Assembly: GCF_026151205.1 (NCBI RefSeq)
Contig: NC_087078.1
Coordinates: 19,582,265-19,642,264 of the forward strand
Source: Bolinopsis microptera
Taxonomy: Eukaryota > Ctenophora > Tentaculata > Lobata > Bolinopsidae
Direction: 5' to 3'
Length of the DNA: 60,000 bases
In this document: one piece after another, positions 1 to 60,000 of the stretch
How the letters are laid out: each line of letters starts with the position of its first letter
Position numbering within the stretch: the first letter of the stretch is position 1
Position numbers and translations under genes: made by a program
The notes under the pieces: generated by a model
What the model was told of the DNA's origin: nothing
The model's input: the letters and a program-made list of their open reading frames with translations, nothing else
Database searches by the model: none

Positions 1-125
1 TTTAATAGCCCTCTTTTGGATAGCAATAAACTGTTGAAGATGAGTTGCAGATTGAGGGGACCATATGACAGAACAATGTTCAAATATAGACCTAATTAAC
101 GCCAAATAGAACAATCGATAGTCAA
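1..125 (-). pseudogene. LINE reverse transcriptase fragment, C-terminal (cut by window edge)
   Basis: Read on the minus strand, positions about 125 to 1 give an open stretch of roughly 40 residues containing RSIFEHCSVIWSP and IAIQKRAIK. This is the conserved block just after the palm of non-LTR reverse transcriptases (consensus like S.LEYCS.VW.P...IEKIQRRA.K). The open frame is lost towards higher coordinates, so this is a fragment whose remainder lies outside the window. The family call rests on this one block. Confidence 0.6.
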
Positions 126-910
126 AGAAAATGTATACAAAATAACATAAAAATAAAATATACCCAATAGAGCACATAACATATGACGAGACAGAAGACA
201 GGACAACAAATTTTCCCCGTTACCTCTATTACTTTTACTCAATGAAACTAATAAATCAATGAAACTAATAAATCAATGTTTTAGCTCATTTTACAAAGTC
301 AAATATTTAAAACAATTAAAATTGTATAGTGCTCAATTTGTAAATGACTAGTTGATCTTTGCTATTGGAAGTTTGTCAAGGACTGGCAGCTAGCGGGGGC
401 AAGGAATGCACGGGCTTAGGGGCTTTTGTGCACACCAGAACACTAGCTCGGTAGATTTTTGGAAACTAGAAGGACTGAAAACTAAAATTGTTTTTGATGG
501 AGGCTGAGGCATGTTTTTGAGAGGGACGGTATAATAGCTTGTGGTAACAACTGGCCTTTACTTTAATAGGATGAAGTTTTAGTTTTAGGACAGGAAGAAG
601 GCATTAAGAAAATTTGCTCTTTGTTTACAAGGCAGAATATAAGCAATGTTGGTTATAATATGTATCAATATCTAGATCTTCGTTTATCAATTTTCACTAA
701 ATGGGTTTAAAATTTTAATAGGGAGGGAAATTCATCAACTTTATTAAGTACCTATCAAAAATAAATCTTATATCAATGTAATATATTAAAAATCATAATC
801 CTAAGTCTAATAATAAATCTGTTAAAAACACTTTCTCACTACACTGCGCTCACACACGTTAGTAAGACAAAGGAAAATGCACACCCAGCTAATTTTCAAT
901 TTCAAGATAA
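126..910. other. AT-rich non-coding stretch
   Basis: No gene is visible. It lies at the 3' side of the minus-strand LINE that starts at 911 and probably includes its 3' untranslated end, but I see no clear poly-A tail or simple repeat tail. A short direct duplication of CAATGAAACTAATAAAT occurs near 240-275. Confidence 0.4.
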
Positions 911-3247
911 TCATTTTGGATGTGTGGACCCTAGGGTAGACTTAATGTCAAAATTTAGATTAGAGCATTCGAAATCTTTGTTTGTCCAATCAAGATCAGC
1001 ATGGTTATGCTGGTTGACGAGCAGTGATTGCTTCATCCTAGACTTCAGGCAGGCCACACTTAGACAGTAGTCACGTATACCAAGCTTAGGCACAATTACG
1101 TTCCAAATACGAGTCGTTCTGCTATTGAAGTTGTCAGGGGGGTCTGCTTGGCTTAGTATAAGGGTGGGTTTCCTACTTGAGCAGGTGAAATTTTCATGGA
1201 GGGAAATCGGAGCACGGAATTTCATGATTTTATAGAGCTCAAGGAAACAATGGTAAGTGTACAGGTTTTGGACGGCAAGTATTCCGTGTTCCTTGAACAA
1301 AGGTTTCGTGTGCTCTTTCAAGAAAAATTTTTTGTTCAGATTTTGGTTGCCAAACGGTCGAGCACGAGCACAGGTCTTAAATTTATCTAGGTATGCCTCC
1401 CTGTCGCCAAACAGTACCCTGAGACAATATTTTTGTGCTTTGAATACAGAACTTATACGAGTTTTGGCTGCCCCACCCCAAACCGTGATACAATAGGAGA
1501 GGTGTGATTCAAATAGAGTGTAATACAACTGGCGGTGTAAGAAATCTGGGAGGGAGCAGCGTAGGCGGCAGAGAGTTGATGTTGCATGGCTGAGAGAACG
1601 CCTAAGTGATTTTATATGTTCTTCCCAGGTTAGCTTTTCATCGATGACGACTCCCAGAAACTTAGCAGATGCAACTTGTTTTATTGGAAAGTTATCAATG
1701 GTTAGAGTATATTCAGAATTATTGTCAGTCTGGGAGGACGATGCTGGTTTAAAGTGAATGAAACAGCATTTAGACAAGTTGACATGGAGTTTGTTTGCTC
1801 GCATGTAGGAATATAAACTAGCTAAAAGAGAATTACCACGCATATATGCCTCCTTTTTAGATTTCCCAGTCACAAATATATTGGTGTCATCAGCGAAGGT
1901 GACAAATGATCCCAAACTGGAGCTGTTGGCGATATCATTAATATATAGGAGAAATAAGAGAGGTCCAAGAATCGAACCCTGAGGGACTCCAAACTGTATT
2001 TTCAAGGCGTCAGATTTCTCACCAACAACTTCAGTATATTGTGATCTATTTGTTAAGTAACTTTTTATAAGATCATTTGCCACCCCACGTATCCCATAGC
2101 CCTGTAATTTGACAAGTAATGTACCATGATCTATTGTATCAAAAGCTTTGCTAAGGTCTATGAATATGCCTAAGACATGATGCTTAAGTTTTAGAGATTC
2201 AGTTATAAGGTTTACTGAGTGATTAACTGCATGTGAAGTAGAGTGTGACTGCCTGAAGCCAAATTGTGTTTTAGATATTATACCCTGTGAGCTAGCAAAC
2301 GAATATATTCTTGAGTAAATGATCTTTTCAAAGATTTTACCAAATATAGAGAGAGTAGAGATTGGGCGGTAGTTTTCTATCTCTTCAGGGTTTCCCTTCT
2401 TAAATACAGGAGTTATTCTACCAGTCTTTAAAACGTCGGGGAACGTGCCATTAGACATTAAGATGTTGATGTATCGACTAAGGATCGGTGTAATTACGTG
2501 AGATGATCTTTTGATTACACTAACAGGAATATCACTTGCTTTTCCATTTTCAAATCCTTTTATTATTTCCGTTATCTCATAAGGTGTACAGTCTTCTAAC
2601 ATAATCGATTTTTCATTAGTCTTTCCAAGGAAATCATAGAATGTTTTTATAGGGAGAATTGGTAAACCAGAGGCCTCACTGCTACTAAGTGTTTCATTGA
2701 GCTTAGGGGCAATAGAAACAAAGTAAGAGTTGAATCCATTGGCTATGACTCTACGATTCATGATTCGTTCGTTGTTTATGATAAAGGGAGGCTTAGTTTG
2801 CTTCTTTTTCTTGCCCCTGAGCTCATTGATTATCTGCCACGTTTTTTTGCTGTTTTCTATATTTTTATGGATTTCATTGCAGTAGTACGATCGTTTGGCG
2901 ACCTTGATAATACTTTTAAGCATTCTTCGGTAGTCACTGAAGACTTTATAGAGCAGTACATTACCCTCAGGGTTTCTATTTGTTACAGTGCTTGACCAGT
3001 CTCTACAAAGTTCATGTTTTCTTTCAACTGAGACAATGATTCCATCGGTAATCCACGGGTTGAGTTTGGGAGTCCTTTTGGTAACTTTTGGTACATCAAG
3101 CTTACAGTGTTTATCAAGTGTTTCATTGAAGCAGTCCAAGAACTCATTGAAGTTTACCGAGGGAGTTAAGTCATTCACCTTCACCTCGAGTTCATTAACA
3201 AAATTAGTGAGTTTGGAACTTGAATAATCATAGATGATAACATTCAT
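911..3247 (-). CDS. Non-LTR retrotransposon reverse transcriptase (CR1/Jockey-like), 5'-truncated
   Basis: A 778-residue open frame. The first ~200 residues are a linker between endonuclease and RT. The RT domain follows, with NYRPIS near residue 290, FIDLSKAFDTIDH, GVPQGSILGPLLFLLYIND, and the catalytic FADD at 451-454. The C-terminal block has HTKPLFKEHGILAVQNLY. The AP endonuclease that should come first is missing, so the element is cut at about 3250. It meets another LINE fragment head to head there. The RT motifs and the long open frame suggest a fairly young copy. Two shorter pieces with the same C-terminal block occur at 34.1 and 49.7 kb. CR1, L2 and Jockey clades cannot be separated by eye. 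Confidence 0.85.
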   Translation of the reverse strand: MNVIIYDYSSSKLTNFVNELEVKVNDLTPSVNFNEFLDCFNETLDKHCKLDVPKVTKRTPKLNPWITDGIIVSVERKHELCRDWSSTVTNRNPEGNVLLYKVFSDYRRMLKSIIKVAKRSYYCNEIHKNIENSKKTWQIINELRGKKKKQTKPPFIINNERIMNRRVIANGFNSYFVSIAPKLNETLSSSEASGLPILPIKTFYDFLGKTNEKSIMLEDCTPYEITEIIKGFENGKASDIPVSVIKRSSHVITPILSRYINILMSNGTFPDVLKTGRITPVFKKGNPEEIENYRPISTLSIFGKIFEKIIYSRIYSFASSQGIISKTQFGFRQSHSTSHAVNHSVNLITESLKLKHHVLGIFIDLSKAFDTIDHGTLLVKLQGYGIRGVANDLIKSYLTNRSQYTEVVGEKSDALKIQFGVPQGSILGPLLFLLYINDIANSSSLGSFVTFADDTNIFVTGKSKKEAYMRGNSLLASLYSYMRANKLHVNLSKCCFIHFKPASSSQTDNNSEYTLTIDNFPIKQVASAKFLGVVIDEKLTWEEHIKSLRRSLSHATSTLCRLRCSLPDFLHRQLYYTLFESHLSYCITVWGGAAKTRISSVFKAQKYCLRVLFGDREAYLDKFKTCARARPFGNQNLNKKFFLKEHTKPLFKEHGILAVQNLYTYHCFLELYKIMKFRAPISLHENFTCSSRKPTLILSQADPPDNFNSRTTRIWNVIVPKLGIRDYCLSVACLKSRMKQSLLVNQHNHADLDWTNKDFECSNLNFDIKSTLGSTHPK

Positions 3248-3253
3248 TTTTGC

Positions 3254-4648
3254 ATGAAAAAATTGAATGGGAAAAAGGTTATCTGGATTGGGGATATAAA
3301 CATTGACCAGAATAATATCTCATCCACCCAGTACAAAAAATTAGATATGACCTTGAGATGTTACAATCTAGTTCAAACCATTCAAGGGATAACTAGAGTT
3401 GCTAAACGTGGAGACAATTTTACCCAGACTACTATTTATGTAATATTCACTAACTGTTATGCAGATTTTGTTCAATCTTCTGTTCTTGATGAACGTATTA
3501 GGGATCATCAAGCTATTATGTGTGAGATAGATTGTAAAGTACCTATAGCTCCTAAATTTGAAAAGGTTGAAATCAGAAATCATTGTAAACGTAATGTTAA
3601 ACAATTCTTAGACTATCTAGATACCTGTTCTGATTACAGTCCACTATTGGAAAGTACAGATGTTGAAGCTATCACTGCTGGCCTTTGTCATCATATTGAA
3701 CAGGCATATGCAACCTTCTTCCCTTGCAAGACCATAGAAAGGCATGAAAAGTTCATACATAAACCTTCTACTGAACTTTTAAATGCCATTAATCATACAC
3801 ATTTTCTTCTAAAGAAATTCCGTAAAAAGAAGGATAAGAGAGACAATGGAAATTGCAATAAATGTGGTACATGTAGCAAATGTATAAAGTGTAATGAGGC
3901 CTGGGATTGCTACAAGATTCAGAGAAATATTAGAAATAAATTAGCTAAAACCTGCAAAAAGGCTAATGTAATCGATGATCTACAAGTTAAAAGTGCCAAG
4001 AATGATCTTAAAGGGATATGGAAAACTATCAAACTGGCATCAAATATGACCCCTGGTACAACTAATTGTCAAACTATCAATGAGAATGATCCTGAGCTAT
4101 TTAACTTTCATTTTGCAAATGTTGGATCAAGATTACAAAATCAGGCCCCCAATATTGAAAGAGTTAGTTTTACTGATTTTTTACCTCCTAGAACTTCTAA
4201 CATCTCATTTGATAGATTCCAAGAAATAAATGAAACTGATATCCTAATGTATGTCGAAACACTCAAGAATGACAAGGCCTCATATGACGATGTGCCTCTA
4301 TTTTTACTTAAGCAAGCTGTACCACACATAGTTGAACCACTGACCCATATTGTCAATTTGAGCCTTAATACAGGTGTTGTACCAACCCTTTGTAAAAAAG
4401 CTAGAGTAACTCCCATCCATAAGGCAGGAATGAAAGATGATCCTAATAATTACAGGCCAATATCCATCCTTCCACTTATAGGAAAACTTATAGAATACTT
4501 TGTCGGCAAGCAACTCACTGATTACATGGAAGAGAACAAACTTTTCATCCGGCATCAATATGGCTTTCGAAAAAATCACTCCACAACTTATTTGATGTAC
4601 GATCTGATAGTAAATATGGTTACTACTCCTATATATCATATTATTTGA
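3254..4648 (+). pseudogene. LINE fragment: AP-endonuclease C-terminus plus start of RT
   Basis: A 464-residue open frame. Residues 1-95 are the end of an exonuclease-endonuclease-phosphatase domain: VIWIGDINID, then TTIYVIFTNCY and RDHQAIM, which carries the catalytic Asp-His. A basic linker follows with an unusual cysteine cluster (CNKCGTCSKCIKC). The RT start is recognisable (TPIHKAGMKDDPNNYRPIS, QYGFRKNHSTTY) but the frame ends at 4648, before the KAFD and FADD motifs. Both ends are therefore missing. It differs in sequence from the minus-strand LINE beside it, although both cover the same RT start, so it is a separate insertion. Confidence 0.8.
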
Positions 4649-4891
4649 TTGGTATTCGATTTCTGATTATTTCTTAGGAATATGATTATTATATCTCAAT
4701 TTGGCTTTAGGTAGGGTGCCCCGCTAAAAGAACTGGATTCTTCCAGGAAGCATCCCGTGCACAGACCTTGGTCTACATAATATATATTAAATTATTAACC
4801 ATTCATTCTGTATGTGCACGAAAATTTACTTCAATCAAAACATACCAGTTGCAACACGGTGTTGTTGAGCCGATATTCCCATGGAACTTTT

Positions 4892-7800
4892 GGAGTGTTA
4901 TAAAGTTGTTGTACTCTATAAGTGTATATTCACCTACAAGCATAACTGCTTGGCGTGATGAGGTACATCTTTGATTGGTCGAAGGTCTTTCAACAACACA
5001 GCATCATCATTTTCATAGTAGTCCCCGGCTTATGACGGGTTCATAGCGGTATTAAACATGTTTTTCTGGGCCCAAACATTCTACGCTCCTACTATGCTAT
5101 TACTGGTCTCTTGACTAACTCCCAATCATCTGTCCATATGGTAGTGTTTCTGGACAAATAGATGGTATACGATGCCCTCAGGCTGATCTCAGCGATCTTC
5201 ATGCAGGCCTTCTTCTTCTCTTTGTTCTTTACGTTCAGGTGGTTCATAAATGTTGGGAGGCTATAGTTGTAAATGCCTCGAGCTCCCACTTCTACTGTCT
5301 GGAGCTTGCAAGCCCATCCGTTGGCTTCTATCTCTTCTGTCAGCTGCTGATATCTCTTCATCTTTCGCTTCTCTTGATCAGCAAAGTTCTGCTCATTTCC
5401 ACAAGTCAGCTCCATTAGATAAACCTTCTTTGCTTTATCTGAATAGATCACTACATCAGGTCTTAGTGGTGTAGCTGGAATGTGCTGCGGGAAGTTCCTC
5501 TGTCTCTCATCCTCATCAAATATTATCTTCCAGTCGTTGGCATCTGAAAAGAAATATCTTTGGGTCTTATGATGAGTTGGGTCAGCTAAGGTAACCTTCT
5601 CGCGCTTATTGCCTGCCTTGTGAAAGACCGACGGTGCCCTCTTCGATTCCTTGGCGATGTCGGAATTAAACTCGTCAATCTGTGATGAAACAGTCTTCAT
5701 GATTTCACGTAGGACCTGATCATGGCGCCAGTTGAAACGTCCCTGTCTTAGTGCAACCTTGCAGAACGTGAGGATATGATTAAGTGTCCCTTGTTTGCTG
5801 CAGAGTTTACAGTTTCCTGAAACGGCTTTATTCCAAAGCTTTCGGTTGCTAGGTGTTGACGCAGTGTCATGGATAGCATTGACATGAAACTTTAACAGTT
5901 CCGGACTAAGTTGATAGATCAGGTTATTCCATGTGGTGTCGAATGTCATTGTATTTTCCCATGTGAGAAAGAGGTTTTGCCGCTTTTTGTCAAAAAGTGA
6001 ACAAATAAGTGTCTCTTCATCAAAGGTCCTCACCATGTTGGTTAGCAGTTTCCTCTCTGATGTGTCCTCATATCTTGTCCCATAACCGAGGCCAGTTGTA
6101 CCAACTGCAGGTTTTCCAACTAACTCTTGGAAGTAAAGTTGGCGCTGACGGTCTTTCAGCTCTTTGGGATAAGACCACATCTTCTGTGTGTCTGCAATAG
6201 CCTTATGGTTAGAGTACACTTTTTTGATGTAGGGGTCACTAGAGTTACAAAGTTGGTGTCCCTTAATAAGTTGGATGACTTTGTACTCAGTGCAGATGTT
6301 TTTCAGCTGCAATCCTTTCTGGTCTCTACTCCTGTAGAGGACGGTGGTGGTGCAAGGATGCGCAATCCCTAGCCACTTCTTAAGGTATCTGTTACACAGT
6401 GCCTCAAGCTCTCTCACAAATGTGATGGGTAGGTTATAAACAGTAAACCCCCATGACATCTTACTAATGATGAGGTGGTTATACACCCACGCCTTCATTG
6501 GACCGGTGATTTCATCATTAGACGTAGTTTCCAAAAGGTCCTCTAACTTCTTCTTAATCATGGACCGAATTTCCTTCACCTCAAGATCTACATACATGTA
6601 CATTCCTAGGAACTTCATTGGTGCTTGGATAATGGACGGCACCTGTTGTTCGCTTAGTACAAACTCTGCATCATTGTACTTTCCTCCAGTACACTTCATA
6701 GACATAGACAGGCACTTCGATGGTTTAGCCTTCATTTTCTTCGACCAGTCCAGGAACTCTTCTACTACCTTCAACATCTTCTTCATCTCCTTCTCGCTCT
6801 TCGACAACAGGGTTAGGTCATCAGCAAATGCTTTCTTTGAGGTCTTGCTATCACTGAAGCTTGGCTCATACCCAACTTGACTGCACAGTACAGCTAGAAG
6901 TTCCAGTAGGATGTTGAATACTATAAGGAACAGGATCACGGACAGTGGGTCTCCCTGGAACAGGCCTAGCTCATACCAGAATGTTCTGGATGTCCATTTC
7001 CTGCACTTAACTAGGACACTGAGGCTTCCATAATACTCAATTATAAGCTTAATGAAGCTTTCAGGTAGGTGGTACCGGCGTAGGGCATAAATAATAAGGC
7101 TGTGCGGGACTCTCCCATACGCATTCATAAGGTCAATCCAGATCACGTGGACTTGTCTTCTGTGGCTTTTAGCATCTTTAATCTCTTCAAGGAGGGCTTG
7201 AGTGTGTTCTAGGCACCCAGGGGTTTTCTTCATGAAACCTTTCTGTACTGAGGTGTCAATGAACAGATTTCGTGTCATGTGCTCAAGTACACGGTCTCCC
7301 CAGATGGCAAAGAACAGCTTTCCACTACAGTTTTGGAGTGTGATGTTACGGAACTTTCCAGGATCTTTCAGATCATCCGTTTTAGGAATTAATGTACTCA
7401 CTCCCACATTCCACTGTGGGGGGACAACTCCTGTTTTCCAAATCCTGCATATCAGATGGTGTAGATGGTGACTGAAAGTTTGACACTTCTTGTAGATCAG
7501 GTAGTTGACACCATTTGACCCAGGTGCTGACTTATTTCTCCTTGACTTAAGCTTTAGGTGGAATTCATCCCATGTGGGTGGCGCTGTACTGCAGATCCAA
7601 TTAGGTTTGTCAAGGTCTTTCAGTCCTGTGGGGTTTACATAGTCACGCTCTCGGTCATCATCTTTGTACTCCTTTTCAAAGAACTTAGATGCTTCTTCAC
7701 TGTCGAACTCAGGCTCTTTATCTTTAGTCTCTTCCTTCGTGAGCAGTTTCTTACCATACTCATAAGGGTTTCTTCTAAAGAGTTTGGAGCTATTCTCTTT

Positions 7801-8747
7801 CATCTTTTTCCTTTCTTTCTTCTGGGCGGTCTTTCTTGCTTTGTTATGAAGTCGTACTAGTTTCAGGTAAGAAATCTTCTGTCTTTTAACCTGTTCATCA
7901 TCATTCGAGTCACATACTCTCTTCCATTCCTTCCTACTCTCTTTCTTCATTTCCCTCAACTGTCTGCACTCAGCATCAAGTCTCGGTTTTTTCTTCGATG
8001 GTATAATGTTTGTTGAACCAACTTCGCATATCAACTCGAGGTAATCATAGGTGGTGTTCTCAAGTAACTCCAAACCCTTACTAGGGTCGCTGTGTGTAGT
8101 GAACTGGAGACCAATTAGACCGAGGTCTTGATCAATCTTGTCCCACCTAATATCATTGGCCTTAGGTAGTTTTAATCGAGTTTTAATAACTACCGGTTCT
8201 GGTGGATCTGCGTGAGATCTAAAGTTTGCAGACGTAGACGTCCTCCATTTTGCACTGTGGTTTGTATCCTGGCTGGGTTCCGTCTCCGTGTTACCTCCTT
8301 CCTGACCGATAATGCCTACGGCATCCTCTTCCAGGCTCTTGTCCGGTGTCTGCTTACAAAATCTCGCGTGTTTCTTCACGTGCTTAAACCACCTTTTACA
8401 CTTATCACACTGTTGGTCGTGTGTAACACTCCGCCCTGTGTTGTTTCCACTATCATCTTGCTGGCTATTAGTTGCTGTGGGTGAAATAGTAGCAGGGGAG
8501 CTGGGGTTCACACCCAAGGGACTTCCCGGTCATTTGTTTTCGTGAGGGTGCCCGACGTAGAAACGTCACCCTCAGTTAGAAGTCAGGTAGGCGCAGAGTG
8601 AGAGGGGAAGTCGTGTCACTCTACTGGCATAACCATCAAACCATACAACTTCCCTTTGACGAGTAAACGCCATATCTCCAAGGAGATTCAAATCCGTTAA
8701 TCAATGTGAGGATAACCCTCCTCACTCGGGTCAATTTCCAATCATAA
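4892..8747 (-). mobile_element. Full-length LINE with restriction-like endonuclease (R2/R4/Hero type), 3856 bp
   Basis: The 3' end is placed at 4892, where identity with a second copy (8748-9688) stops. The 5' end is placed at 8747, directly against that second copy. The spacing between matching positions is exactly 3856 bp, which equals the inferred element length. It contains a 5' UTR of about 220 bp (8518-8747), one large ORF (5092-8517) and a 3' UTR of about 200 bp (4892-5091). No poly-A tail is seen. The junction implies tandem insertion with no gap or a single unit partly duplicated. Confidence 0.8.
5092..8517 (-). CDS. Polyprotein: zinc finger - reverse transcriptase - zinc knuckle - restriction-like endonuclease
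   Basis: A 1141-residue frame that would copy the element RNA at a nicked target. A zinc finger lies near the N-terminus (C37, C40, H50, C54), followed by a basic region and the RT. The RT shows SAPGSNGVNYLIYKKC, an unusual WIDLMNAYGRVPH in place of KAFD, and the catalytic FADD at 564-567. A CCHC knuckle occupies about 903-919 (CKLC...H....C). The endonuclease shows PD at 1020-1021, ELT at 1036-1038, a following Lys/Arg-rich KRKMKRY and VEVGARG, the PD-(D/E)xK pattern of R2, R4, NeSL and Hero elements. The frame is open to a stop near 8529 and no in-frame ATG precedes the zinc finger; initiation may be non-AUG, as in R2. All motifs look intact. Confidence 0.88.
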   Translation of the reverse strand: MGVNPSSPATISPTATNSQQDDSGNNTGRSVTHDQQCDKCKRWFKHVKKHARFCKQTPDKSLEEDAVGIIGQEGGNTETEPSQDTNHSAKWRTSTSANFRSHADPPEPVVIKTRLKLPKANDIRWDKIDQDLGLIGLQFTTHSDPSKGLELLENTTYDYLELICEVGSTNIIPSKKKPRLDAECRQLREMKKESRKEWKRVCDSNDDEQVKRQKISYLKLVRLHNKARKTAQKKERKKMKENSSKLFRRNPYEYGKKLLTKEETKDKEPEFDSEEASKFFEKEYKDDDRERDYVNPTGLKDLDKPNWICSTAPPTWDEFHLKLKSRRNKSAPGSNGVNYLIYKKCQTFSHHLHHLICRIWKTGVVPPQWNVGVSTLIPKTDDLKDPGKFRNITLQNCSGKLFFAIWGDRVLEHMTRNLFIDTSVQKGFMKKTPGCLEHTQALLEEIKDAKSHRRQVHVIWIDLMNAYGRVPHSLIIYALRRYHLPESFIKLIIEYYGSLSVLVKCRKWTSRTFWYELGLFQGDPLSVILFLIVFNILLELLAVLCSQVGYEPSFSDSKTSKKAFADDLTLLSKSEKEMKKMLKVVEEFLDWSKKMKAKPSKCLSMSMKCTGGKYNDAEFVLSEQQVPSIIQAPMKFLGMYMYVDLEVKEIRSMIKKKLEDLLETTSNDEITGPMKAWVYNHLIISKMSWGFTVYNLPITFVRELEALCNRYLKKWLGIAHPCTTTVLYRSRDQKGLQLKNICTEYKVIQLIKGHQLCNSSDPYIKKVYSNHKAIADTQKMWSYPKELKDRQRQLYFQELVGKPAVGTTGLGYGTRYEDTSERKLLTNMVRTFDEETLICSLFDKKRQNLFLTWENTMTFDTTWNNLIYQLSPELLKFHVNAIHDTASTPSNRKLWNKAVSGNCKLCSKQGTLNHILTFCKVALRQGRFNWRHDQVLREIMKTVSSQIDEFNSDIAKESKRAPSVFHKAGNKREKVTLADPTHHKTQRYFFSDANDWKIIFDEDERQRNFPQHIPATPLRPDVVIYSDKAKKVYLMELTCGNEQNFADQEKRKMKRYQQLTEEIEANGWACKLQTVEVGARGIYNYSLPTFMNHLNVKNKEKKKACMKIAEISLRASYTIYLSRNTTIWTDDWELVKRPVIA

Positions 8748-9688
8748 GGAGTGTTATAAAGTTGTTGTACTCTATAAGTGTATATTCACCTACAAGCATA
8801 ACTGCTTGGCGTGATGAGGTACATCTTTGATTGGTCGAAGGTCTTTCAACAACACAGCATCATCATTTTCATAGTAGTCCCCGGCTTATGACGGGTTCAT
8901 AGCGGTATTAAACATGTTTTTCTGGGCCCAAACATTCTACGCTCCTACTATGCTATTACTGGTCTCTTGACTAACTCCCAATCATCTGTCCATATGGTAG
9001 TGTTTCTGGACAAATAGATGGTATACGATGCCCTCAGGCTGATCTCAGCGATCTTCATGCAGGCCTTCTTCTTCTCTTTGTTCTTTACGTTCAGGTGGTT
9101 CATAAATGTTGGGAGGCTATAGTTGTAAATGCCTCGAGCTCCCACTTCTACTGTCTGGAGCTTGCAAGCCCATCCGTTGGCTTCTATCTCTTCTGTCAGC
9201 TGCTGATATCTCTTCATCTTTCGCTTCTCTTGATCAGCAAAGTTCTGCTCATTTCCACAAGTCAGCTCCATTAGATAAACCTTCTTTGCTTTATCTGAAT
9301 AGATCACTACATCAGGTCTTAGTGGTGTAGCTGGAATGTGCTGCGGGAAGTTCCTCTGTCTCTCATCCTCATCAAATATTATCTTCCAGTCGTTGGCATC
9401 TGAAAAGAAATATCTTTGGGTCTTATGATGAGTTGGGTCAGCTAAGGTAACCTTCTCGCGCTTATTGCCTGCCTTGTGAAAGACCGACGGTGCCCTCTTC
9501 GATTCCTTGGCGATGTCGGAATTAAACTCGTCAATCTGTGATGAAACAGTCTTCATGATTTCACGTAGGACCTGATCATGGCGCCAGTTGAAACGTCCCT
9601 GTCTTAGTGCAACCTTGCAGAACGTGAGGATATGATTAAGTGTCCCTTGTTTGCTGCAGAGTTTACAGTTTCCTGAAACGGCTTTATT
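8748..9688 (-). mobile_element. 5'-truncated copy of the same RLE-LINE (941 bp)
   Basis: Matches 4892-5832 at a constant offset of 3856 bp with no difference that I noticed. It keeps the 3' UTR and the last ~247 codons (from 9688 to 8948), including the knuckle cysteines and the PD...ELT endonuclease core. Upstream of 9688 the sequence is unrelated, so the open frame read there up to 9763 begins in flanking DNA and is not a gene start. It ends exactly where the full-length element begins. Near identity points to recent origin or to a duplication or assembly event. Confidence 0.85.
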
Positions 9689-9812
9689 GTATATTATTAA
9701 CAGAATTGTGTCTCGCCGTTGTGTTTTGTTAGGTATTGTGCTATAATATGAAGTAACATACATTATGCTATCACTTCGTTTGAATACATATAAATAACAT
9801 CCAAATGATCAG

Positions 9813-9888
9813 ATCCAATAGGATACTGATGCAGACAATGAAAAATTGAAATATTGAATTGGATTACCACATCAGTATCCCATTGGAT
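9813..9888. repeat. Inverted repeat, 19 bp with one mismatch
   Basis: ATCCAATAGGATACTGATG at 9813-9831 pairs with 9870-9888 (one mismatch) around a 38-nt loop. It sits just 3' of the AlkB-SGNH stop codon on the minus strand, where it could mark the 3' end of that transcript or element. Confidence 0.6.
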
Positions 9889-9892
9889 TAAA

Positions 9893-11386
9893 TCACTTTG
9901 AGTGTATGATTCTGAGATAGATCTTTGCCAACACTGGCATCCCAGCCTTGGGGCTGGGATGAATATCATAAAAGCCCCTATTGTCACATTTAGGAAATAA
10001 TCTCTCGTTTCTGTTTCCATAGCGGTCTAAGAATGCCCAAAAAACATCAAGGTAAAACAGTTTATGCCTAGAGCAGCGATCAAAGATCAAATTATTCATA
10101 GCACAAACGTAACATTACCAGGGATTTTCTCTTGTCCATTGGGGTGGACTGGTGGAATAGCTTGTACAAAAACACGTGCATTTGGATAAAGTTTTCTTGC
10201 TGTCTTCATAAGGTCACTCACAGGGGTCTTGAGATGATTGACACCCTGGGTACAGTACCGGATGTCGTTGGCACCGAAGCTTAAGAACAGTTTCTTTACC
10301 TGCACAAGAGGGTTTTTTGTATGAAAGGCCTCAATAGATTTCTGTATAGCTGAGATCTTAAGCCCACCCTTAGCTATGTTGGTGACAGTTTCTTTACCTC
10401 TACTGAGGCGATCAGCGTCCAATCGAGCAGCAAAGGAGTCACCAGCAATGAGAATGATAGACTTCTGGTGTTTTTGAGAGTCTGTGGGGGCTTTTGGGGA
10501 TACTTTATTAGGACTGTCGGATGTAGGAGAGGGAAGAATAGGAGATGAAGGGGAAGAGGAAGAGGAAGGTGTGGTTAACTTTCTGAAGGAGAGACTATAC
10601 CTCCAACAAGTTTCATTGTCAGAAGGTGCAACTCCTGGGGCAATCCTGTGCCTTATGACTTGCTGTGCACCAGGCTTCATGATGTTCAGTGTGCCATTGG
10701 TGGCAGGGAGGGTGAAGTCTGTGTTAATCAACTCTTTGGCTGGCCTTGACCTAGAGGCCCTAGTTGTGCGTTGTTCTACTTGGGTTGTATCCAGTACAAA
10801 CTCAAGTGACCGTGGAGCCCCTATTGAGTAAGTGCAAATGGAGCTGGACTGTGATATTATTAGGTCTCCATCGTCTTTATGGAGGCTTAACTTAGCTTGC
10901 TGAGTGTCGTACCTAGTAACAAGGCAAGCATCCATGTTGTTGGTGGTGGAGGGGAGGTCATTAATAAGTCCCATCAACTTAAAGATGCTAGGGAAGTTGT
11001 TGATGGGATGTGGCTTGTTAACAATGTTACCAAAGCAGTAGTCTTCTGATGAAGGGCTTAGCCATAAGGACTTTTTTAGATTTGCCTTCAAGATTCATTG
11101 AATCTAATTCTTCTGTGATTTTCTTGAATAGATTTTCGTTCATTCCAGGGAGGACTGGAACGTGCTCTACGAGCGCATGTGGGCTATACGAGACATTTTG
11201 GACAGTAGTTTCCTTCTTCGTTTTCTTTTCCTTCTTCTTTTCATCTAACCGTTCTATTTTTGAAGCAAGCTTTTCCTCTTTCAGACTGTCCAGGATACTC
11301 TTAGTGAGGAGGGTATGCATGTGTTGCTTTACTTCAAGAGATAAGTTTTGCAGTAAGGCGAGGAAGTTGGCGGGCAGTGTTGGCAT
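9893..11386 (-). pseudogene. AlkB-like 2OG-Fe(II) oxygenase fused to SGNH hydrolase, two frameshifts
   Basis: Three overlapping frames read as one gene. The first (11386-11027, ATG start) is a Lys-rich N-terminus and leaves frame at an A6 run (minus strand, 11072-11077). The second (to 10096) carries an AlkB-like domain: LSLHKDD with HxD at 71/73, SIGAPRSLEFVL, distal His at 148, and RYSLSFR at 164-170, all counted from 11091. A Ser/Pro linker and an SGNH hydrolase follow, with GDSF (219 the nucleophile), KGGLKIS and GANDI. The third (10099-9893) supplies the missing SGNH end with YDIHPSPKAG, the catalytic Asp-His block. Oxygenase and hydrolase residues all survive, so the two breaks are recent or are sequencing errors in homopolymers. 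SGNH domains are known in some retroelement ORFs; I do not know this fusion from a named family. Confidence 0.75.
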
Positions 11387-11902
11387 CTTGTTGTGAAGTG
11401 TGGGAGGATCGGGAGGAGACTGGGTGATCCGGATAAGAGATCAACAGCAGGATGTTTCAGTGGCACCGTTATAAACCCTAGCAATCTGGATCTGAAACAG
11501 TCAATAGGCCAGAGATTTATAGTTCAGAGTGAAAAAATTTGAATTATAATGAACAGAGTTGTCGTAAAGAACTGTATAGCAGAAAAAAGAATGCAATACT
11601 TATCTAAGGGAGAAGTAGCTAAAAGGAGTTAACAAATTTCAAACATCACTAGATCTCTAACCATTAAACTAACCTCGTACCAGACCGCAGGAGCCCTGGC
11701 AGTACAAGACTACCAGGCCAGGGCAATAGGAAGAAACGATTACCACCTCCACAACCTGCCATCTAACTCAGATCCATCACACCCAGGACACCGGCAGACT
11801 TTACTCCAACGGATTACTCATCGGTAGCCATGCATAATAGAATAGAGATTAGGCGGGATGACAGGCTGAGCGCCGCGCGGCCCGGTAAGTATCACGTCTT
11901 GA
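11387..11902. other. Upstream region of the AlkB-SGNH gene, no gene seen
   Basis: No coding signal on either strand. It would hold the 5' leader and promoter of the minus-strand AlkB-SGNH gene, but I see no clear TATA box or repeat boundary. Confidence 0.3.
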
Positions 11903-12009
11903 CTTGCTCTAACCAGAGCCCTCTCGCTTGCTGCAGTAGCGCGCGACCGCCGAAGGTATTCTACTTGTGAAACAAGCGCAGTACGCATATATACACATGG
12001 CTATGTGAA
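11903..12009 (+). repeat. Dispersed repeat, copy 1
   Basis: The segment starting CTTGCTCTAACCAGAGCCCT and ending ACACATGGCTATGTGAA recurs in shorter form at 45884-45975. It contains CTCTAACCAGAG and a CGCTTG...CAAGCG pair that could fold. It is probably a small non-autonomous element; class unknown. Confidence 0.55.
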
Positions 12010-12056
12010 CGCCCTGACCCTCATTGTTATTTCATTTAAAGCCAGAAAGCCTTGTC

Positions 12057-12325
12057 ATACGTTGTATGACCCGCAGGAGGAATGGCTCCTGAGCCCAAGC
12101 GTTTCATAAGGAGACTTGCTGTGTTGACTGTTGATAGCCACCAAGACCAAGGAGGACTACAGCCAGGTGATGTGGAACATCAGGACACGCCTGAGCATGG
12201 ATATAATGAGGAGTGTGCTAGTAGCAGTTAGAGGCGTATGTGGGAAGGCAAAGAAGGCATGGACTGCCCCTATATCCAATGTCTCCTTCAACCTGATACC
12301 TGAGAAGAAGAGCTACGAGGGATAG
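12057..12325 (+). pseudogene. Fragment of a transposon-like protein, frameshifted
   Basis: Frame 12131-12325 reads EDYSQVMWNIRTRLSMDIMR, SVLVAVRGVCGK and SNVSFNLIPEKKSYEG up to a stop. The text just upstream (about 12081-12130) reads PEPKRFIRRLAVL in another frame, so one frameshift separates two halves of a likely single ORF. The pattern of a helix ending in R.RLS..I.RS.L.A.RG is one I associate with C-terminal ends of repetitive invertebrate transposon proteins, but I cannot name the family. Confidence 0.4.
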
Positions 12326-13714
12326 ATGATATTTATTGCTCATGATTTACAATTGTGCTCTGCCAATTGCATCACTCGATTTAATTTATTGTATATTAAA
12401 GTCACTATTGTGACGGTACATTAGAACTGGGATCAGCTGGATGGAACTTTGCAGTTATCATACATTCCCTACATTATGATATAATATTGTGTTGAACAGT
12501 TTAAATTAAACTAACACAAAAGTTAAATAATGATAATTAGTTGTTTTTTAATTTTTATGATCAGATCTGAGTTCAAGAGTTTTATCTTTATAATACCAAT
12601 TATTTTACATATTTTTCTTCATGAGTTTTTATCGTAACTGTAATGTTATATTTTAAACAAACATAATATAAATTTGGAAATATGTCTTGGTGTTCTAGTG
12701 CTTGCTAGTAAAAGGTCATAACATCAATAATTTTTGATCTGTACAGTATTTATAAAATTCAAGGTTCAGACATATTTTTTAAATCAGTAAAAATTTCCTG
12801 TTCTTTTAATTCGCTGAAATTAAGTTTATGAGCCTCGAAGATAAATCCAGTAGATGAGTGCTACAATTCTACCCTTTTGATTAACGTGTGTTAAAGGTTA
12901 TTTGTCCCCTTAATCTTATTTGATTCTTTATCCTCTAGTAACTGAATTATTGATGAAGGACTATCAAAGTTACTAGAAGTACAATAATAATCCAATTTTA
13001 AATTTGATCAAGCAATTTGTTTACCTGAGAATATTTTAACAGATTAGATAGTCTTTAGTAGCTTTTGTTTACTTTCCAGATGTTGCCGTTTATTTCGTTT
13101 ATTTATCTTCGGGGTAAAGACCGATCGGCACGACGGCACCAATTTTAGATAATTAATAAGTTGTGAGCCTTAAAGTAATAGTAGTCATTACCTTGATGAG
13201 CCTGAAAGTAGTAATAGTCATTACCTTCATTTGTCTTTGGACATCCGCCAAACCGAAATTTGATATGCATTTTATTAAGCTTAACCGCTAAATAAAAAGC
13301 AAAGTGACTGAAATGTCGAACAGTTGTTTCTTATATCCCACTACTAGTAGTTTACTCATTACTCTAGTAGCTCCCACTAGTAGTTTACTCATTACTCTAG
13401 TTACTAGTAGCTCCCGGCTACTAGAGTACATCATGTTATTATTAGTGTATTTTTTATTTTACTTCTATACATATTGAATGATAATTTTAAAGTTTTTGTC
13501 AATAACAAGAATTGCGCCGGTTAGCGGACGCTAGATTTCCATCAACCGTAGTGATTGCTATGCCTTTCAAAATTTAAAATTAAAATTAACGATCGCGATA
13601 GTTTCATGTTGGTCAAAATATTAAATAATGGTTCTTTGTTTACCATTCTTGGGGCGCTACGGAACACAAAATGGAAGGGTTTCCATTGTCAATTAGTCAA
13701 ATTTAAAAAGTTTA
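12326..13714. other. AT-rich non-coding stretch
   Basis: No gene seen. Two small direct duplications occur: a 33-bp type at about 13164-13230 (GAGCCT.AAAGTA.TA.TAGTCATTACCTT) and the CTAGTAG array at 13339-13412. Confidence 0.4.
13339..13412 (+). repeat. Short tandem duplication rich in CTAGTAG
   Basis: CACTAGTAGTTTACTCATTACTCTAGTAGCTCC occurs twice with a small insertion in the second copy. Several ACTAGT palindromes are included. Confidence 0.6.
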
Positions 13715-13936
13715 ATGACCGGACACCGTAGCCTGCGCCTGTGTGGTGATATGCAGTTAAAAGTCGTGAAATCCGTAGTAGGTAATGCAACTCATAATAA
13801 CATTTATGGTCCATTTCGTATAACAAATCAAGCACTCACAACAAAACGAGAAGTTAGTACGTTGTTCCGCATCATGATCAATGATCAAGTAAAGAAAAGC
13901 GTGAGCTACTTAACACATCCGGGAAATCGCTTGTAA
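13715..13936 (+). CDS. Small ORF, 73 residues, unrecognised
   Basis: ATG-started frame with balanced composition (contains VVKSVVGNATHNNIYGPFR). No domain, signal peptide or membrane segment is seen. It stands alone in non-coding DNA and could be chance. Confidence 0.12.
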   Translation: MTGHRSLRLCGDMQLKVVKSVVGNATHNNIYGPFRITNQALTTKREVSTLFRIMINDQVKKSVSYLTHPGNRL

Positions 13937-14551
13937 TCTAAATCAATTGGCGCCGCGCAATCGAAAGTGTAATTCGATCAATCGTCAAATCGTACAAACG
14001 TATGCGGAGGGTAACCATGGCGACTACACCATAACTGCTCTGCGGGCAGAGAATATGCATTAAAATAACGTATGCGGAGGGTTATGCATGTTTTCCTTTG
14101 TGACACGATTCATGACTCACGTGACACGAAAAAGCTACCTACCCACTATACCCATTCTCAAATCCTTCCACTTCTATACATCTATTGCCTTTTTAAAGAA
14201 AAAGACAGTTGATGTAAAAAATATTTTTATGAAGAATTGAATTATTGTTTGTCAGATATGAATACCTTCTAATTATGTGATTTATTTTTGTTCAAGTTTG
14301 TAATAATATTATTTCGTACTTCTAAGATCATGGTATTATTGTTCATTCGAATGTCTGAGCAGAGAGAGCTAGAGTTGTAAGCATTTCATTTCAGAACTTT
14401 AGGAACCACCACCTAAAACTGAAAATCCTTCATCATTAGAATATTAACAATTTCAACTCGATAAGTACATATATATATACTGTTATTTAACTAATTATTG
14501 TACAACTAAAAGTAGGATGGAAGGAGGTATAGCTATGGTGGTTCTCCCAAC

Positions 14552-14653
14552 ATGACCCTTAAGAACCAGTTCGACACGACCATTACCATCGAGCACATCC
14601 AAGATGTGCCTTCCAACAGGTTCGTCACCGGCAACCAGCTTTTTAAATCGTAA
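14552..14653 (+). CDS. 33-residue ORF with GC-rich third positions, unrecognised
   Basis: Starts ATG ACC CTT AAG AAC CAG TTC and runs to TAA. Most codons end in C or G (ACC, ATC, GAG, CAC, GTC, GGC, CAG), which is unlike the AT-rich surroundings. A second short GC-ending frame with the Kozak-like ACATGGCCACCATG follows near 14711. Both could be remnants of a transferred or mobile coding sequence. Confidence 0.2.
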   Translation: MTLKNQFDTTITIEHIQDVPSNRFVTGNQLFKS

Positions 14654-14845
14654 TATAAATTATAAGATTTTTGATTTTAAAGGCTAAAGGTCGGAGCGAC
14701 TGTTCAAACATGGCCACCATGTACTTTGTCATGTTGTTGGTGGTATTGAATAGCTGATCCTACCACAACAAAGCATTCCGTAAATTTCAACCGTCTTGAA
14801 TCTTTCAAATGTTTTTGTTACCGCAGTTACCGTATATATTGTTAC

Positions 14846-15345
14846 CGTATTGTTACCCGGGGGGGATCAGGTACTAAGTTCTGTACGTGATGTCGACTAA
14901 GTGTAATTTTGAAATTTTGTCAATAGACAACGGTACTAACTGTGTTTTGGTATTTAAAATAAGATACCCACCCGTAAATTGCTTTAAACAGCTCATTAAA
15001 CATTGGGAAATGGGCAAATTATACCCATTATTTAATAGGGGTTTTGTTTTCAATGTAGTCGAATTAGATAAAAAGTTACAAAAACAGGAAAAATTCAAAA
15101 AAACTCAAAAAAACCTCAAAACCCATTCCCAAAATTGAAATTTGAGAGTTTGAGGTAGAATGGGTTTTTTTGGGGTTGGACACCCCCCTTAGTACCATGT
15201 ACTAACTGTTTTTCTGGGAAATGTACCATGTACTAACTGTGTTTTGGAAGAAAATATGACCCACCCCCCCCCCCCCCCCCAACGTCACGTACGGTACTTA
15301 GTGTATAGGTGTATGATCCCCCCTCCCCGTGTTACCGCAGAGTAT
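14846..15345. repeat. MITE-like element with imperfect inverted ends
   Basis: The left segment (TTACC..., GGGGGGGATCA, GTACTAAGTTCTGTACGTGA) is mirrored at 15280-15345 (TCACGTACGGTACTTAGTG, GATCCCCCCTCCCC, GTTACCG). The interior has two copies of TACTAACTGTGTTTTGG, repeats of TACCATGTACTAACTG, and a C18 run near 15262-15280. The 83-residue frame at 14887-15138 lies within it and is probably not a gene. Confidence 0.55.
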
Positions 15346-15430
15346 GTTTCTTGTTTTTAAACCCCCAAATGCTTGAACAAAAACTGCTTGCATCCTCCTA
15401 ATCGTTCATAGGAAGGACAATCACGACAAC

Positions 15431-15619
15431 ATCACGTGTAAAAGTGTATCACGTGTAAAAGTGTATCACGTGTAAAAGTGTATCACGTGTAAAAGTGTAT
15501 CACGTGTAAAAGTGTATCACGTGTAAAAGTGTATCACGTGTAAAAGTGTATCACGTGTAAAAGTGTATCACGTGTAAAAGTGTATCACGTGTAAAAGTGT
15601 ATCACGTGTAAAAGTGTAT
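15431..15619 (+). repeat. 17-bp tandem array with CACGTG in every unit (11 copies)
   Basis: The unit ATCACGTGTAAAAGTGT starts at 15431 and again at 15601 after exactly ten periods; all copies appear identical. Each has the palindromic E-box CACGTG, spaced 17 bp apart. Confidence 0.95.
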
Positions 15620-16612
15620 GATAGAATACCTTCTTGTCCCCTCCGGCACGTGTTTTTAACTTGCTTAGCTTGAAAACACCGTGTTCCTGCTACCCATAGG
15701 GAGGTTAATAGAGTGTACTGTAGAGAGTTACACAGTCTTTATTCTTTTAATCAAGAAATGTGAACTGAAAATGTATTGAGTATTGATCTACTGAACGTGA
15801 AGAAATTGTGGCTTCTTAGTGGCAGAGCGTAGTTACGCAGTCATAATATTATTATATAATGAAATTAATCATATCTTATATCATAATATCTCGTATCAAA
15901 TCTCATATTATATCTATTTAACTTATTAAAAACCTTTCAGCGGATATTTATTTGCGAAATTGAAGCTGTCAAACGGGAAATTCCGGGGTCAGACAGCTAC
16001 GTAAGTTATTTATTAACGATGATTTTAGGATAGGACTATTAATAAACCAGATAAAGTAAAATGAACCCCCTCTCCCCCCTCTCTCTCTCTTCCCCTCCCG
16101 GCTCCCTACCCCGCAATACATTTATCTAGATACAATTTACGTAACCTTACAGGAAAAAGATTGTAAATCACAAGGTAGACTGGCACGAGACATTTGAACT
16201 GCAGTGTTCAATTAGGAGCGATAATGGCCGGTTAACAGACAAGAATCTTACTATTTCAGTCAGAAAGGTTCGATAGCTTTAACTCTTTAAATACCACGTT
16301 TAATAATTAGTTATAAGTAGTTGCTATTGTTTACACTGAACAATTTAATTGTAGTGTCTACATTTATATTTCTATACTTGGTAATTGATGCAATATTCAT
16401 TATTCATGAAGACTGATGAGGAGTTGTGGACACTGAACATACATTCCGCAATTCCACATACATTCCGCAATTAAGTGAGAAGTCTCTTATTATTCCGGGT
16501 ATTCATGGCAAATGTTCAGCAATTAAATCGTTAAATCATATGCATAATGTATTATGTAAAGGAACTGTAAGAATCATTTCTCGTTTGGCTTAGAATACTC
16601 AATACTGTACAG
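15620..16612. other. Non-coding stretch
   Basis: No gene seen. It contains a pyrimidine-rich CTCTCTCT tract near 16070-16100 and a short direct repeat of CATACATTCCGCAATT near 16437-16472. Confidence 0.4.
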
Positions 16613-19600
16613 AGTTTTGAGAACTACTTGTCAAGACAACAACTGTCGTGGACAAGACAAACTCTGTGGAGGTTTGTATCACTGTTTCAAACTGTCAGTT
16701 ATCATTTTTATACATGTCATACCCGGACATTTTCCGATCAATTTTACTATGATCTAAGCATATCACATATCACATATAATCACAAACGAAGTCTTCTTTT
16801 CGTTTCATCTGGAACCTAAAAATCAGGATTGTATAAATTAAGAAATTACATCAGTGTACTAAATATCAATGTGCCTTAGATTCATTTGTAGATAGTTGTG
16901 GGAAACATTTATATCAATACATATTTATTTGGTGAAATTCTTAGTGAACTTTCGTCTTTCACCCTACTACCTAGTAGAAAATATATTGGCTCTACCCCTG
17001 TGAGGACGAAGAACTTAACAGCAAAAAGCAATGATTTCTACCTAGTAACCAGTTATTTAGTTACTGTTGCAACTGGGGTTGTTGGGTGGATGTAGTAACC
17101 AGTTATTTAGTTACTGTTGCAACTTGTTGGGTAGTAACCAGTTATTTAGTTACTGTTGCAACTTGTTGGGTAGTAACCAGTTATTTAGTTACTGTTGCAA
17201 CTTGTTGGGTAGTAACCAGTTATTTAGTTACTGTTGCAACTTGTTGGGTAGTAACCAGTTATTTAGTTACTGTTGCAACTTGTTGAGTAGTAACCAGTTA
17301 TTTAGTTACTGTTGCAACTTGTTGGGTAGTAACCAGTTATTTAGTTACTGTTGCAACTTGTTGGGTAGTAACCAGTTATTTAGTTACTGTTGCAACTAGT
17401 AACCAGTTATTTAGTTACTGTTGCAACTTGTTGGGTAGTAACCAGTTATTTAGTTACTGTTGCAACTTGTTGAGTAGTAACCAGTTATTTAGTTACTGTT
17501 GCAACTTGTTGGGTAGTAACCAGTTATTTAGTTGCTGTTGCAACTAGTAACCAGTTATTTAGTTACTGTTGCAACTTGTTGAGTAGTAACCAGTTATTTA
17601 GTTACTGTTGCAACTTGTTGGGTAGTAACCAGTTATTTAGTTACTGTTGCAACTTGTTGGGTAGTAACCAGTTATTTAGTTACTGTTGCAACTAGTAACC
17701 AGTTATTTAGTTACTGTTGCAACTTGTTGGGTAGTAACCAGTTATTTAGTTACTGTTGCAACTTGTTGAGTAGTAACCAGTTATTTAGTTACTGTTGCAA
17801 CTTGTTGGGTAGTAACCAGTTATTTAGTTGCTGTTGCAACTTGTTGGGTAGTAACCAGTTATTTAGTTACTGTTGCAACTAGTAACCAGTTATTTAGTTA
17901 CTGTTGCAACTGGGGTTGTTGGGTGGATGTACCTAGTAACCAGTTATTTAGTTACTGTTGCAACTTGTTGGGTAGTAACCAGTTATTTAGTTACTGTTGC
18001 AACTGGGGTTGTTGGGTGGATGTACCTAGTAACCAGTTATTTAGTTACTGTTGCAACTTGTTGGGTAGTAACCAGTTATTTAGTTACTGTTGCAACTTGT
18101 TGGGTGGATGTACCTAGTAACCAGTTATTTAGTTACTGTTGCAACTGGGGTTGTTGGGTGGATGTACCTAGTAACCAGTTATTTAGTTACTGTTGCAACT
18201 TGTTGGGTAATAACCAGTTATTTAGTTACTGTTGCAACTTGTTGGGTAGTAACCAGTTATTTAGTTACTGTTGCAACTTGTTGGGTAGTAACCAGTTATT
18301 TAGTTACTGTTGCAACTTGTTGGGTAGTAACCAGTTATTTAGTTACTGTTGCAACTTGTTGGGTGGATGTACCTAGTAACCAGTTATTTAGTTACTGTTG
18401 CAACTTGTTGGGTAGTAACCAGTTATTTAGTTACTGTTGCAACTTGTTGGGTAGTAACCAGTTATTTAGTTACTGTTGCAACTTGTTGGGTAGTAACCAG
18501 TTATTTAGTTACTGTTGCAACTTGTTGGGTAGTAACCAGTTATTTAGTTACTGTTGCAACTTGTTGGGTAGTAACCAGTTATTTAGTTACTGTTGCAACT
18601 TGTTGGGTGGATGTACCTAGTAACCAGTTATTTAGTTACTGTTGCAACTGGGGTTGTTGGGTGGATGTACCTAGTAACCAGTTATTTAGTTACTGTTGCA
18701 ACTTGTTGGGTAGTAACCAGTTATTTAGTTACTGTTGCAACTTGTTGGGTAGTAACCAGTTATTTAGTTACTGTTGCAACTTGTTGGGTAGTAACCAGTT
18801 ATTTAGTTACTGTTGCAACTTGTTGGGTAGTAACCAGTTATTTAGTTACTGTTGCAACTTGTTGGGTAGTAACCAGTTATTTAGTTACTGTTGCAACTTG
18901 TTGGGTGGATGTACCTAGTAACCAGTTATTTAGTTACTGTTGCAACTGGGGTTGTTGGATGTACTGTACTCCAACATAAGAACCGTAAATTGCACACAAT
19001 TTAAAACTGCAAATATTTGCATCACCTAGAGCTGTGATTGTACTGAGCCATTCCTGGCTAGTTGCCAGTACAGTTTAACACGTATAGTGTTAGTTATAAT
19101 ATTCCTGGCTAGTTGCCAGTACAGTTTAACACGTATAGTGTTAGTTATAATATTCCTGGCTAGTTGCCAGTACAGTTTAACACGTATAGTGTTAGTTATA
19201 ATATTCCTGGCTAGTTGCCAGTACAGTTTAACACGTATAGTGTTAGTTATAATATGTTTTATCCTACGTGTCTGGTAGTGACGTGTTCACTGTTGAAATC
19301 CAAACAACTGTGAAAAGTAACTTAATCTGCACAAATAATGTCACACATTTCAGAAATAGTTGAGTATTTCAGAAATAGTTGAGTCACACTAATACACACA
19401 TTTAATAACTACATTCTGTGGCATTCGTCCACATTCTTCATTATAAATTCGACATTTTAGGAGGGAATTTTCAATTCAGCACATGGTTAATCTGCTGTGT
19501 GGCGCATATTTTAACAGGTAGACTGTAGAGTGCTGTTAAAAATATTGCAGTTCTCACCTTGGGAAGTGTTACTTCTTACCCTGCATCTTACATCTTACTC

Positions 19601-21358
19601 TGCATCTTACATCTTACATCTTACTCTGCATCTTACATCTTACCCTGCATCTTACATCTTACATCTTACCCTGCATCTTACATCTTACATCTTACATCTT
19701 ACCCTGCATCTTACATCTTACATCTTACCCTGCATCTTTCATCTTACCCTGCATCTTTCATCTTACCCTGCATCTTACTTCTTACCCTGCATCTTACATC
19801 TTACCCTGCATCTTACATCTTACATCTTACCCTGCATCTTTCATCTTACCCTGCATCTTTCATCTTACCCTGCATCTTACTTCTTACCCTGCATCTTACA
19901 TCTTACATCTTACCCTGCATCTTACATCTTACCCTGCATCTTTCATCTTACCCTGCATCTTACTTCTTACCCTGCATCTTACATCTTACTCTGCATCTTA
20001 CATCTTACATCTTACCCTGCATCTTACATCTTACATCTTACCCTGCATCTTACATCTTACCCTGCATCTTACATCTTACCCTGCATCTTACATCTTACTC
20101 TGCATCTTACATCTTACATCTTACGCTGCATCTTACATCTTACCCTGCATCTTACATCTTACCCTGCATCTTACATCTTACCCTGCATCTTACATCTTAC
20201 CCTGCATCTTACATCTTACCCTGCATCTTACATCTTACATCTTACCCTGCATCTTACATCTTACCCTGCATCTTACATCTTACATCTTACCCTGCATCTT
20301 ACATCTTACTCTGCATCTTACATCTCACCCTGCATCTTACATCTTACATCTTACCCTGCATCTTACATCTTACCCTGCATCTTACATCTTACATCTTACC
20401 CTGCATCTTACATCTTACTCTGCATCTTACATCTTACCCTGCATCTTACATCTTACATCTTACCCTGCATCTTACATCTTACATCTTACCCTGCATCTTA
20501 CATCTTACATCTTACCCTGCATCTTACTCTGCATCTTACATCTTACATCTTACATCTTACATCTTACATCTTACTCTGCATCTTACATCTTACATCTTAC
20601 CCTGCATCTTACATCTTACATCTTACCATGCATCTTACATCTTACATCTTACCCTGCATCTTACTCTGCATCTTACATCTTACATCTTACCCTGCATCTT
20701 ACATCTTACTCTGCATCTTACATCTTACACTGCATCTTACATCTTACTCTGCAACTTACATCTTACTCTGCATCTTACATCTTACATCTTACCCTGCATC
20801 TTACATCTTACCCTGCATCTTACATCTTACATCTTACCCTGCATCTTACATCTTACTCTGCATCTTACATCTTACTCTGCATCTTACATCTTACTCTGCA
20901 TCTTACATCTTACATCTTACCCTGCATCTTACATCTTACTCTGCATCTTACATCTTACATCTTACCCTGCATCTTACATCTTACTCTGCATCTTACATCT
21001 TACATCTTACCCTGCATCTTACATCTTACTCTGCATCTTACATCTTACCCTGCATCTTACATCTTACATCTTACCCTGCATCTTACATCTTACCCTGCAT
21101 CTTACATCTTACTCTGCATCTTACATCTTACATCTTACTCTGCATCTTACATCTTACATCTTACAGTCACAATGTAAGCTCGTAGCTCTGTGTTACAGTC
21201 ACACTGTAAGCTCGTAGCTCTGTGGTGAACTGCTAGATATTGTGCTACATCAATACTTGCACACTCTAATATTGTATAGGCAGTGTCATACTCATGATCA
21301 AGGAGCTATTTCTTTCTCTGGCAGAGTTCGACTCCCACTTCAAAGCTTCTTTAATGAG
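16613..21358 (+). CDS. Tentative upstream exons of the plus-strand host gene (16613-16671 and 21325-21358)
   Basis: Exon 16613-16671 (59 nt) lies between ACTGTACAG and GAG|GTTTGT and reads SFENYLSRQQLSWTRQTLW with two bases left over. Exon 21325-21358 (34 nt) follows a good pyrimidine tract ending GGCAG, has a weak donor GAG|GTGTAG, and completes the codon to read on as RLPLQSFFNE in phase with the exon at 22136. The phases fit, but short exons can match by chance and the satellite arrays lie between them. No start codon was found. Confidence 0.3.
17044..18959 (+). repeat. Satellite array, 39-bp unit with hairpins
   Basis: The unit begins AGTAACCAGTTATTTAGTTA and ends CTTGTTGGGT. It holds AGTAAC...GTTACT as an inverted pair and the palindrome GTTGCAAC. 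Variant units end with GGGGTTGTTGGGTGGATGTACCT or stop short after GCAACT, giving a higher-order pattern. There are several dozen copies. The unit length is a multiple of three, so long open frames appear in all forward frames; they are artefacts. Confidence 0.95.
19051..19254 (+). repeat. Tandem repeat, 51-bp unit, 4 copies, two hairpins per unit
   Basis: Units start at 19051, 19102, 19153 and 19204 (TTCCTGGCTAGTTGCCAG...). Each contains CTGGC-TAGTT-GCCAG and TAACAC-GTATA-GTGTTA stem-loops. Confidence 0.95.
19566..21165 (+). repeat. ATCTTAC satellite, 1.6 kb
   Basis: A mixture of two building blocks, ATCTTAC (7 bp) and ATCTTAC(C/T)CTGC (12 bp), in irregular order, with variants such as TTTCATC and CATG. 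Long open frames across it encode only repeated HLTLHLTSY-type peptides and are not genes. It is followed by a 27-bp duplication (CAGTCACA.TGTAAGCTCG) at about 21164-21222. Confidence 0.95.
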
Positions 21359-21803
21359 GTGTAGTTTAAATCTTCTAGACTCAAGTTTTACACAACCAGT
21401 AATTTACACATAAATGGAGCTTTGAGTCACAGTTGAAACTGCAAGTTAGTATTGATATTGTATATTGTTAATTGTAGTAATACTCCAGATCGAAGTGTGA
21501 AACGATGACCTTTCATCAATGTAATCTAAAGTGAAAGTTCAAAACATAGGATTGTCCAAAAAAACATATTACGATCTCCCAAGTTAACGATTCATCTGCT
21601 AGTTCTTCCAGTAAATTTACTTATATTTTATACAGCGATAAGATAAGAAAACCATCATACTCGAACACGCTGGAGAGAGATCCAGAATTTAAATCAGTGC
21701 ACAACTAGTTCATGAGTTGTAGGACTCCTCTGTAATCTGATAGCCTGTCTCACGTTTATCACGCGTGTGCAGCTTTTTGGAATCCTCCTTGTACTGTGTG
21801 CAA

Positions 21804-21898
21804 ATTACGTGCGGTAATTGGTTGTCATTACGTGCGGTAATTGGTTGTCATTACGTGCGGTAATTGGTTGTCATTACATGCGGTAATTGGTTTTCATT
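21804..21898 (+). repeat. Tandem repeat, 23-bp unit, 4 copies
   Basis: The unit is ATTACGTGCGGTAATTGGTTGTC with one substitution in copy 4. ATTAC...GGTAAT pairs within the unit, so each copy can fold. Confidence 0.9.
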
Positions 21899-22135
21899 AC
21901 CGCGAATCGGAGGAATTCTATTGAAGTCTGGTGATAGTAGCTTAAATTTCGAGGCACTTTCATGTACTTTTCATGCACAGAGCACATGAATTCATTTTTG
22001 TGTCCATCTGCATCACTACTATACTACTACTACTACTAGTAGCATCACTACTACAACTACATACGCAGCATCACTGCAAATATGAATAAAACACGTACAA
22101 TGCAATTATCGTTATGCTTAAAATTTGTATTTCAG

Positions 22136-25100
22136 GAAGTAAACGGTGGAAAAGATTCTGAAAAGGTAAGTTAAATAGTTCAGTTTAACTGCTGATGAAC
22201 AGTTACTGAATATATTCTGCTTTATTGTTTATAAATAAAAGGTCGATCTAAGTTCATTAAAGGTGCAGTGTTGATCTACGCTGAGGGATCAGTCGCATTT
22301 TACGTATGTGATATGTCGCCTAGTAAGATGATGGCGCTTGGAAAAGCTTGCGTGTAATTTTTAGACAATAGCTATGTACTATGTGTAAAATGTAAATGGT
22401 CTATAATTATAGGATCATATCAGTAAGAGATCGTTCAATCTGGCTGACGTGATATGTGAACAATCTCTTTTTGGATCTGAACCCTGGACATATGTGGCAA
22501 GTTAGCTCCCTAACCCAAACCCAAAAAGAGATGGTTCACATAATATAACGTCACATATAACGTCAGCCAGATTGAACGACCTCTCTTATTTAACAAGCTT
22601 CAAACCAACACTACACAGTTGGGATATTTCGACATAAACCTAGCGGAGCGAGCCTCCTACAATACTCCTTGTCAAGGCCGGTACATCCTCAAAGTGAACA
22701 AAAAGTCTAAAGGTCTCGCTGGAAACTCTATCGTAGTGGTAAGTTGTACCTGCAGGGTGACTGACTAGCGGAGTGTACAACAATAAGTTGTACAACTTAT
22801 TGTTAATATTTTTCGTACTATTTAAGTTTTCCTCCACGGCATGGGATGTGAGTGAATGAAAGCTTCCAAAGTATGGACATATTATCGTCACTCAAATCCA
22901 GTACTATCTATTCATAAATTATAGAGACCTGCATGGCATTTATTGATTGACTAATTAATTGAAAAAATGAGTTACTTAATTAGCTAATCAGGTAATTACT
23001 GTTTGCCAGGTAACTAGTTACTTAATTAGCTAATCAGGTAATTACTGTTTGCCAGGTAACTAGTTACTTAATTAGCTAATCAGGTAATTACTGTTTGCCA
23101 GGTAACTAGTTACTTAATTAGCTAATCAGGTAATTACTGTTTGCCAGGTAACTAGTTACTTAATTAGCTAATCAGGTAATTACTGTTTGCCAGGTAACTA
23201 GTTACTTAATTAGCTAATCAGGTAATTACTGTTTGCCAGGTAACTAGTTACTTAATTAGCTAATCAGGTAATTACTGTTTGCCAGGTAACTAGTTACTTA
23301 ATTAGCTAATCAGGTAATTACTGTTTGCCAGGTAACTAGTTACTTAATTAGCTAATCAGGTAATTACTGTTTGCCAGGTAACTAGTTACTTAATTAGCTA
23401 ATCAGGTAATAACTGTTTGCCAGGTAACAACCTCGATGGTACGCGTGATGGGAGATCCCATCTTCAAAACGTGAGTTATTATATTATATTATTACAACAC
23501 GCTCTGTCTAATTAACCAAGTAACTGTCTAATTACATAATCAATGATTGTAACTATGTGGTGTTGACTGGTGATTACACCCAGGTATCACGCTCCCTCAA
23601 CTGTTGTAGGTGTATCATTAGTTTGTCAGTTTGGCAATCATTGACATACCTGGTGATGAAAGCAAATTCCACGAATTTCATATTTTGGCACGTTAATAAG
23701 ATTTAGATGGCATGATTTCCACATGAATATTGCTAATTATGATGTTTGTCTGCATAATATATAGCCGGCCTTAATTAAAACACACTCTGAATAAACCCCC
23801 GGTGAGAATGTAAGATATACTGTGCGCAATAGAACGTGCGCCGCCATATAACCGTTATAACCGTTATATGGCACTGTTTTCGTGATGTTAAATCAAAATA
23901 AAATACCTGCGGCTAGCTTGGATCTAGAAAGTACAAAGATATTGATTATTATTATACACGTACTATGTGCTGGTACTAAGTCTAGCCACTATCATTGTTT
24001 TCATCACAGTAACCTAGTGACTTAGTCATCTGTATTGAAAACAATACTCATCTAAACAATAAGATTTCCATTCTATTTGTCTGATTCAAGAAGTTCATAC
24101 ACTAAGTGATTCCGGGCATAGTTTTGACATATGAAATTCATTTGTATTTACCGTACATTCTTCACATCATAATAGATTGAATCATTATTGAAAGAACATC
24201 AATTATTTAGGTTTTAATCATCATAATAAAACCTATGACGTTTACAGGGCTGCAGATAACCAGATAAAGTCGTTAGCACAAGATAATATCGTGGATATCA
24301 ATCTGGCGGAGGGTGCGGGGGCTTCCTCGGATGGAGATGAAAGTGAGAGTAAGTTAGCTTTATTTAACTTATATATTATATATAACTAATCTGAACTTTA
24401 CTATCGTGGCAGGCGGTGATTTAGTTTGTTCAATCGTCATGTGCTCACTCGTGTCATGATGTTGTAAGTTTTTGTCTCATGTTTATTATTATATGTAGGA
24501 TTATTACTATTAGTGGATTCTTATTTACATTTATCAGAACAGTCATTTTTCAAAAGTTTCAAGGCTAATTATTAAATCTGTTATTATGGTACATCCTACA
24601 TTTAAGTGATGGTAACCACAAAGAATCAATATCCAAAAACTTTATTGCAATTTGAGCAATCTGACTTCATGCTCTAAAATCTAAATGAAACTGGGAGCAA
24701 ATATATGTTTCTAAAGCTAACTCCCGGAAGTTATTCACGATATATTATTCTTCTTTAACTACGGTCGAACATTTTTAAAGCTTATTACTTATTTAATGTT
24801 CAGTTTAGGAGGATTGTGTTGACTAGATTAAAAGTCGGATAAAATTTTATTCCCCTGCTTGTTCCACACAACATTTAATTGCTGTAATTTGAGAAAAACG
24901 GCATGTTTTAAGAATTTTATACTGATTCACTTTATCAGATATGGTAGATGAGCGCTGACACTTAAGTAAAAGATTACAAGATTAGGTCGGGTTTTGTTTC
25001 AATATTTATGTAACACTAAACACCTGATGAAATTAGACCGCCTTATCATATGAAATACAACAGTAATTGTACCAACGCTACACTCAGCATACAATGCTAG

Positions 25101-28100
25101 CATTGTACACTATTGTATAGTGTATACTTAATCTGGTTTAATTTAATTACAACAATAAGTGCACCACTCCTTTTTCCTGATCTTAATGAAACAATTAATT
25201 AGCATTACAATATGACACTAGTCTGTAGCACGCTGGTGATCTACAATACACACTGTGCACTTACTTTATTGGTTTCAAAGCTTTGAATGCAATTAGTAAC
25301 TAACAATCTGTTTTCGCTCTTTTGAGTGGGTCGATCATATAATTGATGTTTTGTGCAAAATGAGAGTCTCCACTCAGGTTTTCTAACAAATAGTTGAAAA
25401 ACTAATTACAACACTACTAAATGTAATAGATTTAAGATTTGTAGTGTTGTAATTAGTTTTTCAACTATTTGCTTGAAAAACTGAGTGGAGACTCTCATTT
25501 TGTCCCAAAACATCAATGACAATTAGTTAAGCCTCATAAGTAAATTATCGTTTGTTTCAGTTGCCTCAACAGGGTTTGTTTCAGTTGCCTCAATAGGGTC
25601 GAGTAGCAGAGGTCTCACGAAAAGTCCTGCACACAGTCTAGACTGTGTTCCTACCGCAGACTCCCCTCCGGACACGTACGTGGGTTTTCTGTCAAGATAA
25701 CAAAATATTTATTATATAATATTCTGAATAGATTTGTTTTTGAGATGATCTAATTGTTTGTTGCTAAATATTTTCACCTCACCTTTTAGAGCCGCTCTGG
25801 CATGGTAAGTACCTGAAAATTGTGTCAGTTGCTAACCATATGGGCGGTTTATAATCAGATTATTTCATTTCATCATCATGCTATTTGGCAGATTTATCAT
25901 CCGATATTTCCTTGTTAAGTGACGTTTAATAGATTTGGTTCCTTCTAACAAAAATTCAATAATTGACACGGTATTTTTCAGAAATTAGTTGTTATATAGA
26001 ACATTTAAACAAGATTTCATATTTGACTGTAAAATAAATCGCTGTAAAATCGAAACTTAAACTGTTAACTAATCTAACTTAGGAAAATAGCATTGTCCCT
26101 TTGTCACATATACGGAATTATCAAAAATTTTCATCAGAAATATCACAATAATGTTCCTATCCGGATATTACATAACCTAATATAACTAAGTAATATAATA
26201 TATATATAATATAATATAACTAAGTAAATACAATTAACAAACACAACTTTCAGGAATGATCCTAACTTCACGACGCAAAGTTTAGACAGACGACATAGAG
26301 GGAAGCAGCCCAGCTCGGTTCTTATCAAGAATCTTCGAGCAAAAAGCGCCAGTGGCAGCATTAGTAGTGTTAGGTCAGTTATCAACAGTTCAAATTATAA
26401 ATGACGTATCGCGGAATTTAGTCAAACTTTTAAAACTTTAAAAGGGTCTACTAAAGATTTCGACGGATTGCGCGAAAAATTAAAGCTAATCAGCTTATCG
26501 CAGTAAATGCGCGCGCTTTATATTATTTTAACATAACAGGATAGCTAGCTGGATAGATAGTCAGAGACGAAACGGAATCTCGTTAGCTTTTCGTGTTAAA
26601 AGCGATTTCTCAACGGTTATCACCTCTCTAGATGATTCTTAAAACATTTGGACACTATTGCATTTTTGAAAAAAATCCAATAGTGGTGTTTTCGGCCACA
26701 CCCTTTTTCAGGGTTTCCCGGTAAGTCGAATTTCTGTATTTCAGCCCAGGAGGGTCTTAAAGACTATTCCGATACACCAAAATGTGCCTAATAGCCACAT
26801 TTATATACAACTTATGAAGCAACATATACCTTAAAATGCTTCGTTTCGGAAATATGGCCGAAAAACGGTTTTTGGCTAGACGCAGTTCATAATTTCCGTG
26901 ATTTTTGGCATTTCCGCCTAAGAAGGTCGTAGAGACTATTCTGATACACTAAAATGTACACAATGGCCACATTGATATACAACTTATGAAGCAACATATA
27001 CCCTAAAAGGCTTATTTTCGGAAATGTGGCTGAAAAACGGATTTTTGCTGAGCGAACAATGACAGTATTCACAAATGGGCTATTGGACTGTTAACTAGAA
27101 AGGTCTTAAAGACTCATGAGCAACATAGCATTTGTCACAAGATGTAAGATGAATCACTTTGTGTCCAGAAACACCTAAAAAAATTGGAGAATGATCTACT
27201 TTATTGGGCATATCTCTTAATGGGCCAGGCCAGCATATTTGTGTCTTACGAAAGGGCAATTTTTCAAAATTACGGTTTCACAAGGTCAAAGGGTCGGCTG
27301 CTAACAGCAAATTGTTTGCAATTGCCGACTCATGCACATCATATAGTTACACTGAAAAACGCTCACTTTAGGAGTCATCAGTAAATAAGTTTAACTACTG
27401 CATGATTTGTGAAAACTCCAACAATTAATTTTCATTGGCACCAATTTAGCCAAAATGTAATGACAAAAGTTCAACTTTTGATTTATTTATTCCTAATTCC
27501 ATGAAACCATGAAATACTAAGAATACCGGACCTAAAATAATTCGGCACTGGATCCGGGCCAGACTGTCGATTGACCACTGACCAGTACCCCACTTTATAA
27601 TTATAATTGACTTCACTGCCTCGACCAATATTGGTCTGTCTAGTCCATCAACCATTGGTCTGTAATCCCTGGATTGAGATCTGTTGGCTGCAGTTTAATT
27701 TAGCTCATTTACCATAATAATAATACCGCAGCTGCAGTGGTTTGGTTCGCATAGATTTTCCCATCGTATGAAAATGTGTGTCATTCCCTCGTTTTTTTAT
27801 CAATTGGTTACTGACTGTCTCTTTTGTTATTACAGCTGCCTCGACATCTTATCTAGGGCGCTAATACATTAGTACTAGAACATTAGAACTGTAATTCTAG
27901 AACTTCAGATTAAGATTTCTAGGCCGAATGGCAGGGTTCGAGATTCGACTTTAAAACGCTCAGTTTAGGAGTGATTAGTAGATAACAACTGCATGATATG
28001 GGAAAATCCAACTAGTCAAAGATCACGCTGAATCAAAGTGTTCTTCGACTTGAACTTAAGTCTTGTAACCTACTGGAGTTTGGGCAACTAAATCGAATTT

Positions 28101-31100
28101 TTGATTGATTGATTGGGAACTGGGTTTTACTACCCCAGTTAATGTTTACTAAAAATAGATATTGAACAGCAATTTAAAATTGTAAATATACATATAAAAG
28201 TATGTATAAAGGCTGCACCAGCTGACTAAGAGTAATGAAACAGCGATCTCTGAACAAGATTCGCCTAAAACCAGATTAATCCCTTGAAAACTATACAGTT
28301 TTGTATAAGTGAAATAAAATGGTTAGATCCTTCGACAAAAACTAAGCACACAGAAGACAAATACTCATAGAGCTAAACTTTTTGATTTGCTCACAACACG
28401 AAAAATATTTAGAAACTCATTTTTGCCTCTCAAGGCTACAAATCTTCCCTTCACGAATGAAGAGTTTTTTGTCCTTCTCAATACCAGCTCTTCTTTTTAG
28501 CTCTAGGACAAGTTCTTTACGCTGAGCTCTCTCTTCTGCTGTACGATCTGGAGCTAGGAACACCCTCTTAAATCTCTCTGTTCCACACAGTTTACTCGAC
28601 TTCTTCAGTATTTGTTGCACAATCGAAGAACTGGAAAAGGAAACTTTAACCGGTCTTGCAGCTGACGGTGATTTCTTGCCGATTCTACAAGCCTCAACTC
28701 GGGGTTTCTCTCCCAATGATTCCAATACTTCAGCGACTTTTGTATTGATCTCCTCATTGACCTCCTCGCATAGCCCAAAGACCATGATGTTCCTACCCAA
28801 CTCCTCCTCCAAAGCAATTTGCTTGGCAACTGATTTAATGGATTCTGTAGAAATCGCAGCTGAGTTCTCGATACTACCGGATTTCACCACATCGCTAAAA
28901 CTTTGTTTAACTGAACTGACTTCTTTCTGAACACCCTCAAAAAACTCAGTCTTGAGATGAATACGACCTGATATTAATTTTAGGATGTCGGGAAATTCAT
29001 TAAGAATTTAATTCTTTGGTTTTTCAATTGTGCTACGAATCCGAGTTTGATTTGATAACACCGTCCTGTTTGACTCTCAAAGAGAGGAACCAAGGCTTAG
29101 GTTCTTCTTTTTGGCTCTGAGATCCAACTTTAAGATCGGACTTCGGAGATCCTCGCGTCGGAAATCATGTAAGTGTAACATCACTACCGGAGATCAGAAT
29201 TTTTTGCTTGATATTGGACCTATAAATCTAATTATATATTCGAAACAGCACAGGATGTAACCAAGGTTAATTGAGATAAGATATACCAGCTTTCGGGGTT
29301 ACAAAACCCCATGAAAGGCAGGCAGAGCATGCTGAATCCTCATGCTATCCTCACGTTGTCCATCTAGGTCCAGACTCCAGCCTCTCATTAAAAACCAGCT
29401 ATTAAGCCCGAGATCCGTAGTGTCCCGTAAGTAAGAGATCGTTCAGATTTTGGTCATTAAGATCCCCTCCCCGCTCTAAAGTCCACTTTACCCAAAGCTG
29501 GAAAAATTTCACATGTGTAACCTAAATAGCTAAATCAGTATCTCGAGACCTTCTATTATATATATATATATATAACCCATGCCCCAGAAAAGATCTCGAG
29601 GCAGCTCACAGCTGTAATAACAGAAGAACTAACCAGTCACCATTTGATTAAAAACGAGGGAATGACACGCAATATCATACTATGGGAAAATCGGCAACTT
29701 GGTCGTTTAGCTCCGGACAGTCTATGCAACGTCTATGCAACGTCCATGCAACAACAAAAGAACCGTCTATGCAACGTCTATGCAACGTCCCTGCACAATG
29801 AACACTCTATGCACACTCCCTGCACGGTCAGTCTATGCAACGTCTATGCAACGTCTATGCAACGTCTATGCAACGTCCCTGCACAGTACCATATGAACAC
29901 CGGCTACTAGCCGGCTACTAGCCGGCTAGTAGCCACTTTTGTAATAACAGCTCCTCAACTTCACATTACCAACCGGCTACTAACCGGCACTTGAAAAGTG
30001 GTCACTAGCCGGCTACTAACCGGCTACTAGCCGGCTAGTGACCACAAAGTGGCTACTAACCGGCTACTAAGCGGTCACTAGCCGGCTATTAGCCGAGCTC
30101 TAAAGCAGACCTACTAGTAGCCGGTTCCAAACCGGCTACTAGCCGGCACTTAGAAAGCGGTCACTAGCCGGCTACTAACCGGCTACTAACCGGCTAGTAA
30201 CCACCAAGTGGCTACTAACCGGCTACTAATAGGTCTGCTTTAGAGCCGGCTAGTGACCGGTTAGTAGCCGGTTAGTAGCCACTTGGTGGTTACTAGCCGG
30301 TTAGTAGCCGGTTAGTAGCCGGCTAGTGACCGCTTTTCAAGTGCCGGCTAGTAGCCGGTTTAGAACCGGCTACTAATAGGTCTGCTTTAGAGCTCGGCTA
30401 ATAGCCGGCTAGTGACCGCTTAGTAGCCGGTTAGTAGCCACTTTGTGGTCACTAGCCGGCTAGTAGCCGGTTAGTAGCCGGCTAGTGACCACTTTTCAAG
30501 TGCCGGTTAGTAGCCGGTTGTTAATGTGAAGTTGAGGAGCTGTTATTACAAAAGTGGCTACTAGCCGGCTAGTAGCCGGCTAGTAGCCGGTGTTCATATG
30601 GTACTGTGCAGGGACGTTGCATAGACGTTGCATAGACGTTGCATAGACTGACCGTGCAGGGAGTGTGCATAGAGTGTTCATTGTGCAGGGACGTTGCATA
30701 GACGTTGCATAGACGGTTCTTTTGTTGTTGCACGGACGTTGCATAGACGTTGCATAGACTGTCCGGAGCTAAACGACCAACTTCCCGGAAAATCTATGCG
30801 ACTGAAAAAAAGAATATGGGGTCATTCTGAAGTGGGAACCAAACCACTGCGGTATTATAGGAAATTAGATAAATTAAACTGCAGCCAACAGATCTCAATC
30901 CAGGGATTACAGACCAATATTGGTCGAGGCAGCGAAATCAATCATAATTATAAAGTGGGGTACTGGTCAGCGGTCAAGCAACAGTCTGGCCCGGATCCAG
31001 TGCCGATTTATTATGGTACATATATCATGGTTTCATGGCATGAATAAATAAAAAGTTTGTAGTTGAATTTTGGTCTGGCACACATTCTTTTTAAATTGGT

Positions 31101-34100
31101 GCCAATGAAAATTAATTGTTGGAGTTTTCACAAATCATGCAGTAGTTAATCTTATTTACTGATGACTCCTAAAGTGAGCGTTTTTCAGTAGAACTATATG
31201 ATGTGCATGGGTCGGCAATTGCAAACAGTTTGCTGTTAGCAGCCGACCCTTTGACCTTAAGAAACCGTAATTTTGAAAAAATTACCCTTTCGTAAGACAA
31301 ATTATATGCTGCTGGCCTGGCCCATTAAGAGAGATGCCCAATAAAGTAGATCATTCTCCAATTTTTTTAGGTGTTTCTGGACACAAAGTGAGTCATCTTA
31401 CATCTTGTTACAAATGTTATGTTATGTTGCTCATGAGTCTTTAAGACTTTTCTAGTTAACAGTCCAATAGCCCATTTGTGAATATTGTCATTTTTCCCTC
31501 GGCAAAAATCCGTTTTTCAGCCACATTTCGGAAAATAAGCCTTTTAGGGTATATGTTGCTTCATAAGTTGTATATTAATGTGGCCATTGTGTACATTTTA
31601 GTGTATCAGAATAGTCTCTACGACCTTCCTAGGCGGAAATGCCAAAAATCACGGAAATTATGAACTGCGTCTAGCCAAAAACCGTTTTTCGGCCATATGT
31701 CCGAAACGAAGCATTTTAAGGTATATGTTGCTTCATAAGTTGTATATAAATGTGGCTATTAGGCACATTTTGGTGTATCGGAATAGTCTTTAAGACCTTC
31801 CTGGGCTGAAATACAAAAATTCGACTTACCGCGAAACCCTGAAAAAGGGTGTGGCCGAAAACACCCCTATTGCATTTTTTTCAAAAATGCAATAGTGTCC
31901 AAATGTTTTAAGAATCATCTAGAGAGGTGATAACCGTTGAGAAATCGATTTTAACACGAAAAGCTAACGAGATAGCCTTTTAGAACGGTTGGGATCCGAC
32001 TAAGAGCTCGCTAGCTACATTACATTATTTTAGCCGTTGAGGAATTAGACCCCCGGGTAAAGGGCGGCAATACCAGTACCAGCACCGGGAGTTGATGGTA
32101 CAGTTTCACATGTCGATCATGCGAAGGGCCTGATGTTACTGATCACGCGGACCACTTGGAGGGAATCTATTATTTAAGAGCTATTTTCATATTATATATC
32201 TGGTGATCATAAATACGAACATTAGATAATCATAGCAAGGAGCCTATTATAATTGCGTAGGCAGCCTTGTAGCAACCTACTATTTAAGTGTACAAATAGT
32301 TTTTGTATAGCCATTTGTACATGATACCTCAAAACGTCTCAACACACAGTTTACTTGTATACTCACACACCCATGTACTGTAGTACAGGGGGGGGGGGGG
32401 GGGTACAACAACAGTTAATAAGTACACTATACACATTTTATGGAATAGTGCAGGTTTTACCGTGTAATGATTTAAAACTGGGACAGGGACATTCCTGCTT
32501 TATTGTTGGGGGGGGGGGGGGTGTTTGGGTCTGCGTAAATGTTGGACTCATCACTTGGGCAGCTGCAGGATGAACCAGGGCCAGGGTTTCCTTTACGTTG
32601 TGGTCCTTCTTTTGTTTTCTCCTCTTTGTCCATGTCTCCCATTTCAACAGGTTCTTGCGCGCCTTCTTGGTTGTTTTTAAAACATCTCCACTTTATGACT
32701 GACAGGAAGGTTACAATAAAAATAAATATGGCAACAGAGAGAATTACAACCTGAAAATTAGTTGTTAACCTTGTAATGGCATTGGTTAGCCTAGTCACAT
32801 GTGGCGAAGTTTCGTTCCTCAACGTCAACATTGTCTCATTGAGTTGTACCTGTGTCAGGGAATGTGTTTCTTCAGTCGGACTGTTACAGGTTGTAAAGGG
32901 AATGTTAGTTGCTAGGTTACTGTTAACTGTTACCATGGTAACACTACAGGTTGTAAAGTCTGAGCTGTCATACTCTTCTTCAGAGCATCTCTCACATTGT
33001 CCGAATGAGTGAGACATGTTGAAGTAATACCCTTCAGGACAAACACAGGAGTGGGACCCTTTAGTTGAAGTGCTGTTTTCTGTACAGCTAATACAGACAG
33101 TGCTATCTGGTTGACTAAAGAAATTTCTGGGGCACTCTGTGCAATCCTCGCCAGACCAAAAGTACCCTCTAGGGCAGCTGCACCGGGAAGAATTACTCCC
33201 AGAAGAGCATGAACCACTAGGGCAGGGTTTGCAAGTCTGGCCTGACTGGTAGAATCCTACTTTACACCCTGAGCACGAGATTCTTGTGTAGTAGTACTGA
33301 TTGTTATTTGCTTGGTGGCAACCTCTACCAAATTGGAATGTACAGCCTTTTGGATTCTCGTTTGAGCATCGAAGCCTGTGAATGTTCGATCGCCTGGAAT
33401 TTAACTGCCCTGAAAGTTTGAAATATTTTCTCACTGGCCGAACTTCCTTCACCATTTTAAAATTCATGCTTTCACAAATGTACTGTGCTGTTGACATGCT
33501 AGGAAATCTTTCCTTGGCTCTATCTCCACAAAAACAAACAGCACCCCAGCTCCGCTCGTTGACATTTAACATTAGAATCCCTGTATGTTTTCTAATGTTC
33601 CTGATTGCAAAGTTAACTGCCTGAGGACTGGGTGAGGGGGCCGCTGAGGGGGCCGCTGAGGTATACTCTCGCGCAGAATGTAAGTCTGTTGGTCGTATTG
33701 TATACCCACTAGTTCTTGTAACTGGGGTTGAGGTCCATGCAGTAGCAGTATAAAGAAAACTGGAATAGCCTGAAAAAGAGACGTTTAAAGTTTTTCTACG
33801 TTGTCAAAATGGTATTGTTATCGCTCCAAATTAAATTGAACATTGGTACATTTGAAATTCACTGAAAAATTAAATTTACAAGCATCTTTAACTTACCGGG
33901 ATAAAAAATGCAGCTTAACAAGATAATCGTACTTAACATGAAAACCATGGTCACTCAACTGAAGAGAATACATTTATGATCTGATCTTTGAGGCAGCTGG
34001 CAGATTGGACTGGCAGGCATTTTCACTGGCCATATCTTGGGATGGTATTCAAATCGTGCATTGTCGTATTTATATCACTTAACTAGATTCACGTGTGTTT

Positions 34101-35552
34101 ACAAATTTGCGCTATGTTGTGCCTGAACAGTGACCATTGCTCACAAAATCAATTTGGTTAATATCTTATCCCATTTTTAATCGACTAAAATTGCTTACTG
34201 TTCAAAACTTGTACAAATACCACTGTATATCTGAGATATTTCGAATTATGAATTTTCGCACTCCATACTCGTTGTATAGTACTATAGACTCATCAAAACG
34301 TGCTACAAGCAATGTCATAATCCTCCCAAGAAAAACCAACACGTTTCTTTACATAGCTTCCAAATTTTGGAATAACATATATAAACGGATTCTAAATGAG
34401 AATGGGGAAATCCTCACTATTTCTGTATCTTTGGTTAAATTACGCTGTAAAACTATCATCCTAGGATCCCAATCCATCAACAATAATAATACCTGGACTT
34501 ACCACAACTTTCACATCGCCCCTCACTCAGTCACAGACCAAACCAGTTCATCACTCACTCACCAAATTGCCGACCCAATATCTATTGAAGTGGCGAAGAT
34601 TGTGTATAGTAGACAAATGCAGCAGATACAAATACCAACATTATTACATTCCCAACCGTTTGAACCGTTTTATTAACTAGGAAATTCAATCCTCAACTTA
34701 ACTTTTACTGTTTTAAACTGATATGATGACATTAACTTAACTTATTTTATTACAACTTCTTCTTAGTGTGGTGACTTGGGGTCCATAAATATAACAATAC
34801 AAGCTGATAAACCAAAAAGAACAACTGGGGAAGGTAGCCCTGGTGGGTGCGTAAACTTTACGGTCTGCTCTCTCCAAGATCAGCCTGCTTCTCCATTTTA
34901 CCGTGAAGCCTAATTTCTAGTTTTTTTCAATACAATGCAAGCGCATGTTTACTAATCTTAATCTACTTAAAAACTCAATAGTCCAAGTCACCATACCCGT
35001 AGTATTTTCCTTGGTAATAGAATAACTTTAAAGTTTTTCAAATTGTTGCTATAATTGATTTAAATAAAAATCTGTTGTTTTCTTGAAAAAATTTGTTGTT
35101 TTCTTGATCTTGAAAACGCAGCCTGTTTAGTTGTTTTAGTCGAAATTTTGAAACATTTTATTTAAATTTAAATTGAAATGAGTCAGATCAGTGCTTGCTC
35201 GGTTTAACAAAACGCAGAATAATTCCTTAAATTTATATCGTCAAACTTATATATATATGGTTCAATACACTAATCTTACAATATTGTTTTCAGCTTACAA
35301 GAGTCCTTCAAACCAAACCTTGCTGGAGCATCAGAACAGGGGCTAGCAGTCAGAAAACATCAGCCTCAATCGAGACAGGACTCAGGTACATGTATAAATG
35401 TAATCATTTAATATTTCGATTCTTCGAAAATCCAAAATTTTAATCACACATTCATAATACCGACATAAACATTATCTAATATATTATTTGACCGTAACAA
35501 AAGCATTCTCATAGGTTTAGGCGGGTCAAACGAAGAACACATAGCCACCTAA
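22136..35552 (+). CDS. Spliced host gene of unknown function, 3' part (8 exons)
   Basis: Exons: 22136-22165 (30 nt), 23424-23470, 24248-24348, 25561-25675, 25790-25804 (15 nt), 26254-26373, 35294-35385 and 35515-35552, ending in TAA. All introns are GT-AG, and every junction keeps one open frame through five different phase transitions, which is strong evidence for a real gene. The product is polar and Ser-rich, with DGDESE, SIGSSSRG, LDRRHRGKQPSS, SASGSISS and a C-terminal RQDSGLGGSNEEHIAT that resembles a DSG phosphodegron. No folded domain was recognised; it looks like the disordered tail of a larger scaffold or signalling protein. The exon at 25561 has an alternative acceptor 24 nt downstream in frame. 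The start lies upstream (possibly 16.6-21.4 kb) or outside the window. Confidence 0.75.
22424..22588. mobile_element. MITE-like foldback element, 165 bp
   Basis: TAAGAGATCGTTCAATCTGG at the left end is mirrored at the right end (22562-22588) with a 2-bp difference, and an inner pair around CAATCTCTTTTTGG and CCAAAAAGAGATGG also folds. It lies in an intron of the plus-strand gene. A partial match to its terminus (GTAAGAGATCGTTCA) is seen near 29431. Confidence 0.7.
22779..22804. repeat. Perfect 26-bp palindrome
   Basis: AACAATAAGTTGT followed directly by its reverse complement, with no loop. It lies in an intron. Confidence 0.9.
22967..23428 (+). repeat. Satellite array, 46-bp unit made of palindromes, about 10 copies
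   Basis: The period is 46 bp, with GTTTGCCAGG recurring at 23001, 23047, 23093 and on to 23415. Each unit contains three perfect palindromes: GTAACTAGTTAC, ATTAGCTAAT and GTAATTAC. The last copy carries the acceptor of the exon at 23424; every copy contains the same TTTGCCAG|GTAAC string, which reads both as an acceptor and as a donor. Confidence 0.95.
25342..25517. mobile_element. Hairpin MITE, arms of about 76 bp
   Basis: The left arm 25342-25417 (ATTGATGTTTTGTGCAAAAT...) is almost perfectly complementary to 25441-25517, with a 23-nt loop. It sits in the intron just before the exon at 25561. Confidence 0.85.
27754..29692. mobile_element. Inserted element with ~95-bp inverted ends inside the foldback arm
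   Basis: GATTTTCCCATCGTATGA... at 27754-27851 is mirrored at about 29594-29692, including GTGTCATTCCCTCGTTTTT and GTTATTACAGCTG. The right arm of the foldback lacks this DNA and so serves as the empty site. It contains a LINE ORF1 fragment. No transposase was recognised and I could not define the target duplication. Confidence 0.7.
28417..29005 (-). pseudogene. LINE ORF1-type protein (coiled coil, RRM-like, C-terminal domain)
   Basis: An open frame from about 29005 to 28417 without a clear ATG. It starts with a charged heptad-like region (IHLKTEFFEGVQKEVSSVKQ), then RNIMVFGLCEEVNEEI, then RPVKVSFSSSSIVQQILKKS, and ends APDRTAEERAQRKELVLELK and FIREGKICSLER. This order matches nucleic-acid-binding ORF1 proteins of CR1/L2-like and L1-like LINEs. 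No matching ORF2 follows within the element, so it is a captured or truncated piece. Confidence 0.6.
29698..30775. repeat. Palindromic core with CTATGCAACGT and CCGGCTACTAG repeats
   Basis: The centre of the foldback. CTATGCAACG units at 29722-29880 are mirrored at 30600-30765. CCGGCTA(C/G)TA units fill 29900-30590. The axis lies near 30240, where CCACCAAGTGGCTACTAACC (from about 30200) meets its complement at about 30270-30290. GGTCTGCTTTAGAG recurs at 30225 and 30380, mirrored at about 30100. Confidence 0.85.
32031..32471. other. Non-coding, includes G-run
   Basis: No gene seen. A run of about 18 G at 32386-32403 is the main feature. It would hold the 3' UTR of the minus-strand receptor gene. 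Confidence 0.4.
32472..33948 (-). CDS. Type I membrane receptor with SRCR-like and cysteine-rich (GCC2/GCC3-TNFR-like) repeats
   Basis: Two exons: 33897-33948 (ATG) and 32472-33769; the 127-bp intron is GT-AG and the split Gly codon restores frame. About 449 residues. Exon 1 gives a signal peptide (MVFMLSTIILLSCIFYP). A Ser/Pro/Ala linker follows, then a divergent SRCR-like domain (RSWGAVCFCG, AQYICESMNF, ..C). Three or four Cys-rich repeats come next (CSGCKVGFYQSGQTCKPCP, CPRGYFWSGEDCTECP, CPEGYYFN), then one TM helix (VVILSVAIFIFIVTFLSVI) and a tail with YADP. The tail contains a C13 tract coding for Pro. It is nested antisense in the 8.9-kb intron of the plus-strand gene. The ligand is unknown. 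Confidence 0.75.
34137..34676 (+). pseudogene. LINE RT C-terminal fragment
   Basis: A 179-residue frame starting mid-protein (LLTVQNLYKYHCISEIFRIM) that resembles the last domain of the LINE at 911-3247. The RT core is absent, so this is a 5'-truncated insertion; 34677 to about 35000 probably holds its 3' UTR. It sits in the same large host intron. Confidence 0.7.
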
Positions 35553-36300
35553 CTCCTCGCTTCCTCCACAAATCTCTGTAACGCGCGGCTCCTCTTTCTG
35601 GCTCTGTTGTGACGGGTGACACTACGGAGACCAGCTGTCTGTTGTGATCGGCCGTTTCAGACTTATTTCCACTTCCTGTACTATTAATTTGGCTGGTTCA
35701 AATTCATAATTCAAATGATCTGGCTACTGTAATAATGACTCGTCATGCTTTTCGTGATCGGTTGTAATGTGATGTCTCTCAATTTATCCTCGGACTTAAA
35801 AACAAGGTGCTTCTCACCGATTCCGGACTATCAGTTACGATATGTCATCCTCTGTTACTGCATTGTATGTGTGGTATGCAATTAGTCTACTGTTTTGATC
35901 ACAATTCGAAGATATTTACTGAAGATGTTGCAAAAAGCCTCAATATTAAGTCACGTGTTGTACTGGTGTTGGAACCGGATTCGTGTCACTCTCTTGCGTC
36001 ACTGCGCGGCGCTTGTTACCATGGTTACTCTTGCGTCACTGCGCGGCGCTTGTTACGTCCGCCCCATGAGCGCAAACTCGACGTGATTTCTGCGAGGCAC
36101 CCAAGGATAACAGCTCAACTTCTTAAATTTTGTGGAAATGTTTATGCTTTATGAGAAATTTATAAAATTGATAGACCAATATATATGATATTGCATGTTA
36201 CATGCTTTTACTTAAACTTTGTTAACTTTAATTTGAAAAAGATATCAGTGCTGTGTAGTTACGTTTTTTCCCTGTTTTTGTTATTGAGCTGTTAACGAAG
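35553..36300. other. Downstream of the plus-strand host gene
   Basis: It holds the 3' UTR of the host gene; no AATAAA is evident to me. A 36-bp direct duplication (CTCTTGCGTCACTGCGCGGC...) occurs at 35991-36055. A 115-residue frame at 35807-36154 spans it but has no recognisable domain and is probably not a gene. Confidence 0.4.
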
Positions 36301-36317
36301 AGTAACGAAAGAGTTAC

Positions 36318-36368
36318 CATAGTTACCACTAGTGACCACTAGTTACCACTAGTTACCACTAGTTACCA
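36318..36368 (+). repeat. Short tandem repeat TTACCACTAG
   Basis: About five 10-bp copies with single changes. The related GTTACCATA repeats three or four times at 46407-46441. Confidence 0.8.
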
Positions 36369-36845
36369 TTAACTGTTCTAACCCTCTCACACTCGGCTTA
36401 TAAAATGACTTATAAAATATTTCCTATAAATCTCAAATTTAATAAGCTATATAATAACTACTTACTACCCACACATACGTGGGCATTCACTGTGAAACAT
36501 GTGCAACAGAATTATTGCAGTGCTCGTTTCCGAATACAGCATATAATACCACTAAACTGACAGGATTGTAACCATGCCATTCATCTCTCTTTAATAATGC
36601 AGTACTGTTACAAGCGGTCAAAGAAATTAGTCATTAACAATAACATAACTTCCAGAAAATATAGGGTTTTCTAAATTATGATATTACTGAAGCAGTAACC
36701 TATATGTTAAAGTTAAACAAGCATTTAATTGATATTAAAGGTACCTTTGTTGTTTATGTGAGATGATTTTTGTAATGTGTGTCCAAATAGAGTAAAATAT
36801 GGGAAAGCTTGAATAATCGTGTTAGTGAGATGTTTGTCAGTGGCT

Positions 36846-37098
36846 AAACTAGTTGTTGGGGGGAGGGGGTACACTAAACTAGTTGCTGGGGGGGGGGGGG
36901 GGGGTACACTAAACTAGTTGCTGGGGGGGGGGCTACACTTGCTGGGGGGGGGGGGGGGGGGGTACACTAAACTAGTTGCTGGGGGGGGGGGGGGGGGGGG
37001 TACACTTGCTGGGGGGGGGGGGGGGGGGTACACTAAACTAGTTGCTGGGGAGGGGGGGGAGGTACACTAAACTAGTTGCTGTGTTGGGGGGGGGGGGC
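36846..37098 (+). repeat. Poly-G minisatellite
   Basis: TACACTAAACTAGTTGCTG or TACACTTGCTG alternates with runs of 6 to about 20 G. Many runs could form G-quadruplexes. Confidence 0.9.
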
Positions 37099-37475
37099 CA
37101 AGTGGATATTTGTAGATATTTGGATAATGTCATCCACTTTTTTCGTGAATTATCCATTACAATAATCTACAAATATCTACATTTATCTACAAAAAATGTA
37201 TATCTCAAATATGTGCCCAGAAATTCTACTGAATTTTTGGAGATAAATGTATAAATTTGTAGAATTTGTAGAATTTTCGTGAATTATCCATTGACAATAA
37301 TCTACAAATATCTACATTTATCTACAAAAATGTAATCTCAAATATGTGCCCAGAAATTCTACTGAAATTTTGGAGATAAATGTATAAATTTGTAGAATGT
37401 CATCCACTTTTTTCGTGGATTATCCACTCTACATTAATCTACAAATATCTACAAATATCCACTTGGCTCCCCCCC
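37093..37475. mobile_element. MITE with GCCAAGTGGATATTTGTAG ends, 0.38 kb
   Basis: Terminal GGGGCCAAGTGGATATTTGT is mirrored at 37447-37475. The interior holds a direct duplication of about 125 bp (TGAATTATCCATT...GTATAAATTTGTAGAAT). It is non-coding. Confidence 0.8.
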
Positions 37476-38129
37476 TGTGTTTTCTTGATTTAAAACAGCT
37501 AACAATTTTCCCAAAATAATAGGATGATAAACGTGCAGATTTCACCTTTATTTTGCACGTTTCTTTTTATTTCCTGCAGAATGGATATTTTAGAGATTAA
37601 CTAAAGATTTTAAACTTTTCCACGAGATTTCTCAACCAGAACCATATTTCATGGTACCACTGGAAAAGCGGGTAACTACTAAGATTGTCACCGTTTCCTA
37701 CAAGTATCCAGCTAGGTTATGGTACTTATTGTCCACATTAAAAACACCTGAGTCAATAAAGGTCGTTTATTCATTATTTAACCATGATAACTTTGTACAA
37801 GTATAGTATATATATGGTATTTTATTATAAGCACCTTGATGAATGTGTATTATTGATTACTAGTTTTTCAAATCGATCGATCACATGAATATCACATAAA
37901 TTTGAAATCTTCGTTTGTAAATGATATTTCAACAGCCAATACAAAAGTGCTAGACCATTTTACGAAAATATGACACACTTAAATTATAAGGGGCCATCTA
38001 CTTAGGACGTTTGCCAAAATCGCAGAATTTCAGACCACCCCCTCCCCCTGTCCGGGTGTGTCCGAAATTTCAAAACCACCCCCTTCCTCCCCCGGACGTC
38101 CGGATTTCCAGCTACTTTTAAGGGCTCTT

Positions 38130-38400
38130 ACTAATTCGCTCGCCCAAAAATTATTACGTGACTTTGGTTTTTATTGTTTTGCAGCCGAACAAAACGGTTT
38201 TACATAAACCCTAATCCTAACCTTAACCATAAACCCAAAGCTATCCATAACCATAACCACTACCCTAACCCTAACGGTAACCTGAGCCCTAAACAATCAA
38301 ATTCGTGTTCTACTAGCGTGTCACGTGACCAAAACAGTTTTTTGCCCATAACTTTCCAGGGAAGTTATTTTTGTCCTACTACTCTAGTAGCAGGGAGGAA
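38130..38400 (+). repeat. Left-end copy of the CGCTCGCCCAAA repeat with telomere-like core
   Basis: TTCGCTCGCCCAAAAATTAT, CAGCCGAACAAAA, then degenerate CCCTAA/CCATAA repeats, then GTGTCACGTGACCAAAACAG. It matches the complement of 53200-53395. It lies inside the large transposon. Confidence 0.75.
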
Positions 38401-38930
38401 TTGAGTGTGCACTTCGATGTACAGAGTTTTTTTCTGCTGAATCGGGTTAAATAGGCCATTGGTAACTCAAATCACCGAGGGGCAAATATTGTCTCGCTAG
38501 TCCCAACCCTGTGGAGCCACGCCCATATTTCATATTAGGCGCTTATTTGGGAAATTCCTATCTCAGCTTCTGAAGTGCTTAGAGACTTGAAATTGGGCTT
38601 AAAATGACCGCAATACACATGTTTATATTAGCACTATGAAGGTATTAAAGCTCTCAGGGACTTACTTTTTGAGAAAAATGGAAAAAACTAATTTTCACTG
38701 GGGCGCGATGAGGATGACATGCTTTAAGCTACTAAAATTCATAAAGTTGAGTACATAATATTGTGAAAAGAAACCAATGTGCTGATTTAATCTGCCAGAA
38801 GAGCAACAACATTAACAAAAGCTTACAAATGAAAATAACTGATTAACTGAAACACACACATCTTTTACCTGAACTTTTACAAAGAGACATTACAATATCT
38901 GCCCATATAACTCAAAATAAGTTCAATCTC

Positions 38931-41900
38931 CTATTCCACATTATTGATTGGGTTTTTGCACATTTCACCACATTTGCAATAATTAGAGCATGCATATTGT
39001 TTCTGTCTGCATGGGCAGGTGATCCTGACACAGGATTTACATTTACATGGTTCAGGTATATCAATTGGTCTTTGTGGAGGCACAAACCAAGTGGGAGATA
39101 AGTTGATGTCGTATCCGTATTCTGTAACATCAAGGATTTTAGATGCATCCCCTGTTGCAGCTTCGAGCCACAACCTTGCTTGGAAGTATGCCCTTCGAAT
39201 ATGCTGCCTTATTTCATTAGACGAGCATGGAAGATCCACAAACCTTACGTTTCTTGTTTGCTGCCGCATTCTTAGTCTAAGTTCGTCAAAAGTTGCACAG
39301 TTCATGAATGCCTTGTTAGCTACTACTTTTACCAAAAATTGTTCTGCCTTTTCAAACATGTCCTCGTCAAGTACATCCAATCCAAAATCCGTAATGAAAT
39401 GGCTGTACTGCTTAAGAGCTTTCAACAAAGCCAACTTTGTGCCAACTTTTGAGACAGTGTCACAACCTGTCAATGCGTGTCCTGCTGGCAGGCTTCTCAC
39501 TAGACTAGAATCGACTTTGCTCAGTAGCAAGTGTAAAGGATGTAATTCTTTTTGCTGTATTGTCTTTACTTTAAAATCACCCTTTCTGAGCAAGTAAAGA
39601 TTAAGACCATGCCATGCACTTTGGAGATAGTAAAGAAGGTTTACGAAAATGTCTGTGTCAGGTGACACAACAGAGACACAGCAACTTTCTGTTGACAAAG
39701 CATGAATCTTACTGATCGAAAACATAATACGATCATCAGCCTCTTCGTGAGATGCCCTAAATTCTATCGCTTCATTTATAACACCATCTGAAATCACTGT
39801 GCATTTATCTGGGTCCGATTTTATGCCTCCTGCCAAGTATAGTGGCTTTTCTGATGTGTAGTGAGAAGAGCAATATTCTACAAAAAAGTTCTGATAACTG
39901 ATTTTGTTGGACTGTCTGTCAAAGAAATCATCCAAAGGAGATGGTAAGGACTGTTCCTCGGACACCACCTCACAAACAGCACCTACATTCAAATTGCCGT
40001 CTTTGGTTGCCCTGGTTACTCGTGCTGCTCCTTTGATAGACATGTCTTTATAGTTTTCTAGAATAATATGTATCTGCTCACTTTGCTGCCCATATGAAGT
40101 CACGTTATTCAGAATTTTCTCACAGAACGAGCCGAAGGTTTTGACACCTGTTAACTTGACTGATGTCCATTTCCTGATAATCGCCATAAAATCAATTACA
40201 ACTGCTGTCGTTTTTACATGAGGTAACTGATTGGTCTCGTTAACCACAATCGATTCCTTGTCAAGTAATTGTAACAATTGCTTGGCAAGATCTGATTTGG
40301 GGGCTTTCTTTTGCTTCAGTGAATCTTTCTCTAGTAGATAAACTGGACGTGAAGTTAAAGGATAAATGATCAGTTCCTCCAATCCCCATCCCCTGGATGC
40401 TGCATACTCGATAAAGTTCACTGCAGATGTATTTAGTTGGTCGTCTGTGAGCACCTTAACCTTCTTCTCTTTAGCCATTACATTGGATTCAATGGACATA
40501 TAAGAAGACTGATACTTGAAGCTTATGGAGGCATGCAAGCTCTTGCTTTTATCAAATAAACGGTCTTGGACGAATTCGCCATAGTTTGCTCGTCCAAATT
40601 CGACACAGTCTAGTAGGTATTCTCGATTCGCCACGACTTCACGACTTGTCAGATTAATCAGCTGATCAGGGCTATCAACTTTAAACGGATTGCCAACAGT
40701 TTTGATGTAAGCAACCAGTTTATCTGCTCGGGACTTACCCTTCTCTGCTGACTTTGGATTGAACTCGTGGTGCAGATTGTTCAGCTCTCCCTGGTGTTCA
40801 CCAATGCTTGCTGTTTCTTTCAGGAAAGAGACGAACAAGTCTTTGTGATGTTTGATGATATTCCAGAGAGCCACTGTTTCTTTCTGACGAGTTGATCCAA
40901 TGATACCACCAGATGCCTTAGCCGTGAAATTGTATGCCTTTTCAAGGGCCTGGTCAAATCCTATTGCACTTCCTTTGCGCTCTGATAAGTAACAGACAAA
41001 GTTCCCGTCTTTGAAGTGCTTGTGTAGAGCTGGGAATTTTCTCTGTATATCCAAACAATCTTGATAAAAGAGGGCTCCATATCTACTGTAATTTGGCTTT
41101 CCTGTGCCAAAGAAGATTCCTAAGCTCCTTTCCACTGCAGAGAGAAACAGCTCCCAGTTTCCAGTCCGGACGGATACCTCAAAGTCTCTTGCACATGGGA
41201 ACATGTCTCTCAGAAAAATTTCCCAGTAGAGAAAGTTTTCATTTCCGCTATTAGATCCTTTAAACTGAAGAAATGCCTTGTGTAGTCTGTCCAATGAAAC
41301 CTTGTAACTTTCCCAACAGCTTTCAAAGTCGTTTTCGTCAGAGTTATCATAGACTTTTTTTAATACTTGTTCAATGTCAAACTCTATATCGTCAAGATTA
41401 ATTTCCTCCTTGCATAAAATAAATTCATCGCTTTCGAGAAAAGCTTCATATTGGAGGCGTAAAATAGACTCCGCAATCATATTAATACCATCTTTTGCTT
41501 TGATGTAATCACCTCCTTTCAGAACACTTGACAGTGCAACATCAGCTGCAAAGACTCCACACTTTTTTAGGGCTTCTCCAATTCCTGAGGGAATTAGCCA
41601 CTTTCCGATTGCACCCATGATTATCTTACTCCAATGGAACGGGCCAAGACCTAAAAATATTGACCCGAAAACTTCCGGTTTTAGTAGTTGTATGTCTTTT
41701 GCGAGACAGTACACCCCTTCATCACACCATAGTGCTCCAAAAGTTTCATAGAAGTGTAGATGCTGTCCATTAAGGTTGCGGGATATGGCAGTATCGGGAT
41801 AAATGATTTCGCTGTCATCATCCTAACTTCCCTAGATGTTAGTTTACTGAGCAAAGCAGTAAAATTGGGAATATCATTTGCACCTTTGAGTCTGGAAACA

Positions 41901-44589
41901 AACCATGCAAAGAAATCGTCGTTCACTTCAGTCAACATTGAGTACTTGTGTATGTGATCAGTTATTGGCGAGAACTCCTCGTTTATTTCTCCTGAATTTT
42001 TAGCAAGCTGCGACGTCATTAGCTGCTGGCAAGGTAATGTGTGCTGCAAACTCCGCTTTCTGTCCACAGCGTATTTGGTCGTGTCACGCTTACTCATAGT
42101 CCTTGGTTCCATATCTTCATCTTTTCCATTTGCATTCTGCCATATGACAAGAACGGTGTCGTTGCTGACATCTCCTCCTCTATCAGTTCTTTCTCTGTGG
42201 TTGAAATTATCCACAGCTCCTTGGATTGGAATTCCACGTTTTATGGAATTATTGACTGGGCATCGATCCTTCCCCGCAGTATCGATATCTGTCTGAGCCA
42301 TTTCAATATCGTCTCTCTTCATTGAATCGTAGCCTGTTCCAAAGCCGAACCTGTTGATGATATCAATAAGTTCTCTTGACTTAGTCAGACAGTGAACAGC
42401 TTGTGTTATGCCACAATGCATCGGTGTCTTAAGACCAGAGATCCAACAAGAAAAGAACTGAAATGATGCATCAAATTTCAGAAACCACGAATCTCCCTGC
42501 GTCACTTTTCTGCCAGAGAAAAGTTTTGAGATAAACTTAAACCATTGAGGCGGTCTTGCATCTTTGAATCGCTCTAAAGATATAGCCAGATCACTAGGCA
42601 AGCACAGACTGTCCTCCAATTCAAACTTGTATGAACTGATCTCAGCTGACAAGATTTTTGCACATTCCGTAATTGCATCACGATCTCTAAGGTTATGTTC
42701 AATAATTCCAGATACTGGAACTGATGACTTGAACACTATCTGAGACACAGATCTGTCTTTAGGATAGGAAAATGATATATCATCTCCAAAGTATTTAATT
42801 AGATTGAATTTTGTAGCTCGATTATTGAAATTAAGATCTAGAACATTGTTTATACTGTCTGTGATATCAGTCAGCTTGTAAGCTTGAGTTTGGAAATCAA
42901 GCTTTTCGAATACCTCCTTCAATCCGTCGTCGTGAATATTCTCTTCACTTTCTCTAAGAAAATTGTTCATAAGTTTTTCAACCTGTCTCTCATAAGAAAG
43001 CAGGTATGAGCACATGCATGCACTGTGATAGTAAATGTCAGCTGCAAGGATGTCACCTATGGATTGGCAATAAATATATTGCCTGTAGAGATGATCTTCG
43101 TTAAAGGCCATTGCACTCAAAAATTTTGAAGCCCGTGTGGTTCCCATTTTCATCTCAGAAACTCTGTATAGATGTGAGGTTTGATTTGGCCATGATCCTG
43201 CTTGATGCTTTTGGCAGATGGAACATTTTGTTGCTTTTGATCTTTTACTCAGTTGGTCAGGTATCTCTCCGCTTGCTGATCTAGATCTGGTGCTTTCACG
43301 TTTTCTCTTTGTAGTTTCACAGGAACTTCCTTCTTCTTCTGGAGATTGATCTTTCGGTGTTGATTTTGGTTTAAATCGTTTGGTTGTTCTCATATAATTC
43401 TTAAAACACTGCTTTGGACTTTTCATTTTATTGGACTTAGACTGGTTGTGGAAGCGAAAAGTGTCAGGACATTTAGCAATGTTGTTTAGAACTTTACTAT
43501 CTCCCATTTTTATGGCAGCTTCGTATACTAGCTTTCGTTTATCGTCATCTCCTGTAGAATTAAGTATCGTCACGTTTTAAAACAGTAGTAAAGCTCAATA
43601 CTACTTTTAAGTTACTCTGTTAGTAACAAACATAGATCAATTAAACGTGATTCGATTCGTATTTAACTAAAATGTAACTATCTTTACTATAATTTTACTG
43701 TAAGAATTTAGTAAATTTATTTTACCTCGTAAATCACGCTCTGGATATTTTTCTTCTTTTTCACATAAAACACATACTCGGTTTGCATTCGTGCCTTCTG
43801 CAAGTTTTGCTCTTTCTTTTAAGAGGCTTATTCCTTTGAATTTGGATTCAGGACCCGTTTCACTAATCTAAAAAATAATGACATTGAAGGACCCTTTTTT
43901 TGTTACAAAATCCGAATAGCACGAATGAGTAAATTATAGGAGTCTAAAAGCTACGTCATAGTGATTTAATTAATTCCAGAATAGAATTTTTGAAATGGTT
44001 AGCCTACTCAACTGATTAGGTAATTAATGAAGACTGTTTTAACCTACATTTATTCCTGATGGTCCTGGAATTTCATCGTCAACAGGAGGTGGAGAAGACA
44101 CTCTGGGAACAGCATCTTCTGATATACTAATCTCTAGGTCCTAAATTTATTAGACCCATCATCACGAAGTAATTAAATACAAAAATATCATATTCACGAA
44201 AGAGATATTCATAGTAAGTGCAATACTGAACTTAATATTTAAGGAAATTCGAAATAACTGAGTCGACCATCAAACTTACACCATCTAAAGCATTGATTGA
44301 AACACGATGATATGTCACCCTCCTAGCACTCTGCCTTCTCAAAAGCCACTGTTTGCGTGACCACAATATCAACACAAAACAACCTGAAAGTCGATGCTCT
44401 TAGCTCTTCGATATTGCTTTATTATACAAACTGCGTAGATAGCAATAACTTATCAATAAATACACTGATGATTATAGGAACTAACTTCAAGCAACAATAT
44501 AATCGCTAAAGTAACGTCTGAAACTTACCAAGTATCACACAAAGACCCCAAAGAGTAACAACTGGAATGACAACAAACCAAGCATTCAT
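38931..44589 (-). CDS. Transposon protein: hydrophobic N-terminus, zinc fingers, FEN1/PIN-like nuclease, CXC domain
   Basis: Five exons: 44529-44589 (ATG), 44280-44383, 44048-44140, 43726-43867 and 43551-38931. All introns are GT-AG and phases agree (1, 0, 0, 1). Exons 1-2 give a hydrophobic segment (MNAWFVVIPVVTLWGLCVIL, then FVLILW) followed by a basic stretch. Exon 4 has CVLC, exon 5 KCSICQKHQAG and YYHSACMCSY, likely zinc fingers. The last exon has a 1-nt frameshift at the C4 run 41714-41717. Past it, counting from 41714, come FMAIIRKW, EEADD (657-661), PDTD (685-688) and ALTGCDTVSK (Asp 752). These fit the acidic EAD...D.D...GxD pattern of FEN1/XPG nucleases, but this is inferred from motifs. 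A CXC/tesmin-like cluster (CKCKSC...CKCGEMCKN) ends it. About 1,670 residues. Confidence 0.72.
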
Positions 44590-45442
44590 ATTCACGACAA
44601 GGTTTCACTGCTGAACCAAGAAGTAGGCGAAATTGGTACACGTTTCAAAATAACTGTCGAGTACTGTTGAGAATTCCAGAGGCAGGGTATCCAGTTACGT
44701 AGGTTAATCTCAAAGGTTGTGAAAGATAACTCAAAAATTGTAATTTAGTAGTAAGCACGGTACAATCAAGAAACAATGTTTCACAGTGGAATATAATACG
44801 ACAGCAACAAAGTAGGTATTTCTACTTTGTATTACAAAAGCGCTAATTATACCTGTTTCAAAAGCATCCTGTCTGGAAGTTCCCTGACTGCCGTGTGAAT
44901 CTTTAGATCTATTTTTTGATCTATTTTTATATTGATATGATTTTTATATACCTATATATTCATCGCATAATTTCCATGTACGCCTGAACAAACCTGGCAC
45001 CATCAAATCTTACATGGAAACCCCAGAACTATTTAAAATATAAATAAATATTTAACTTTCACAATATTATATACTCAACTTCGTGAATTTTAGTAGCTTA
45101 AAGCCTGGCATTGCCATCGCGCCTCAGTGAAAATTTAGTTTTTTTCATTTTTCTCAAAAAGTAAGTCCCTGAGAGCTTTAATACCTTCATAGTGCTAATA
45201 TAAACATGTGTATTGCGGTCATTTTAAGCCCAATTTCAAGTCTCTAAGCACTTCAGAAGCTGAGATAGGAATTTCCCAAATAAGCGCCTAATATGAAATA
45301 TGGGCGTGGCTCCACAGGGTTGGGACTAGCGAGACAATATTTGCCCCTCGGTGATTTGAGTTACCAATGGCCTATTTAACCCGATTCAGCAGCAAAAAAC
45401 TCTGTACATCGAAGTGCACACTCAATTCCTCCCTGCTACTAG

Positions 45443-45600
45443 AGTATACGTCATGAGGGGTGATTCGGAATCACTATCAGCGTCCAAAAATACACCGGGA
45501 CAGATTTCATTTATACCTTCAGGGCCTTTTCACAAGAATTCTCTTGAAATTTGGGCGAGCGATTTAGTGGGAGCGACTTTTAAGGGTACGAATAAAACTC
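45443..45600 (+). repeat. Right-end copy of the CGCTCGCCCAAA repeat
   Basis: GATTCGGAATCA, GCGTCCAAAAATACACC, CAGGGCCTTTTCACAAGAATT and AAATTTGGGCGAGCGATTT. It matches the complement of about 53045-53160, that is, the other half of the same family. Confidence 0.75.
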
Positions 45601-45883
45601 GGCTCTCATGAGCTGCTCTGGGAATCGACTTCTCGTTCAAAATACAGGGATCTTAACTTACAAAGTAATTAGTGTCGAAGAGTTGAAATAAATGGAACTT
45701 TTTCGTTAATTCTGACAAAATTTCCGGATTTTCAGAAACCACCCCCCTCCCCATGTCCGGATTTGTCCGAAATTCCAAAACCACCTGCACCCCCTCCCTA
45801 TTTGCCGGACGTCCTAAGTAGATGGCTCCTAAGTCCTAACACATATTTGATATTTTGGAATGAAGTTGATCTGAATTCAATTT

Positions 45884-45975
45884 CTTGCTCTAACCAGAGC
45901 CCTCTCGCTTGCAGTAGTAGTGAAACAAGCGCGTCACGCAGTACGCGTATACAGTATACACATGGCTATGTGAAT
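45884..45975 (+). repeat. Dispersed repeat, copy 2
   Basis: Shorter relative of 11903-12009, starting TTGCTCTAACCAGAGCCCTC and ending ACACATGGCTATGTGAA. It lies 50 bp outside the large transposon. Confidence 0.55.
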
Positions 45976-46445
45976 TCAATTTCATATCTGCGAAAATAAA
46001 CGAAATGATTACGTAATATTATATATGTGAACAACCCCTTAAAATCGGTCCCTAACTCGGGTTGAGTGTAGGGGAGTGTAGGGGGCTCCGCGTTATTATT
46101 TCCATATGTTCTTCCACATTATCTTTAAGACGACTTAATCGTGATGCATGAACACTGTCATGCTGATAAGTAATGCCAATACAATTAAAAATACAATGGG
46201 ATTAAGTAGTTCACATATTACTGAATCTAATATTGTTCTTTCGATATTCGGAGCCGGCCCGCTGAGAAGTCTTTACCTCTTAAAAAGGGCTGTTTACGTT
46301 GTAGTGTCACTGTCAGTTATCAGAGATCTTCGCTTCTGATTGGACCCATTTAAACAGTAAATATCGAAGGATCAGACTACGTGGACGCGTGAGTTTTGCG
46401 TGCGATCACATAGTCACCATAGTTACCATAGTTACCATAGTTACA
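45976..46445. other. Non-coding stretch
   Basis: No gene seen on either strand. Confidence 0.3.
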
Positions 46446-46620
46446 CACAGGCACGTAGCCAGGAATTTTCTTTGGGAGGGGCCCTCGGCGAGCTGCGACA
46501 CGTCCAACCCAGCTGCGCAGCGAGCAAGCTGCGGCAGGGGCCTTGGGCGGGGGGCCGGGGCTAGGAGGGCGCAGCCCCCGGAAACATTTTGAGAAATAGG
46601 GTGTTTTAGACGACATTTGG
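46446..46620. repeat. GC-rich dispersed-repeat-like segment
   Basis: Starts CAGGCACGTAGCCAGGAATT and continues GC-rich to GCGCAGCCCCCGGAAACA, much richer in GC than its flanks. Such GCACGTAGCCAGGA sequences are familiar to me as transposon ends in invertebrate genomes, but the other end was not found. Confidence 0.4.
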
Positions 46621-46981
46621 CATTAAAGGAATTTGTAGGACAGCAATAAACTGGGACTGAAAAGAATCAAGTACTCACGTAAATTTGGTAACTTCACAAC
46701 AGCAATATGCATTCTCCAATCAGAATTTACGACTTACTCAGGCCTCATCGTCTTAAGCAAATGCCAAAATGTCTTACCAGTCCCTACCGAACTCAGTACT
46801 TGCCACATTGAATGGAATAAGTACATGTATAGTGGGATTTGGGAACTAATAGTTAGTTACATAGTTACTTGGCACGCCAATCCCTGTGCGTGGCGCTCTT
46901 TTCAAGCATCATGCACAAGCTTCTGTGAGAGAAGCGAGCAATATAAGACTAGCAGGATAGGTAAAAACTCTACTAGTGTCC

Positions 46982-47062
46982 CTACTCAGTGTTGAGGTTC
47001 TACTCAGTGTTCCTACTCAGTGTTGAGGTTCTACTCAGTGTTCCTACTCAGTGTTGAGGTTC
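46982..47062 (+). repeat. 31-bp tandem repeat overlapping the TSPO stop codon
   Basis: CTACTCAGTGTTGAGG starts at 46982, 47013 and 47044. On the minus strand the last copy holds the final codons and stop of the TSPO gene; the others lie in its 3' UTR. Confidence 0.9.
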
Positions 47063-48672
47063 CAGAGCTGCAACACTACTGCTGATAAGTAGCCGTACCA
47101 AATATCACTGGGTAGACACAGGCCGCCCAGTGCGGCGTTCAGGTTGAAGTACAGCGCTGTCCGGACCACACTAATCGCTAGTATTAGGAACGTGATCACA
47201 AAACCCTGGGTTTTTAGAGGTTAAATGCTATTACAATAACTGATGGGTCAATTAGGGATCAGGCAAATTTCAACGGTTAGATAGTAGACCAGATCATTAA
47301 TATTCAAAAAAGTAATATTGCATGGTAATGTTTTAGTAATCGTGATATCAAAGTGAAATGTGTAGTACAATGTACATTATGTACCATCTAACGAACAATA
47401 ACTAAACCCACCACTAGAAGGTCCCTAGATTTGAAGATGATGGGAACCCAGCATATAGCAAGTACTGTTTGGAACAGATGAATAGTAAGTCTAACTATCT
47501 GCTTCTGGAACCCTCCATACCTCCAAACTCCGTAAGCTGCTGCCCCTGACCAGCGTATACAGGTCAGTAATATTATATGAGTTTCTTGTGTCATTACTAT
47601 TAGTATTAGTGAATAGTGATAGTATGACTTATTGTGGAACTAGTATGACTAATGTATGATCGAAATTCGCAACAATATAATATTTCTGTTTTGGTCACCG
47701 AAACTAAATAATCTTGTTTATCTGACGAACTGCAGATTATAATATGGCCTCTATACTCTACTACTACTACTACTACTGGCCTCTACCTTGGTGTTTACCT
47801 GAGAAAGTTGCACCGATAATATGTGCCGGAAGGAAGAAGTCCACCACAGGGAACCAGTTGTCTGTCTTTAATTTCTTGTACCTAGCAGGTTGTCGCATTT
47901 AGATCTGCTATACTTATTATAATATAATTAACCTTATTATCACTGATTAAACTTAGTTTATCAAAATAACAACATATTATTTTGTAATTTGTATCGACAT
48001 ATATATAACTTTATAACTGAAAAACGATATATCGTTTTTCAGTTATAAAGTTACCTTTTATCAATTGATTATTTTATTATTTGTGATTACATTTTTTTGG
48101 TTGATTATAATGTTGTGATTGCATTATTTATTGTAAATATAATCTGTTTCAGAATTATGTGATGTAGCGAGATGGAAATATTTTAAACGGATCATATCCT
48201 GTCCAAACCCAGGATGCATAACATGAAGAATTCGTTGTAACTTTGTATGAAAAGCATTAATATAATCAATATCATATAATCAATATCATATAATCAATAT
48301 CATATAATCAATATCATATAATCAATATCATATAATCAATATCATATAATCAATATCATATAATCAATATCATATAATCAATATCATATAATCAATATCA
48401 TATAATCAATATCATATAATCAATATCATATAATCAATATTATATAATCAATATCATATAATCAATATTATATTAGTTAAATATAACATCTCACCAGGAT
48501 TCAATATCATATAATCAATATTATATTAGTTAAATATAACATCTCACCAGGATTCAATATCATTGTCCACCCAAAGGAACATTGCAATGCCACCCAGCAC
48601 CCCCAACCCTTGCCAGAACAGGAATATGAAGCCATGCTCACAAGATTTACTCGGCTTCGGGTCCACTCTCAT
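47044..48672 (-). CDS. TSPO: Translocator protein (TspO/MBR family)
   Basis: Four exons: 48548-48672 (ATG), 47799-47881, 47412-47545 and 47044-47205 (TAG). All introns are GT-AG, phases fit exactly, and the product is 167 residues, the usual TSPO length. TM1 contains FIFLFWQGLGVLGGIAMFLW. Next comes the hallmark WY..L followed by W.P (WYKKLKTDNWFPVVDFFLP). Then GAAAYGVWRYGGF, a TM3 with LFQTVLAICWVPIIFK, TM4 FVITFLILAISVV, and a last segment with P..IWYGYLSAVVLQLWN aligned to the PY.AW.....LN...W end of animal TSPO. The family sits in the outer mitochondrial membrane and binds porphyrins and cholesterol. The Tyr-x-Arg/Lys cholesterol motif (CRAC) is not evident, so sterol binding is doubtful. 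The donor of exon 3 (GTG|GTGGGT) is the weakest junction. Confidence 0.85.
48006..48053. repeat. Perfect 48-bp palindrome in TSPO intron 1
   Basis: TAACTTTATAACTGAAAAAC followed by GATATATC and the exact complement; no loop and no mismatch. Confidence 0.95.
48258..48560 (+). repeat. 14-bp AT-rich tandem array in TSPO intron 1
   Basis: ATCAATATCATATA repeated about 16 times, followed by two longer units containing TTAGTTAAATATAACATCTC. The last unit contains the TSPO exon-1 donor region (CTCACCAGGATTC). Confidence 0.9.
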
Positions 48673-49503
48673 CCTACCCAGAATTGGAACTTAAGGGTTG
48701 AGGTAAGTCATAAAACTTAAAGTAATAAATTTGTTATTAAACTTTAATTAGCAATAGATTTGTGATGAAAAAAAAGTAATCCGTAATCGGGTAATCGTAT
48801 TGTACGATTCGTTTATATCTTTATAATCATGATAATTTTAGCCTTCACTTTTAGGTGTATTCTAATATATTGCATGTTCTATTACTTGACTATTTTGTAA
48901 GTTGTTACTATACGGTATACTCTAGTGGCATTAGAAAATGGATATGGCCTAGTTTATGAACCATGAACATAATAATCAGGGGTGCCCCCTACAGTCTACA
49001 CCCCTGATAATCAACATCTATTTTAAACTATAACCTTCCTAGAATCTGTCTGGTTACCGGTCAAGTTGCCCGACTCACAATTATAAATTGGTTGGAGATG
49101 TCGACATACTTTGATTTAAATTTTAGCATTTTAATATCATTAATCTAAATTTAGATTTACATTGACGTGGCGCACAAATTTTGATATCATTAACAATTAT
49201 ATTTCTGCAATTTCCACCGTACTGATGCAGATGGTTACAGAGTTTAGATTTATTTAAACTGCATGTTCGAGGAAGTGGTTTACTGGTTGAAAATGGATGG
49301 CTCCAGTCGTGCGTGACGTGCGATCTTCATTAAAACCGCATCCTTTTATAGCAATATTTTAGACTAATGTTTAGTCATTATGAATATGATAGATTGTGAT
49401 CACTTCGATGACAGTGGCACTATTTTGATTGGGCGAATCGGTTGGAACTTGGCGAAACAATTTTACTTCTACAGCGTGACAGCATGAAAAGAAATACTCC
49501 AGT
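48673..49503. other. Region upstream of TSPO
   Basis: No further gene seen. It should hold the TSPO promoter and perhaps a 5' UTR exon, but no diagnostic motif was found. Confidence 0.3.
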
Positions 49504-49603
49504 ATTGGGCACTCGAGTACAATTAGAGTACTCACTCACTTAAAAATCATATGATATTAATCAGGGGGCCATTATAACTCAATCAATGAGTGGCGAGTGC
49601 CCA
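49504..49603. repeat. Short inverted repeat ATTGGGCACTCG
   Basis: ATTGGGCACTCG near 49504-49516 and its exact complement CGAGTGCCCAAT near 49592-49603, about 75 bp apart. Confidence 0.6.
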
Positions 49604-49685
49604 ATTGAGATTGATCTTTCTCAGAAAGACTATCTGATAATGTGATATAACTTGCTATATCGTCACTCATTCGATTGAATCTAAA

Positions 49686-50090
49686 ATGATATTCATCAAA
49701 GCTTCAAGAACTCATAATGAACATATGGCTAGCAAGAACTACTGTCTTGAACACACTAAACCGCTGTTCACTGAGCAGAAAATTATGAACCTGGAGAATC
49801 TGCACATGTACCATACATTTATGGAACTATTCAAAATTCTTAAATTTGATGTCCCCCAGTCGATTAAAGATCTTTTCAAGTTCTGTCCTAGAAATGAAAA
49901 ACTTCGTCTGATCGTCCCATTACTGAGGTTAGATATCTCCCAACAGAACTTTTTGTACACCTCTACGGAAATTTGGAATGATCTCAGCCCCTATTTATTC
50001 GAAATATGTGATGCTAATGAAGATGGGATAATAATCCCGGGTTCTTCCAAAAATTCAGCCTCGTCAGGTATTATTAAATCCAACCTTTAA
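49686..50090 (+). pseudogene. LINE RT C-terminal fragment
   Basis: A 134-residue frame with CLEHTKPLFTEQKIMNLENL, the same block as in the LINE at 911-3247 (HTKPLFKEHGILAVQNL). RT core motifs are absent. It is a 5'-truncated insertion, and 50091 to about 50340 may be its 3' UTR. Confidence 0.7.
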
Positions 50091-50534
50091 AAGCACTTTC
50101 TATCCCTCCAAAATCGAGATGACCCTAATACATGGTAACTAATCTATATTATATCTCAAATTCTACATCCGGTACGGCTCTGCACACATGATATCTCTCT
50201 CTGCCATGAAACATGGCTAACCTTTTAAACTGTGATTTAAAACTTCAACCTAAACTAAAACTCAACTGGGCTCTCCTGTGTCACCAAACTATACCAATAA
50301 GTAATTTTAGATTATTATATTTTTTATATTTGTATAATAAGTATATTGACGTAGTGGATGGTTAAGTTGAGGGGGTTTCAAGCACAGGTCACTCTCAAAT
50401 CCTAAGATAAGCAGTGGCCTTCGGCATTTCAAACCTCTTCAAATCTCTTCAAACCTTCAAACCACAATATGCAAATAATACAGTTGTTACTCGTTTATGA
50501 TACTTAATAGGTTCCAGCTTAATAACCCACAAGT

Positions 50535-50720
50535 ATGGCTGATTTTAAGATTGTCAACCGTAAAGATTTTCACTCGTCTGTTAATGACAGTGATTATAAG
50601 ATTCAGTTTTCAGATTGTATTTTTTATGGGCACTTATGCTCACATCAAATGAATGGAGCAAAAAAGGACCCCATCCTACTAGAACATCAGAGACAAAAGT
50701 TGGTGATCACCTCTACCAGT
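50535..50720 (+). CDS. Small ORF, 61 residues, unrecognised
   Basis: ATG-started (MADFKIVNRKDFHSSVNDSD...), polar, no domain. A possible downstream terminal exon at about 51190-51304 (after TTACAG, reading ASRAFILKID to TGA) is open but unlinked. Neither is well supported. Confidence 0.15.
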
Positions 50721-50723
50721 TAA

Positions 50724-51985
50724 CGATAAATGTGACAGAAGTACATTTTTGCTTTAAACTTGGGACCAAAATTTAAAGGTCTAGACCGTTTAGCGTATTT
50801 TAATCGTTCTGTAAACTTGATCTTGCAACGTTAATATGCAGGCGCAAAGCAGCACCTTTCAGGAACCCGCTGTAAGCTCGTGTACCGTCATAAACCAGAC
50901 ATAATTATATTAATTAGTACTACTATACATCTTTTATTAATGAACGGTTTCGATCAATCTTTAGGGTAAAGATCACCAAACACCACTAAAGAATAAAGAT
51001 GATAGTGATTCACTGATTGCTGTTAGCGAATCCTCTGGTTGAAAAAGTATGATAATATGACGTTTTCAACGAAGACCCTTTTCGTTTGGGTAGATATATG
51101 TGAGAGTGAATATAGCTGATCTAACGGGTAACATCTCATTAGACCTGGAGTGGCCAATATTCAGAAGGGTTGGTTTTATGTTAACTTACAGGCTTCAAGA
51201 GCATTCATTCTTAAAATTGATATCTCATATTCACAGTGCGAAGCGCAGGCCTCGTTCATTAATTTGCTAAATGAATGTCTGGCGACGAAGAACCCAGGCC
51301 AGTGCTGATAGCTCACCTCACCTCGTTAAATTAGTCTGGACCAATGGCTGATAGTTATCTACGTAGTACGTGGGATTTAGCTGCAATTCAGGGATATAAC
51401 TGAAATTGACCGGGGGTAAACTATGATTGTTGTGCTGTAACTCATTTATTATCATGATTTGATTATGGTGAGATTTTGCAACTGCAATTATATCTCATAA
51501 TTCGTTTCTTATCTACAAATGTCACTTAACTGTCATAGCCGGTTTGCCATCGCTCATGATGTTGAACGGGAATGGTTAAACTGCAATGTATCAGTATAGC
51601 TTTTAGTTGGCCATTGTTGTAATCTCGCACTTTTTTCAATCGCAATGACATTTTACTGTCGATTGTTGTTGTTGATGCTCATACACTTTGATAAATACCC
51701 AAAGCTTTTAAATATGGTTTCCCAGAAATTAAACGAACTTAAGTTTCTGGTTTTCTCAGCTCCCAATAGAGCAATAGTCGTGAAGCACAATTGCATCATA
51801 AAATCTTGAATATTTGTTGACGATATTCAATTTGCCACTTAAAAAACGCAATTTGGTTCATACACAAAGAGATAGACACACAGTTCCAACTTCACAGTTC
51901 CGTGCTCCAGTAATCTCGGTTGTTTCTTTGTGATTTTCTTTGTGATAGCGGCTGAATTAAATGGTGCTATAAAATGGAAACTGTT
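50724..51985. other. Mostly non-coding stretch
   Basis: Apart from the weak exon candidate near 51190-51304 I see nothing coding, and no long repeats. Confidence 0.3.
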
Positions 51986-51989
51986 TAAC

Positions 51990-52545
51990 TGGGAACTGGG
52001 AACTGGAAACTGGGAACTGGAAACTGGGAACTGGAAACTGGGAACTGGAAACTGGGAGCTGGGAACTGGGAACTGGGAACTGGGAACTGGGAACTGGAAA
52101 CTGGGAACTGGAAACTGGGAGCTGGGAACTGGAAACTGGGAACTGGGAACTGGGAACTGGAAACTGGGAACTGGAAACTGGGAACTGGAAACTGGGAACT
52201 GGAAACTGGGAACTGGAAACTGGATACTGGGAACTGGGAACTGGGAACTGGGAACTGGGAACTGGGAACTGGGAACTGGGAACTGGAAACTGGGAACTGG
52301 AAACTGGGAGCTGGGAACTGGGAACTGGGAACTGGGAACTGGAAACTGGATACTGGGAACTGGGAACTGGGAACTGGGAACTGGGAACTGGGAACTGGAA
52401 ACTGGGAACTGGAAACTGGGAACTGGGAACTGGGAACTGGGAACTGGGAACTGGGAACTGGAAACTGGGAACTGGAAACTGGGAACTGGGAACTGGGAAC
52501 TGGGAACTGGAAACTGGGAACTGGAAACTGGGAACTGGGAACTTA
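51990..52545 (+). repeat. Heptamer satellite (GGGAACT)n, 0.55 kb
   Basis: CTGGGAA and CTGGAAA heptamers with occasional CTGGGAG and CTGGATA variants. Long frames on both strands (GNWELGT and QFPVPSS repeats) are artefacts. Confidence 0.95.
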
Positions 52546-53040
52546 ACACGGCTGAGATGTACATATTATATTATATATGAAAATTAACAGTTGTTTGTGC
52601 TAATATGTATAACGATCTATGGGTAATATCGATTGGATATATAAACATTGCAGCCAGAGCTGATTAACAGTGTAATAAAAAGACATGATCCTCGTATTAC
52701 TTACTAGTTACTTGTGGCAAATTGGTATGACCCTGTATTATTATAAAATAAGGTTTGGACTATTATAGATGTATAGACTTCATTATAGTCTGTGTGAATC
52801 AGTGAATGAGTAGCTTTCGAATCGATATATAGTTCTATAATAGTAATACACCTATATTATATTTTAAACTTGACGAAATCCCCCCGGCAACGGGGACATA
52901 GAAAAAGAAACACTGAAAATTGACCAAAAAATTACCCTCTGGCGTGACCAATTTCAGCTCGCAAATGGAGTTGGAACCTCGCCATTTTTAGCAGGGTTGT
53001 AAAAAAGGGATAGGAAATAGGAACAGGACTAGGAGTAGGA
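52546..53040. other. Non-coding stretch
   Basis: No gene or clear repeat seen. Confidence 0.3.
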
Positions 53041-53044
53041 GCGC

Positions 53045-53400
53045 TCCCACCAAATCGTTCGCCCAAATTTTAAGAAAATTCTTGTGAAAAGGCCCTGAGG
53101 GTATGAAAGTAATCTGAGTGGGTGTATTTTTGGACGCTGATTCAGAATCACACCTATGAGGGTAAAAATGCTTCCCTGGAGAGTTATGGGCAAAAACTGT
53201 TTTGGTCACGTGACAGGCTAGTAAAACACGAATTCGATTGTTTAGGGCTCGGGTTAGGGTTGTGGTTAGATTTATGGATAGCTTCGGGGTTAATGGTTAG
53301 GATTAGGGTTGGGATTAGGGTTTATGTCAAACCATTTTGTTCGGCTGTATGACCATAAAAACCAAACTCACGTGATAATTTTTGGGCGAGCGAATTATAT
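53045..53400 (-). mobile_element. MITE with CGCTCGCCCAAA ends and telomere-like core
   Basis: CCACCAAATCGTTCGCCCAAAT at the low end and TTTGGGCGAGCGAATTA at the high end are inverted repeats. The interior has degenerate GGGTTAGGGTTGTGGTTAG-type sequence (about 53248-53325). Left and right halves reappear separately at 38130-38400 and 45443-45600 inside the large transposon. Confidence 0.7.
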
Positions 53401-53538
53401 TAGTAAAAGCCGAATAGGAGATAGCATTTTTAGAATTTTGATTAAGGCTTCAGATTTTTAGAATTTTGATTAAGGCTTCAGATTTTTCTATAATTAACGT
53501 CGGAAGGAGAATTTCGAGAGAGAATTTCGAGAGAATTT

Positions 53539-54598
53539 CGAAGGAGAAAAGTCGTCCTTCCAGATTGTGATAAGTGGTGTCCCACAGGGAACTGTGTTAG
53601 GTCCAATCTTGTTTATTCTGTATATAGATGACCAACTGGACACGTTATTAACTGCTCTTGGAAAGGTCTTTGCTGATGACACGAAGCTTATAAGCAAAAT
53701 TACTGATTTAGTAGCAAGGTGTTTGCTTCAAGAAGATCTGTTTAATGTCATCAAATGGGCCCTGCAAAATAACATGCAGCTAAACGAAACCAAATTTGAA
53801 GTTATCAACTACAAGCTGAATAAATCCCTGCTATTGAGAGAACTCCCCTTCTCCAACGAAGACTACAGCTACAGCTCAACAAACGGGGAAATTATCGAAC
53901 CAACGCAAACAGTCAGAGACCTTGGAGTACTCCTCTCAAATGACTGCTCATGGACGCCCCATATCCATCAGATGCTGAAAACTGCTAAGAAAATAGCATC
54001 GTGGGTCTTCAGTGTCTTCAGTGACAGATCACCTTTCCTGATGCTCACCCTTTTCAAAACAATGGTGAGGAGCAGGCTAGAATACTGTTGCCCGGTCTGG
54101 AACCCCAGCAAAATCACCGATATAGAAGCAATTGAAAATGTCCAGAGGAACTACACTCGCCGTATCTAAGGTTGTCAGCAATTGGACTATTGGGACCGTC
54201 TTAAGAAGCTGGACCTGCTCTCCCTGCAGAGGCGGAGAGAGCGATACATCCTGATCCATACATGGAAGATGGCAAACGACCTTGCTCCAAATGACATCAA
54301 CATGGTATTCAAGGAAAACGCTCGACATGGCATAGAAGCCATAGTCCCACCACTGAACAACAAATCGCAACGATCAGTGGCCACTCATTACGAGAATTCC
54401 TTTGGAGTGAATGCAGCGAGACTATGGAACCTCCTCCCACGACAAGTGAACAGTTTAACTGCTCTAGGACTCTTCAAGGTATCACTTGCTCGATTTTTGG
54501 AGACGTTTCCCGATACCCTGCCAACCAAAGGATACACCGCCATCACCAACAACTCACTCCTGGAATGGAATCTACAGAAAGATCTGAACAAGGAATGA
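53539..54598 (+). pseudogene. LINE reverse transcriptase fragment with one stop codon
   Basis: Opens just before GVPQGTVLGPILFILYIDD, has FADDTKLI, then RSRLEYCCPVWNPS, and reads through one in-frame TAA at 54167-54169 into LDYWDRLKKLDLLSLQRRRE and the RLWNLLP region. The frame is the same on both sides, so a single substitution explains the break. The endonuclease and the first half of the RT are missing. It is a different family from the LINE at 911. Confidence 0.85.
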
Positions 54599-55292
54599 AT
54601 GGAGGACGTACTAGTTACTGTTGTCCAGAAGCAATCCCTGCCAAACCAACCTAAAGTACCTAAAGTAAGGAAGTGAGGTAAAATTAATGTTAGAATAATG
54701 GCATTATTTTATCAAAGGTAAACGGCGCCGTTGCTTAGCAACATCAAGAAATTGTACGTGCGCGAACAGATTATATTAGCAACACGCGTTGTCATTGGAC
54801 ATTGGTCATTACATGACTCATCACTCATGCTTTATGATACGTCATGACTCTAGCCCACATTTAGGCTCACGAGTCACGCTATGACTACCTTATCGGACCT
54901 TATTTGGACGCGCCGCGGACGGACATTAATTGAACGCTGGAGGCCCTAACGTTCATCTTAATGTCCGTTCAAATAAAGTCCGTTCATTTAAGGTCCGTCC
55001 AAGTTAAAGTTCGTTGAATTTTTTTTCAAAGATTTTTCCACTTCGAACTTTTTGTCCAGAATTTGACAACTACGAGAACTTTATTGTGCCGTAAGTTAGC
55101 GACGGCAAGGTTCTCCTTGGTCTGCCGGAGGCACAGAAAACTCTACTAGCAACTAGTATATGATGTTTTCAAGCTGGTCACTTGGCGGAAAAAGTCACCG
55201 AAATTATGGCACTCAACAACATAGTTCATGAGCTAGTCCCCGCCAACATGACAAACTTGTAGTTGTTCCAGCCTCTAGATATTACGGTAGGG
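54599..55292. other. Non-coding, with a GTCCGTTCA hairpin
   Basis: CGGACCTTATTTGGACG...GGACATTAATTGAACG at about 54894-54941 is mirrored at 54951-54983 (CGTTCATCTTAATGTCCGTT...). GTCCGTTCA-like words repeat up to 55013. No gene seen. Confidence 0.5.
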
Positions 55293-56118
55293 GACTGGCT
55301 CACGCTTGTCCACTGTCCGCCGCCGCCGAACGCCGCCGCCGCCGGGTGATTTTGCCACGCCGAACGCCGCCGATACACCCCGGAGTACATCAGCGTACGG
55401 CGAGCATTTTCTGACTTCAAAATAATTCTGTCTTCATTTGAAGATATCAGTGTTACTGATAGCGATTAGCGGCTAGGGGCAACACACACATGATACACAC
55501 CTTTAGCTAACTTAACAATATTGATTATCAGAAGAACTGAGCAGATACCTACTCATAAGTTTGACTGAAGAAGAAATTTTACAATTCGAACTTTTAAGAT
55601 TTTGGGCCGATAGGCAAAAAACTTTCCCAATACTCTCAAACATAGTAAGAATAGTGCATTGTATACCTGCCAGTAGTGCGGAAATTGAAAGAACCTGGTC
55701 GGCTGCAGGTTTAATTCTTTCTAGTCAGCGATCTAGGATGAATGTTAAGAATTTCAAATATACACTGTTTTGTTCTAAAAACTATGATTTTGTTTCCAAC
55801 AAAAAAGATTGAGAGATCCATTGATTTCAGCAATAATTTATTGTTTATGTATTTTACCTTAAATTAAATAATTGTATCAATTTGTCTCAACTTTTATTTG
55901 ATAGCAGATAATACCATAACAATATACCAACATTATTTGTTGAAGTTAAGTCTAAATTACCCAAATTAAGTACATGATCATATTCATATTTCATAGACCT
56001 CAATTTAGTTGGCCTTGATTTCACGGCTCACGCCGGCGTACGCCGCCGCCGCCGTTGTAATTTTAGTGAAACGCCGCCGCCGATCCATTTAGCCACGGCG
56101 GACAAGCCTGGACTGGCT
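55293..56118. mobile_element. hAT transposon derivative with 8-bp target duplication
   Basis: Element 55301-56110 (810 bp) with ends CACGCTTGTCC and, mirrored, CAGGCTTGTCC, flanked on both sides by an identical GACTGGCT (55293-55300 and 56111-56118). The 8-bp duplication and CAGG-type ends are hallmarks of hAT. Subterminal GCCGCC blocks lie inside both ends. Only the C-terminal tip of a transposase remains, so it is internally deleted. Confidence 0.92.
55561..55812 (+). pseudogene. hAT transposase C-terminal dimerisation domain remnant
   Basis: An 83-residue frame with ELLRFWADRQKTFPILSNIV, CIPASSAEIERTWSAAGLIL and SQRSRM, the hAT dimerisation region (..P.S.a..ERvFS..g.i....R..m). The DDE catalytic core and the zinc finger are absent. 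The frame has no ATG at its start. Confidence 0.85.
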
Positions 56119-57195
56119 GCACCAAAAGGTCGAATATACTATATTGACTTAAAATAAATAAGAGTCTAAGAATTATCAATACTAATGACTAAATTAATAT
56201 CACTCATAAGGATAATATGTAAACTGAAAGAAAAGACAATACCAGTGGTAAGGTATAAATATTAATTAATGCGATTAATAAGTTAATACATACATTGAAA
56301 ACAAATTGGAAATCTGAAAATTAACACAAAATAAGGTGGTAACGAAACTGTTCACGTGATTACACAGGAAGGTAGCTCGCTGCTCCATTTGTTGATGGAG
56401 TTACACGTGACAGTCGAGTAGCCGTTGATTGCTCTGTTTCCGTCACATGTGAACGCTACGATGTCACCTGCAAATTGTAGGTTCATAACCTACCAGGACC
56501 GTTAACCTGCAAACACTAATCTCAGTAACCTATTTAAAATTTGAATTACTTGAAATTAACCATAGAATAGAAATTAGCCCATTTAAAATTTTAACTTATA
56601 GCTTATAAATCTTAAACCGATGCTATTGTTAATTTCTGTTTCTCTATCTATTATTTTGGAGCTCCGCTATATAACATACAATTCCAACTGTGGATTTGCT
56701 TTATTGTATAAGATTCTTGTAGACTGTAGAGCTTTGTTGCTGGCATGGATTTTAAGTAGTTTCACTTTATGGCTCTAAAATGCATTACTGCTGGCCAGTC
56801 TTTCAAATCGTACCTATCTATTTATCGTGCAAAAGAGCTATGCCTGACTGACCTTCAGTCAGTTATTCGGTTTCTCGCTTGCTCTTTACGGGCGAATAAA
56901 ATACTAGTAAGTCTCGCGGCGAGACTCTCGCCTTAAGTTCTATATCAACCATTGCGGTCGTAGCAGTTTAAATCAATTTATAATCAGTATTTTAGAATTT
57001 TGGAGTTCACTGAACCATTATTGATTTTAACCATTATCATTCTTAGCTATTTTTTATTTTTAGCATTACTGTACTCAATTAACCCAAGACTTAAGAACAG
57101 CCTTAACTATCACTATTCAAATATCTCTAAGTAAAAAGGCATTCACAGCAGGGCACCAAACAGTGCTGCACGCCGCCCCACTAAAACCATCGTAA
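56119..57195. other. Non-coding stretch
   Basis: No gene seen. Small hairpins include GTAGGTT-CAT-AACCTAC near 56480-56497 and a CACGTG pair near 56355-56455. Confidence 0.3.
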
Positions 57196-58260
57196 CATTG
57201 AGTATTTTGTTCCAAATATAACTACTACTACTACTACTGCTACTATTACTAGTAGTAACATTGAGAATATTGTTCCAAATATAACTACTACTACTACTAC
57301 TACTAGTGTACTACTACTACTAGTAGTAACATTGAGAATATTGTTCCAAATATAACTACTACTACTACTACTATTACTAGTAGTAACATTGAGAATATTG
57401 TTCCAAATATAACTACTACTACTACTACTACTAGTGTACTACTACTACTAGTAGTAACATTGAGAATATTGTTCCAAATATAACTACTACTACTACTACT
57501 ATTACTAGTAGTAACATTGAGAATATTGTTCCAAATATAACTACTACTACTACTACTACTAGTGTACTACTACTACTAGTAGTAACATTGAGAATATTGT
57601 TCCAAATATAACTACTACTACTACTACTACTACTAGTAGTAACATTGAGAATATTGTTCCAAATATAACTACTACTACTACTACTACTAGTGTACTACTA
57701 CTACTAGCAGTAACATTGAGAATATTGTTCCAAATATAACTACTACTACTACTACTACTACTAGTAGTAACATTGAGAATATTGTTCCAAATCTAACTAC
57801 TACTACTACTACTGCTACTAGTAGTAACATTGAGTATATTGTTCCAAATATAACTACCACTACTACTACTACTACTAGTAGTAACATTGAGAATATTGTT
57901 CCAAATATAACTACTACTACTACTACTGCTACTAGTAGTAACATTGAGTATATTGTTCCAAATATAACTACCACTACTACTACTACTACTAGTAGTAACA
58001 TTGAGTATATTGTTCCAAATATAACTACTACTACTACTACTACTACTAGTAGTAACATTGAGAATATTGTTCAAAATATACCTACTACTACTACTACTAC
58101 TACTAGTAACATTGAGAATATTGTTCCAAATATAACTAGTACTACTACTACTACTACTACTACTATTAGTAACATTGAGAATATTGTTCCAAATATAACT
58201 ACTACTACTACTACTACTACTAGTAGTAGTAACATTGAGAATATTGTTCCAAATATACCT
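57196..58260 (+). repeat. Satellite array with (ACT)n and TAACATTGAGAATATTGTTC
   Basis: About 18 units of 45-65 bp, each TAACATTGAGAATATTGTTC + CAAATATA + (ACT)n + CTAGTAG, with length changes confined to the (ACT)n part. In the first half long units (with CTAGTGTACTACTACTACTAG) alternate with short ones. Long minus-strand frames are artefacts. Confidence 0.95.
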
Positions 58261-59280
58261 CAGTTTTTTAATCGACCATAATAAGTATAACTTAGCTATT
58301 TATGGAATTTCCCCGTGCAAGCACCTATTATTCGCGTTCTCCTTGCTCTATAGTTGGTAACACCGTTACTAGTAGGCACAAGCAGTGCGGTATTATCCAC
58401 CTTTACACCACACAGCCGTTTATGATTATTCCCGCAAATGACTTTATAATTCCAAGAAATCCGGCTGAAAAAACTTGTCCATGATCTTCTATTGGTAGTA
58501 TTTACAATTTTGTCGGCAAAAATCATAATTCTTACTCACTCAGACTTAATCGGATTGTTACTTGGTCATCTATTGCTCAACCAATTAATCCTTAATATAG
58601 AGAGGCCCTCGTATTACGAGTCATAGGAGTTAATATGGAAGTTCAGTAAAAACAAGAATTTCGCCGCGGTTAAACCACACACGATCAATTTTCCCTACGA
58701 TGTACTTGTACCATCAATTCTTTTGAATGAAAAGTGTGACTGGAAAAAAGTGCAACATATTTACATACTATGCAATGTTTTTTTATAAATGAGTAGGATT
58801 TGTGCATGGTAAAAATTGACGATTTATTTCACCAATGCAGCGCCGCGCATCAACATTTAATAAATCCAGAAAATTGCGGAAAATAACTCTGCGAAGGAGG
58901 AATTTCATTGTAATTAATTAACACATGGCTAGCGTCGCGCGCAGCATAACATACCCTTCCTATACACTTAATTATAGGGGAGTGGTCTATATTGCGAAGG
59001 AGCAGACTTTTGTCGACAACGTAGGTCCATCCGGCCACCTCATATATCCAAACCCGATTGAGGAATTTAATTCTCCCTTTGAATCAATCAAGCTAGATTA
59101 TTTGTTGTAAATACTGAGATCAAACTATCAATTTACAGGCTATCGTCAAACATGTTGCAAGGCGTCATTTTCGGTGACATAATCCTAAAAATTGTAAAAA
59201 GTTAGTAAACCCAAAATTCCTTTTAAAATCTGAACACTCTTAAAACGGTTATATAATTAAAATAAAGATGTTAGGAGTAA
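58261..59280. other. No convincing gene
   Basis: Frames at 58302-58484 (+) and 58296-58526 (-) overlap each other and have no domain. A 61-residue ATG frame at 58925-59110 (MASVARSITYPSYTLNYRGV...) is unrecognised and may be an exon fragment or chance. Confidence 0.3.
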
Positions 59281-59995
59281 TTAGGGAAGGCCAAAAGGAT
59301 TTATAGTGTTTATTCCTAAAGGTTTTAAAGTCTTGAGTTGTTGAGTATATTTATGTTCACGAACTTCTAAAGTTTTAGGACTAGAATTATCAATAATTGA
59401 CACATAAATTTTTTTGTTAAAATCGTCCCTTTGTCTAAAACCCTGATCCAACAAATGTAAGCCCAAACTATATTCATCACTTGTTTCATCTACCTTATCA
59501 CCATTTAAAAGTTTATAATATTTGACCCTATGTTCTCCAGTCCTAACCCGTAGAGAGCGAGTAGTGCGACCGACGTAAGCCTTTCCACAGAAACTACATT
59601 GGAACAGATAAATGATGTTGTAACTCAGGCAGTTTCCAGGGGAAGCTTTAACCTTCTTGCCGTTCACTTTGAATTCATGGCTGCCTTTGACAAGTTCGCA
59701 GCATTTGCATCTTGGCATATGGCATTTGCTGGTTGGAACTTGGACCATGTTTAGCTCCTAAAGCAAGTTCTTTCAATTTGACGAGGCGATATTCTAGGCT
59801 TGGCCCTGTTTTCTTGGTGTAACTGAATATTTTCTTTCTAGGTGTGGAAGCTGTTGAGGAGGTCTCTTGGGATGTTTCAACAGTGTCACTTTCACTGAAA
59901 CTCCTTGTTCTTGAGAGGTGTTCTTCATACTTCTTAGTCACAGACACCAGATCATCATCACTACCATTTAGAACCCCCCCCCCCCTCAGCTGATT
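59281..59995 (-). pseudogene. GIY-YIG endonuclease of a Penelope-like element (frameshifted, cut by window edge)
   Basis: The frame 59748-59281 has CHMPRCKCC, then NIIYLFQCSFCGKAYVGRTT with R.R...H following, and ends LKTLKPLGINTINPFG. This is the GIY-YIG nuclease with the preceding cysteines and the terminal L.P.GIN..FG seen in Penelope-like retroelements. The frame 59947-59675 upstream (SVTKKYEEHL, SLEYRLVKLKELALGAKHG) joins only with a one-base shift near 59748. The reverse transcriptase that should precede it would lie beyond the window. A poly-C run at 59974-59986 interrupts the upstream part. Other GIY-YIG mobile elements are possible. Confidence 0.6.
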
Positions 59996-60000
59996 ACGTA

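Follow-up and report, generated by a model that had tools for sequence, protein, structure and literature searches.

DDE elements usually combine short staggered target duplications with terminal inverted repeats, and the catalytic acids of FEN1/XPG nucleases follow the order D, D/E, (E/D)-A-D, D-x-D and G-x-D, which is also visible in the FEN1 sequences compared here. The nuclease encoded by AcademX elements is of the XPG type, and NYN_YacP is a PIN-related family. Academ has been placed among the DDD/E superfamilies (PMC9587614), and a RecQ helicase is mentioned for it (PMC3627910). Within Academ, the published description gives AcademX 3-4 bp target duplications and an encoded nuclease, and AcademH 9-10 bp duplications and an encoded helicase (PMC10045372). 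We report that the window, i.e., the 60,000-nucleotide stretch of Bolinopsis microptera contig NC_087078.1 that was analyzed and whose positions are used throughout, very probably holds an AcademX-type DNA transposon, AcademX being compared by description only, in which a candidate DDE/D core is combined with a putative FEN1/XPG-type nuclease and a CXC cluster. It is filed under AcademX because its 3-bp duplication and XPG-like nuclease signature fit that description.

The extent of the mobile element is given by the shared ends of its copies in the genome and comes to 7,067 bp (Table 1). A genome search using 38340-38560 as the query returned at least 41 matches from the 40 scored of 628 candidates; most of these start at query positions 35-46 and a few at 18-31, where query position 41 corresponds to window position 38380. 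All 19 loci fetched from these matches (L001-L004 and L006-L020), as well as the window, have the left end TACTC(T/C)AGTAGCAGGGAGG at the equivalent of 38380. The right end is common to the 15 fetched copies that have both ends in the piece, though it is altered in L001. When these 15 loci and the window are counted together (L014, L017, L018 and L019 were left out, as their pieces contain no right end), 15 of the 16 two-ended elements have flanks that agree over exactly 3 bp, and in none does the agreement reach 4 bp; the flanks of L001 do not match. Since the 16 elements range from 2.3 to 7.4 kb, shortened copies are common. The arms of the inverted repeat pair 38380-38695 with 45131-45446 (316 nt, 99% identity) and 38682-38768 with 45057-45143 (86%), so that the second inverted repeat of 370 bp reported in the original prediction is real and constitutes the element's own terminal repeat of about 390 bp. 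Copy L001 lies at a different genomic site and shares 99.6% identity over 7,062 bp; the transposon has been recently mobile in this genome.

Table 1. Features of the transposon and of the mini-elements around it, in window coordinates
Feature	Position	Strand	Basis or remark
Outer host mini-element, TAA-flanked, with ends GGGGCCATCTACTTAGGACGT	37990..45829		Split by two insertions; short copies L048, L049
Middle host mini-element, 8-bp flanks ACTTTTAA (38114-38121, 45576-45583)	38122..45575		Split by transposon
Target duplication TAC, 3 bp, left	38377..38379		Exact flank match, 15/16 two-ended copies
Transposon proper	38380..45446	gene on (-)	Common ends of copies; empty site L005/L042
Left terminal inverted repeat, starts TACTCTAGTAGCAGGGAGG	38380..38768	+	Inverted-repeat comparison, copy alignment
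Frame with second candidate D, GxxH, SG-acid, then FEN1/XPG-type acids, CXC cluster	38931..41822	-	ORF and paralog alignments
Exon 5, including stop codon	38931..43551	-	Broken in window copy by 34-nt deletion; 1,559-aa single frame in L002, L003
Frame with first candidate catalytic D (DNFNH)	41681..43576	-	ORF and paralog alignment
Exon 4 (predicted)	43726..43867	-	Gene model and copy alignment
Exon 3 (predicted)	44048..44140	-	Gene model and copy alignment
Exon 2 (predicted)	44280..44383	-	Gene model and copy alignment
Exon 1 (predicted), N-terminus hydrophobic	44529..44589	-	Gene model and copy alignment
Right terminal inverted repeat	45057..45446	-	Inverted-repeat comparison, copy alignment
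Target duplication TAC, 3 bp, right	45447..45449		Exact flank match, 15/16 two-ended copies

An empty site corresponds to this insertion. At locus L005 the left flank up to 38379 adjoins the right flank from 45447 with an overlap of 3 bp, and the wider piece around it, L042, matches the flanks of the window in inverted orientation. The matching pieces, with gaps between them, span about 3.9 kb of the left flank and 1.8 kb of the right, and the main ones are 88-94% identical to the window flanks. This duplicate of the segment, at a distance of about 219 kb, is thus without the transposon, and the target was TAC. Together, the ends of the copies, the 3-bp duplication, the empty site and the gene model described below bear out the claim of an intron-containing DNA transposon.

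The genome contains further families of the same protein, with long matches ranging from 58% down to 24% identity and more besides, and the terminal sequence differs among these related families. This difference, and the comparison with AcademX by description only, would suit membership of a different known DDE superfamily, or a lineage that is sister to AcademX and has its own nuclease fusion. We consider this unlikely, as it is AcademX for which a 3-bp duplication paired with an element-encoded nuclease has been described (PMC10045372). With the AcademX assignment, the additional families add richness to the case but do not make it a new one. Searches for relatives of the protein confirmed none in viral contigs, where a part of the search relied on exact matching of a few peptides from single proteins, and none in phages.

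The predicted gene consists of four short exons that join in frame to one long exon starting at 43551 (Table 1). Inspection of the alignment by eye shows the GT..AG borders kept in the near-identical copies L001, L002 and L003 and also in L029, for which DNA identity in the aligned 5' region is about 80%; the first 43 bases of this alignment are missing from L003. The two long frames of the window copy are separated by a 34-nt deletion lying within their overlap. This deletion is absent from L002, L003, L018 and L029; another deletion, also of 34 nt, overlaps the same place in L001. An intron at the frame switch near 41714 can be ruled out, the switch being the deletion itself. In copies without the deletion of the window a single protein of about 1,680 residues is predicted, and long open frames occur elsewhere in the genome (1,559 residues at C9 and C6; 1,557 and 1,569 at C13 and C2). 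The deletion has probably inactivated the window copy, which, if so, could move only with protein supplied by another copy. The gene is under purifying selection: the dN/dS ratio between L003 and L029 (92% identical) is 0.13 over 1,556 codons, with 0.126 for the nuclease region and 0.104 for the middle region, and the range for the remaining unsaturated pairs is 0.09 to 0.23. No ratio is given for the distant pairs L021/L024 and L003/L028, in which dS is saturated. The original five-exon model, put at about 1,670 residues, holds as a predicted model.

The middle region of the protein was aligned across seven paralogs (alignment A5), in which D27, N28, G38, Y178, D201, G227, H230, G240, S246, G247 and G270 are invariant; the row of L027 around the first D is placed differently in alignment A1 than in A5. 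Upstream of the nuclease there is thus an invariant DN, a second D, a G-x-x-H and then an invariant SG with an acid close behind it. Five rows fall outside the lineage of the window; in these, one residue (I, V, L or F) separates the SG from the acid (E in four, D in L036). In L003 and L028 this third candidate acid is shifted one residue later (SGIGE instead of SGxE). We regard the conserved D...D...GxxH...acid set as a candidate DDE/D transposase core. The earlier statement that a DDE signature is absent is consequently unsupported, because such a candidate set is conserved in all seven paralogs. A search of the middle region against profiles and PDB folds gave no transposase match, its two hits (HIF-1 alpha, E-value 0.37) being taken as chance, and a Pfam scan of the region in the seven paralogs gave no transposase family, with Regnase_1_C found in two of them at an E-value of 0.17. 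As the region is without a profile or PDB match, the DDE/D core is one that we infer from the conserved residues.

For the nuclease region nine paralogs were aligned, of which eight are 16-58% identical to the remaining one, L003. Columns D24, Y71, K120, A175, D176, D202, D204, G266, D268, K276 and L280 are invariant, and the invariant acids D24, D176, D202, D204 and D268 fall in the motifs VID, EAD, DxD (DTD) and GxD (GCD). Of EEAD, PDTD and GCD, all nine divergent paralogs keep the A-D, D-x-D and G-x-D, while the remaining letters vary; the second acid, before Y71, is D, but E in the subfamily of the window (L003) and in L028. The original observation that the acids of EEADD, PDTD and GCD lie on the XPG/FEN1 pattern therefore stands, as the motifs are present and their core acids invariant. 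A profile of the region searched against 177,635 distinct PDB sequences placed exonuclease 1 in the top four of the five listed hits (best E-value 0.23). The EXO1 alignment is in register at VFD and GCD, and these stretches alone give E-values of about 1,200 (VFD) and 3.2 (GCD). The whole-protein profile (A1) against the PDB gave five hits, none of the XPG family. Profile-profile comparison with archaeal FEN1 gave a P-value of 0.014 over 50 columns (hhalign probability 3%). When the FEN1/XPG set was enlarged, the P-value was 0.007 over 46 columns (hhalign probability 6%), and the controls of this second comparison, reversed or with the middle region, gave 0.30, 0.80 and 0.44; both alignments are confined to the stretch around GCD.

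In a Pfam scan of the nine paralogs there was no XPG match, the best match being DUF1719 in one member (E-value 0.0035), and NYN_YacP matched weakly in one of the nine (E-value 0.097). A genome-wide search with Pfam XPG_I found seven matches, none of them in this element. Searches for relatives of the genome's own XPG segment in bacterial and archaeal genomes, and of its own FEN1 exon in plasmids and phages, gave none. Single-sequence structure prediction of the C-terminal 424 residues of the window's protein gave a pLDDT of 31.8. From the acid signature we judge the FEN1/XPG-type nuclease assignment to be likely; the sequence matches stay below significance. The CXC domain that had also been proposed is supported, as the C-terminal cluster is real and Pfam TCR (CXC) matches two of seven paralogs (best E-value 3e-5), L003, the close copy of the window, not being among them; LIN-54 matches the whole-protein profile with an E-value of 0.045. 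DUF6589 reached 12.2 bits (E-value 0.07), below its curated cut-off of 27 bits, and was found in one of seven paralogs at an E-value of 0.088; in a genome search it gave two matches, both under the cut-off and outside this element.

It might be argued that the FEN1/XPG-type nuclease itself cuts the ends and acts as the recombinase, which would make the element a new metal-dependent flap-nuclease class of transposon without a DDE core. The invariance of the nuclease acids in nine paralogs and the middle region's want of a transposase family or PDB match agree with this, and if it were true, the upstream invariant D, D and GxxH would have another role. However, the invariant residues upstream of the nuclease include a DDE-like set, a short duplication with terminal inverted repeats is what DDE elements usually show, and AcademX already explains the combination, so that we hold a nuclease acting as recombinase to be very unlikely. 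The mechanism distinct from those of DDE, HUH and tyrosine recombinases that was suggested in case the nuclease moves the element need not be invoked, since AcademX is already known with a transposase, a nuclease and 3-4 bp duplications.

The transposon lies inside a middle mini-element that itself lies inside an outer one; three mobile elements are thus nested. An 18-bp piece of the 21-bp outer end, allowing at most one mismatch, has 490 matches in the genome (252 forward, 238 reverse), and a reversed control pattern has none. Many of the 100 places listed for it are opposed pairs a few hundred bp apart, and of the two pairs that were read, L048 has TAA flanks and L049 has flanks that appear by eye to be TTA. 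We take the outer mini-element to be probably of Harbinger type. The middle one is likewise repeated in the genome (at least 42 matches from the 40 scored of 2,087 candidates, query 37950-38379), with unsplit copies at L043, L044 and L045, and its 8-bp flanks presumably mark it as a hAT-type mini-element. The 21-bp inverted ends near 37990 and 45829, with their TAA flanks, do exist as first described, but as the ends of this transposon they are ruled out: they recur genome-wide as those of a separate, abundant, short TAA-flanked element, and copies of the transposon in the genome start and end at the equivalents of 38380 and 45446, an outcome that the original prediction had itself named as refuting its boundaries. 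That the whole of 37990-45829 is the mobile unit has practically no chance of being correct, real, matched and TAA-flanked as its ends are, given that these are found repeatedly in opposed pairs with a few hundred bp between them and that, in all 19 fetched loci, the inner element starts at the equivalent of 38380 in other flanks. Matched ends can mislead where elements are nested.

For the transposon proper, we propose that the protein would bind the long terminal repeats, that the candidate DDE/D core would cut and join the ends with a 3-bp stagger, and that the nuclease may trim flaps or branched intermediates. To our knowledge, the role of the repair-type nuclease of AcademX has never been tested at the bench. 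With near-identical copies, clean 3-bp duplications and some long open frames free of the deletion, this genome would be a suitable candidate in which to ask whether transposition requires the nuclease.

Among known nucleases, FEN1, XPG and EXO1 share with this protein the order of the acids D, D/E, (E/D)-A-D, D-x-D and G-x-D; they differ in that the nuclease here is part of a transposon protein, with sequence matches below significance. PIN proteins, which the original prediction named together with Asteroid, resemble it in the PIN-like acids and in the weak NYN_YacP match of one of nine paralogs; the PIN matches are below significance. AcademH belongs to the same Academ superfamily in the literature, but has duplications of 9-10 bp as against 3 bp here, and encodes a helicase; when seven paralogs of the present protein were scanned with Pfam, no helicase family came up at E-values up to 0.1. 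AcademX agrees in its duplication of 3-4 bp (here 3 bp); its nuclease and, according to the literature, its DDE-type transposase would have their counterparts here in the putative nuclease signature and the candidate DDE/D residues. The terminal repeats of about 390 bp and the hydrophobic N-terminus are features of the present element. Thus, the element is most likely a good new example of the little-studied AcademX group and not a new kind of element.

The transposon's predicted protein opens with a strongly hydrophobic segment, which reaches a Kyte-Doolittle value of 2.6 over 19 residues (2.4 in the related copy L029) and is followed by basic residues. This arrangement resembles a membrane anchor. 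Such an N-terminus is odd for a nuclear enzyme. In exon 5, the window copy and its sister copy L001 each carry a 34-nt deletion at the same place, and the two deletions are different from each other, yet overlap. In L008, one of the shortened copies, a 341-bp unit is tandemly repeated, to a total of 3.7 copies.

The terminal sequence of the transposon has 1,541 matches in the genome at ≤2 mismatches, against 1 for the control. Among the matches listed, all places with one mismatch fall within two stretches of a single contig, C1. In each of these stretches a 28-bp unit is repeated in tandem, with 25 copies counted in L046, and bases 1-19 of this unit differ from the transposon terminus by one base. 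The related families L021, L022 and L024 (protein ~28-30% identical) end in TATCTG...CAGATA, with flanks that are in part inverted copies of each other; a 3-bp duplication, CAG, fits L022 and does not fit L021 or L024.

Coordinates of the features described
Feature	Location	Position
Exons 1-2, with the hydrophobic segment	window	44589-44280
Stretch of exon 5 with the window copy's deletion	window	41681-41822
Tandem copies of the 341-bp unit	L008	2039-3279
28-bp array, L046	G000 C1	29100-30000
28-bp array, L047	G000 C1	738100-738900
Edges of the second mini-element, with its 8-bp flanks	window	38114-38122 and 45575-45583

The second mini-element is nested within the outer one and itself holds the transposon; its 8-bp flanks suggest that it is of the hAT type.
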